Positions 1 through 42,059 of a DNA stretch of 42,059 bases are shown here, one piece after another. A program made the position numbers and the translations under genes. Numbering within the stretch: position 1 is the first letter of the stretch; each line of letters starts with the position of its first letter. The notes beneath the pieces are model-generated. The model was not told the origin of the DNA and made no database searches. It saw only the letters and a list, made by a program, of their open reading frames with translations. The stretch is from a virus: the IMG/VR virus record IMGVR_UViG_3300033153_004976, positions 1-42,059 of that record. One strand, given 5' to 3'.

Positions 1-95
1 AATATGGAATGATTGCTGCTGATGTAAGATGGTTAAAAGTATTCTTTTTTATGGTAGCAGGTCCATCAATAGCAGCTATAATTACAGCATTTTAT
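1..95. repeat. Terminal direct repeat, left copy
   Basis: These 95 bases are identical to 41965-42059. The repeat lies inside a gene whose reading frame continues across the join, so it most likely marks a circular or circularly permuted genome rather than a functional end repeat. The non-redundant length is 41,964 bp. Confidence 0.95.
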
Positions 96-125
96 TCACT
101 TGTATTACATAAAAGAAAAAGATAA
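1..125 (+). CDS. Small membrane protein, C-terminal part (gene continues from 41886)
   Basis: This is the 3' part of a 67-residue protein whose start is at 41886; the frame runs through the 95-bp terminal repeat without interruption. It carries the hydrophobic segment (about residues 37-62, beginning WLKVFFFMVAG) and a short basic tail HKRKR. A soluble helix, one membrane span and a charged tail resemble the XhlA/holin-like accessory membrane proteins of phages, but no family is certain. Its TAA overlaps the next ATG (TAATG), so the two genes are probably translationally coupled. Confidence 0.8.
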   Translation, partial: YGMIAADVRWLKVFFFMVAGPSIAAIITAFYSLVLHKRKR

Positions 126-262
126 TGCCATTCAAGAAAATAACATCAGGTAAAAATAAAGGTAAATATAAGAGTCCTAGTGGTAGAGTCTGGACAAAGA
201 AACAAATGGTTGCATATTACGCTACTAAGGGATTCAAACGTCAAACTCATAAACTCAAATAA
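125..262 (+). CDS. Small basic protein, 45 aa
   Basis: The 45-residue protein starts at an ATG that overlaps the stop of the membrane protein (TAATG). It is rich in Lys and Gly, with the segment SGRVWTKKQMVAYYAT in the middle. I do not recognise a family with confidence. It is the first of three consecutive small, strongly basic proteins (125-941) placed just before the head-tail adaptor, which suggests a virion or DNA-associated role; that is inference from charge and position. Confidence 0.65.
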   Translation: MPFKKITSGKNKGKYKSPSGRVWTKKQMVAYYATKGFKRQTHKLK

Positions 263-263
263 T

Positions 264-527
264 ATGCCTAAACCAGGAGAAAAGGGTTACAAATATAATT
301 CAGGAGATGGTTCTCCAAAGAAAGTTTCAAGGTGGAAGCTAGGCAAGCCTATATTAAATCAGTATCTAGACATGATATTTCCACCTAGAGGGAGTAAAAA
401 CAAACCTAAATCAAATAAGATTGGAACTATCAGAAGAAGAAAAACTCCTAAAAGATCATTCCCAATAAAATTTAATTCAAACGTTAATAATAAAAAGTTC
501 AAAAAAACTAAAAAACTTAACCAATAA
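264..527 (+). CDS. Small basic protein, 87 aa
   Basis: The ATG at 264, one base after the previous stop, gives an 87-residue product. A longer frame from a GTG at 180 would overlap the 45-aa gene almost completely and is unlikely. The protein is Lys/Arg-rich, especially the second half (KTPKRS, KKFKKTKK), with few acidic residues. No family is recognised. Together with its two neighbours it may be a DNA-binding virion component. Confidence 0.65.
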   Translation: MPKPGEKGYKYNSGDGSPKKVSRWKLGKPILNQYLDMIFPPRGSKNKPKSNKIGTIRRRKTPKRSFPIKFNSNVNNKKFKKTKKLNQ

Positions 528-530
528 ATT

Positions 531-941
531 ATGGCATACAAAGTAGGAAAAACAGCTCGAAAAGGACGAGCAGCGCCAACTAGAAAGCGCAAAAAGAATC
601 CTTATGTTCCTAAAGGGAAAGCTAAAGGTAGAGTACCTAGAAGAATCAAGAAATCAGTAGTAGGAACTAAACCTACAATCAAAAGAAAATCTACCAGAGG
701 AAGACCAACTAAAAGGAAAAAAACTAGTTATAAACCAGGTGGAGGGTTGGCAGAGCAAGGTATGACTGATGTAACTATAAAAAAACATTTTCAGAAAAGA
801 AAAACACTCGATTCTATAACACAAAAATTTAAAGGCATGACTCCTTTGCAAAGAAAACGATATATGACAAGAATGATGCAAGAAAGGAAAAGAAAAAACA
901 ATAAAAAAGCTGGTCCACCATCTTATTCAGGTAAAGGATAA
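531..941 (+). CDS. Highly basic protein with an AT-hook-like motif
   Basis: The 136-residue protein is extremely rich in Lys and Arg. Residues 56-59 read RGRP with flanking basic residues (KRKSTRGRPTKRKK), matching the core of the AT-hook, a minor-groove binding motif for AT-rich DNA. The start is supported by TTAAC 9 nt upstream of the ATG. Its place at the front of the tail/connector genes suggests a virion protein that condenses or contacts packaged DNA, although a regulatory DNA binder is also possible. The AT-hook match is short and rests on sequence alone. Confidence 0.75.
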   Translation: MAYKVGKTARKGRAAPTRKRKKNPYVPKGKAKGRVPRRIKKSVVGTKPTIKRKSTRGRPTKRKKTSYKPGGGLAEQGMTDVTIKKHFQKRKTLDSITQKFKGMTPLQRKRYMTRMMQERKRKNNKKAGPPSYSGKG

Positions 942-964
942 AACAATAATTTAACCATATTACA

Positions 965-1825
965 GTGAGTGTATACAATACATATAATACGATCATAGAA
1001 ATGAAGCTTGCTAATAGCTCTGAGACTTTCTATACTTCTGCAATGAAACTAGAAGCTGTCAATGCTACTCTTGAACAACTATATAAAGATTACGCATTAC
1101 CAGAAAATACCATAACAGCTAATATTACATTTGATTCTAACGGAATCTCTGCAAAGCCATCTGATTATTATAGGATGGTAAAACTATGGAAACCTGGATC
1201 TTCAGGATCAATAACAGCATTCGCAGATGCAGGAAGTGGTAGTGTAACAGTTACTTCAGCATCTCATGGACTCTCTGATGACGAAAAGATAGAAATATCA
1301 GGAACTACAAGTTATAACGGTATTTTTACAGTAGATAATGTTACTACTGATACATTTACTATAGTAGATACATGGGTAGCTGATGACGCTACAGGATCAT
1401 GGACGGAAGGAGTAGAAAAGAACGCTTATCAATATTTACCAGCAAGCGAATTTGATTCAAAAGATACTGGAGAAAGTTATTGGTGGACTATTGATTATAT
1501 AACCGGAGAAGGTTCACGTAAACTTAAAGTAGTACCAATAGATTCAGGGGTTTTAAGAACTCGTTACGTAATAGCACCGGTAGCTATAGATTCAGTAGAT
1601 TCAATTGACTCAGGACTTGGTAGCGAATGGGATGAACCAGTAGCTTACGGAGCTTGTATGAGACTTTTTCAGAACTCTAATAGATGGGATGAAGCTAGAG
1701 AATGGGAACGTCTTTACAAGAAAACAACAGCAGAAACAGCATTAAAGCAACAAAATCCAGGAGGATTCAAATCACGTAAAAGATTCAGATCAGCTTGGGA
1801 GACTAGAAGTTATTTAAACAGATAA
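965..1825 (+). CDS. Putative head-tail adaptor (connector) protein
   Basis: The 286-residue protein starts at GTG, chosen because TTTAAC stands 9 nt upstream. The helical N-terminus and the C-terminal part (WDEPVAYGACMRLFQN, then a basic tail) fit P22 gp4-like or gp6-like connector proteins that sit under the portal. Residues about 75-140 form an inserted beta-rich module (VTVTSASHGLSDDEKIEISG, then TSYNGIFTVDNVTTDTFTIV) of the kind often grafted into phage structural proteins. It is followed two bases later by the gp10-like gene, in the usual connector-then-tail order. The family assignment is inferred from position and general resemblance. Confidence 0.65.
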   Translation: MSVYNTYNTIIEMKLANSSETFYTSAMKLEAVNATLEQLYKDYALPENTITANITFDSNGISAKPSDYYRMVKLWKPGSSGSITAFADAGSGSVTVTSASHGLSDDEKIEISGTTSYNGIFTVDNVTTDTFTIVDTWVADDATGSWTEGVEKNAYQYLPASEFDSKDTGESYWWTIDYITGEGSRKLKVVPIDSGVLRTRYVIAPVAIDSVDSIDSGLGSEWDEPVAYGACMRLFQNSNRWDEAREWERLYKKTTAETALKQQNPGGFKSRKRFRSAWETRSYLNR

Positions 1826-1826
1826 T

Positions 1827-3785
1827 ATGCCTTATCAGAAAATCTTACAATGGGGAACGTTAAATACGCTTTCCGATGAAAGATATCTAAAACCTAATTC
1901 AGATAAAGAAACCATAGCAGAATCACCAGATATGGAGAACGTTGAACTGACTCTTAACGGATCTATAGCTACTAGTCCAGGATTTGAAGAAGTAAGTTCT
2001 AGAGGTTCAGGATCAGGAAGAGTAAAAAATATACTTCCTTATAATAAGGATGACGATACTCAATATCTTTTAATCGCACATGACGATGATTACTTTTCGA
2101 TTACTCCTGCAAATACTAGTTGGAGCAATACTAATTTGGGTGATTATGGAACCGCTGCTACAAATGTAGGAGGAACGGTTTACAAAGGAAGCGCTACAGC
2201 AGCTACAGCTACAGTAACAATAACAAGTTACGCTAATTTAGTTTCCGGTACAGATGATGCTATTGTAGTAAATGGAGTAACATTTACAGCACAAGCAGGA
2301 GCAGCTACACCAGGAGATGCTACATTCAGAGCAGCTACTTCAAACGATGCTACAGCTACCAGTTTAAGAACCCAAGTAAATGCTTACACAGGAGTATTAA
2401 CAGAAAATTTGGATGACATTACCGCCAGTGAAGCTTCGGCTGTAGTTACCTTAACAGCAGATACTGCAGGAGGTAGAGGTAATACATACAAACTAGCTTA
2501 CATAGATAACGATACTAATATAGGAGCAGTTATATCAGGAGCACTTTTCACAGGAGGAGAAGATGCTAGACAAGCTATTTTAGGTAACGACAATGCTAGT
2601 AATTATATTCAAAAAGCTGATGTTTCAAGTGCAATGACAACTATAGGAGGAGCGCCTGCACAAGGATATATTATGGAGTCTTTTATGGGACATCTATTTA
2701 TAGCTAGAGACAAAACGCTCTATTATTCCAATATAGAGGATGAAGATGATTGGTCAGGAGGAGGAACTATAGGATTTAATGATGTTATCACAGGTTTAAT
2801 GGTTGAAGGAACACGTCTGGTTGTATTTACAAGATCATACCATCAAGGCGTATTTTTTCAATATGACGATTCTAATGTATTATCAGTACCTTTAAAAGAG
2901 CCTTACGAAAGACAATACGGATGCTTAGCTCCTAAAACAGTAGTAGAAGTTTACCCGGATACATATTACTGGAGTCCTTTCGGAGCAATGAGATTAGGAA
3001 CTGAAAGCGGATACGATGAAAACGGACTGCCGAGACCTATGAGTCTTTCAACCTTAATAGATCCTAGTCTACAAAATACTAATTTTGCTGAAAGAGCGTT
3101 AGCAGCATCTATATTCAATCCAGCTAAACAACAGTATTATTTATCAGTACCTAACGGAGTAGATACATTTAATTCGGTTACATATGTATATAACCGTAAC
3201 TGGAATGCATGGACTAAAATGACAGGATTCTATCCTAGTTGCTGGGCTTTATTCAAAAACACATATTATGAAGACGAACAGTATTTCGGTGACGAGAACG
3301 CGCCTAGAGTATTGAAATTTAATGATCAATATACATTCGCAGGTAGTGGATATACACGTAAATGGAAAAGTAAGAAATTTATAATGGGAGATGCTAATAG
3401 AATGAAACAATGGAAGTGGGTAGACATAGCAGGATCAATGTACGAGAATACAGAATTTACAGTAACTATGACAGTAGATGGAGAATCTAAATCTTACATA
3501 ATAGATTCAACTCATCTAGAAACTGCCGCTGGAGGAGGTTATTTAGGAGACAACTGGCTTGGAGATCAATGGAAGGGCGGAGAACTTGTTACATCGCAAT
3601 TTAAGAGGTTTAGAGCACGTATATATTTCGATCAGACTATTAAAGAAGGATTTGATATGCAGATTACAGTACAAAACGACGGTGCAGGTCAACCATGGAA
3701 ATTAGATTTCATGGGAATAGAATATGAATACTTAGCAAGACATCAATTAGCAAACAAGTTCATCAACGACAATCCAACAACTTAA
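1827..3785 (+). CDS. Tail hub/stabilisation protein (P22 gp10-like)
   Basis: The 652-residue protein is rich in beta-strand sequence with propeller-like segments (SFMGHLFIARDKTLYYSN, YYWSPFGAMRLG, VTYVYNRNWNAWTKM). This pattern is typical of podovirus tail hub, nozzle or head-stabilisation proteins such as P22 gp10 and T7 tail tubular protein B. Residues about 115-250 hold a Thr/Ala-rich domain that looks like a later insertion. It follows the adaptor gene by one base and precedes the fibre gene. The tail-hub role is a family-level inference; the exact homolog cannot be fixed here. Confidence 0.7.
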   Translation: MPYQKILQWGTLNTLSDERYLKPNSDKETIAESPDMENVELTLNGSIATSPGFEEVSSRGSGSGRVKNILPYNKDDDTQYLLIAHDDDYFSITPANTSWSNTNLGDYGTAATNVGGTVYKGSATAATATVTITSYANLVSGTDDAIVVNGVTFTAQAGAATPGDATFRAATSNDATATSLRTQVNAYTGVLTENLDDITASEASAVVTLTADTAGGRGNTYKLAYIDNDTNIGAVISGALFTGGEDARQAILGNDNASNYIQKADVSSAMTTIGGAPAQGYIMESFMGHLFIARDKTLYYSNIEDEDDWSGGGTIGFNDVITGLMVEGTRLVVFTRSYHQGVFFQYDDSNVLSVPLKEPYERQYGCLAPKTVVEVYPDTYYWSPFGAMRLGTESGYDENGLPRPMSLSTLIDPSLQNTNFAERALAASIFNPAKQQYYLSVPNGVDTFNSVTYVYNRNWNAWTKMTGFYPSCWALFKNTYYEDEQYFGDENAPRVLKFNDQYTFAGSGYTRKWKSKKFIMGDANRMKQWKWVDIAGSMYENTEFTVTMTVDGESKSYIIDSTHLETAAGGGYLGDNWLGDQWKGGELVTSQFKRFRARIYFDQTIKEGFDMQITVQNDGAGQPWKLDFMGIEYEYLARHQLANKFINDNPTT

Positions 3786-3807
3786 TTTATAATTAACACA
3801 AAATTCA

Positions 3808-5016
3808 ATGGCTTTAACAGCGCCTATTAGTACCGAGTCCAACTTAATTGGACGAATAGTAACTAGTAACGTTACTACTACAGCTACAACTGTTTATGCA
3901 TCGTTTACTGATTCCAAAACAGGAGCAGCACGAACACCTCAAGCTACTACTCTTTGTTTCGTATTCAATAAAGATAACGATAGATTTGAGATAATGAAAT
4001 GTGATTCTCATTCAACAGCTAGTGGAATTACTACTTTAACTGTAAATGCAGCAGGAAGAGCTATGCCATTATTTGGTATAGGAGGAGGTGGAGGAACAGG
4101 TAGCGCTCATAGTATAGGAGAACAAGTAGGGTGTGCTGATGTGCATTGGTATAGTGAAGTATTGAATAATATAATTGATGGAACAGAGGGAACTACAGGA
4201 GAAAATTTTAAACTAGGAAATGAAGCTAATAACGATATTACTTTTTATGCATGGAATGGTGATACTAACGAACCTTATATAAGATACGATGCAGGTAATA
4301 ATAAATGGATATTTAGTAATAATGGAGTATCTAGTACGGATGTAGGGGGAGGAACAGGAACAGTCACGGCAGGAGATGGAATAGATATAGCTGCAGGAGT
4401 AGTTTCTACTGATCTTAAAGCTAATTCAGGGCTTGAAATTGATACTACTGAACTCGCAGTAAAAGCGGGTAATGGAATAAGTTTAGATTCTAATGGAGTG
4501 AATATAGATCCTACAGCAGGATTTAGTTTACCTACAGGAGCAATATTACCTTATTGTGCAGCAGCAGCTCCTACAGGATTTGTATTATGTGATGGAGCAA
4601 GTTTGTTAAGAGCTTCTTATGCAGCTTTGTTCGCAGTGATTGGAACAACTTACGGATCAGTAGATGGAACACATTTTAATGTACCAGATTGTCAAGGAAT
4701 GTCATTATATGGTAAAGATACCGCAGGAACATATCAGAATATGGCAGCAACAGGGGGAGCAGAAACAACTGATTCAAGTCATACGCATGCATTAGGAACA
4801 GCAGGTGGAGCACAAATATATTTTAATGGAGCAGCAATTGATTACGGAGCAACTGGACCTGCGTTTAGTTATTTAGATAGAGTAGATGTAGGTTTAAATG
4901 CAGCAACAGGAACAGGAAATTCTACAGCATTATGTGGTGCTACAGATACCGGAGCAAGTGCTACACTGGATGTGAAAAATCCATTTCTAGTAGTTCAATA
5001 TATTCTAAAAACATAA
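3808..5016 (+). CDS. Tail fibre with a tail-collar domain
   Basis: The 402-residue protein starts at ATG with TTAAC 10 nt upstream. The first 120 residues form an attachment-type domain and the middle has Gly/Asp-rich beta repeats. Residues about 243-310 match the phage tail-collar domain: LPTGAILPYCAAAAPTGF, VLCDGASLLRASYAALFA, then FNVPDCQG. The C-terminal part (SSHTHALG onward) resembles fibre tips that bind the host surface. It probably takes part in receptor recognition and lies next to the hub and ejection protein genes. Confidence 0.85.
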   Translation: MALTAPISTESNLIGRIVTSNVTTTATTVYASFTDSKTGAARTPQATTLCFVFNKDNDRFEIMKCDSHSTASGITTLTVNAAGRAMPLFGIGGGGGTGSAHSIGEQVGCADVHWYSEVLNNIIDGTEGTTGENFKLGNEANNDITFYAWNGDTNEPYIRYDAGNNKWIFSNNGVSSTDVGGGTGTVTAGDGIDIAAGVVSTDLKANSGLEIDTTELAVKAGNGISLDSNGVNIDPTAGFSLPTGAILPYCAAAAPTGFVLCDGASLLRASYAALFAVIGTTYGSVDGTHFNVPDCQGMSLYGKDTAGTYQNMAATGGAETTDSSHTHALGTAGGAQIYFNGAAIDYGATGPAFSYLDRVDVGLNAATGTGNSTALCGATDTGASATLDVKNPFLVVQYILKT

Positions 5017-5027
5017 CTTAAATATAT

Positions 5028-8000
5028 ATGGCAATTAAAAAAAGATCAGCAGCAGAAATTAAAAAAACAGCAACAGCTACAAAAGCTCACGCTGCAACAT
5101 TACAGAAGAAATCAAACGATAAGTATCAATCTCAAATAGCTAAACCGCCTGTATCACCCTCACCTAAACCTAAAGTAAGACCTACGACACCAGGGAGAAC
5201 AACAACGCCACAAGCTAGAGGTCAAAGGACTGTAAGTGGTCCAAGGGCCGGGACGGTTGCCGCTGAAGATCCTACATTTTTTCAAGAAGCACAAGCTGTA
5301 GTAAGCGGATTAAATATTCCTAAAGGTGGGTCAGCTCTTGTAAGTAGAGATGAGCAAGGGAATATAGTAGCGAAACCCAAACAAGGAAGAGAAGGAATTC
5401 CTGGAAGAGATGTGGTGGTTGGTATAGATCAACTTATCGAACAAGGGAAATATGGGATAAGTGGACTTGGTATAGAAGAGTATCAACAACTTGGAGGACA
5501 GTTCGGGTATAAGCAATTTACAGATGAATTAGGAGAAAAGTGGATGGGATTAGATTTGCCTGAAGGAATGACATATGGAGATCTTGAGGGTTATCAAATA
5601 CAACCACCAGAATTAGATGTTAGAGAAACGATTAAAGGGGAAGATGGGATTGAAATGAAGGAGCTTGATATGACAGCTAAAGACGCGGTAGATCAAGGAA
5701 TGGAAGAAAAAATAGCCAATGATGTAATGAATGCTTATGAGCAAGGATTAATGAGTGCCGAGAATGCTAGAAAGTTTTTTACTAAACAACATAAAGCTGA
5801 TGAAGAGAAAATTCAAGATTCAGCTTCTCCTTCAAGTTATTACGGACAATATTCGCAAGATTACGACACTGAAACTAATTCATACGAAGATCCTCAATTA
5901 AGAGCTATAGGAGCTTTAGATGCAGTAGGGAATATGAGTTTTGATCAATTATTTAATCAATTGATAAATAGCGATGTAGATATGATGACATCAGGAGATT
6001 TGATTAAACAGAATCTTTTAATGAATCTAGTAGGAGCTGAGATGCTAAATAAAGATATGGATCAATTCTTCGCTACAAGCATTGCGATCGCTTTAGATAC
6101 ATATATGAGAGAGAAAGACGAGGTAGTTACTTCCAGAGCTGAAATAGATAAAGCTATATCAGGTAAAGCATTCATACCAGAAACATATGAAGGTCTTACA
6201 GCTAAGATTTTAAAGGAATCTGAAAGCTTACAGATGGAATCAATAAAAACTACCAAAAGATATCAACAGTCACAATATGAAGCATGGAGAGATGATACTC
6301 GCGTTAAGAGAGCTAGACTTGAAGGATATTTAAAAGCTAAGTTATATGCTAGTGGAGCACAGGATTCGAGTGCAGGGTTGACACTTTTAGCAAGTGTGGT
6401 AGATCAAGCTGATTTACGTATTCAACAGCAGAGAAGTGAATATATGTACAATTTTGCTCAATTAGATATAGAAGGAAGAAGAGTGATGATGAATTTCACT
6501 AACGATGTTTTGAAGATGAGTATGGATACTAAAACTAAATCAGATAACGCAGATGCTAATCTTCAGGACGAGATACGAAGAATACAAGGAGAGAAGTTAA
6601 TGAATGATCGCGAAAAGAACAAACTACAACTAGAAGCGTTTTCAACTTTCAATACACAAATGGTAGACTACAAAAACAAGCAAGCTCAAATGGAATTAGA
6701 TCTACTTAAATGGAATTACGATATTTTGCAAGATGCTAGAGAGAACGCATTCAAGATGGATGGAGTAACAGGAACAGAACATTATGTAGATGGAGCAGGT
6801 AATATAATAGATACAGGAATTCCTACATTTGAATATGATAAATGGGTAAGATCAGATCAATTAGATGTATTCAAATTAAATCATACAATAGCAAACGATA
6901 ATGCTCAATTAGCAATAGATGCTGCTAAAGCTGATTCTACTATAGCTAAAGATAAATACGGAGTAGGATTAGATATGATAAGACAAGGAATGTCTGCAGA
7001 GGACGTAGAAATAGAACTAGGATTAAGGCCTGGAGCTTTAAAAGGAGCTAAAAGCGAGACCGGATTAAGAGATAATTTAGCAGAATCAGTAGCTGATTTA
7101 TGGGGATTAGATGAATTTATAGCAGATGATTTGGCAACATACAATAGTCAACAAAAAGAAAAGGTAGTAAGCGATGCACTAGAGGCTAAACGTAGAGGAC
7201 AAAGTAATGCTCAAATAGAAAAGATGGTAGGATTACAGCCTGGAGCTTTATTAGGTGAAGATGATCCTGAATTTATAGAAGCTGTTATTAGAGATAAAAT
7301 GTTAGAAGATGCATATGTGTTAGAAATAAGACAACAAATGCTAGAAGAAGCAGGAAGTACCGCGGTGGCAGGAATACCTACCAGTAATATGTTTACAGCT
7401 TTCGCAGACGGTACTCATGGAGGACAATGTGGAACAGCGATGCATGATTTGTACGATATAAATTCAATGGGAGATTTGCTGCCGTCAAAAGTAGCTACTA
7501 TGGATAATATATTAAATGGAGTTCCTCTTGCTAAAAATGTAGCTGATGCGCTTAAAAGTATACCAGGGTTATCATATAAAGGATCTCTTGCTGATGTAAT
7601 AGGTAATATAGCGTTTGGATATTCTAGAGGACATCTTCCTCAAAGTTATCTAGAAGCTTCAGAATTAGTGCCGCATGTAGGAGATATGGTTGTATTAGAC
7701 GTAGGAACAATCCATGGACATGTAGCTATGATCAATTCAATTAACGCTGATGGCACGATGACATTAAGTGAATCTAATTGGAAAGGAGACGAATTATGGA
7801 CTAATAATCGCACAATAGATACAGCTGATCCTAAAATCGTAGGACTTCATAGGGGAGATTTAAATCAATCAATGAGTGAATGGTTAAGTGATTTTGATAG
7901 CGCACAGAGAGCGCAAGGATTTGATTTTAATAAATTTGGTACTTATATGGATTTTATAAGACAAGGAGGAGCGCAAAAGATGCCTTGGAAAGAAAGAGAT

Positions 8001-8168
8001 GGATTGAGGAATTATTACGAACAATTTGGAGTAGATGATATATTCCAACAAGCTTTATTAGATGGAGATTCTATACAATTAAGAACTGGGTCTAATGTAT
8101 CAATCAGTATAGTCGATAGATACGGAGTAGAGCAATCTGGAGGAGAAGATTTTGATATGCCAGAATAA
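5028..8168 (+). CDS. Internal virion protein with a CHAP peptidoglycan hydrolase domain
   Basis: The 1046-residue protein begins with a basic, Pro-rich stretch (residues 1-75) followed by long helical regions. Two similar segments near residues 642-672 and 711-742 end in GLRPGALKG and GLQPGALLG. The C-terminal part carries a CHAP amidase/endopeptidase: catalytic Cys801 in GGQCGTAMHDLY and His898 in IHGHVAMINSIN. CHAP domains cut peptidoglycan. A large helical virion protein with a hydrolase, beside a second giant protein, fits an ejection protein that opens the cell wall during infection. A soluble lysis role is unlikely because a separate endolysin exists. Confidence 0.8.
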   Translation: MAIKKRSAAEIKKTATATKAHAATLQKKSNDKYQSQIAKPPVSPSPKPKVRPTTPGRTTTPQARGQRTVSGPRAGTVAAEDPTFFQEAQAVVSGLNIPKGGSALVSRDEQGNIVAKPKQGREGIPGRDVVVGIDQLIEQGKYGISGLGIEEYQQLGGQFGYKQFTDELGEKWMGLDLPEGMTYGDLEGYQIQPPELDVRETIKGEDGIEMKELDMTAKDAVDQGMEEKIANDVMNAYEQGLMSAENARKFFTKQHKADEEKIQDSASPSSYYGQYSQDYDTETNSYEDPQLRAIGALDAVGNMSFDQLFNQLINSDVDMMTSGDLIKQNLLMNLVGAEMLNKDMDQFFATSIAIALDTYMREKDEVVTSRAEIDKAISGKAFIPETYEGLTAKILKESESLQMESIKTTKRYQQSQYEAWRDDTRVKRARLEGYLKAKLYASGAQDSSAGLTLLASVVDQADLRIQQQRSEYMYNFAQLDIEGRRVMMNFTNDVLKMSMDTKTKSDNADANLQDEIRRIQGEKLMNDREKNKLQLEAFSTFNTQMVDYKNKQAQMELDLLKWNYDILQDARENAFKMDGVTGTEHYVDGAGNIIDTGIPTFEYDKWVRSDQLDVFKLNHTIANDNAQLAIDAAKADSTIAKDKYGVGLDMIRQGMSAEDVEIELGLRPGALKGAKSETGLRDNLAESVADLWGLDEFIADDLATYNSQQKEKVVSDALEAKRRGQSNAQIEKMVGLQPGALLGEDDPEFIEAVIRDKMLEDAYVLEIRQQMLEEAGSTAVAGIPTSNMFTAFADGTHGGQCGTAMHDLYDINSMGDLLPSKVATMDNILNGVPLAKNVADALKSIPGLSYKGSLADVIGNIAFGYSRGHLPQSYLEASELVPHVGDMVVLDVGTIHGHVAMINSINADGTMTLSESNWKGDELWTNNRTIDTADPKIVGLHRGDLNQSMSEWLSDFDSAQRAQGFDFNKFGTYMDFIRQGGAQKMPWKERDGLRNYYEQFGVDDIFQQALLDGDSIQLRTGSNVSISIVDRYGVEQSGGEDFDMPE

Positions 8169-8179
8169 CCAATTAAATT

Positions 8180-11100
8180 ATGACAATATTCGGAGATATG
8201 TTTCATTCCTTAATGGACGCTAGAAAAAGTGTAGCAGTTGCTGCAGATAAATACAATTTAGCACAAGCTGGTTTGTATCCTAAAGCAGATCCGTCTAAAA
8301 GCTTAACGGTTCCTAGCTTAGAGCAACAAAAACAACAATTCATGCAGCAAGATCCTTTGTTGAATAAGTTGACACAAATTAAACAGATGTCAGAAGTTAC
8401 TAAAAGCAAAGCAGCAGTACCATGGAATGATCAAACGCAGAAATGGCTTAAACCTTTAATGCAAGATTATTTAAATAAAAGAGCTCCATTAGAAGGACTA
8501 CCTCAAGATAAAGGACAAGTATCAATACAAAATGTACCTCTTGTTGGAGATGTTGCTATTACCGGTGAAAGATCTGGATATATTGCTAGTTTAAGTGATG
8601 ATGTACTACAAAGCACTTACGAATCATTAGATTTAGATACAAGGAGAAATTTAACTGGTATAGAATATCAACCTAAAAAACAATGGGAACCTGAAAAAGC
8701 TGAAGGATTAACATTTGAAAAAGCTGAACCGTATCAAGAGATTCCAGAATGGTTAAAACAGAGAAGAGAAGTAGCTGCAGAGGGTATGCAAGATTATCAA
8801 GCACCAGTACAAAATGAAAGAGCTAATCATATTATTAGAAGAGAGTTAGAAGGATTCATTGAAGGTAAAACTCCTTACATACCTTTACCTACAGACTGGA
8901 TGGATAAAGCTTCTATCAATATGGGAATGAAAAATTATGTTTCAGATGCTATGGTTGATCAAGTATGGAACGATATGGATGCTTCATGGAAGTTCCAAAT
9001 ATCACCTTCTGATACAGCTTTAGAGCTTGATCAGACTGCATTTTACGGTGCTGCAGAAAGACAATTCACGATGGATATGTTTAATTTAAATGTAGCACCA
9101 AAGCCTACATTTATGATGACAACTAAAGAGTTAAATGCAGAAATGGAAAAATTAGTAACAATAGCTGATACAAGAGTACCTATTTTAGGAGATATTCCTT
9201 TGGTGGGGATTATACCAAACGCTATTGCTAAAGATATAGAAGCACAAAAACTTTATGAATGGGGAACCCCTGATAGAAGATTATATGAAAGACAAGTCAC
9301 TAAAAGTACAATGAAAGGATTAGCTCAAGGAATCACCATAGGGGTAAGTGGGAAGTTTGGATATCAACCTACATCACCTGAATACTTTCCTGAAATACCA
9401 GGACAAGAAGTAGGATATGGTTCAGGATTATTAGTAGGATCATTTATAGGATATTCAGGATTAGCTAAGATGGTAAGACCCTTGTTATTAAAGAGTCCTC
9501 AATTATTAGCTATGTCTAAAAGCCATAAATTATTGTTCAATACTATAGTACAGAACGCTGGAGAAGAAGTAGTAGAAATAGGTATACGTAAAGGAACTTA
9601 TCAGCCTTACACTGTATATGATTTTATGGCAGGAATGGCTATAGGAAGTATGTTCGAAGTAGGATCGTTTGCATTCGGTAAAATGAAAACCAAATGGAAC
9701 GCAAATAGAGCAAGAATGATGGATGCTTTAGAAACTAGACTTGAAATAGAAACATACAAGAAAGGAGCCAAATTGAATGATGCTGAAGTCACAGCAGTAG
9801 TTAAAGATGTGCCTTTCTCTAAAGACACAATGCTAGGAGATTTGTTCTACGAATCACAATTAGCATATTTGTTAAATATGAAAAAGCTTCATCCTCAAAA
9901 GGTTGAAGTTAAAGGAGCGTTTATTGATAGAGCTAAAGGGGTAGCAAGTGATGTTTATCATACTTTTGATTTAAAAGATTATTCAGAAGTTAAAATGCTT
10001 AAATCTAAAGAAGCTACTCATATTGATCTTGATAAATTAGATCAAAAGATGCAGCAAAAATATTACGAGGATGCAATTGATCCAAATCTATTTAGAAACT
10101 TAAATTCAGTCAAAGCTTATAGGAAGTTTTTAGATACAAGATTCCCAGATGAAGGGTTCTTGGCTAAGAAAGGAAAGAAATTTCAAATTTCAAATAAAGA
10201 AATTCAAACAACGTTTGATAATTACATAAATACAGTAGCTAGGTTAGGGGAGAAGCTAGATCATACAAAAGTTAAAACAGTAATGGTAGGCTCTGATATA
10301 TTTAGCCAAATGGGAGCGAAAATGAATATGAATGTAAATAAAATAAAGAATTATTGGAAGAACAGGAAAGCACTTAAAGAGGTTGGCGAAATAGATGAAA
10401 TAGGTGAATTTTTAGTAGAAGCTATGAAGTCAAGGAAGGCTGATCCTTTTGGAATAAGAGATTTATATATTGATAAAATAGGTTACTTAGCTAAGCGTGG
10501 GTATAGTACGTTTTCAGAGTTTAATCAGAAGCTAAAAGATTTTGATTTTGCTACAGATTATTTAAAAAAATATATAGGAGATGATTTTATTAAAAGGGGG
10601 TATGCAACTCCAGAAGGATTTTTAGATTTAGTTGAAAGTAAAGGTTACGATTTGAACAAATTAAAAGAGAGTTTTTCTAGTGATCCGATTAGGCCTTTGA
10701 AGCCTGGAGAGGGTCAAATGGTAAATAAAATTGAAAATGATATTGTAAAAGCTGTTAAAAAGAAAGCTTTTGATGCTATGCAAGTCGCTGAACAGTCCGT
10801 GGAAGTAAAAGCAGAACAAAAAGGTGATATAGATCCTTTAGAACCATCTCCAGAGATGAAAGAAAAAATAGAAAGCGATAAGATTTTTTTAGATGATCAA
10901 TTAAAGAAAATTAAAGATTACGATCAAAAGATGAAGAAAGGTGAAAGGAATTTTGGTAAAGATAAATTCAGATTAAATCAAAAACAAGCTAATAGCTTAA
11001 ACAACCTTACTCAGACGTTAGGATTAAGATCATATATAGTACAAACATTTAAAGATATTAACGATGCAGCATTTGAATTAGGTACAGATCCTAAAGGTCT

Positions 11101-13342
11101 TTTAAAGAATTTAGATACAATTAGAATATCAGCAGGGGAAGTACAAGCATTGAAAATACAGATTAGAAGTCAGGTAAAAGTAGTTGCTGATTTAGAAATA
11201 AAATTACAACAAAAAGGATTAACTAAAATAGAGAAAGCAGAGATGATAGAAAAATTTGATACAGCTCAAGACTTTTTAAACAACGCTTTAGAAAAATACT
11301 TAAAAGGAGGAACAGAAGCAGGACGTGCAGTAGTAGCTTATAGAATGATGGCAGAGGAGACTTTCGATCCAGCTTATTGGTTTTCTAGAGCTCGTAAAGA
11401 GTACGGCAAAACTTTAACTCAGAAGATTCAGCTAGATTTAACCGAGCTAATAAAAAAGAAGGATGGAGCAGCTTTAGCGCAATATACCGCCTCTTTATAC
11501 AATCCTACATGGGCAGAAAAAGGAGTGGCATTATGGAAAGCTGGACTTCTTACTTCACCGACAACTCACATGGCTAACATAATGTCTACTACCGGAATGA
11601 TTACTTTAGAAACAATCAAAGATATACCTGCTACGATGTTAGATATAACTATTTCTAAAGTGATGGGCACTCCTCGTACTAAAGCATTTACTGTACAGAG
11701 ATTAAAAGCTATGTGGGACGGAAAGGACATGGGGTTTAAAGAGGCGATTGAGTATATGGAAAGCGGAATAGATAGAGGGGCTATACGTAAGTGGGATTTG
11801 CGTAGAGAAACTAATTATGATTCTACTGGTAGAAATGTAGTAGGACAGTTTGCTAATAAATATACTCAAACAATTTTCAGATCGTTAGGAGCTGAAGATA
11901 AATTTATGAAAGCACCAGTCAGACAAGGATCTTTGATGGAATCAGCAATAGTTACAGCAATAAACGAAGGACTTACGGGTGTTAAAAAGAAAGCTAGAAT
12001 AAAACAACTTTATGAAAAGCCAACATTAGAAGCACAACAAATGGCTAAAAACACTGCTGAGATGGCTTCTTTCCAAGGAGAGAATGTATTAGCTAAAGGA
12101 ATATCTGGACTTAAAAAAGGACTTGGGGGAACTAAGTCTGGAGAAATAATGGGAGTAGCTAGTGAAGTGATGATGCCGTTTACACGTACTCCTACTAATG
12201 TAGCTATAGCTATAGCAGATTATTCTCCTTTTGGATTAATACATACAATTATAAATCAAATAGAACCTACTACTAGAGGACAAAAAAGATTAGTAGAAGA
12301 TTTGGGTAGACAAATAACAGGTACCGGAATAGTAGTCTTAGGAGCTGTATTGGCTGGCAAAGGAGTAATGACAGGAACTTTCCCTACAGACACTACAGAA
12401 AGAGCATTATGGCAATTAGAGGGCAAACAAGCACATGCTGTGAAAATAGGTGATAAGTGGATCAATCTTAACAGAATATCTCCTATAGGAAATCTTTTAG
12501 CTATGGGAGCTGATTGGTACAATACAAAAGACGAAGAAGCTTTGGATAGATTAGGAATAACAGGGTTGCAAACAATGAAAGGACTTACTGAACAAACTTT
12601 CTTGAAAGGTGTATCCGGAGGACTTAAAGCTATAACAGAACCTGAAAGATATGCAGCAGCTTTTGTAGAGCAAACAGTAGCTTCGATCATACCTAGTATT
12701 ATAGGAAGAATAGCAGGAGGAGTAGATCCTCAAGTAAGAGATCCTAGGAATATTCAAGAAGCTGTTTTGAAGCGTATACCTGGACTTTCTCAATATGTAG
12801 GCAAAAGATTTAAACGTTCAGGAGAACCTATGATAAGAGAAGGTGGATTGATAGGAGCTGTAGCAGATCCATTTAATTTACGTAGAATAACAGAAACTCC
12901 TTTAACTGATGAGGTGAGAAGACTTTGGGAAGCAGGATATAGTGCTGTTCCTTCAAAGTTCGCTGAAATACAATCAATGGAAGGAATCTCTATTCAGTTA
13001 AGTAACGATCAGTATGATTGGATCAATCCTAAAATATATACAGCAATGAACGAAATACAGAATAGAGTATTAAATATGAAACAATACGATCAATTAACAG
13101 ATTATCAAAAGAAAAAAGCACTTAAAGATGTAGAGCAACAAGTAGAAACTTATTATAAGACTATTTTCTTTACTCAAATGATACAAACACATCCTGAACT
13201 TAAAGTAGTTCAAATAGCTAAAGAGAAAAAGCTTAACGAAAAACAGTACAAGGATTACCTCAAACAATTATTAGATAAAGGACAGTTAGACAAAAAGGAA
13301 TACAATTTCCTCAAAAGTCGCGTTACTTACACTTTAAAATAA
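8180..13342 (+). CDS. Giant internal virion/ejection protein, 1720 aa
   Basis: At 1720 residues this is the largest gene in the window; TAACC lies about 10 nt upstream of its ATG. It is mostly helical and contains hydrophobic patches near residues 410-440. Around residues 1120-1400 is the segment LTSPTTHMANIMSTTG and what follows, typical of large polyvalent-protein-associated regions in phage ejection proteins. Another hydrophobic stretch (GTGIVVLGAVLAGKGVMTG) lies near residue 1385. No transglycosylase motif was recognised. It probably enters the cell with the DNA, like T7 gp16 or P22 gp16-type proteins, and works with the CHAP protein encoded upstream. Confidence 0.7.
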   Translation: MTIFGDMFHSLMDARKSVAVAADKYNLAQAGLYPKADPSKSLTVPSLEQQKQQFMQQDPLLNKLTQIKQMSEVTKSKAAVPWNDQTQKWLKPLMQDYLNKRAPLEGLPQDKGQVSIQNVPLVGDVAITGERSGYIASLSDDVLQSTYESLDLDTRRNLTGIEYQPKKQWEPEKAEGLTFEKAEPYQEIPEWLKQRREVAAEGMQDYQAPVQNERANHIIRRELEGFIEGKTPYIPLPTDWMDKASINMGMKNYVSDAMVDQVWNDMDASWKFQISPSDTALELDQTAFYGAAERQFTMDMFNLNVAPKPTFMMTTKELNAEMEKLVTIADTRVPILGDIPLVGIIPNAIAKDIEAQKLYEWGTPDRRLYERQVTKSTMKGLAQGITIGVSGKFGYQPTSPEYFPEIPGQEVGYGSGLLVGSFIGYSGLAKMVRPLLLKSPQLLAMSKSHKLLFNTIVQNAGEEVVEIGIRKGTYQPYTVYDFMAGMAIGSMFEVGSFAFGKMKTKWNANRARMMDALETRLEIETYKKGAKLNDAEVTAVVKDVPFSKDTMLGDLFYESQLAYLLNMKKLHPQKVEVKGAFIDRAKGVASDVYHTFDLKDYSEVKMLKSKEATHIDLDKLDQKMQQKYYEDAIDPNLFRNLNSVKAYRKFLDTRFPDEGFLAKKGKKFQISNKEIQTTFDNYINTVARLGEKLDHTKVKTVMVGSDIFSQMGAKMNMNVNKIKNYWKNRKALKEVGEIDEIGEFLVEAMKSRKADPFGIRDLYIDKIGYLAKRGYSTFSEFNQKLKDFDFATDYLKKYIGDDFIKRGYATPEGFLDLVESKGYDLNKLKESFSSDPIRPLKPGEGQMVNKIENDIVKAVKKKAFDAMQVAEQSVEVKAEQKGDIDPLEPSPEMKEKIESDKIFLDDQLKKIKDYDQKMKKGERNFGKDKFRLNQKQANSLNNLTQTLGLRSYIVQTFKDINDAAFELGTDPKGLLKNLDTIRISAGEVQALKIQIRSQVKVVADLEIKLQQKGLTKIEKAEMIEKFDTAQDFLNNALEKYLKGGTEAGRAVVAYRMMAEETFDPAYWFSRARKEYGKTLTQKIQLDLTELIKKKDGAALAQYTASLYNPTWAEKGVALWKAGLLTSPTTHMANIMSTTGMITLETIKDIPATMLDITISKVMGTPRTKAFTVQRLKAMWDGKDMGFKEAIEYMESGIDRGAIRKWDLRRETNYDSTGRNVVGQFANKYTQTIFRSLGAEDKFMKAPVRQGSLMESAIVTAINEGLTGVKKKARIKQLYEKPTLEAQQMAKNTAEMASFQGENVLAKGISGLKKGLGGTKSGEIMGVASEVMMPFTRTPTNVAIAIADYSPFGLIHTIINQIEPTTRGQKRLVEDLGRQITGTGIVVLGAVLAGKGVMTGTFPTDTTERALWQLEGKQAHAVKIGDKWINLNRISPIGNLLAMGADWYNTKDEEALDRLGITGLQTMKGLTEQTFLKGVSGGLKAITEPERYAAAFVEQTVASIIPSIIGRIAGGVDPQVRDPRNIQEAVLKRIPGLSQYVGKRFKRSGEPMIREGGLIGAVADPFNLRRITETPLTDEVRRLWEAGYSAVPSKFAEIQSMEGISIQLSNDQYDWINPKIYTAMNEIQNRVLNMKQYDQLTDYQKKKALKDVEQQVETYYKTIFFTQMIQTHPELKVVQIAKEKKLNEKQYKDYLKQLLDKGQLDKKEYNFLKSRVTYTLK

Positions 13343-13347
13343 TTTAT

Positions 13348-14004
13348 ATGGACATTATAAATAAATGCTTATCTAAGGAAGAGTTCAAGGATTATATATT
13401 TAGATATAACTTCGGGTCTCTTCCGGCTAATAAGCTTGTTATTCATCATACCTGGAAACCTACTAAAGAAAGCTGGAATGGTAAACACACCATTGAAGGA
13501 CTTAAAAAGTTTTACGAAAAGAAGCGTTGGAGAACCGGTCCACATCTATTTATAGCAGAAGATGGTATTTGGTTATTTACTTCTATGAGAAAAAATGGAA
13601 TTCATGCAGGAATAGGTAACTGGAGATCAATAGGTATCGAAGTAGTAGGTAATTACGATTACCAGAAATGGGAAGGAAAAACAAAAGACTTTACGCTATT
13701 TGTTATTAAAGCCTTGCAAGATAAATTAAATATCTCAGATGATAAAATAATGTTTCATAGAGATTATTCTAAAAAGAGTTGTCCAGGTCATTCAATTACT
13801 AAAGAATGGCTTTTTAAAGAACTTCGAACTTATAATACATTGCCGGTATTTGTTCCTCCTACTTGGGCACAAGAAAGCTGTAAGTGGGTTGAAGATAATA
13901 AACTCATAACCAAAATCAAAGGTGATATACCAGAAGACTATAGGATTGCAGAGATATTGCACAGATTCTATATTAAATTTATACGGCCAACTAAGAATAA
14001 ATAA
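13348..14004 (+). CDS. Endolysin: N-acetylmuramoyl-L-alanine amidase (Amidase_2)
   Basis: The 218-residue protein has the Amidase_2/PGRP fold signature: VIHHTWKP with zinc ligand His33 or His34, PHLFIAEDG, GIEVVGNYD, and the zinc pair His137 and Cys145 in FHRDYSKKSCPGH. These enzymes cleave the bond between N-acetylmuramic acid and L-alanine. There is no signal peptide, so export to the wall would depend on the holin-like protein encoded about 160 bp downstream. The C-terminal 55 residues look like a small extra domain of unknown role. Confidence 0.9.
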   Translation: MDIINKCLSKEEFKDYIFRYNFGSLPANKLVIHHTWKPTKESWNGKHTIEGLKKFYEKKRWRTGPHLFIAEDGIWLFTSMRKNGIHAGIGNWRSIGIEVVGNYDYQKWEGKTKDFTLFVIKALQDKLNISDDKIMFHRDYSKKSCPGHSITKEWLFKELRTYNTLPVFVPPTWAQESCKWVEDNKLITKIKGDIPEDYRIAEILHRFYIKFIRPTKNK

Positions 14005-14158
14005 GTCTTACTATGATCTCATAAGTAGAAGACTCAGAACAACTGTTAGAGAGGATTTAGAAAAGAATAAGAGTGGAAGTGCATTAAAAAATTTAAAGAT
14101 CTTACAAGCTCATATATTAGCTCATGGATATAAAGCATATCGTATCATTAACTTTTAA
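13922..14158 (+). CDS. Small protein overlapping the endolysin end, 78 aa
   Basis: A 78-residue frame starts at GTG 13922, with TAACC 11 nt upstream, and overlaps the last 83 bases of the endolysin in another frame. The part outside the overlap is a helical, basic sequence (ISRRLRTTVREDLEKNK, then ALKNLKILQAHILAHGYK). It lies between endolysin and holin-like genes, where spanins or lysis regulators often sit, but it has no membrane span or lipobox. Function is unknown. The true start could be further downstream. Confidence 0.55.
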   Translation: MIYQKTIGLQRYCTDSILNLYGQLRINKSYYDLISRRLRTTVREDLEKNKSGSALKNLKILQAHILAHGYKAYRIINF

Positions 14159-14161
14159 TAT

Positions 14162-14365
14162 ATGTTGAAAGATGTCAAAGAAAAAGCACCGGTATTTTTA
14201 TCTCCAAAGTTTTTTGGAGTAGTAGCTTTCGTGGTAGTAGGTTATCTCCAGGTTAGAGGATTTATAGGAGGACCTGAAGTAGAAGCTTTAGAAACTATTA
14301 TCATGTACGCTCTAGGAATAGGAGTAGCTGATTCACTAGCAAGAAAAATAGGAGGCAAAAAATAA
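14162..14365 (+). CDS. Putative holin
   Basis: The 67-residue protein starts at ATG with TTAAC 9 nt upstream. It has two hydrophobic segments, about residues 16-34 (PKFFGVVAFVVVGYLQVRGF) and 43-60 (ALETIIMYALGIGVADSL), and a basic tail ARKIGGKK. Size, two possible membrane spans, the charged C-terminus and position right after the endolysin fit a class II-type holin that opens the inner membrane at lysis. It is the last gene of the rightward operon before a terminator. Holin families are too diverse to name one here. Confidence 0.75.
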   Translation: MLKDVKEKAPVFLSPKFFGVVAFVVVGYLQVRGFIGGPEVEALETIIMYALGIGVADSLARKIGGKK

Positions 14366-14395
14366 AACTGTAAATTGCCGTTTATGGTACTAATT

Positions 14396-14422
14396 AAGAC
14401 TGTAGCTATGCAGTCTTTTTTA
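14396..14422 (+). terminator. Intrinsic terminator of the late operon
   Basis: The perfect stem AAGACTG / CAGTCTT (14396-14402 with 14411-14417), with an 8-nt loop, is followed at once by a T run. It sits 30 bp after the holin-like stop and separates the rightward operon from the convergent leftward operon. The opposite strand has only a short A/T tail, so termination of leftward transcripts here would be weaker. Confidence 0.85.
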
Positions 14423-14482
14423 GTTATAATAATCTGTGCTTATATCTAATATTTTTAAAGGGACTTCTTTATATTCATTTTT

Positions 14483-14608
14483 TCAAAATTGCCACCATTT
14501 TTTGTATTTTGGTATTTTAGCAAATAACTCTATTTGTCCTGTTAAAAATTCATCAACATCAGGTACTTGTACAATTGCGCTCAAAAATTTTCTATTCTCT
14601 TTCTTCAT
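14483..14608 (-). CDS. Small hypothetical protein, 41 aa, ending at a suspicious TGA
   Basis: The 41-residue frame starts MKKENRKFLSAIVQ and ends KYKKWWQF at a TGA. Beyond that TGA the same frame stays open for 20 codons of coding-like sequence (KNEYKEVPLKILDISTDYYN) to a TAA at 14420-14422, next to the late terminator. The gene may therefore be 62 codons with a recoded, suppressed or mutant stop. It is the last gene of the leftward operon. TTAATC, a variant of the start motif, precedes the ATG. No family is recognised. Confidence 0.55.
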   Translation of the reverse strand: MKKENRKFLSAIVQVPDVDEFLTGQIELFAKIPKYKKWWQF

Positions 14609-14619
14609 AATATATAAGA

Positions 14620-14787
14620 TTAAATATTATCTTTTTTTTCAAGCATATGTTTAATAATTTCTTCTTCTGTCATTATAGTTATGCGTAAACCATGACCACC
14701 TTTAGGGATTTTCCTGAAATCAAACTCATAAACTTCATACATTTGTGTTAATTTGTTGTGAATCAATTTAAGTTTTCCTATTTGCAT
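14620..14787 (-). CDS. Small hypothetical protein, 55 aa
   Basis: The 55-residue product starts MQIGKLKLIHNKLTQMYEVY and ends HMLEKKDNI. The ATG is preceded at 9 nt by CTAAC, fitting the genome's start motif. It is predicted to be a mixed alpha/beta soluble protein. No motif is recognised. It belongs to the string of short leftward accessory genes and is followed 11 bases later by the last gene of that string. Confidence 0.6.
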   Translation of the reverse strand: MQIGKLKLIHNKLTQMYEVYEFDFRKIPKGGHGLRITIMTEEEIIKHMLEKKDNI

Positions 14788-14802
14788 AATTTGTTTGTTA
14801 GA

Positions 14803-14925
14803 TTATTCTATTAACTCAAACCTATCAGGATACTTTTCAACTACAAAAGCATCGCGCTCATCTTCATAAACAAACACTTCTTTAAACTTCAAATCCATTA
14901 CTTTGTCACCGTTTTTATAAGTCAT
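14803..14925 (-). CDS. Small hypothetical protein, 40 aa
   Basis: The 40-residue product (MTYKNGDKVMDLKFKEV, then FVYEDERDAFVVEKYPDRF) has a compact alternating pattern like a short beta-rich domain. TAATCC stands upstream of the ATG. Spacing to both neighbours is short, as in the rest of the leftward operon. Function is unknown; the frame is called from its codon composition and its fit between genes. Confidence 0.55.
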   Translation of the reverse strand: MTYKNGDKVMDLKFKEVFVYEDERDAFVVEKYPDRFELIE

Positions 14926-14941
14926 AATTTATTGGATTAAA

Positions 14942-15271
14942 TTAAAGCGGATATTCACCATCATAATCTGCTTCTTTTGATAGACAAACAATCCCCCCTA
15001 TTATTTCTTTGTTTATCATTTCGTTAAATTCTAATTGATTTTCGTTCTTTACTTTTACCAAAATTTCTTCTATTTGTTCAACTTTTTTATCTAAGTTTTG
15101 AAAAATATCATGTTTTTCTTTTGCTATGATATCTAATAAGGTTTTAATGAAATCATCTCTTACTTTATCACACACTTCTAATCTTTCTACCGTGTCTTTG
15201 ATTTGTCGTGCATTTGTGAGGGCAACACAGAATGATGTCATTTCTTCTTTTAGTCTTTTTTCTAAATTCAT
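14942..15271 (-). CDS. Coiled-coil hypothetical protein, 109 aa
   Basis: The ATG at 15271 gives 109 residues. A start further upstream would extend into the tRNA-like element at 15293-15458 and is unlikely. The sequence is almost entirely helical, with heptad-like segments (VERLEVCDKVRDDFIKTLLD, then LDKKVEQIEEILVKVKN), suggesting a coiled coil. No catalytic motif is visible. It is separated from the tRNA-like gene by 21 bases on the same strand. Confidence 0.7.
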   Translation of the reverse strand: MNLEKRLKEEMTSFCVALTNARQIKDTVERLEVCDKVRDDFIKTLLDIIAKEKHDIFQNLDKKVEQIEEILVKVKNENQLEFNEMINKEIIGGIVCLSKEADYDGEYPL

Positions 15272-15292
15272 AATTAGTTGATTATATTTTAA

Positions 15293-15458
15293 GCTAGGGG
15301 CAAGGATTTGCACCTTGCATGTCTTAGGGCTTTGTTATAAATTTTGTTGGGCTTGGTAATTACTCCACGCCATAACGGGCTATAACTAAGACTTCTCCTC
15401 TTCAGCCTCTACTATCGCTTTGATAGTTGTAAGCGTCTACCTATTCCGCCACCCTAGC
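15293..15458 (-). tRNA. tRNA-like gene (Leu-type arms) with an oversized interior
   Basis: Read on the minus strand, the ends pair perfectly (GCTAGGG with CCCTAGC). The D-arm region GCGGAATAGGTAGACGC is that of class II tRNA-Leu, and the T-arm is GCAAGG, loop TGCAAAT, CCTTGC. Between D-arm and T-arm lie about 112 nt instead of the usual 40 or so. They contain a hairpin (ACTATC/GATAGT) and two nested helices (GTCTTA/TAAGAC, GTTATA/TATAAC). No clean anticodon stem was found, the T-stem has six pairs, and no CCA is encoded. It begins directly after the stop of the NinG-like gene. It may be a tRNA with an insertion or intron, a decayed tRNA, or a tRNA-like RNA. Confidence 0.45.
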
Positions 15459-15857
15459 CTAGTTTATTATATCAGTAAGTTGTAAACGCTTTAATTCATC
15501 TGATAGTTGTTGTTTGAGTTCTCTTAATTCTACTTCAAGCCATTTTTTGTAGATATGTTGTCTAGAATGTAAGTCTTCTTCCCATTCATCATTTCCTGCT
15601 CTGTATTTAAATGATATTTCTGAATCTCCATTATGGTGAAGAAAATGACAGCCTTGACACAAAAGTACAATATTGCTCCAGTCATATCTTAAATTACTAC
15701 TTCTGCTACAAGGACAATGATGATGCCCAACAACTGCCGGCTTACCACATGATTCACATTGTTTTTGTTTAGCACGGCAAACGTCCTGTAATAATCTATC
15801 ACAAGCTTTCTTTAGTCTTTTGACTCTTTTTGCTTTCGGTACAACTTTCTTCTTCAT
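15459..15857 (-). CDS. HNH-type nuclease, NinG/Rap-like
   Basis: The 132-residue protein has a basic N-terminus and a zinc/HNH core: CESCGKPAVVGHHHCPC, then WSNIVLLCQGCHFLHH. The cysteine pairs, central HHH, Asn and final CHxxHH match the HNH layout, and the overall shape resembles lambda NinG/Rap recombination proteins that cut branched DNA. A helical tail follows. AACCTAAT precedes the ATG by 8 nt. It could instead be a free-standing homing endonuclease. Its TAG stop abuts the tRNA-like gene with no gap. Confidence 0.75.
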   Translation of the reverse strand: MKKKVVPKAKRVKRLKKACDRLLQDVCRAKQKQCESCGKPAVVGHHHCPCSRSSNLRYDWSNIVLLCQGCHFLHHNGDSEISFKYRAGNDEWEEDLHSRQHIYKKWLEVELRELKQQLSDELKRLQLTDIIN

Positions 15858-15882
15858 TCTATTAGGTTAACAGTCAGGAGTC

Positions 15883-16320
15883 TTAGTAGGAAAGGGCAAG
15901 GATTTCATCAGCCATATTACACAATTCTATATATTGTGCATATGTCATCAAGCCATCTAAAGCTTTATTTCTATGAAACTCCATATGATGCTTGTGGCAT
16001 AACCATTTTACTTCTAATGGTTTTGAGTAATCTTCATGATGTTTTTCTGCTTTTTTATTCCCACAAACTTCACATGGTTGCTTCTTTAACTTTCCTGTTT
16101 TTATTGCATATTGTGCTTTCCATTTTGCCTGTATCTTTTGTTTATTCTCTTTAGAATATTTCTTATAATATCCAGCACGGCTTCTGTTTTTATCATATTC
16201 TTTTCTACATTTAATACAAGTGGAATCAACACCTCCGTAATGTTTTTTATTAACATAAAATCTATCTCTTTCCTTTCTCTTTTTACACATCCAGCAACTA
16301 TAAGTTTTTGAGTCTTTCAC
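15883..16320 (-). CDS. HNH endonuclease with an N-terminal zinc ribbon
   Basis: The 145-residue protein starts at GTG, supported by TAAC 9 nt upstream. Residues 9-40 carry two Cys pairs (CWMCKK and CIKCRK), a zinc ribbon typical of DNA-binding parts of phage HNH proteins. A basic helix follows, then an HNH-like core with CEVCGNKKAEKHHEDY and LCHKHHMEFH. It is likely a free-standing homing endonuclease or DNA-nicking enzyme and is similar in plan to the gene at 36031 and to the broken copy at 16910. Confidence 0.8.
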   Translation of the reverse strand: MKDSKTYSCWMCKKRKERDRFYVNKKHYGGVDSTCIKCRKEYDKNRSRAGYYKKYSKENKQKIQAKWKAQYAIKTGKLKKQPCEVCGNKKAEKHHEDYSKPLEVKWLCHKHHMEFHRNKALDGLMTYAQYIELCNMADEILALSY

Positions 16321-16389
16321 AAAGGTTTTGTTATCCTACTAAGAATTTTAATTGTTAAGTTGTACAAGGCATGTTGTGCAAAATTGAGC

Positions 16390-16884
16390 TTATAAAAACT
16401 GTTCGATATATTCGAGAGGCTTTTCTTTAAGAATCATTTGAGCCAAATGCCATTCCCATATTTCGCCAGAAAATCCAAACAATTGAACTACATCTGCATC
16501 CTCCTCCATTTCAGGCCAAAAAGCTCTAGCAAATTCATGTGAGAATATAACTTCTTCAACACAATACACCTCTCCAGTCAAATAAATCCTGTCACCTTTT
16601 TTCTTTACTGACTTAGTTCCTTTTGGACATAATTGGCATGGGTCGATTTTATAAATAGGCTTTCCGCCTTCCCATGAAATTTGTAATTTCGGAGATTCGT
16701 CCTCCCAATCTTGAACGAGCCAATAAAATCTAAACTTTGAATTATCTATTTCCGCTTCTTCTCGGATAGAATCGTAATTCCATTTAATAAGCTCTTTTTC
16801 TGTTTTATTTTTCCAGCCAAAAAAATCCCATCCATTTTTTTCTACTTTTTTTATTGCTAGTTTTAAGATTTTTTCAGGTTTCAT
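16390..16884 (-). CDS. Hypothetical protein, 164 aa
   Basis: The 164-residue protein has many Trp residues, starting MKPEKILKLAIKKVEKNGWD, with later aromatic-rich stretches (FRFYWLVQDWEDE) and a helical acidic C-terminus. One CQLC pair is present but has no partner pair. No family is recognised; phages often carry small acidic proteins of this type in early accessory regions. TTAGGTTAG on the plus strand gives the TAACC start motif 8 nt before the ATG. Confidence 0.7.
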   Translation of the reverse strand: MKPEKILKLAIKKVEKNGWDFFGWKNKTEKELIKWNYDSIREEAEIDNSKFRFYWLVQDWEDESPKLQISWEGGKPIYKIDPCQLCPKGTKSVKKKGDRIYLTGEVYCVEEVIFSHEFARAFWPEMEEDADVVQLFGFSGEIWEWHLAQMILKEKPLEYIEQFL

Positions 16885-16909
16885 AATATTAGGTTAGTAT
16901 TTTGTATAA

Positions 16910-17067
16910 TTAAATTAAAACAATTCCTTGGTCTCTATATTGCTTGTGTAAAAACTCATGACACCTCTTACATAGCTCAATTACCTTTAGTGGTTCGTTG
17001 TAATCTTCGTGATGGAATTCTGTAGGAGAAGTGTAACATATCTCACAAGCATTTCTTCTTTAGTCAT
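16910..17067 (-). pseudogene. Frameshifted small HNH endonuclease
   Basis: A frame without its own start encodes ACEICYTSPTEFHHEDYNEP, then LCKRCHEFLHK, which closely follows the C-terminal HNH core of the 15883 gene. The ATG at 17067, with its TAACC motif 10 nt upstream, is in another frame. Adding one A in the AAAGAAG run would join MTK to RRNACEIC and give a complete protein of about 52 residues. It may be a genuine one-base deletion or a base-calling error. Confidence 0.65.
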
Positions 17068-17071
17068 ATTG

Positions 17072-17245
17072 TTATTGGTTAGATTGTAGTTTTGATTGTA
17101 TGCTGTATTTTCCCTTTTTCTTTTCCTTTTTAGCACAATAAACTTTGCCATCTTTCCTTGAAATATAAATAAAACTTCCTTCCTTTATGTCTTCTCCTGC
17201 TGTTAATGTTATATTACTTATAATGTTGTTGGTTAATTTCTTCAA
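17072..17245 (-). CDS. Small hypothetical protein, 49-57 aa, non-ATG start
   Basis: The sequence NITLTAGEDIKEGSFIYISR, then KDGKVYCAKK, resembles a common small phage protein type that normally begins close to the NI motif. There is no ATG or GTG in frame. A TTG at 17245 gives 57 residues, while an ATA at 17221 gives 49 residues and is preceded at 10 nt by TTAACC, the genome's start motif. The gene overlaps the end of its upstream neighbour. Function is unknown. Confidence 0.55.
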   Translation of the reverse strand: MKKLTNNIISNITLTAGEDIKEGSFIYISRKDGKVYCAKKEKKKGKYSIQSKLQSNQ

Positions 17246-17390
17246 ACTTCTCTATTTTGACCGAGAGGTCATTTAACATCCTTTCTGTAGCTTTCCTTCT
17301 GATATAGTTTAAATCTATATGTGTTCCAATCTTTTTACCTTTCAAGAATTTATCTGTTTCTTCCATACAATAGTCTTGGTATGTTTCCAT
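17214..17390 (-). CDS. Small hypothetical protein, 58 aa
   Basis: The 58-residue product (METYQDYCMEETDKFLKGKK, later RRKATERMLNDLSVKIEKF) is helical and charged. The ATG follows TTAACC by 9 nt; that motif also supplies the Leu-Thr-stop of the upstream gene at 17396. No domain is recognised. It overlaps the next gene by about 32 bases. Confidence 0.6.
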   Translation of the reverse strand: METYQDYCMEETDKFLKGKKIGTHIDLNYIRRKATERMLNDLSVKIEKFEEINQQHYK

Positions 17391-17395
17391 GTTAA

Positions 17396-17683
17396 TTAGG
17401 TTAATAGTTTTTTGATTTCTTCAAGACATTCGTTAAAGCCAACCCTAGCATCATTTATACTTCCTTCAATTGCTTGTAATCCATAAGGCATTTTTTTGTA
17501 TTCTCTTTTCTTTGGCAAAGCTTTTAAAATCCTTTCTCTTTCCAGCTTCCTGGATTGTTCTGATATTTCTGTTAGAGCTTCTTCAATCCTATCTAACAAC
17601 TCTTCAAAATCTCCACACTCAAACATACAACCATAAAACTTTCCAAAATTATTTACCATTCCTTTTATTTTCTTTTCAATCAT
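17396..17683 (-). CDS. Small helical protein, 95 aa, member of a local paralog set
   Basis: The 95-residue protein has a coiled-coil-like centre (LLDRIEEALTEISEQSRKLE) and ends ARVGFNECLEEIKKLLT. The C-terminal pattern (GFNE, a helix, then a Leu-Thr end) recurs in the genes at 17798 and, more loosely, 18689. Many phages carry such short proteins of unknown function ending in a GYNQAL-type helix. TTAACCTAAC lies 8 nt before the ATG. Confidence 0.65.
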   Translation of the reverse strand: MIEKKIKGMVNNFGKFYGCMFECGDFEELLDRIEEALTEISEQSRKLERERILKALPKKREYKKMPYGLQAIEGSINDARVGFNECLEEIKKLLT

Positions 17684-17692
17684 AAAGTTAGG

Positions 17693-17791
17693 TTAAGAAT
17701 TGACAATGTTTACAATCAAACTTGCAACCAATCCTAATCCAAGAATAGTCATGCAAACAACTCCAAGTGCTTTTAATTTGTATTGATCCAT
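17693..17791 (-). CDS. Single-span membrane peptide, 32 aa
   Basis: A 32-residue frame (MDQYKLKALG, then a hydrophobic run VVCMTILGLGLVASLIVNIV) encodes one clear membrane span with a short basic N-terminus. It fits exactly between its neighbours (6-9 bp gaps), and two TTAAC copies precede the ATG. Function is unknown; small membrane peptides of this sort can act in superinfection exclusion or lysis control, but nothing here decides. Confidence 0.55.
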   Translation of the reverse strand: MDQYKLKALGVVCMTILGLGLVASLIVNIVNS

Positions 17792-17797
17792 AATAAG

Positions 17798-18040
17798 TTA
17801 AGTTAAAAATTGTTTTTTATTTTCTTCCATTTTATCTACAGCTTCATTGAATCCCATATTTAACATCATTTCATCATTTATAGGAATTTCTCTCTCTTCA
17901 GGAATAACTTCTTCTAGCGCCTGAGTAACTGCTCTAGTTAGATGTTTTTCTAATAATTTGTTGAGGCAAGAACTGTTTACTGTGTAGCCCCATTGCTCAA
18001 AATCTTCCTTAGCTTGTTTTATCAGAGTTGATAGTTTCAT
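17798..18040 (-). CDS. Small helical protein, 80 aa, paralog of 17396
   Basis: The 80-residue protein (MKLSTLIKQAKEDFEQWGYT) ends NMGFNEAVDKMEENKKQFLT, matching the GFNE helix of the 17396 product. It is soluble and charged. It overlaps the end of the upstream small gene by 32 bases. No enzymatic motif is seen. Confidence 0.65.
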   Translation of the reverse strand: MKLSTLIKQAKEDFEQWGYTVNSSCLNKLLEKHLTRAVTQALEEVIPEEREIPINDEMMLNMGFNEAVDKMEENKKQFLT

Positions 18041-18146
18041 TTTCTTGAGTTATTTGTACAAATTCTTCGAAAGGTATATATTCCTTTATCCGGCAATAGT
18101 TATCGTATTCCATTAATGTTATTTCTTCTACTTCTTCAGGCATCAT
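18009..18146 (-). CDS. Small acidic protein, 45 aa
   Basis: The frame begins with two adjacent ATG codons (MMPEEVEEITLMEYDNYCRI) and ends TINSDKTS at a TAA inside the next gene. It is acidic and short. The call rests on its fit in the leftward operon and on coding-like composition. No motif is recognised; either ATG could be the start. Confidence 0.5.
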   Translation of the reverse strand: MMPEEVEEITLMEYDNYCRIKEYIPFEEFVQITQENETINSDKTS

Positions 18147-18167
18147 TCTTTCTTTTTTAATAATTAG

Positions 18168-18237
18168 GTGGGAGAGGTTGCCAATTAAGGCGAAGATGCT
18201 AAAAGTCTTTTAAAACCTGGGTTTTAATCCTCCCCCA
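18168..18237 (+). tRNA. Possible decayed tRNA-Ser-like cloverleaf
   Basis: The 70-base stretch can fold as a four-arm structure: outer stem GTGGGAG/CTCCCCC with one mismatch, a short arm GCC/GGC, an anticodon-like hairpin AAGAT/GTCTT around GCTAAAA, and a palindromic arm TTAAAACC-TG-GGTTTTAA. The text TTAAGGCG plus TGCTAA recalls tRNA-Ser(GCU). The D-loop lacks GG, base 8 is not T, and the T-stem is poor, so a working tRNA is unlikely. It overlaps the 3' end of a small gene on the other strand and is antisense to the operon. Confidence 0.25.
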
Positions 18238-18379
18238 TGTTGGTGTTAATTTGTTCTATATAACAGTCTCCATCTGGATCGTCTAACACCATTGTTCCCA
18301 TAATACAAAGATTATTTTCTTCAGCAAATTCTTCTAACATATTTATAGCTTTTAAAAATGCTTTTTCTTTTTTATTCAT
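18224..18379 (-). CDS. Small acidic protein, 51 aa
   Basis: The frame MNKKEKAFLKAINMLEEFAE, then LCIMGTMVLDDPDGDCYIEQ, starts at an ATG overlapping the stop of the upstream gene by a few bases (GATGAATAA), so it is probably translationally coupled. The later part resembles a short beta-hairpin. Function is unknown. Its last codons coincide with the outer stem of the tRNA-like fold on the opposite strand. Confidence 0.6.
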   Translation of the reverse strand: MNKKEKAFLKAINMLEEFAEENNLCIMGTMVLDDPDGDCYIEQINTNMGED

Positions 18380-18692
18380 CTTTAGAGGGTGTTATTGGTG
18401 GAGTGTCTTCTCTTATTCTATCGTATATACAAATAGCATGAGCGTTTTGATTTTCTACTTCTTTTCCACAAACTTTGCATATATTTCTTTTTTCTTTTTT
18501 TAATTGTTTCAAAGTATGACCCATGACTTTAAGCCAAGCCTTAACTCCTTTTGCTTCTAGTTTGTCAGCATCTTCTAAGTCTTTTTTAGAAGTTGGACAT
18601 AAGCGTCTACTACCTGCTAGCATAAAACTACTAATCATTTCATCATGTGCTTTTGCAGCATCTTCTATTTCTTCCCATTCTTCTTTATTCAT
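18372..18692 (-). CDS. Hypothetical protein, 106 aa, with a C-terminal zinc knuckle
   Basis: The 106-residue protein has a helical N-terminal part (NKEEWEEIEDAAKAHDEMIS, then DLEDADKLEAKGVKAWLKVM) and ends with CKVCGKEVENQNAHAICIYD. Its Cys, Cys, His and Cys could bind one zinc. No enzyme motif is present. It starts four bases before the previous gene ends, as is common in this operon. Confidence 0.65.
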   Translation of the reverse strand: MNKEEWEEIEDAAKAHDEMISSFMLAGSRRLCPTSKKDLEDADKLEAKGVKAWLKVMGHTLKQLKKEKRNICKVCGKEVENQNAHAICIYDRIREDTPPITPSKDE

Positions 18693-18949
18693 TTTTTGGT
18701 ATTTAAGAATTGTTTAATTTTTTGTTGTAATCGTTTTCTTGAAATACACAAACCATTACTAAGCGGTTTATGTACAAGTCCACCGCTAGGCATAATTTCT
18801 TCAGCCATCTGTTTACAAGCTTCAACAATTTTTCGTTCTATAAGGTTAGAGAAGTCGCTAGCGGTTATACCCTGAATATAATTTTTTCCATTTGCTATAT
18901 AATCTACTTCTTTTTTAGCTTCTTCTATTAAATCTTTAAGTGTTTTCAT
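18689..18949 (-). CDS. Small helical protein, 86 aa, loosely related to 17396/17798
   Basis: The 86-residue protein starts MKTLKDLIEEAKKEVDYI, includes NLIERKIVEACKQMAEEIMP, and ends with a basic helix KRLQQKIKQFLNTKK. Layout (N-terminal helix, MAEEIMP loop, C-terminal helix) resembles the 17798 and 17396 products. It begins within an ATGA overlap with the preceding gene, so translation is likely coupled. Function is unknown. Confidence 0.65.
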   Translation of the reverse strand: MKTLKDLIEEAKKEVDYIANGKNYIQGITASDFSNLIERKIVEACKQMAEEIMPSGGLVHKPLSNGLCISRKRLQQKIKQFLNTKK

Positions 18950-19206
18950 TCTTTAGGATTAAGTGCTTCTTCTAAACTGTTAGCTAGTTCAATTAAAAGT
19001 TTAATTTGTTGGTTTTGTTTCTTTTCTTTTTTTTCTAATGCTTCTATTCTTCTTTTTAAGAAGAAAGTTACAGGTCGAGTTGTTCTTTTTATATCACCGT
19101 TAAGAGTATTTTCTTTTTTCTTTTTACAAGTTTTGCATGTGAAACAGGTTGTTATATTAGCAGATGTTTCGCCACTGAATTCATTTTTACACTCATTGCA
19201 TTTCAT
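18946..19206 (-). CDS. Zinc-ribbon and coiled-coil protein, 86 aa
   Basis: Cys3/Cys6 (MKCNECKNEF) with the later group CFTCKTCKKKK (Cys21, Cys24, Cys27) suggests a zinc ribbon. A basic patch (KRTTRPVTFFLKRR) and a coiled coil (IEALEKKEKKQNQQIKLLIE) follow. That build suits a nucleic-acid-binding regulator, but no family is recognised. TTAACCTAATTATT stands before the ATG. It ends at a TGA in an ATGA overlap. Confidence 0.65.
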   Translation of the reverse strand: MKCNECKNEFSGETSANITTCFTCKTCKKKKENTLNGDIKRTTRPVTFFLKRRIEALEKKEKKQNQQIKLLIELANSLEEALNPKE

Positions 19207-19211
19207 AATAA

Positions 19212-19499
19212 TTAGGTTAAAAAATCATTGTCTTTAAGAACTTGATACAGGTTTGCTGATAATGTAGAGATTTGTTTGTGATTTAATTCAAGCTCGCATT
19301 GACTATCTATAGTTTCTATTATTCCATGTATTAAAACTGATTCAGTGTATTCTTTTCCTCCACTTGTATCTAAAAAAATCTTTTGAGAAGACAATACACT
19401 AGCTCCATCATTAGATGCTCCCATTTCTTTTGATCTATCTTTAGTAAGGATAATTTCAAAAGGCATCCCCATGATTTTTATAATTTTATTTAAATCCAT
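19212..19499 (-). CDS. Metallopeptidase-like protein with a degenerate HExxH site
   Basis: The 95-residue protein has the layout of small phage zinc-peptidase-like proteins: a beta-rich start (MDLNKIIKIMGMPFEIILT), IFLDTSGGKEYTESVLIHGI, then LELNHKQISTLSANLYQVL. In that family the central helix carries HExxH. Here residues 58-62 are HGIIE, so the catalytic Glu and second His are missing. The fold is probably kept without peptidase activity. TTAACT motifs occur in tandem upstream of the ATG. Confidence 0.6.
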   Translation of the reverse strand: MDLNKIIKIMGMPFEIILTKDRSKEMGASNDGASVLSSQKIFLDTSGGKEYTESVLIHGIIETIDSQCELELNHKQISTLSANLYQVLKDNDFLT

Positions 19500-19523
19500 A
19501 ATAATTAAGTTAATTTAGTTAAT

Positions 19524-19718
19524 TTAGTCAATTTCTTTCCAATCCATTATTCTGCTTTCATCTAAGAACCAATGGTCTGTATGATAAACTAATTGACATT
19601 CTAAATGATTATATAAAAATTCTTTTAATTTAGTTGGGTTTTCAGGATGTTGTTGTCTTTTTCCTAAATAAAATCTTTCTTTACAATCTTTACATCCTAA
19701 ATAAAAATAAGTACTCAT
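19524..19718 (-). CDS. Small Cys/His-rich protein, 64 aa
   Basis: The 64-residue protein begins MSTYFYLGCKDCKERFYLGK, with one CxxC, and continues EFLYNHLECQLVYHTDHWFL, supplying a further Cys and several His. It may bind one zinc. Similar small proteins with CKxC and a C-terminal HxxHWF pattern occur in phage accessory regions, but their role is unknown. TTAACTTAATT precedes the ATG by about 8 nt. Confidence 0.65.
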   Translation of the reverse strand: MSTYFYLGCKDCKERFYLGKRQQHPENPTKLKEFLYNHLECQLVYHTDHWFLDESRIMDWKEID

Positions 19719-19722
19719 ATAA

Positions 19723-20052
19723 TTAAGTTAACTTCATCTCTGATACATATCTCGAGTTTAAGCTCTGTAAGCAGCTCAGTTTGACCTCGAGGGCCTTTAA
19801 ATGACTACGCAGCCTTAGATGCTCTTCTCGTGCTTCATTTAGGCCATTTATATGTATCATCCACTTATCTGAACTTAATGCTAGTCTTTCTCTTTCAGTT
19901 TCACTATTAGCTTGGTGTTTTGACTTTAGTGTAGCTAATAGGTTTTTAGATTGTTCATTCAGATTTTTGAAATCAGCTTCAGCTTTAGCATTCTTTAGTG
20001 AGCAAAGCATATAGTTTTCCGGAAGTTTTTTAAGCTCCTCTTCAATATTCAT
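19723..20052 (-). CDS. Coiled-coil protein, 109 aa
   Basis: The product is long, helical and highly charged (MNIEEELKKLPENYMLCSLK, then ADFKNLNEQSKNLLATLKSK), and ends RYVSEMKLT. No Gam-like or other named motif is certain. Its ATG overlaps the stop of the upstream 51-aa gene. The final Leu-Thr-stop is encoded by the TTAACTTAA that also serves as the start motif of the next gene. Confidence 0.65.
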   Translation of the reverse strand: MNIEEELKKLPENYMLCSLKNAKAEADFKNLNEQSKNLLATLKSKHQANSETERERLALSSDKWMIHINGLNEAREEHLRLRSHLKALEVKLSCLQSLNSRYVSEMKLT

Positions 20053-20197
20053 GTGGCTTTGTTATTATTGGTTGTTTACTTATTACTCTTTCACAATAAA
20101 TTACATTCTTTTGCTCACGGATTACTCTCAAAAAGCTGTTTGGTTCTCTTTTGAACTTGATTAAATATAATATTTCTTTCTTTTCTTTTTTAATCAT
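20042..20197 (-). CDS. Small basic protein, 51 aa
   Basis: The frame MIKKEKKEILYLIKFKREPN, then SFLRVIREQKNVIYCERVIS, encodes a compact beta-rich, basic protein. TAACC lies 7 nt before the ATG and inside the end of the upstream gene, which it overlaps by 8 bases. It ends at a TGA within the start of the next gene. Function is unknown. Confidence 0.55.
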   Translation of the reverse strand: MIKKEKKEILYLIKFKREPNSFLRVIREQKNVIYCERVISKQPIITKPHEY

Positions 20198-20366
20198 TTG
20201 ATTGGTTAGAATCTATTTGTTGTATAAAGGTATGGTTTTCTCCATTTTCTTCGTAAGTGTAAACAAGTGTTCCAATTAAATGTCCTCCACTTTCTTTTGA
20301 AACGGCTTCCATCATTTCTATTCCTTTTAATAGTTTTTTACTTATGTCTCCTTGTTTCCAGTTCAT
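20190..20366 (-). CDS. Small hypothetical protein, 58 aa
   Basis: The frame MNWKQGDISKKLLKGIEMME, then GGHLIGTLVYTYEENGENHT, suggests a helix followed by a beta-hairpin. TTTAAC is 9 nt upstream of the ATG, just inside the gap after the HNH gene. No family is recognised. Its end overlaps the following gene. Confidence 0.6.
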   Translation of the reverse strand: MNWKQGDISKKLLKGIEMMEAVSKESGGHLIGTLVYTYEENGENHTFIQQIDSNQSND

Positions 20367-20376
20367 AGTTTATTTG

Positions 20377-20934
20377 TTAAATATGAGGCCATGCTTTATA
20401 GTTTAATATTAAGCAAATTGTAGGTTTTGTTATATCCCAAATGGAGCTAAAATATTTACAAATCTTAGCTAAACTCCAACTAAAGACTTCATGTAAACAT
20501 CTGGCTAATTTGACTTTTTGATTGTTAAGCTTTACTCCTCCTACCTCTTCACCATATCTTTTAACTTTCAGCCCAGTTCTATAAGCATGTTGTTCGTTTT
20601 CACTTTGGGTACACCATTCTAAATTTGATACAACATTGTTAGTTTTAATTCCATCTAGGTGGTTTGTTTGAGGTTTATTTTCAGGATTCTCTATAAATGC
20701 TTTCGCTACAAGCCTTCCTACTTTGCAGGTTTTTCTAAATCTTTTATATGAGAGTATAACAATTAAGTATCCATCGCTGTTTTGAGAAAGCTTTTTTGGT
20801 TTGCCTTTATAAAAATTGTTTCTACCATTTATATGCATAACATGTCGATCAACAGATTTTACATTTCCTTTATTAGAAACCATATAACTGTTTTTAAATT
20901 GTTTGATAGGAACAGGCTTCCAAATTTCTTTCAT
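20377..20934 (-). CDS. NUMOD4/HNH homing endonuclease
   Basis: The 185-residue protein begins with the NUMOD4 element (MKEIWKPVPIKQFKNSYMVS, then NKGNVKSVDRH) and continues with an HNH_3-type core: TNHLDGIKTNNVVSNLEW, then CTQSENEQHAYR. A C-terminal basic region (VGGVKLNNQKVKLARCL) probably recognises DNA. It starts one base after the SSB-like stop, as expected of an inserted, free-standing homing gene riding on the operon. It is clearly related to the antisense gene at 38907. Confidence 0.9.
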   Translation of the reverse strand: MKEIWKPVPIKQFKNSYMVSNKGNVKSVDRHVMHINGRNNFYKGKPKKLSQNSDGYLIVILSYKRFRKTCKVGRLVAKAFIENPENKPQTNHLDGIKTNNVVSNLEWCTQSENEQHAYRTGLKVKRYGEEVGGVKLNNQKVKLARCLHEVFSWSLAKICKYFSSIWDITKPTICLILNYKAWPHI

Positions 20935-20935
20935 A

Positions 20936-21490
20936 TTAAAATGGGTAAGGCATTTCAGTAACTTCTTTATCAGATATGAGATCTGGATATAATTTTAGCA
21001 TCAACTCTTTTGTAAGTTCATATACTTCAGAGGCTACTTTAGTATTGTCTGAGCTTCCAGTTCTAGTTGCTATGATTCGAGAAGCTGCATTGGCAGCCTG
21101 TCCCCAACAGATTTCTTTTCTTCTTTTTAAATCAAAGTCTTCTTTATCTTTTTTCCAATCTTCATGCGGAGTACTTTCTTTAGTAAGATCCAAGTTCTGA
21201 TCCTGATGTTCTATTGATCTTTGTTCGTTGTTACCAGGAATCACATCATAAGTTGATCTGTTGTTTCCTATATCTTTTTTTATAATAATTACTCTGTCTC
21301 CGGATTTAAAGCTTTGCATAGCTTTGTAAGCTCCTGAACTCTTACTTACTTCAAGAGTGTGGTCTTCTCCGTTAATGATGAAATCGAATGCATAAGATGT
21401 CTTTCCATAACTGTTTTGACCTTCTCTAGGTGAAGGTGTTTTAACTGTAGCGTGTTTAGATTCTCCTACTTGTAGACCTATAAATGCCAT
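20936..21490 (-). CDS. SSB-like protein with an acidic/aromatic tail
   Basis: The 184-residue protein starts MAFIGLQVGESKHATVK and has a beta-rich first half (SYAFDFIINGEDHTLEVSKS, then GDRVIIIKKD) consistent with an OB-type fold. A polar linker and a helical region (CWGQAANAASRIIATRT) follow. The end DKEVTEMPYPF resembles the acidic, Pro-Phe tail by which single-stranded-DNA-binding proteins recruit partners. It would protect ssDNA in replication or recombination. It is the only replication-type protein suggested in the window. TAACC is 10 nt upstream. Confidence 0.6.
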   Translation of the reverse strand: MAFIGLQVGESKHATVKTPSPREGQNSYGKTSYAFDFIINGEDHTLEVSKSSGAYKAMQSFKSGDRVIIIKKDIGNNRSTYDVIPGNNEQRSIEHQDQNLDLTKESTPHEDWKKDKEDFDLKRRKEICWGQAANAASRIIATRTGSSDNTKVASEVYELTKELMLKLYPDLISDKEVTEMPYPF

Positions 21491-21514
21491 TGTTTATTTG
21501 GTTAGTTTTTAAGT

Positions 21515-22066
21515 TTAATTATCAAAAAAGAATACAATCCTAATGTTTTCATCGTCTTCAAACCCTGTAGATTTTAATTGTTTTATTATAAACTCAATTG
21601 GAGATCCTGTGGTTTTAAATAATTTAAAAAGTTTTCGTTCTCCTACTTCGCCAAAGTGCTTGCCATTTGTATCTCTACAAGTTCCTGTGATATTACCTTC
21701 TTCATCTTTTTCTAATATAAGACTAGAATCATATATCGTTTGTTCTAATAATTTTTTAGGAATTTCTTTAAGTTCTTTCAAAGTAAACCAACTGATAGAG
21801 TGTGCATCACAATCCCATACATCTAGTTGGTGTAAAAATCCGTGGCTAGCATTAGGGGGGCAACCTTTGGGCTTGCATATTGGTTGTATATTATTAGCGT
21901 TTCTTATATTTGCTAAAAATGCGAATAGTTCATAATTTCTGTCATCGTAAGGATGAGGACACCAATATTTTTTCTTATCATAGTTTTCTTGTCTGAATGC
22001 ATCTTCTAGCATCACCCATTTTTTGTCTTCTTTGTTTTCTGCAAACATATGTATATCACATCCCAT
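21515..22066 (-). CDS. Conserved phage protein with an MGCDIH start
   Basis: The 183-residue protein begins MGCDIHMFAENKEDKKWVML, a signature shared by a widespread phage and prophage family of unknown function. Further family-like segments are YDDRNYELFAFLANIRN and HGFLHQLDVWDCDAHSISWF. The conserved Cys, Asp and His near the start hint at metal or nucleotide binding, but no activity is established. TTAACC lies 10 nt before the ATG and within the end of the upstream zinc protein. Confidence 0.8.
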   Translation of the reverse strand: MGCDIHMFAENKEDKKWVMLEDAFRQENYDKKKYWCPHPYDDRNYELFAFLANIRNANNIQPICKPKGCPPNASHGFLHQLDVWDCDAHSISWFTLKELKEIPKKLLEQTIYDSSLILEKDEEGNITGTCRDTNGKHFGEVGERKLFKLFKTTGSPIEFIIKQLKSTGFEDDENIRIVFFFDN

Positions 22067-22069
22067 AAG

Positions 22070-22201
22070 TTATTTGGTTAATTGTTCAACTTCTTCAGTT
22101 TCTACATTATGAGGCATTCCTTCTTTGCACAAGTTACTACAATAGAAGTATCTACCTTCTTCGTTACATGTTAGTTCCTGATTACATTTAGTACATTTCA
22201 T
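22070..22201 (-). CDS. Small zinc-ribbon protein, 43 aa
   Basis: The frame MKCTKCNQELTCNEEGRYFY, then CSNLCKEGMP, has Cys3, Cys6 and Cys21, Cys25, a likely one-zinc ribbon. The tail is acidic and ends EQLTK. It sits between the regulator gene and the MGCDIH gene with short gaps. Its role is unknown; such ribbons often bind nucleic acid or protein partners. Confidence 0.65.
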   Translation of the reverse strand: MKCTKCNQELTCNEEGRYFYCSNLCKEGMPHNVETEEVEQLTK

Positions 22202-22239
22202 AATTAGTTTTTTTCTTTTTTTTAAACTTAGAAAATAAG

Positions 22240-22431
22240 TTAGTCTTCTTTTACTTCTCTGTCAATGGCAAGTTTGGTAAAGTATTCATTTAAAGTGCGT
22301 TGCCATGATCTTGGTATTTGTTTGTTTTTCCAGTACCAAACGGCTTGTCTAGTAACACCAAACTCTCTTCCAAGTTTAGCTCCGGAGACTTTAAACTGTT
22401 TCATTACATTCTTTAGTTTGCCTGAATTCAT
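22240..22431 (-). CDS. Cro/CI-type helix-turn-helix regulator, 63 aa
   Basis: The 63-residue protein consists of one HTH domain: VSGAKLGREFGVTRQAVWYW with the recognition helix around TRQAVWYWKN, then a short tail. It lacks a CI-type dimerisation domain, so it is Cro-sized. It is first in the leftward operon and lies beside an inverted repeat (22452-22485) that overlaps its own promoter, which suggests autoregulation and control of the divergent rightward gene. Confidence 0.8.
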   Translation of the reverse strand: MNSGKLKNVMKQFKVSGAKLGREFGVTRQAVWYWKNKQIPRSWQRTLNEYFTKLAIDREVKED

Positions 22432-22451
22432 TTATGTTTTGTTAAATACAC

Positions 22452-22485
22452 TTGACATAGTACTAGATCTATGAAACAATGTCAA
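22452..22485. promoter_or_regulatory. Divergent promoter/operator with an inverted repeat
   Basis: The half-sites TTGACAT (22452-22458) and ATGTCAA (22479-22485) form an inverted repeat separated by 20 bp. On the minus strand TTGACA (22485-22480), a 17-bp spacer and TACTAT (22462-22457) make a good sigma70-like promoter for the HTH gene. On the plus strand TTGACA at 22452 has only a weak -10 17 bp later, and a TATAAT occurs at 22493-22498. This is the likely binding site of the Cro-like protein. Confidence 0.7.
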
Positions 22486-22510
22486 CCTTTTTTATAATTA
22501 ATCAATAAAC

Positions 22511-22969
22511 ATGGAAAAACGTGGAAGAAAATTAAATCCTAAATCTAAAGTTGTTCTTGATCAGTTGTATATCTTTATTGAAGATGTAGGAGAAGCAACT
22601 GCCAACGAAATATGTATTGAGTTGTTTGGTAGTATTTCTATGAAGCTTATGGCAAAAACCAGAAACTATATTATGTGGTTAAGATTAAAATTAAGAAAAG
22701 AAAAGAATATTTATTTTTATGCAGTAGATCACAAGTATCAGTTTTTGGATGAAAAAACCTATATATCTTGCTTGGTAGAAAACAAAAATAGATGGGAAGG
22801 AACTACTAAAGCTATTCAAAACATGATGAAGCAAGGTCTTGAAGATCATCCTCAAATAAAACAAAACATAGTACAACTTTTAGGAGAAATGAACTATACT
22901 CTTTTACAAGGAAATGTTAAAACAAATAATGTATTACCTAATCCTAAAAAAAATGACAATAATAAATAA
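22511..22969 (+). CDS. Basic hypothetical protein, 152 aa
   Basis: The 152-residue protein begins MEKRGRKLNPKSKVVLDQLY and has a predicted helical, winged-helix-like first half (TANEICIELFGSISMKLMAK, then IMWLRLKLRKEKN). A DNA-binding regulator is plausible from this pattern and from its place directly after the operator, but the family is not recognised. The ATG is 12 bp from a TATAAT, giving a very short leader. Its end overlaps the ParB-like start. Confidence 0.65.
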   Translation: MEKRGRKLNPKSKVVLDQLYIFIEDVGEATANEICIELFGSISMKLMAKTRNYIMWLRLKLRKEKNIYFYAVDHKYQFLDEKTYISCLVENKNRWEGTTKAIQNMMKQGLEDHPQIKQNIVQLLGEMNYTLLQGNVKTNNVLPNPKKNDNNK

Positions 22970-23774
22970 TTTACCAATAGATTCAATTAAGGCTGATTCT
23001 AACCAACCACGTAAAAGATTTAATCAGAAAGATCTTGAAGACCTGGCACAAGGAATTAAATCAGAAGGAATAATTAATCCAATTGAAATTGATGATAACA
23101 ATATCATTATTACCGGAGAACGTAGATGGAGAGCTGCTAAAATAGCAGGACTTAAAAAAGTTCCATGCTTTATAGGAAAAGAAATGTCAAAAAAGGAACG
23201 CTTCAAACACCAACTCATTGAAAATGTACACCACAATACTATGTCAGACATTGATACCGCTAAAGCATTAAAGAAAACACTTATTAATTATGGCAAGTTT
23301 ATTCCGGGTAAAAAGTTGCAGGGATCAGACCAGGGTATGACTTGGCTTTCAAATGAAATAGGAAAGTCAGTAGGTTATGTTTGGGAAAAGCTCATACTCC
23401 TCGACCAAACTAAAGAATTTCAAGAAGCTATTGATGATGGAGTAATATCAAGTACAAGTGTAAGAGCAATCAATGCTGCTCCTAAAAAACATAAAAAGAT
23501 TATAGAAAAAAGAATTGTTAAAGAAATTTTAGCTTTAGATTTAAAGGACGACACTGTTGAAACAGGTATAATCAAAATAAACAAAGTTCTTGATGGTAAA
23601 AAAGAATTCTTAAATGGATCAAACATAATAACAACAGCTAAGAAACTAGTAAATCTTTTAGATAAATGTCCCGTAACTGAAGTAAGTGAAACTAATAGGC
23701 CTTTTATGGTGCTAGTGTTATCTGAATTACGAACAAGAATAATATCTTATATGAACAACCAAACAGTAAAATAA
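22953..23774 (+). CDS. ParB/Spo0J-domain protein
   Basis: With the ATG at 22953 the protein has 273 residues; a longer frame from 22914 would add an unlikely 13 residues. It has the ParB N-terminal nuclease/CTPase-like domain: PIDSIKADSNQPRKRF, then residues 55-62 GERRWRAA, and LIENVHHNTMSDIDTAKAL. A KorB/ParB-type HTH (SVGYVWEKLILLDQTKEFQE, then ISSTSVRAINAA) follows. ParB partitions plasmids and chromosomes. No ParA was found, so a regulatory or accessory DNA role, or use of a host ParA, is possible. Confidence 0.85.
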   Translation: MTIINNLPIDSIKADSNQPRKRFNQKDLEDLAQGIKSEGIINPIEIDDNNIIITGERRWRAAKIAGLKKVPCFIGKEMSKKERFKHQLIENVHHNTMSDIDTAKALKKTLINYGKFIPGKKLQGSDQGMTWLSNEIGKSVGYVWEKLILLDQTKEFQEAIDDGVISSTSVRAINAAPKKHKKIIEKRIVKEILALDLKDDTVETGIIKINKVLDGKKEFLNGSNIITTAKKLVNLLDKCPVTEVSETNRPFMVLVLSELRTRIISYMNNQTVK

Positions 23775-23781
23775 AACATGT

Positions 23782-23832
23782 TATAATTTGGATATGAATA
23801 AAAAAGAACCACCACTCCCATAGCGGTTCTTT
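23782..23832 (+). promoter_or_regulatory. TATAAT box, minimal ORF and hairpin after the ParB-like gene
   Basis: A TATAAT (23782-23787) is followed by a 9-codon frame MNKKEPPLP at 23794 and by the stem AAAGAACC/GGTTCTTT (23803-23810 with 23825-23832). The hairpin is followed by TTTAG-type sequence only, so it is a moderate terminator for the ParB transcript. The short ORF and the TATAAT may be coincidental. A leader-peptide attenuator is possible but not supported by any downstream gene that would be regulated. Confidence 0.4.
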
Positions 23833-23883
23833 AGTTTGGTACATATAGTACCCTACGATTCCTGTACATACTATATATAGGGG

Positions 23884-23912
23884 TTGCAAATAAATCAAGG
23901 GTAAGTTATAAT
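23884..23912 (+). promoter_or_regulatory. Sigma70-like promoter of the noncoding transcript
   Basis: TTGCAA (23884-23889), a 17-bp spacer and TATAAT (23907-23912) give a near-consensus promoter pointing right. Transcription would start near 23919, upstream of about 320 bp without a convincing gene. Confidence 0.65.
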
Positions 23913-23918
23913 GAAGTC

Positions 23919-24213
23919 CACAACTAATTTTGAAGAGAGCTAAAATACGGCTCTATAATCCGTATCTACGATTCCCATTGGAACCTCCCGTCCTCGTTTG
24001 TGGAGAGGATGAGAAACAGAGATGAAAGAGTGCAAAGTTCCGAGAGACACGTACTACTTATCTCTACCTGGTAAAGCGAGACCGTAGCAGGTAGATCAAT
24101 ACAGATCAATATCATGGACCTCAAGCATAAAACTTTCAAAACGTTCAAACTTTCTTTAAACTACTGCGAAGTAGAGGGGAGAGATAAACCTAAGCATTGA
24201 GGGTATAGTTTTT
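23919..24213 (+). ncRNA. Putative structured noncoding RNA, about 295 nt
   Basis: No plausible protein is encoded here, yet the stretch has its own promoter and ends in a T6 run (24208-24213). Predicted helices include AGAGC/GCTCT (23936/23950), ATACGG/CCGTAT (23945/23960), GGAAC/GTTCC (23980/24037) around GTCCTC/GAGGAT (23990/24005), TCTACCTG/CAGGTAGA (24063/24088), and CTACT/AGTAG (24161/24170). The first two share base 23950 and exclude each other, as in a switch. It does not match tmRNA, RNase P or 6S signatures I know. It could regulate replication or act as an origin-linked RNA. Confidence 0.5.
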
Positions 24214-24246
24214 TAAAAGATGATTTAGATTTTTTATAATTAAAAA

Positions 24247-24564
24247 ATGTTTATGAAGAAAACAGTTAAAGCTAAAATACCAGCACAGAAAGCAAGAGTA
24301 ATTGAAAAACAAGTCTTTGTTTGCGACTTTTGCGAGAAGCAGTCTCATTTAACATCGTGTTCAATATGCAGAAGAGACGTATGTACTAGTTGTGGAGACT
24401 ATGATTTTGGATCAATAAGTGATTTCCCAGATCGATATTGTCCTACATGTTATGAATTAAGATTTAAGAAGTATGGTAAACAATTGGATAAGATTGAAAA
24501 GGATGCATGGAAAGCTAAAGAAGCTATAATTAAAAAAATTAAGAAAGAATCATGTTTAACTTAA
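24247..24564 (+). CDS. Zinc-finger protein, 105 aa
   Basis: The protein has four Cys pairs: CDFCEK, CSICRR, CTSCGD and CPTCYE, spaced like a RING/FYVE-type or double zinc-ribbon fold. A basic helical tail (LDKIEKDAWKAKEAIIKKIK) follows. The start may be ATG 24247 or ATG 24253. A TATAAT at 24234-24239 places the transcript start at or next to the first ATG, so the mRNA may be leaderless. The final LT-stop is TTAACTTAA. A DNA or protein binder is likely; function is unknown. Confidence 0.7.
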   Translation: MFMKKTVKAKIPAQKARVIEKQVFVCDFCEKQSHLTSCSICRRDVCTSCGDYDFGSISDFPDRYCPTCYELRFKKYGKQLDKIEKDAWKAKEAIIKKIKKESCLT

Positions 24565-24731
24565 AAAAAGAAATTAAAGAATACCTCAACTTAAATGAAG
24601 ACCAGATTGAAAGTTTGTTCAAAAAGATAAAATCATATAAATTACATATCGCTTACTCAATGACACTAAAGGAATTCAAAGATACCGGAACACTAGAAGA
24701 AAAACGTAAATTTTTTAAAAGTTACTTATGA
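24552..24731 (+). CDS. Small basic helical protein, 59 aa
   Basis: The frame MFNLKKEIKEYLNLNEDQIE, then SLFKKIKSYKLHIAYSMTLK, ends KFFKSYL at a TGA that overlaps the next ATG (ATGA). It also overlaps the previous gene by 13 bases. The tight overlaps at both ends support a real, coupled gene. It is helical and basic, with no recognised family. Confidence 0.6.
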   Translation: MFNLKKEIKEYLNLNEDQIESLFKKIKSYKLHIAYSMTLKEFKDTGTLEEKRKFFKSYL

Positions 24732-24976
24732 ATTACAAGGAATTTCTACAAGACGGAATAGAAAGAGGAGTCATAGACAAAGAAAACATTCCTGATAAAT
24801 TACCGTACACTAAAGTTTGCAATCATTGTCGTAAAAGAAAATTAATATATAAATTCAATCTAGCTAAGCTCAATACAGACAACCATCAAGGAACTTGCAG
24901 AAACTGTAACAGAGAGTTATACTTAAAGCGGCGTGAGCATTCGTGTTGTATTGAGGATAAAGAGCTTCTATCCTAA
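24728..24976 (+). CDS. Small zinc-ribbon protein, 82 aa
   Basis: The 82-residue protein has CNHCRKRKLIYKF, then CRNCNRELYLKRR: two Cys pairs about 28 residues apart, a zinc ribbon like those at the N-termini of the HNH genes at 15883 and 36031. The HNH core itself is absent, so it could be an independent DNA-binding protein or a remnant of such a nuclease. Its stop codon lies in the 5' side of the structured element at 24972. Confidence 0.7.
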   Translation: MNYKEFLQDGIERGVIDKENIPDKLPYTKVCNHCRKRKLIYKFNLAKLNTDNHQGTCRNCNRELYLKRREHSCCIEDKELLS

Positions 24977-25054
24977 GAGGCCCACCGTGGGAAGTCCCGC
25001 GTTCAATTAGCGTCATGATATTCCCCTGAAAGTAAATCCATCACGGTGCTTAGG
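24972..25054 (+). ncRNA. Long interrupted hairpin, structured element
   Basis: CCTAAG (24972-24977) and CACCGTG (24983-24989) pair with CACGGTG (25042-25048) and CTTAGG (25049-25054), making 13 base pairs with a 5-nt bulge AGGCC. The interior can add GGGAA/TTCCC. It is locally GC-rich in an AT-rich genome, has no T run, and lies between the early and late transcription units just upstream of the late promoter and the packaging genes. It may be an RNA processing or termination signal, or a DNA packaging or recombination site. Confidence 0.5.
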
Positions 25055-25084
25055 CTATTATAAAACACTTTCCTCAACAGACAA

Positions 25085-25112
25085 TTGATTTACTTCACGG
25101 GTCATGTATAAT
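25085..25112 (+). promoter_or_regulatory. Putative late-operon promoter
   Basis: TTGATT (25085-25090), a 16-bp spacer and a perfect TATAAT (25107-25112) precede the first gene of the long rightward operon that encodes packaging, head, tail and lysis proteins. No other equally good promoter was noticed between here and the terminase genes. Confidence 0.6.
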
Positions 25113-25185
25113 TAAATCACTTAATCTCGCAACTATAATTTTAATAGTAGACACTAAGCTAGGAACAGTACGAGCTCATGGAGAG

Positions 25186-25338
25186 ATGGAGGTTTTTGAT
25201 TACGAAATAGTTTGTACCGGAGTTGATCAAATGTTTGCAACCATGGCTGCTAAACAAGCTAGTGGTGCTTTTAAAGCTTATCATCGTAAAAGCAAAGCAC
25301 AGGATATCAAATGGGACTCTATAACTGAACAATTTTAA
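25186..25338 (+). CDS. Small protein, at least 50 aa, uncertain start
   Basis: From ATG 25186 the frame gives MEVFDYEIVCTGVDQMFATM, then AAKQASGAFKAYHRKSKAQD, with coding-like composition and a TAATG overlap to the next gene. Coding-like sequence (IVDTKLGTVRAHGE) continues upstream of that ATG but has no ATG, GTG or TTG before a TAG near 25051. The true start may be a rare ATA or ATT near 25140, or the 5' end is damaged. Function is unknown. Confidence 0.5.
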   Translation: MEVFDYEIVCTGVDQMFATMAAKQASGAFKAYHRKSKAQDIKWDSITEQF

Positions 25339-25595
25339 TGGCAAACATAACAAAATATTCTAAAAAGTTCACTAAAGCTATGGAAACTTTCGATAAAAGA
25401 AAGTCAGAAGCTAGAAAGGAATTACAACATAATCAACAAGCTGCTAAACAGCATCAAGGAGGAGGGTCAAGTGATCAGCAATATATTAAAACTCTTCAAC
25501 AAGCACAACAACGTCATGGCAAAAGAGATGATTATACTAAAAACCTACAACAGGAAATTAATTTCATAAGATCTAACCAACATAAAAATGGATAA
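25338..25595 (+). CDS. Gln/Lys-rich hypothetical protein, 85 aa
   Basis: The 85-residue protein starts at the TAATG overlap (MANITKYSKKFTKAMETFDK) and is helical and very rich in Gln, Lys and His (HNQQAAKQHQGGGSSDQQYI). It ends NQHKNG, overlapping the next gene. Low-complexity composition prevents family assignment. Its place in the promoter-proximal late operon suggests a packaging or assembly accessory. Confidence 0.6.
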   Translation: MANITKYSKKFTKAMETFDKRKSEARKELQHNQQAAKQHQGGGSSDQQYIKTLQQAQQRHGKRDDYTKNLQQEINFIRSNQHKNG

Positions 25596-25962
25596 ATTAA
25601 CGTGTAGTTATTGCGATAAAGTTTGCAAGTCTAGAGTTGGCCTTATAAGTCATCAACGTAAATGCAAACGAGAAGCAGATGCAATTATGGATCAAACAAA
25701 TATAGAAAAAGTTAAAAACATACCAGATCTTCAGCTAGAGCATACTGGATTAAAACCCAAAAAGCCTAGCTTTGAAGGTGAATTAGACATGGTAATCAAA
25801 CAGCTGTGGAGTAGAATCAAGGACGGGGATATTAGAAGAATGATTCTTGATTACAAGGGGTCTAAAATGCCTGTACAGCAAATGCTTACGGAATTAAGAG
25901 ATAATATGAGTGATGGAGACAACATAGCGCTTATAAATTCTTACCTTATCAGATATGAGTAA
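25588..25962 (+). CDS. C2HC zinc-finger protein, 124 aa
   Basis: Residues 4-27 read LTCSYCDKVCKSRVGLISHQ followed by RKC: Cys-x2-Cys, about 12 residues, His-x4-Cys, a classical C2H2-like finger with Cys as the last ligand. Such single fingers are uncommon in bacteria and phages. The C-terminal part (MVIKQLWSRIKDGDIRRMIL, then PVQQMLTELRDNMSDGDNIA) is helical and may mediate dimerisation. A DNA-binding late regulator or packaging cofactor is possible. Confidence 0.7.
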   Translation: MDKLTCSYCDKVCKSRVGLISHQRKCKREADAIMDQTNIEKVKNIPDLQLEHTGLKPKKPSFEGELDMVIKQLWSRIKDGDIRRMILDYKGSKMPVQQMLTELRDNMSDGDNIALINSYLIRYE

Positions 25963-26179
25963 ACATTTTGACGATTATGTTAAATTACGCAAATCAAAAG
26001 AGGAGATTCATGCTACGTTTATGAAATTAGGAGAGTTTAGGGCTTTTGTTGATATGGTTAACAAACAAGCTGATCAAATAGAAAACTTAGCCCAAACACT
26101 TACTCTACTATTGGAACGAATAGACGTTCAAAACAAACAAATAAACCAACTTAAATCTAGCCTATCAGAATTTTTATGA
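25955..26179 (+). CDS. Coiled-coil protein, 74 aa
   Basis: The 74-residue protein (MSKHFDDYVKLRKSKEEIHA, then NLAQTLTLLLERIDVQNKQI) has a strong heptad pattern over residues 38-70. It overlaps the previous gene by 8 bases and ends at a TGA inside the next start (ATGA). No function is recognised; coiled-coil accessory proteins are frequent near phage packaging genes. Confidence 0.65.
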   Translation: MSKHFDDYVKLRKSKEEIHATFMKLGEFRAFVDMVNKQADQIENLAQTLTLLLERIDVQNKQINQLKSSLSEFL

Positions 26180-26376
26180 AAATAATTGCCGAAGAAACAA
26201 AAGTAAAGATTGAAAGAATATATTTTGATGAATACGATGTAGAATGTCTTTTCCATGCTCTTGATTGGGGTGTTGATTTGAAGTATGTAGACGGTGAATA
26301 TTGTTCGACTAACATTTTAGATGGTGATGGCGAGCTTATCGCAATAAGAAAATATATATTTGTTACTAAAATATAA
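26176..26376 (+). CDS. Small acidic hypothetical protein, 66 aa
   Basis: The product MKIIAEETKVKIERIYFDEY, then DVECLFHALDWGVDLKYVDG, is acidic, with mixed alpha/beta content. It starts at an ATGA overlap with the coiled-coil gene, so its translation is probably coupled. No family is recognised. Confidence 0.65.
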   Translation: MKIIAEETKVKIERIYFDEYDVECLFHALDWGVDLKYVDGEYCSTNILDGDGELIAIRKYIFVTKI

Positions 26377-26380
26377 AATA

Positions 26381-26491
26381 ATGAACTTTATTAGAAAAAT
26401 ATTAAATCTTTTCAAAAGAAAGAAAAAAGTAAAAATTAAACACACTCCTATAACCAACCAAAGGAGTCGTACTATTAAACACAAACAATGA
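26381..26491 (+). CDS. Very basic peptide, 36 aa
   Basis: The frame MNFIRKILNLFKRKKKVKIK ends RSRTIKHKQ at a TGA that overlaps the next ATG (CAATGA). It begins 4 bp after the previous stop. The short amphipathic basic N-terminus could bind membranes or nucleic acid. It is called from its tight fit between neighbours. Confidence 0.5.
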   Translation: MNFIRKILNLFKRKKKVKIKHTPITNQRSRTIKHKQ

Positions 26492-26727
26492 CTAAAATTG
26501 AAGAAATATATAAAACCGTAAAAGCTATGAAGGACTCTAATCAAAACCAACTTAAATGGATGATACTCTCCAAGGAAGAAGTACGTGCTGCTCAAGAGGT
26601 TGTAATGGCTGCTAAAATGGACACCAATCCTCTAGGTGGTGCTAAGCTTAAAGCTGAATCTAAACTAAAAGATAAACAAAAACAATTATTAAAATTTGAA
26701 CAAGATATATTAAATGACAAAAACTAA
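26488..26727 (+). CDS. Small helical protein, 79 aa
   Basis: The product MTKIEEIYKTVKAMKDSNQN, then EVRAAQEVVMAAKMDTNPLG, is helical with a Lys-rich end (LKDKQKQLLKFEQDILNDKN). It overlaps the small terminase gene by 14 bases. No family is recognised; it may assist packaging. Confidence 0.65.
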   Translation: MTKIEEIYKTVKAMKDSNQNQLKWMILSKEEVRAAQEVVMAAKMDTNPLGGAKLKAESKLKDKQKQLLKFEQDILNDKN

Positions 26728-27073
26728 GAAGAAAAACCCCAAGCGCATAAGTAAGAAGCAAAAAGAGTTCGTTAAAGAATTTGTAGAAACTGGAAACGCT
26801 ACAAAATCAGCTTTAAAAACATACGATACCGAAGATTATGACACAGCAGCTAATATAGGCTATGGTAACCTCAAAAAACCTCAGATACAACAAATGATCA
26901 ATGATGCTGCGGTTGACGCTCAGTCTACTATCCACGAATTAACTTTTCAACGTAAGAATCTACCGGTAGCTTTAGGTGCTTCCAAGGACATTATGGATAG
27001 AGCTGGTTTTAAACCTAAAGATCCTAATATTAATATAGAAGGTGGTAACTTTGTTATTAAATGGATGGATTGA
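26714..27073 (+). CDS. terS: Terminase small subunit
   Basis: The 119-residue protein carries the Terminase_2-type N-terminal helix pattern: ISKKQKEFVKEFVETGNATK, then AANIGYGNLKKPQIQQMIND. The QKxFVxEFVxTGNATxSAL and NIGYxNLxKPxI segments are typical of the DNA-recognition domain. It selects the packaging site and stimulates the large subunit. The end FVIKWMD-TGA is normal for the family. It is separated from the large-subunit gene by an inserted HNH gene. Confidence 0.85.
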   Translation: MTKTKKKNPKRISKKQKEFVKEFVETGNATKSALKTYDTEDYDTAANIGYGNLKKPQIQQMINDAAVDAQSTIHELTFQRKNLPVALGASKDIMDRAGFKPKDPNINIEGGNFVIKWMD

Positions 27074-27104
27074 CTAGTTCCCAATACTACGGTAGGCTAC
27101 AGGT

Positions 27105-27566
27105 ATGAATAATACTGATCCTGTTAAAAATTGTGAATGGTGTGGGAAAAAGTTTAAGAAGAGGAAAGGGAAGTATCGTGAAAGTTTAAAGAAATTTTGG
27201 AGAAGAAGGTTTTGTTCAATACCATGTAGATTGAAATGGCAAAAAGATTGGTATACGAATGATAACCCTGTAAAATATTATGATAATTCAGGCAAGAATA
27301 ATCCAATGTATGGTAAGCGTGGGTGGAATTATAATCCTGAAGGAAATAGAAGGAAAGATGGATATTGGAGAGTAACAATAGATAAGGGGCGTGTGTTGAA
27401 GCATAGACATTTGGTAGAGAAAGAATTAGGCAGAAAGTTAAGAAAAGAAGAAGTAGTTCATCATATAGATGGAAATCCCTCAAACAATAGGTTGGAAAAT
27501 TTAAAGTTATTTAACTCACATAGTGAGCATGTCAAATATGAAAGCTCCAATAGAAATAAAATATAA
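27105..27566 (+). CDS. Free-standing HNH homing endonuclease between terS and terL
   Basis: The 153-residue protein has an N-terminal zinc motif (CEWCGKKF, then FCSIPCRLKWQ), a basic middle part and a canonical HNH_3 core: VVHHIDGNPSNNRLENLKLF, then SHSEHVKY. It sits between terminase genes that are normally adjacent, and its 3' end overlaps the terL start by 29 bases. No TTAAC precedes it. It is probably a mobile homing gene; its cut site may lie in the flanking terminase sequence, where terL carries an odd 6-bp stop-containing insert about 70 bp downstream. Confidence 0.9.
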   Translation: MNNTDPVKNCEWCGKKFKKRKGKYRESLKKFWRRRFCSIPCRLKWQKDWYTNDNPVKYYDNSGKNNPMYGKRGWNYNPEGNRRKDGYWRVTIDKGRVLKHRHLVEKELGRKLRKEEVVHHIDGNPSNNRLENLKLFNSHSEHVKYESSNRNKI

Positions 27567-28890
27567 GCCAAGACGGTGGTCCTATAGCCTTCATGACTCT
27601 GAAAAGAGATGGAATGTTATTGTGGCTCACCGTCGATGACGATGCGGAAAAACGACAGCTTGTATAAATCATCTTATTAGAGATGCATGTGAAATAGAAG
27701 GAGGTAGATTCGCTTATATTGCTCCTTACTATAAACAGTCTAAGATGATAGCTTGGGATATGATCAAACAATACACTCAAGATATTCCAGGAATTAAAAA
27801 GAATGAATCAGAATTAAGAGTAGACTTTACTCATAACAATTCAAGAATACAATTATTCGGCGCTGATAATCCTGATGCTTTAAGGGGATTAGGATTACAT
27901 GGAGTAGTGTTTGATGAATACTCTCAACAGCCAGCCACTATATTTACTGAGGTAGTCAGTAAATGTTTAGCAGATAATCTAGGTTACGCGGTATGGATTG
28001 GTACTCCTAAAGGAAAGAATGAATTCCATAGACTTTATGAACAATCTAAACTAGAGAATGAATGGATGGGGGTTTTATTGACTGTAGACGATTCAATAGA
28101 AAACGAACAAGGAGAGACTATAGCTAATCTAGCTCAAGCTGTTAAAGATGATCAGAAACTAATAGAACAAGGAGTAATCAGTAGAGATGAGTTTTTGCAG
28201 GAATGGTATTGTAGCTTCGATGCTGCCATTAAAGGAGCTTATTATTCTAAAGATCTTCAATATACCAGAGAGCAGAATAGAGTTAGTTCAGTTCCTCATC
28301 AAACTAATCTAACTGTTGACACTTGGTGGGATCTAGGAATATCTGATACAACTGTGATAGTATTCACTCAAACTGTAGGCAAACAAATACATATAATCGA
28401 CTACTACGAGAATAATGGATATGGATTAGAGCATTATACTAGATACTTGCAAGACAAAATATATATGTATGGAACTCATAATTTACCGCATGATGTAAAC
28501 GTTAGAGAGCTTGGAACGGGAAGAAGTAGATATGAAGTGTTGCAATCTTTATTAGGAAGGGATAAGATTAAAGTAGTAAAGAATGTAGGGGTTAAAGATG
28601 GAATAGAAGCGGTACGTGCTATATTCAGTAGATGCTGGTTTGATAAAGAGAAAACAGCTTTTTTGTTAGATGCGTTAGGAAGTTATACTCAGGAATGGGA
28701 TGATAAGAAAGGAATGTTCAGAGATAAACCTCTACATAATTGGGCAAGTCATCCGGCAGATGCTATGAGGATGCTAGGAGTAGGCTATAGAGACAGAATA
28801 ATAAGTCCTAGTAAAGGATACGGAATGAAGAAATATAAACAGAATCAGTACGGAGATTTAAATAAAACAATAAAAAAACTAAAACTTTAA
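27538..28890 (+). CDS. terL: Terminase large subunit with an in-frame TGA in Walker A
   Basis: The protein pumps DNA into the prohead and cuts it. The first frame begins at ATG 27538 (MKAPIEIKYKPRRW) and stays open to 28890 except for one TGA at 27637-27639. Around it the codons are CGT CGA TGA CGA TGC GGA AAA ACG ACA. Omitting six bases gives VIVAHRRCGKTTACINHL, a family-typical Walker A region. Counting the TGA as codon 34, Walker B is VVFDEY (D126, E127), and the nuclease has DLGISD (D265) and HPADAMRM. A truncated product from the later ATG 27745 would lack Walker A. Expression may need stop-hopping, suppression, or an undamaged template. Confidence 0.85.
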
Positions 28891-28900
28891 ATAAATATAA

Positions 28901-30991
28901 ATGGAGGTAAAAGAAAACGATATTATCAATAAATGGATCAAGTCCTATGATGCACGTTCTGAAGAGCTATCTAAGTACTCTTTAATAGATGTAGCTTACA
29001 GAGAATACCAGAAGCATTTAAAGCAAGGAGAAGATTGGGGTTCATCATTCCGGTTTCCTGAACTATTTGGATCTATTGAAAGGAAAGTAGATTCAATCAT
29101 ACAGATTTTACCTGAAGCTAGAGTTAAAGGAGATGATGATGGAGCTATAGCAAAACAACACGCATTAGATTATTTAATGAGAATGTCTAACATCAGAGCT
29201 GCTAAAAACAGAGCTATGTGGGATGTTCCTTTTTTTGGTATGGGAGTATTATTTGTAGTTCCTACCAGATATACTAAAACTATAAAAGATAAAGGAGGAA
29301 AACAAAAACAAGTTCTATTATACGATGGATTAGGAAGTGAACGAGTTGATCCTAGAGATATACTTCCTGCTTACTCAGCATACAAGTTACACGATCATAC
29401 TGGTATGGAATATTGTCCTTACGTATTCAGGACAAGACAGTTTTATTACGATACATTTATACATAAGTACCAGAACATTCCAGGATTCGATAAAGCAGCA
29501 ATTAAATCAGTAGTACCTACAACTTGGTATGGTGGTGCATGGATGGATCAGAAAGTTCCTACTACTAAAGAAAGTACAGAGAAAGGACAAGCTGCAGATT
29601 ATGTAACAGTTATAGAATATTGGGATCAAGAGAATGATGTATTGAGAATTTACGCTAATACTAAATTGATATTCGATTCACCTGATGGTATTCCGTACTC
29701 GCATAAACAAATACCATTTCACTTCTATTATAATTATCGTAGATATGATTCAATAGCCGGAGTAAGCGAAGTAGAATTAATACAACCATACAATCTATTC
29801 AGAGAGACAGTTCTTAATTTAATGATAGATAATATCAAGCTAGAACTTCAACCAGCATATGTAGTTGATGGCAATGTTAGTTTTAATGAAGAAGAACATG
29901 AATTAGAACCTGGAGCTATTTTTACTTTAAGTGGAACGGATGGAGGAAAACTTCAAGATCACATTATGCCTTACAGAGTCGGAGGAGTTACTCAAGATGT
30001 ATTCCAAGTAGTTCAAGCTATAGATGATTCTTACATAGCATCAACAGGAGATGATCGTAGAGCACTTCAAAACAATCCTAATCAATTAGCTACTCAAACA
30101 TTAGCTAAACATCAGGCATTACAGAAGAGAACTTTGAATCAATTGATACGTAATACATCAGAAACAGAATGGTATTTAACATATCAGATATGCAGTTATA
30201 TAGATAATGAGTTCGCTGAACCGTATGAGAATGAAGATGGAGAGATAGTTAATAGAAAAGTAGAAGCTGAAGGATATAATGTGATACAGGATAAAGATGA
30301 GAGTGTAGTAGAGTTCAAGAAGGCTGAAGGAACTAAAAGTTATTTCTATTTGAATAAAAAGGTATCGGGTCAAATGGATGATAAAGAAATAGAGATAGTA
30401 CCAGCATTTCAAGATGACGAGATAAGACAAGAGAAATATCAATCTATAATGATGTTCTTACAAAGTATCGTTTCATTGATTACAACTAATCCTGAGGCGT
30501 ATAAAGAGATAGTAGGCAACATGGATGTAAAAGAATTTATTAGACAAATAGCAGAAGATTTAAAAATGGATACACCAAAACTATTTCCACCAGAAGGACA
30601 GAAGAAAGAGGACTACGACATAATAGATATAGAACATGAACAGATCATGATGTCAATGAATCCAGCTATCAAGGAGGATGAAGATTCCATGACACATTAT
30701 ACTAAGCATATAGAATTCATGCAGGGAGTAGTATATAAGAAAGCAGGCAAGAAGGTACAACTAGCAATGAAAGATCACTTAAAAGATACAATGATAAATA
30801 TCGTAACCCAAACTAAAAATGCTGGACAACAGGTACAAGAAGCAGGTCAAGTCCCTACTGAACCAGGAAAGCCTAATGGCATTGCGCAAGCTGAGCAGCA
30901 AACACCAGTTCAAAGCTTGGAAGAATCTTCTAAAACAGCGCCACGGCCAAATCCTGAGAACGTTAAAGCAACATTTGGGCAACGAGTATAA
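28901..30991 (+). CDS. Portal protein (P22-like)
   Basis: The 696-residue protein follows terL by 10 bp, the standard place for the portal. It has features of large P22-type portals: FRFPELFGSIERKVDSIIQI near the start, MWDVPFFGMGVLFVVPTRYT, VDPRDILPAYSAYKLHD, and a long helical barrel region (ATQTLAKHQALQKRTLNQLI). The C-terminal 80 residues are Gln/Pro-rich. The portal forms the ring through which DNA enters and leaves and anchors the tail. Confidence 0.85.
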   Translation: MEVKENDIINKWIKSYDARSEELSKYSLIDVAYREYQKHLKQGEDWGSSFRFPELFGSIERKVDSIIQILPEARVKGDDDGAIAKQHALDYLMRMSNIRAAKNRAMWDVPFFGMGVLFVVPTRYTKTIKDKGGKQKQVLLYDGLGSERVDPRDILPAYSAYKLHDHTGMEYCPYVFRTRQFYYDTFIHKYQNIPGFDKAAIKSVVPTTWYGGAWMDQKVPTTKESTEKGQAADYVTVIEYWDQENDVLRIYANTKLIFDSPDGIPYSHKQIPFHFYYNYRRYDSIAGVSEVELIQPYNLFRETVLNLMIDNIKLELQPAYVVDGNVSFNEEEHELEPGAIFTLSGTDGGKLQDHIMPYRVGGVTQDVFQVVQAIDDSYIASTGDDRRALQNNPNQLATQTLAKHQALQKRTLNQLIRNTSETEWYLTYQICSYIDNEFAEPYENEDGEIVNRKVEAEGYNVIQDKDESVVEFKKAEGTKSYFYLNKKVSGQMDDKEIEIVPAFQDDEIRQEKYQSIMMFLQSIVSLITTNPEAYKEIVGNMDVKEFIRQIAEDLKMDTPKLFPPEGQKKEDYDIIDIEHEQIMMSMNPAIKEDEDSMTHYTKHIEFMQGVVYKKAGKKVQLAMKDHLKDTMINIVTQTKNAGQQVQEAGQVPTEPGKPNGIAQAEQQTPVQSLEESSKTAPRPNPENVKATFGQRV

Positions 30992-31136
30992 AAGAGGTTA
31001 CTTAGCAGGAGGATTAGATCTAGTAGAATGGATTATGAACTATACCGATATACTGGAAGCAGCAGAAGTAAAACAAGACTCATTAGATAAAGCAGAACAG
31101 GCAATAGACAACTCACAATTAAGAAGAGTTAAATGA
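30975..31136 (+). CDS. Small hypothetical protein, 53 aa, TTG start
   Basis: A frame that overlaps the portal end encodes GNEYKRGYLAGGLDLVEWIM, then NYTDILEAAEVKQDSLDKAE, with coding-like composition only after about 30975, where a TTG could start it. An ATG exists at 30819 but would require a long overlap with the portal. It ends at a TGA overlapping the next ATG. Function is unknown; short acidic proteins often sit between portal and scaffold. Confidence 0.55.
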   Translation: MGNEYKRGYLAGGLDLVEWIMNYTDILEAAEVKQDSLDKAEQAIDNSQLRRVK

Positions 31137-31276
31137 AAAAGAAAGATATAAAAACTGGATATGATTTGATCATGGATGAATGTGATAGAGCTAATAAGGC
31201 ACACATAAAGAGCATGGACAATGCAGCAATAGAATTAGCACGTAACACATTTAAAAATATTGATAAAGATAAGTAA
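31133..31276 (+). CDS. Small hypothetical protein, 47 aa
   Basis: The frame MKKKDIKTGYDLIMDECDRA, then NKAHIKSMDNAAIELARNTF, starts in an ATGA overlap with the previous gene and stops at 31276. It is helical and charged. No family is recognised. Overlap with its neighbour and composition support it. Confidence 0.55.
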   Translation: MKKKDIKTGYDLIMDECDRANKAHIKSMDNAAIELARNTFKNIDKDK

Positions 31277-31377
31277 CATCAACTGGTATATATCTGAATA
31301 TATAGCTTCATATGGAGATTTCTAAGAAGTCTCACATGAGTCTATATGGCTCTCAATTGCTCTTTAACAACTTATTT

Positions 31378-32271
31378 ATGTCTAAAGAAAACGTATCTGA
31401 TTCGTCTAAAGGTACTACTCCACCTAAACGAGACTCTACATTCGGTGATCAAAATAATGAAAGTGTAGATGGATTGTCAATTAAAGCGGGAGATAGTATG
31501 GAATTAGATAACACGCCACCATCAGAAGATCGTGAGCAAGTTGAAGGAGAAGAAACTCCTATAAACGAAGTGATACCAGAAGCCGATCAAACCGCTGAAG
31601 GTACACCTGAACGTTTTGGCAAAGTCGCTCGAGAACTAGGAGAGCGTACAAAGAAACTTGCTGAAGGTTATATAGAACTTGCTCGTAACAACGAAACTTC
31701 TAAAAGGATGGTATTAGAGAAGGTAGAATCAGATCCTGATCTAAAAACATATTTTAGTAAAAAATTCGGTACTGATTACGCTAGCAAGATAGGAGAAGCT
31801 CCTACAGAACCACAATTTGATGAAAAGACAGTTCGTGAACAAGAACGAGCTAAAGTCAAATTAGAGATATTAGAACAGCAACAATCTGAAGTACGATCCA
31901 AGCAATTGGACAATTTTGCTCAATCTGTAGGATTTAATACTGACGAGCATGAAGCTCTAAAAGATAACGCTAATATATTGGTTGGACAAACAGTCGGAGG
32001 AGTTACTCTTGACTGGACTCTAGCAATAGAGAAAGCAGCATTGCTTGTAAATCAAAGTAAAGCAAAACATAGAATTTCATTTTCCTCAGTAGGACAAGAA
32101 GGAAGTGCATCACCTGAACCTCAAAAGACTCAAGTAACAGAAGAGTTAAAGACGTTCCAGAAGATGACTTACGGATCGTCCAGAACACCTGAAGATATAG
32201 CTAAAGGACTAGATAGGGTTAAAGAACAAACTGGAGAGGACGGTACATTCCGTCTATCTCTAGATGATTAG
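31378..32271 (+). CDS. Putative scaffolding protein
   Basis: The start at ATG 31378 (MSKENVSDSSKGTTPPKRDS) is preferred over 31312 because TTTAAC stands 9 nt before it; this gives 297 residues. The N-terminal half is acidic and disordered and the second half helical (FGKVARELGERTKKLAEGYI, then AKVKLEILEQQQSEVRSKQL), the usual make-up of tailed-phage scaffolds. It lies between the portal and capsid genes. No protease signature is seen, so scaffold removal probably occurs without a phage-encoded maturation protease in the same frame. Confidence 0.75.
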   Translation: MSKENVSDSSKGTTPPKRDSTFGDQNNESVDGLSIKAGDSMELDNTPPSEDREQVEGEETPINEVIPEADQTAEGTPERFGKVARELGERTKKLAEGYIELARNNETSKRMVLEKVESDPDLKTYFSKKFGTDYASKIGEAPTEPQFDEKTVREQERAKVKLEILEQQQSEVRSKQLDNFAQSVGFNTDEHEALKDNANILVGQTVGGVTLDWTLAIEKAALLVNQSKAKHRISFSSVGQEGSASPEPQKTQVTEELKTFQKMTYGSSRTPEDIAKGLDRVKEQTGEDGTFRLSLDD

Positions 32272-32290
32272 TTCTTAACTCAATAACAAC

Positions 32291-32731
32291 ATGGCAGATT
32301 TTACTTATCAAGGTACTCTTGATGGAGTTGAACCGACAGAAAGAATTTTTAACGTTGTAGCAGGTGCAGCAGCATCTATTGCTAGTGGACAAGTAGTAGA
32401 ATTGGCAAATGGATATGCAGTTTTAGTTGCTAACGGAGAATGTGATGATACAGGTTTTTATGGACTTGCTGTATCAACTTCTACTGACACAGTAGGAGCA
32501 GCAGGTACAGTAAGCGTTGTTTATCACGCAACTGGACTTGTAGTCCGTGGCCTTCCTACAACTGCTGGTAATCTAGATCCAGCAATTCTTTTTGATCGTG
32601 TTTCAATGGACGTAGGAGGTTCTACACAAACCGTTGATGAAAACGCTCCTAATGCAGCACATTCTATGCTGATTATGGATTATGATGACACCAACGATAC
32701 TATCGATGTTGCTCTACTTAGCAACTACTAA
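32291..32731 (+). CDS. Capsid decoration-like protein, 146 aa
   Basis: The 146-residue protein is beta-rich and Gly/Ala/Val-rich (NVVAGAAASIASGQVVELAN, then YHATGLVVRGLPTTAGNLDP). Its position between scaffold and major capsid protein and its composition match small head-decoration or DUF2190-type proteins that bind and stabilise the capsid surface. TTAAC lies 11 nt before the ATG. The assignment rests on context. Confidence 0.65.
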   Translation: MADFTYQGTLDGVEPTERIFNVVAGAAASIASGQVVELANGYAVLVANGECDDTGFYGLAVSTSTDTVGAAGTVSVVYHATGLVVRGLPTTAGNLDPAILFDRVSMDVGGSTQTVDENAPNAAHSMLIMDYDDTNDTIDVALLSNY

Positions 32732-32755
32732 TTTATTATTTAAAAATCTTAGAAT

Positions 32756-33649
32756 ATGTCGCTTACAACTTTAAACGACAGCTCAGCTAATAAACTCGTA
32801 TTAGAAGCATTTGATTCTGGATGGAAGTCTTATATCGTTCAAGGTACAAAATTCTTTAATAAAAAGAGTCCTGAACGTGTAGATGAGAAATTCAGTGTTA
32901 CTGCTGCTGATGGAGATATTCCAGTTGTAGCTGAAAATGCTGCATACCCTGCAGTAAATATCGAAGAGGTAGGTACTAAAACTATCTCTCAGTCTGTATA
33001 CAAAAGAGAACTTCCAGTTTCTAAACTAATGAAACGTTTTGATAATTATAACGTAGTAATTAGAGAAGCAGGAAAACTTGGATACAGAGCTAAATACGAA
33101 ATGGATGACGTTATGGCAACTATTTTGAACGGAGGATTCGCTACCGCAACAACATGGGACGGATCTTATCTTTATGCAAATGCACATAGCGTAGGAAATT
33201 TACCAGGACAAACTAATGACAACTTAACTACAGGAGCACTTTCAAAAACTACTTTGAATGCTGCTATAGTTCTTTTGCAAAACATGAAAGATCATGGAGG
33301 AAAGAAAATGCCTGTAGTAGGTAAACATTTAGTTGTACCGCCAGATCTATGGATGGAAGGATTCGAACTACTAGGTTCACCTACTGATCCAGAGACTGCT
33401 GATAGATCGATAAACTTTATCAATTCTATCGGTATGAATCTAGTCGTATGGCCACTACTCACTTCTACAACCGCTTGGTTTTTAGTAGGAGATAAAATGT
33501 GGAACCGATTAGAATATCTAGTTGCTATCGAACCAGAAGTTAATTACATCAGGTCAGAAACCAACGGTTCTTACCTATATCAAATAGACTTTGCTTGTCA
33601 AGCTGGAAGTCCGGATTACTTAGGGACTGTAGCCAGTCTTGGGACTTAG
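32756..33649 (+). CDS. Major capsid protein
   Basis: The 297-residue protein follows the scaffold and decoration genes. It shows the pattern of HK97-fold capsid proteins: an N-arm, an extended beta region (KFFNKKSPERVDEKFSVTAA, then DGDIPVVAENAAYPAVNIEE), helices (MKRFDNYNVVIREAGKLGYR) and a C-terminal domain (NSIGMNLVVWPLLTSTTAWF). It would be the most abundant virion protein. Its TAG stop is part of a structured element that follows. Confidence 0.8.
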   Translation: MSLTTLNDSSANKLVLEAFDSGWKSYIVQGTKFFNKKSPERVDEKFSVTAADGDIPVVAENAAYPAVNIEEVGTKTISQSVYKRELPVSKLMKRFDNYNVVIREAGKLGYRAKYEMDDVMATILNGGFATATTWDGSYLYANAHSVGNLPGQTNDNLTTGALSKTTLNAAIVLLQNMKDHGGKKMPVVGKHLVVPPDLWMEGFELLGSPTDPETADRSINFINSIGMNLVVWPLLTSTTAWFLVGDKMWNRLEYLVAIEPEVNYIRSETNGSYLYQIDFACQAGSPDYLGTVASLGT

Positions 33650-33722
33650 TCTTAATTGTTATTGAGTTGACGTTGCTTTTAAGGAAGCAATAGGAGGTCG
33701 CAAGACTATAAATCAATAACAA
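33647..33722 (+). ncRNA. Possible pseudoknot in the capsid 3' region
   Basis: Three helices are possible in the order 1-2-3-3'-1'-2': TAGTCT (33647) with AGACTA (33703), TTGTTATTGA (33656) with TCAATAACAA (33713), and TTGCTT (33673) with AAGCAA (33685). Helices 1 and 2 cross, so a pseudoknot can form. The element contains the capsid stop codon and fills most of the gap to the fibre gene. It may stabilise the abundant capsid mRNA 3' end, mark a processing site or uncouple the fibre gene. Confidence 0.45.
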
Positions 33723-33754
33723 GATAATCCTTAAATTTATAACAATTATATATA

Positions 33755-35929
33755 ATGAGTGCTAAAATAACACATTTTGGCAGAGGGGTTGGATTGGGTA
33801 ATACCAACACTACTGATCCTGATACAAATGGAGAGATAGTATATGTAAGTGGAACAGGGTTCCGAGCGTATGCTTCAGGTGCTGCATTTACAATCGGGAG
33901 TGGTAGTGGAAGTACAGCTTACAATTCAATAGGAGATCCTTCTGCTAGTGGAAGTATTCAGTTCGCTGCATATACAGGAACATATACTTCAACAACAGCA
34001 AACTGGGGAGGACTTATCGTCTCCAATACTCATGCAAATCCTACAGCAGGTGCTAGTTTAATGAATTTAGATTACACAGCTAATGGAGATGCACATGGAG
34101 TATTTATTGATTGTACTGATAATGCAGGAGCTGATTCTAAATTCCTTGTAGGATTAGATGGTGCAACTGTAATCGCTGGTACATTAACAGGAACAGATGC
34201 TTTGACACTTACCGCTGGTGACATTACTGTTACAAGTGGTGACGTTACAATGACTGCTGGTAATTTGTTGCTTACATCAGGTAATTTAAGTATGGTTGCT
34301 GGAGATCTTGATCTTACAAGTGGTGATATTAAAATCTCTGCAGACAGTAAAATGCTTACATTAGGAGCAGCAGATAGTACAGATTCATACTTAAAGTTTG
34401 ATGGTAGTGATTTGATCTTTTATGATTCAACTCTAGCAGCAGAAAGAACATTATCTCAATTAACAGGAGCAGGAGTATATAATGATATTATTGATCCTGA
34501 TGGTAATGGTTCGCTTGCATTTACATCTTATACAAATGCATGGTCATTTACAGGAGCTGGTAGTTTCTTCGGAATCACAGCTAATTCTGTTACAGCCGGA
34601 AATGTCGTTTCCATTACTGCTAACGCTTTGACAAGTGGGTCTATGATCTACATGGAAAGTTCAGCAGCTGGAATGGTAGGAGAGTATATCAGATGCTACA
34701 ATGGAGCAAGTGATGACTTTGTAGTAGCAGGAGACGGAGCAACAACAATCCTTGGAAGTGCTAAAGGAACTGATGCTTTCGCAATTACAGCAGGAGATAT
34801 TACTCTTACTGATGGAGATTGTACTTTAACTGATGGTGACTTCGTGGTTACTGAAGGTAAAATTACAGTTGATACAGCTACAGATGAAACTTGTTACATT
34901 AAGAGAAACCAGGCAGCTACAACCGGTGCTATGTTTGAACTTGAAGAAACAAATGCAGCAGCAGATAATGAAACATTATTAATTGATTCTAATGCTACAG
35001 GAGCAACTGGATCAGTTGTAATTGATCATGAAGGTACAGCAGATTGTATAACAGTAACTTCATTAGCAGCAGGAGCAAGTATCTTGAAAGCTACAGCAGA
35101 AGCAACTACTGGAACAGTCTTCGAGGCTATTTCAGCAGCAAGTTCAACAGTTGGAGCTGTTACAGTTACTAATGGAGGAACTGGAGGTACTGGATGGTTA
35201 GGAGCTGATGGTGTAGGTCAAGTAACTATCACAAATGATGGTGACTTAGCTCATGCAAATGCTTCTTCACTTTTGATTGAATATTCAGGAGGAGGAGCAG
35301 CTACAGGACTAGGAACTTCGTTAAGAATTGTAGATACTGGTTCAACAGCAACTTCTCATGCAGTATATATTAGTGCTGCTACAGGAGAAGCGTTACATAT
35401 TGATTCTGGTACAGTTCAAATTGATGAAGCAGTTACAATTGGTGCAGATGCAGCAGGTGCAGACTTCAAAGCATTTGGTGCAACTACTAATAAATTTATG
35501 ATTTGGGATGCAAGTGCAGATCAATTACAATTTACAGATGCAACTGAGATCGTAATTGGTGGTACTCCTGGATCAGAAGATGGAGTAACAATTCAATTTG
35601 ATGGTACTGATAGTTTAGATATTGATGCTATTACAGCAAATGATAATATTACATTTGGTTCTGCTACAGATACCAATATAATATTTCATACAACTAGTGG
35701 TGCAGCTATGACAATAGATCATGGTGCAGATTCAATTACTACAAGTGCAACAACTATTTTAACGGTTACAGGAAACACAACAACAGGAGCAGGACTTTCA
35801 ATTCCAAATCATGCTACTAACACTCCAAATGGAACTGTTAGTGGTTCGATTTTCTTTGAGCAAGATGCTAAGAAATTGTGGATTTATGATGCAAACAGTG
35901 CCTCATGGGTCGGAACTGTGCTTGCATAA
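33755..35929 (+). CDS. Fibre-type structural protein with beta repeats, 724 aa
   Basis: The 724-residue protein is rich in Thr, Ser, Gly, Ala and Asp. Short repeats fill the centre, for example LTAGDITVTSGDVTMTAGNL and later FAITAGDITLTDGDCTLTDG, typical of elongated beta-structured phage fibres. The last 40 residues (GTVSGSIFFEQDAKKLWIYD) resemble ends of fibre shafts. There is no collar or chaperone domain. It shares style with the 39516 product. TAAC lies about 11 nt upstream of the ATG. It may be a head or tail fibre. Confidence 0.7.
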   Translation: MSAKITHFGRGVGLGNTNTTDPDTNGEIVYVSGTGFRAYASGAAFTIGSGSGSTAYNSIGDPSASGSIQFAAYTGTYTSTTANWGGLIVSNTHANPTAGASLMNLDYTANGDAHGVFIDCTDNAGADSKFLVGLDGATVIAGTLTGTDALTLTAGDITVTSGDVTMTAGNLLLTSGNLSMVAGDLDLTSGDIKISADSKMLTLGAADSTDSYLKFDGSDLIFYDSTLAAERTLSQLTGAGVYNDIIDPDGNGSLAFTSYTNAWSFTGAGSFFGITANSVTAGNVVSITANALTSGSMIYMESSAAGMVGEYIRCYNGASDDFVVAGDGATTILGSAKGTDAFAITAGDITLTDGDCTLTDGDFVVTEGKITVDTATDETCYIKRNQAATTGAMFELEETNAAADNETLLIDSNATGATGSVVIDHEGTADCITVTSLAAGASILKATAEATTGTVFEAISAASSTVGAVTVTNGGTGGTGWLGADGVGQVTITNDGDLAHANASSLLIEYSGGGAATGLGTSLRIVDTGSTATSHAVYISAATGEALHIDSGTVQIDEAVTIGADAAGADFKAFGATTNKFMIWDASADQLQFTDATEIVIGGTPGSEDGVTIQFDGTDSLDIDAITANDNITFGSATDTNIIFHTTSGAAMTIDHGADSITTSATTILTVTGNTTTGAGLSIPNHATNTPNGTVSGSIFFEQDAKKLWIYDANSASWVGTVLA

Positions 35930-35953
35930 ATAGTTTACTTGGTTTTCTAAAAA

Positions 35954-36005
35954 GTGGGATGACGGTTTAAAATGGAGGAGTGGTTGAGTCACTCCTCCAA
36001 CCCAC
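35954..36005 (+). terminator. Strong hairpin after the fibre gene
   Basis: GGAGGAGTG (35974-35982) and CACTCCTCC (35990-35998) pair perfectly over nine bases with a 7-nt loop, and GTGGG (35954-35958) can close with CCCAC (36001-36005). No T run follows, so it is not a classical intrinsic terminator. It could be an attenuating or mRNA-stabilising stem just before the inserted HNH gene. Confidence 0.5.
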
Positions 36006-36030
36006 ACTCTAATAATTAACTCAACTAATT

Positions 36031-36537
36031 ATGATCAAATGCAGTAAATGTAAAAAAGAAAAGGAAGTTAAAGATTTTTATAAAGATGCAGCAGGATATA
36101 AGAAGAATGGTTTAATGTCACAATGCAAAGAATGCATAAAGCTCTCAGGTTATGATAAAGAAAAAAAGCGATTATATAACATTAAGTATCGAAAAGAAAA
36201 CAAGGAAAAAATAAATGAATTAAATAAACAGTGGGTAAAAAATAATCCAGAGAAAGTAAGGGAGATATGGAGAAAAAGAGAAAGAAAATATAAGGAAGAT
36301 TTACAACACAAAAGAAAAGTGGATTGTAGAAGAAGAACTAGAGATTTGATTAAATATAACAAAATAACTAAAAAAAATATATGCATAAAATGCTATTTAA
36401 CAAAATGGATAATAAGTACTCCTACACAGTGTCATCATGAGGATTATGATAATCCATATAAATTTACAGAATTATGTCAAAAGTGTCATGCTGAATTACA
36501 CCAAAAGCTTAATTCTAAATCACTAAAGATTATTTAA
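36031..36537 (+). CDS. HNH endonuclease with a zinc ribbon, 168 aa
   Basis: The protein starts MIKCSKCKKEKEVKDFYKDA and has a second pair in CKECIKL, forming an N-terminal zinc ribbon. A long basic helical region (KYRKENKEKINELNKQWVKN) follows, then an HNH-like core with CIKCYLTKW, QCHHEDYDNP and LCQKCHAELH. The plan matches the 15883 gene. TTAAC lies 10 nt before the ATG. It is inserted between structural genes and is probably a mobile homing endonuclease. Confidence 0.85.
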   Translation: MIKCSKCKKEKEVKDFYKDAAGYKKNGLMSQCKECIKLSGYDKEKKRLYNIKYRKENKEKINELNKQWVKNNPEKVREIWRKRERKYKEDLQHKRKVDCRRRTRDLIKYNKITKKNICIKCYLTKWIISTPTQCHHEDYDNPYKFTELCQKCHAELHQKLNSKSLKII

Positions 36538-36547
36538 CAAAAATATC

Positions 36548-36835
36548 ATGCCAGTAACAACTAGTGCTCAACCTATAGGTAAAGATGCTTTAGGACAAAA
36601 TGCTTATGCAACTATATTGACTCCTACAGAAAATGGAGAACATGTAGAAGTAGTTAATAGAGGAACTCATCCAGTAACTGTAAGCTTCGATGGAGGTACG
36701 ACAGAACACATGATTATTCCAGGCAATGCAGTTATTAGTAGAGATAAAATGAAAGTAGGTAAATCAATAGCTATTAAAGCTAAAAATACTACAACAGATA
36801 GTCATTATACAGATCTTAGTATTTCAGTTTGGTAA
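36548..36835 (+). CDS. Small structural-type protein, 95 aa
   Basis: The 95-residue protein (MPVTTSAQPIGKDALGQNAY, then GEHVEVVNRGTHPVTVSFDG) is beta-rich with no helices predicted by eye, like small virion adaptor or decoration domains. It lies between fibre and spike genes. TTTAAC lies 9 nt before the ATG. No named family is certain. Confidence 0.65.
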   Translation: MPVTTSAQPIGKDALGQNAYATILTPTENGEHVEVVNRGTHPVTVSFDGGTTEHMIIPGNAVISRDKMKVGKSIAIKAKNTTTDSHYTDLSISVW

Positions 36836-36853
36836 TATTTAACACAATTTATC

Positions 36854-38473
36854 GTGAGTGGAGCAGGTTTAAAATCAGATATAACAGATCTAGATCTAGG
36901 AGTTCCTAGTCAAGATAGTGCTGATAATGTGACAGTAAGTGATGTAGTAGGTAATAAAACAGACACAACTAGTGGAGATTCTTTAGTAGCTTTGAATAAA
37001 CAAGTGAAAGCTAAAACTGATAATTTGCCAACTGATCCAGCAGATCAATCTCAAGTTGAAGGTGCTATTGCAACAGCACATTCTACAACTGATAGCAAAA
37101 TAGATACAGTTGATGGATACCAAGATGTACCAACCGCAGATTCAGCTAGTAATGCTCAAATGAGAGATGTAATTGGAAATAAGACTGATACTACAGCAGG
37201 AGATAGTTTAGTGGCTCTTGTTAAAAATATTGATGTAGGTACTGATGATATTCGTAAGTTTCCAGGTAATATTTATTATGTAGATGCAGCAGAAGCAGAT
37301 GATACAGCAGATGGTACTACACCAGAAACAGCTAAAAAGACAATAGGTGCAGCTATAGGACTCCTAGTAGCTGGAGATGCAATTGTTATAAAAGCAGGAA
37401 TTTATACAGAAATAAACTTAAATTTAAATGTAGCTAATTGTCAATTATGGCCAGAGATAGGAACAGTAATAAAACCTGCTTCTAATACAGCATTAACTAT
37501 TAGTGCAAGTTATTGTAAAGTGTGGTGTCCTGGAGGTTCGTTACTTATTGATCCAGATGGAGCTAATACTACAGGAATGTTAATTACTGGTAATTTTTGT
37601 TATATTTCAGATGTGAGAGTTAAATGTGATTCAGTTGCTGATATAGGATTTGATATAGGGGAAACAGGGACTGCTAAAGGTTCAGGATGTGTATTAGATA
37701 ATTGTAGAAGTTCAGCTCCATTAATAGCAGCATTCAAAATACAAGGAGATAAAGTTAAACTTGAGGATTGTTGTACAGGAGGAGAAACAACTTCTATAGG
37801 ATTCTGGGTAACTGATAGTTGTGATAAATGTAGAATCAAAAATAGTGGTTCAGAAGGACATCAAACATCAGGGTTTCAAGTTGATGCAGGATGTACAAAC
37901 GGAGTAATTAAAGATTGTAGTAGTGGAGGAGGAGATGGAAGATGGACTGACGCAGATCATGCTTTTGTATGGAGTGATTTTACTTATGATAACGAAATTC
38001 ATAAAGTGATTACACTTACAGCTACAGGAGGTGATGTAGCTAGTGATGGAAAACATTATAATCTTTTCAAAGTAACAGGAGCAGTAAAAGTACATAGTAT
38101 TTTTGGAGTTATAGAAACGCTTACACCTGGAACTAATAGTACGGTAAATTTAGAATTATATTCAACTAATGCTCAACCAGATATAACAGATTCAGCAGGA
38201 GCACCAGATTTAATCAATAGATGTGTAGGTACTGTACTTTCAAGAGAAAGTGTAGCAACTGATCCTTTAGAAATGGGAGAACCTGATTCGACACCTGCTG
38301 TTATTGAAAATACAAGTTTTAGAGATCCAAGAGTACCAGTTATCTTAGTTAAAGATGATGCAGCAGATACATATATACAAATGGTTCTAAGTGCAGCATT
38401 AGCAACTGGCAAGATAGACTGGCATTGTCAATGGGAACCAATCTCGGACAACGGATTTTTACAAGCAGCTTAA
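36854..38473 (+). CDS. Putative tail spike with a right-handed beta-helix
   Basis: The 539-residue protein starts at GTG, supported by TTTAAC 10 nt upstream. Residues 1-130 form a helical/coil stalk (NVTVSDVVGNKTDTTSGDSL repeated in variant form). From about residue 138 (NIYYVDAAEADDTADGTTPE) it follows the pectate-lyase-like beta-helix pattern, with ladder-like rungs (GDAIVIKAGIYTEINLNLNV, CKVWCPGGSLLIDPDGANTT). The C-terminal 130 residues form another beta domain. Such spikes bind and may cut surface polysaccharide; catalytic residues cannot be assigned here. Confidence 0.7.
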   Translation: MSGAGLKSDITDLDLGVPSQDSADNVTVSDVVGNKTDTTSGDSLVALNKQVKAKTDNLPTDPADQSQVEGAIATAHSTTDSKIDTVDGYQDVPTADSASNAQMRDVIGNKTDTTAGDSLVALVKNIDVGTDDIRKFPGNIYYVDAAEADDTADGTTPETAKKTIGAAIGLLVAGDAIVIKAGIYTEINLNLNVANCQLWPEIGTVIKPASNTALTISASYCKVWCPGGSLLIDPDGANTTGMLITGNFCYISDVRVKCDSVADIGFDIGETGTAKGSGCVLDNCRSSAPLIAAFKIQGDKVKLEDCCTGGETTSIGFWVTDSCDKCRIKNSGSEGHQTSGFQVDAGCTNGVIKDCSSGGGDGRWTDADHAFVWSDFTYDNEIHKVITLTATGGDVASDGKHYNLFKVTGAVKVHSIFGVIETLTPGTNSTVNLELYSTNAQPDITDSAGAPDLINRCVGTVLSRESVATDPLEMGEPDSTPAVIENTSFRDPRVPVILVKDDAADTYIQMVLSAALATGKIDWHCQWEPISDNGFLQAA

Positions 38474-38491
38474 CAATTTAACTTTATTTAT

Positions 38492-38905
38492 ATGGGAAAT
38501 AGTAGAACAACAACACCAGAACATACATTCTTAGATGATGTAAGTGCTACAGGAGCAGGAACTCAAATGAATGTAGCTGATTTTAGACACGTTACATTAT
38601 GGTTCGCTACCGATGGAGGATCGAATGCAGATTTAACTGTAAAAGTTCAAGGAAGTATATCTAATACAGCACCTACATGGGGATCAGCTCAATCAGTTAC
38701 TAATCAATGGGATTATGTAGCTATGTATGATTTGAATGATCCTGGCACGATAGTTACTGGAGATACAGGATTCGTAGTATCAGTAGCAGACGATTACAAA
38801 AATTATATTGTAAATGCAGATGGATTCAAATGGATCAATGTAGTAGTAACAGCTAGAACTGATGGAGAAGTGACTGTAAAGGGAGTTGGCTTTAATAATT
38901 TGTAA
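38492..38905 (+). CDS. Beta-sandwich structural protein, 137 aa
   Basis: The 137-residue protein (MGNSRTTTPEHTFLDDVSAT, then FRHVTLWFATDGGSNADLTV) reads like a single beta-sandwich domain, as in small tail or fibre-associated proteins. TTTAAC is 9 nt before the ATG. It ends one base before the stop of the antisense HNH gene. Function is inferred only from context. Confidence 0.65.
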   Translation: MGNSRTTTPEHTFLDDVSATGAGTQMNVADFRHVTLWFATDGGSNADLTVKVQGSISNTAPTWGSAQSVTNQWDYVAMYDLNDPGTIVTGDTGFVVSVADDYKNYIVNADGFKWINVVVTARTDGEVTVKGVGFNNL

Positions 38906-38906
38906 A

Positions 38907-39458
38907 TTAAACATGATGCCAATCAATTTTATTAACAATTCGGCTAACATGATCTTGTCTGATATTAAATCTATCGGCAATAACTTGTTGCTTCAAACCT
39001 TGTTTGTGGAGTTTTCGTATTTGAAGGACTTGTTTATTGGTAAGTTTAGCATTTATATGTTTTTCACCTTTTTTAAAAGGACTAGTGCGACCCAAACACC
39101 TATAAGCATGTTTCATGTTTTCAGAAGGTGTTGCCCATTCAAGATTTATAACTTTGTTGTCGGTTTTAACACCGTTTTTATGGTTTATTTGAGGTTTATT
39201 TTTAGGATTAGGAATAAATGCCAAAGCAACAAGACGAGATATACAGAAATGTTTACTAATGCCATTAGCATGCAAAGAAATTGTTTTGTAACCATATTTG
39301 TCTATTTTAGATTTAAGTGGTTTTCCTTTGTAAAAATGATTAACTTTGTTCGAAGGATGATAACAGTATCTATCAAGAGATTTAATATCTCCTTTATTGG
39401 AAATTTTATAATATTTATTAAAAGGCTTAATAGATACAGGAAGCCACTTTTTCTTCAT
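38907..39458 (-). CDS. Antisense NUMOD4/HNH homing endonuclease
   Basis: The 183-residue protein has NUMOD4 (MKKKWLPVSIKPFNKYYKIS, then NKGDIKSLDRY), an HNH_3 core (INHKNGVKTDNKVINLEW, then ATPSENMKHAYR) and a C-terminal HTH (LTNKQVLQIRKLHKQGLKQQ, then VIADRFNIRQDHV) for DNA recognition. It is homologous to the 20377 product over most of its length. It is the only leftward gene inside the late operon, filling the whole space between two rightward structural genes, which marks it as a recent mobile insertion. Confidence 0.9.
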   Translation of the reverse strand: MKKKWLPVSIKPFNKYYKISNKGDIKSLDRYCYHPSNKVNHFYKGKPLKSKIDKYGYKTISLHANGISKHFCISRLVALAFIPNPKNKPQINHKNGVKTDNKVINLEWATPSENMKHAYRCLGRTSPFKKGEKHINAKLTNKQVLQIRKLHKQGLKQQVIADRFNIRQDHVSRIVNKIDWHHV

Positions 39459-39515
39459 AATTTAAGATTAAGGAGGATATCGTATCATAAATTTTTATTT
39501 TTAACCACTTAAATC

Positions 39516-41234
39516 GTGAGTTTTAAACCACCTAGTGGGGGCGGCGGATCACCTGGCGGAGCAGATACTAACGTTCAATATAACGATGGAGGAAGTTTCG
39601 GAGGAGAAGCAGCATTCACTTATAATAAAACAACAGATACTCTGACTGCTGTCAATATGGCGGCAGCGTTTACTGGTAATTTAACTGGTAATGCAGACAC
39701 AGTAACAAATGCAACTTTAACTACAGCATTAACAGTCGATACAGGAACTCTAACTTTAACTGCTAATGTAGCAAATACTTCAGTTCTTACAATAGGAGCT
39801 GGAGCATCTTCTGTTTCTGGAGCAAATACAGGAGATCAAACTAATGTAACAGGAACTTCAGCTACAGTTACAGGGGCAACACAGGCAGCAATTACAACAT
39901 GTGCTGCTTTAACAACATCTGGAGCTTTAGCGGCAGGATCAATTGCAAGTGGATTTGGAACTATAGCTACAGGAAATTCAATCACTGGATCAGTTTTAGT
40001 AGCAACAGGTACAGCTAGTTTAACTCTGGGAACAGCCTCAAGTGCTACAGGACAAATTATTTTACAAGATGCTGGAGGAGCAAATACAGTTACAATCCAG
40101 CCAGGAGCTAGTGCAGCTTCAGTAACTTATACATGGCCTACAAATGTTGGAGGGGCTGGAACTCAATTAACAGATGCTGCAGGAAACGGAACTCTTTCAT
40201 GGGCAGCAGCAGGTGGAGGAACTCTTCAGCAAGCTTTTGATGCAGGACAAACTATAACTATAGCAGATAATGACAACCAAACACTTTTAATCACAAATAA
40301 CGATACCACTTCAGATCAAGATACACTTCAAATAGTTGTACCAGATGGACAAGCAGGTAAAATGATCTGGTTAGATCATAATGATACTGGAGCAGGAGTT
40401 GCATTAGATATCGACAGTGAATCAGCAACAGGAAATGCAATAAATATAAATGTAGCTACAACTACTGGAGATGGAGGTGCAATAAATATCGTTGGTAATA
40501 ATTTAAGTACTGGTTCTTTAGTTAAAATTTATTCAAATACAGTTGCAGATGGTGGGGAACTTTTATGGATTCATAATGATAACGAAGCAAGTGGTGACCA
40601 AACAACTTTATTAGTGACACAAGATGGTGGCAAAACAGCGGTAAGGGTTGAGCAAAATAGAGATTTTGATGGAATATTTGTAGATACTGATGCTACTACT
40701 CAAGATGGTATATTTATAAATGCTCGTGATTTAGTAGTAGGAAATGCAGCAGTTTTCGATAGTGATTCTGATGATATTACTAGTGGACGTGTATTACACT
40801 GTTTACTGAATCCAAATAATATCACAGCAGACAAAACTGGAGAAGCTGCATTTATTGAGGTGAGTAGAACAAATACAGCAGCAGCAGCAAGATCAGATGA
40901 TTTTGATGCATTGTCTGTTAAAAGAACAAATGTAAATACTAACGGAGGTGGTTCGCTGACAACAGCAGGTAGTGTGCTTAGATTAGAAAATATTCGAACA
41001 GAAAGTGCGGGAACGGTTACAGATACTATTATTCCATTAGAGATTGCTAATAATGCAGTGGTTGACACTAATTTTACTTTAATAGCTAAATATGGAACTG
41101 TTCAGGTATTCGTTTCGGATGGTACATCTCCAAATACTAATCTTACAGGAGTACAAGGGGATATATGCTACGGAGCTGATGGGGGTAAAGCATATTCCTG
41201 TACAACTACAGGAACTACTTGGACAGCATTTTAA
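39516..41234 (+). CDS. Fibre-type structural protein, 572 aa
   Basis: The protein starts at GTG, supported by TTTTTAACC about 10 nt upstream. The N-terminus SGGGGSPGGADTNVQYNDGG, then SFGGEAAFTYNKTTDTLT, is a module found at the head of many phage fibre proteins. The rest is Thr/Ala/Gly-rich beta repeat (LTTALTVDTGTLTLTANVAN). The C-terminal part (GTSPNTNLTGVQGDICYGAD) resembles fibre tips with a G-D-I-C-Y-G motif. No collar domain is present. It resembles the 33755 protein in style. Confidence 0.7.
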   Translation: MSFKPPSGGGGSPGGADTNVQYNDGGSFGGEAAFTYNKTTDTLTAVNMAAAFTGNLTGNADTVTNATLTTALTVDTGTLTLTANVANTSVLTIGAGASSVSGANTGDQTNVTGTSATVTGATQAAITTCAALTTSGALAAGSIASGFGTIATGNSITGSVLVATGTASLTLGTASSATGQIILQDAGGANTVTIQPGASAASVTYTWPTNVGGAGTQLTDAAGNGTLSWAAAGGGTLQQAFDAGQTITIADNDNQTLLITNNDTTSDQDTLQIVVPDGQAGKMIWLDHNDTGAGVALDIDSESATGNAININVATTTGDGGAINIVGNNLSTGSLVKIYSNTVADGGELLWIHNDNEASGDQTTLLVTQDGGKTAVRVEQNRDFDGIFVDTDATTQDGIFINARDLVVGNAAVFDSDSDDITSGRVLHCLLNPNNITADKTGEAAFIEVSRTNTAAAARSDDFDALSVKRTNVNTNGGGSLTTAGSVLRLENIRTESAGTVTDTIIPLEIANNAVVDTNFTLIAKYGTVQVFVSDGTSPNTNLTGVQGDICYGADGGKAYSCTTTGTTWTAF

Positions 41235-41260
41235 TCTTTTATTTTTTTAACCTATATAGT

Positions 41261-41584
41261 ATGAAAGTTGAGGTAAAACTCAAAGGTGCTCTAAGATCAT
41301 TATTCTATGATGGGCCTACTCCGAAGGAATTTGATGTTCAATCAGGAAAACTCGGAGATGCTGACAGTTGTATGAAAAAGATTTTAGAAGGATCAAAAAC
41401 TGAGGAGGCTGGAGTAGATCCAAGAGGGAATCGAATGTTCCAGATTAAATTCAGCAAAGATCCAATCACCTTCATTCCTGCTGAAATAGCCATTTTAAAA
41501 GAGCTATTTGATGCAAAAACTAAATGGAGCCATGAAGAAGCACCAGTAGCCTTAGAACTTAAAGCCCTATTTGAAGGGAAATAA
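41261..41584 (+). CDS. Hypothetical protein, 107 aa
   Basis: The ATG at 41261 is chosen over 41219 because TTTAACC stands 9 nt upstream and the longer frame would add a stray hydrophobic segment and overlap the fibre gene. The protein (MKVEVKLKGALRSLFYDGPT, then PITFIPAEIAILKELFDAKT) is soluble with a helical C-terminus. Similar small proteins occur near tail genes, but no function is recognised. Confidence 0.65.
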   Translation: MKVEVKLKGALRSLFYDGPTPKEFDVQSGKLGDADSCMKKILEGSKTEEAGVDPRGNRMFQIKFSKDPITFIPAEIAILKELFDAKTKWSHEEAPVALELKALFEGK

Positions 41585-41633
41585 AAGCCCCTAGAAAAGC
41601 CCTTAGAAGTCTCAATATCCTTAAAATGTAACA

Positions 41634-41762
41634 ATGTCAGATGTAAAGACAATGGAGATAAAAGTTTACATTGATGAAGCAAAATCAACCGGATTGGTAA
41701 CTGAAGATACAGAAAAAGCGTTAGAACAAATTAAATTAGTAGCTAAACTAAAGAGAAGATAG
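41634..41762 (+). CDS. Small helical protein, 42 aa
   Basis: The frame MSDVKTMEIKVYIDEAKSTG, then LVTEDTEKALEQIKLVAKLK, starts at ATG just after TGTAACA and ends at TAG. It is helical and charged. It runs directly into a second coding-like frame (41759-41875) that lacks a normal start, so the two may be one protein joined by a frameshift or two coupled peptides. Confidence 0.5.
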   Translation: MSDVKTMEIKVYIDEAKSTGLVTEDTEKALEQIKLVAKLKRR

Positions 41763-41875
41763 AAAATCTTAGAGAATTATACAGAAAAAAGCTTATAAGT
41801 TTCAAACAATTAGATGCAGTTACTAGAGGTATACATAAAGAGTTATTAGAACAAATATTCGATTTAGAAACATAA
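41759..41875 (+). CDS. Possible 38-aa peptide without a standard start
   Basis: From ATA 41759 the frame reads IENLRELYRKKLISFKQLDA, then VTRGIHKELLEQIFDLET, ending at a TAA before the membrane protein gene. The sequence looks coding (helical, charged) but no ATG, GTG or TTG is in frame after the stop at 41744. It could start at ATA, be reached by a -1 shift from the gene before it, or reflect an indel. Confidence 0.35.
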   Translation: MENLRELYRKKLISFKQLDAVTRGIHKELLEQIFDLET

Positions 41876-41885
41876 CCACATAATT

Positions 41886-42059
41886 ATGGCCGAAGAACAA
41901 GTAATAAATTTACTTTATGAACTAGCAAAAGAAAACGCAGCTCATATAAAGGTATTAAATTCTGAATATGGAATGATTGCTGCTGATGTAAGATGGTTAA
42001 AAGTATTCTTTTTTATGGTAGCAGGTCCATCAATAGCAGCTATAATTACAGCATTTTAT
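41886..42059 (+). CDS. Small membrane protein, N-terminal part (continues at 1-125)
   Basis: The ATG at 41886, with TAACC 9 nt upstream, opens the 67-residue protein MAEEQVINLLYELAKENAAH, then IKVLNSEYGMIAADVRW, whose frame passes the join and ends at base 125. The N-terminal half is an amphipathic helix and the C-terminal half one membrane span. This resembles XhlA-like lysis accessories, but it lies far from the endolysin and holin-like genes, so another membrane role is possible. Confidence 0.8.
   Translation, partial: MAEEQVINLLYELAKENAAHIKVLNSEYGMIAADVRWLKVFFFMVAGPSIAAIITAFY
41965..42059. repeat. Terminal direct repeat, right copy
   Basis: This is an exact copy of bases 1-95. Its position inside a continuous gene indicates circularity or circular permutation of the molecule rather than a special end sequence. 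Confidence 0.95.

Follow-up and report, generated by a model that had tools for sequence, protein, structure and literature searches.

What might a phage encode in a stretch of some 300 bases from which no protein can credibly be read? This question is raised by a viral record of 42,059 nt (IMGVR_UViG_3300033153_004976; "the window" in this text, meaning the whole stretch of DNA that was analysed), in which region 23884-24213 has a ParB-like gene on one side and a series of small genes on the other. The window is that of a tailed phage, with genes for an internal virion protein, tail fibre, endolysin, HNH endonuclease, ParB, TerS, TerL, portal and capsid. Positions 20377-22066 of its minus strand hold a row of three genes (183-185 aa), one of which is a clear HNH endonuclease. 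An earlier note, made from the letters alone, had described the region as an independent structured noncoding transcript and had suggested a regulatory or replication-control RNA, or else a transcribed origin. The likely product of this region is, in our view, an independent phage RNA of about 300 nt that acts in trans and is homologous to, though divergent from, the EGFOA RNA class (Rfam RF02955). The features of the locus are collected in Table 1.

Table 1. Features of the RNA locus and its surroundings, with window coordinates and the basis of each call.
Feature	Positions	Strand	Basis
ParB-like gene; neighbour, unlikely to belong to the system	22914-23774	+	Pfam ParB_N, E 1e-22; PHROGs
Putative sigma-70-like promoter, TTGCAA-17-TATAAT	23884-23912	+	consensus scan, 10/12
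RNA, predicted extent of about 295 nt	23918-24214	+	promoter position and T6 run; core through homology
5' domain, two mutually exclusive hairpins	23936-23965	+	read from sequence; no covariation support
Conserved motif CCGUCCUCGU; last five bases (23993-23997) are the pseudoknot 5' strand	23988-23997	+	
Possible weak P2, UUGU/ACAG (23998-24001/24016-24019)	23998-24019	+	position equivalent to P2 of relatives
P4 hairpin, GAGAUGA/UUAUCUC (24019-24025/24058-24064), abutting P5	24019-24064	+	predicted with and without constraint
P5 hairpin, UCUACCUG/CAGGUAGA, with 17-nt loop GUAAAGCGAGACCGUAG (24071-24087)	24063-24095	+	stem covaries in 25 sequences; loop conserved
Pseudoknot 3' strand GCGAG, partner CUCGU (23993-23997)	24076-24080	+	covariation at three positions
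3' domain closed by CCUCAA-GC/GC-A-UUGAGG	24119-24203	+	predicted fold; no covariation support
3' hairpin CUUUCUUU/GGGGAGAG, inner CUACU/AGUAG; equivalent of the GGGR hairpin of relatives	24150-24183	+	fold; shuffle comparison
T6 run, possible 3' end	24209-24214	+	read from sequence

The outline of the transcript is present as the earlier note had drawn it. The promoter sequence and the T6 run are both found, and the approximately 295 nt that had been called free of genes indeed contain no credible one, the longest ORF inside 23884-24213 being a frame of 60 aa on the minus strand with a TTG start. A terminator scan called no canonical intrinsic terminator at the T6 run. Both of the 5' helices exist (AGAGC/GCUCU, 23936-23940/23950-23954; AUACGG/CCGUAU, 23945-23950/23960-23965) and exclude each other because base 23950 is common to the two; among the relatives that we collected, no close counterpart of this 5' domain was found. 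Taken individually, neither the promoter, the T6 run, the 5' helices nor the fold energy goes beyond chance, since the 305-nt segment (-73 kcal/mol, z -1.61) is equalled by 8 of 100 shuffles, and 2.5 kb contain 20 promoter-like sites, the present one included, where shuffles would give 10.5. Only 7 sites in the entire window combine a perfect TATAAT with a -35 element of the TTG type, and the fold of the opposite strand is no better than that of shuffles (z -0.92). The reported lack of tmRNA, RNase P, 6S RNA and tRNA signatures holds, because an Rfam scan at the gathering threshold returned no match to RNase P, 6S or any other family and ARAGORN found no tRNA or tmRNA in it.

Other structures were observed nearby. 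A terminator-like hairpin follows parB on the minus strand (23803-23832) and an inverted repeat, TACATATAGTA/TACTATATATA, stands just before the promoter (23840-23879), a possible insulator or operator. A second noncoding gap (24977-25158) carries promoter-like sites on both strands, its fold being no better than that of shuffles (z +0.41).

The most important element, a pseudoknotted core at 23988-24095, had escaped the first reading. The Rfam/Infernal scan that had been proposed as a check gives a divided answer, with nothing at the gathering threshold and, once the threshold is relaxed, EGFOA RF02955 (Rfam type Gene; sRNA) as best match at 23971-24117 on the plus strand. Its 24.4 bits fall short of the curated cut-off of 37.7 bits, and the window is thus not a member by score, which limits any claim that the element "is an EGFOA RNA". 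The E value of this match amounts to 0.08 against all of Rfam, with 1.7 kb searched, and to 4.7e-4 for EGFOA alone over the whole record. The aligned bases lie mostly in CCGUCCUCGU and GGUAAAGCGAGACC. Conserved parts of the class are nonetheless in place, namely the upstream strand CCGUCCUNGU at 23988-23997, the loop GUAAAGCNAGACC at 24071-24083, and a hairpin with an 8-bp stem and a loop of exactly 17 nt. Relaxed matches to BTnc231, greA and 7SK were far under their cut-offs and were dropped.

Motif and covariance searches yielded about 25 relatives in phage contigs and Bacillota genomes. In IMG/VR, the pattern CCGTCCTNGT...GGTAAAGCNAGACC retrieved one contig (L002), to which the EGFOA model assigns 44.7 bits, above the cut-off. 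Looser patterns led to L053, L054 and L055 (68.9, 68.9 and 49.8 bits, respectively), and a scan of prokaryote genomes to Paenibacillus doosanensis (L064; 59.0 bits). That patterns read from the window recover true EGFOA RNAs above the cut-off counts for homology. Family searches added matches in Paenibacillaceae (L084-L090) and in another Bacillota genome (L106), and further scans gained more viral contigs. Several candidates were rejected by eye: in L066 and L068 the loop motif is a chance occurrence within seemingly coding sequence, as it is in L063 and in a number of pattern matches with 0-2 of 3 pseudoknot pairs, and L108, L110-L112 and L114 were judged to be coding, the first four owing their 3/3 pairs only to a pattern with two fixed positions and to the acceptance of G-U as a pair. 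Nucleotide similarity searches gave no informative match among annotated phages, and the RNAs of the relatives had no convincing match in phages and plasmids; none of 395 Bacteroidota genomes contained a match, in a scan in which no positive control responded.

In order to score the window independently, a covariance model (R1) was built from 12 relatives with the window left out. Its sole match in the window scores 28.3 bits (E 8.3e-6). When 0.74 Mb was searched jointly, for the most part phages whose terminases are related, background peaked at 11.6 bits and those relatives that had not been used for training scored 12.8-43.8 bits, with L090, L109 and L089 at only 12.8-14.3. A descriptor combining the loop motif, a stem of at least 5 bp and CCGT with 4 or 5 of the 5 pseudoknot pairs, composed after the site had been seen, occurs once in the window and in none of 300 simulated windows. 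One may still ask whether a structure of this kind could arise by chance in an AT-rich intergenic gap, as a fold z of only -1.6 would allow; the homology already contradicts this reading, given a covariance-model E of 8e-6, the covarying pseudoknot and the empty descriptor count in simulations, and we grant it almost no credence. Divergent homology to EGFOA is well supported by these sequence comparisons, and the element probably works like an EGFOA RNA.

The covariance search with homologous regions, likewise proposed at the outset, reveals compensatory changes across the relatives in both the pseudoknot and P5. In 25 distinct sequences, a 17-base loop, GUAAAGCNAGACCNNNG, is closed by a freely covarying stem, and the last five bases of CCGUNCUNGU are the pairing partner of loop bases 6-10. 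The resulting pseudoknot joins the loop to the CUNGU of the upstream CCGUCCUNGU motif (CUNGU/GCNAG) and is realised by different strands in different members: CUCGU/GCGAG in the window, CUAGU/GCUAG in L053, CUGGU/GCCAG in L002, ACGGU/GCCGU in L084, GUAGU/GCUAC in L106, CCGGU/GCCGG in L122 and CGUGU/GCACG in L124. The window forms 5 of 5 pairs, with the C-G variant at the freely varying middle pair. For pseudoknot and P5 together, 92% of the cells are paired and 75 cells are changed on both sides, versus 20.6 in shuffles. With a covariation score of 0.838, versus 0.178 in shuffles, they exceed all 500 shuffles and the slid controls (0.02-0.18), in a collection in which some relatives had been found by patterns that fix two pseudoknot positions and always leave the third free. 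One scan left three pseudoknot positions free, and genome matches came through the Rfam model, whose nested structure line for EGFOA does not show the pseudoknot pairing. When the three varying bases were free on both sides, the matches that Rfam accepted independently all paired at 3/3. The middle pair (columns 8/25) appears as GC in 12, AU in 6, CG in 4 and UA in 3 sequences, with no mismatches, and alignment A2 gives the same picture for pseudoknot and P5. L088 and L090, owing to a one-base shift of the loop, were not counted; read by eye, both can form the pseudoknot pairing. The claim of a structured, stand-alone noncoding RNA is thus supported by homology to a known noncoding RNA class and by compensatory changes, and not by folding energy; the stretch of about 300 bases, which encodes no protein and has kept the knotted core of EGFOA, very probably gives rise to a functional RNA.

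The surroundings of the core are more variable. In most relatives, P2 is a helix of 3-6 bp, often with a tetraloop, placed directly 3' of the pseudoknot strand and usually followed by AGG, and in the window it is at best UUGU/ACAG. The outer helix P3, which encloses P4 and P5, is paired at 6 of 8 window positions in the Rfam alignment and competes with P4. The motif CCGUUAGA, which about ten relatives carry at a distance of some 36-72 nt upstream of the core, is not present in the window, where the best match has 2 mismatches. In 19 of 25 members, a 3' hairpin with 7 bp or more carries GGGG or GGGA on its 3' side, versus a mean of 3.5 and a maximum of 7 for the same type of hairpin in 40 rounds of shuffling, and the window has such a hairpin as well, at 24150-24183. 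The RNA thus reaches past the 108-position Rfam model, and the window holds a divergent copy of it. We speculate, with considerable reserve, that EGFOA and its divergent relatives could make up a broad superfamily of phage RNAs reaching beyond that model and sharing the pseudoknotted core, with the pseudoknot beside P2 and P4 abutting P5, and the 3' G-rich hairpin; such RNAs might work in trans as ribozymes or belong to a phage ribonucleoprotein that has not been described. Within the window, positions 24058-24068 in the P4/P5 region and 24177-24187 in the 3' hairpin strand are complementary over 11 nt, a possible alternative fold.

What the RNA does can be approached through its neighbours. 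The gene at 24247 lies close behind it on the same strand, which would suit a cis-acting leader such as a riboswitch or attenuator; the downstream genes are, however, unrelated in most members and oppositely oriented in L103/L104, and cis regulation appears highly improbable to us because neighbours are not conserved. An RNA that controls replication or partition in concert with the ParB encoded next to it, or a transcribed origin, would fit the ParB-like gene just 5' of the RNA in the window and the ParA-like gene downstream of it in L072. However, the one phage with a close ParB relative (L003, 45% identity) has neither a gap nor the RNA 3' of parB, no par genes adjoin the other members examined and the region contains no iterons. 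We therefore hold this proposal, which goes back to the earlier note, to be improbable; the RNA lies near the major head protein gene in L071, before a DNA polymerase gene in L099, near serine recombinase genes in L092 and L125 and beside genes without known function in some relatives. Since neighbouring genes differ among relatives, ParB or replication control and cis regulation are both without support. The same heterogeneity, together with the opposite gene in L103/L104, argues for action in trans.

In phi29-like phages, pRNA takes part in DNA packaging, and a packaging role, or one in pac/cos recognition, deserves attention here because the RNA immediately precedes the gene for the large terminase in L105 and stands between terminase and portal in L101 (by gene homology also in L100), and because L132 and the window have a common order of RNA, TerS relative and TerL relative on one strand. 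Against this, other relatives adjoin DNA polymerase, ParA, recombinase or unknown genes, and the terminases concerned match different families (phrog_2 and phrog_675). Moreover, TerL homologues were found at 49 loci, and in the roughly 43 records searched the best EGFOA match had only 7.3 bits; a packaging RNA is hence a reading to which we give little weight. Even less probable is a guide or mobile-element RNA, similar to omega-RNA or an intron remnant: the HNH endonuclease gene at 20377-20934 and the serine recombinases of some relatives point in its direction, but no consistent nuclease partner accompanies the RNA in relatives and no intron or guide-RNA family of Rfam was matched.

Some neighbourhoods merit mention in their own right. 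In two Paenibacillaceae genomes, EGFOA-like RNAs that closely resemble each other are directly followed by genes for homologous proteins (L095, 8766-9434, DUF6075; L097, 9054-9455), which could be partners. Genes for NADAR, a methyltransferase and AAA_13, perhaps belonging to defence systems or mobile elements, lie close to weak EGFOA-like matches in L096, L097 and L098.

Returning to the divergent EGFOA homologue, action in trans is the most likely mode, probably together with a protein. The RNA would be transcribed from its own sigma-70 promoter (23884-23912) and would end near the T6 run (24209-24214). Its pseudoknot may fold the conserved loop back onto the CCGUC segment to create a compact core. 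During infection, this core could expose the conserved single-stranded CCGUC, GUAAA and ACC to a partner, for which a protein or a host RNA is the most likely candidate.

An unrecognised phage RNA is hereby placed in a known but unexplained class, which reaches below the Rfam cut-off; a literature search for EGFOA/RF02955 returned nothing relevant and no function. The class gains two testable structural elements, the covarying pseudoknot and the 3' G-rich hairpin, which open its function to mutation, probing and pull-down in culturable phage or prophage carriers such as those of Paenibacillus.

Among known phage RNAs, the phi29-type pRNA is similar in that the RNA sometimes adjoins packaging genes, and differs in that the window has no Rfam match to it and the neighbours of the relatives vary; to our knowledge, pRNA is confined to phi29-like phages. 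GOLLD and ROOL, which occur in phages and prophages, are large, structured RNAs of elaborate fold and unknown function (PMC12286853). The window RNA is also a structured phage RNA without known function, but it is much smaller and matched neither family in Rfam scans. The window contains no tRNA, and tRNA genes lie near few relatives (L119, tRNA-Ala at 10015-10088, about 300 nt upstream; L131, 79-151), as described for ROOL/GOLLD. In comparison with EGFOA itself, the window differs by its lower score, by a loop that ends in GUAG where most relatives have UGGG (L109 has GUGA), by a motif-loop spacer of 73 nt where most have 35-62, and by its weak P2, ambiguous P3 and lack of the upstream motif of a subset. 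It shares with EGFOA the upstream motif strand, the 17-nt loop, the P5 stem, the order of the parts and the phage setting, and it also possesses the pseudoknot and the 3' GGGR hairpin, both of which lie outside the Rfam covariance model.
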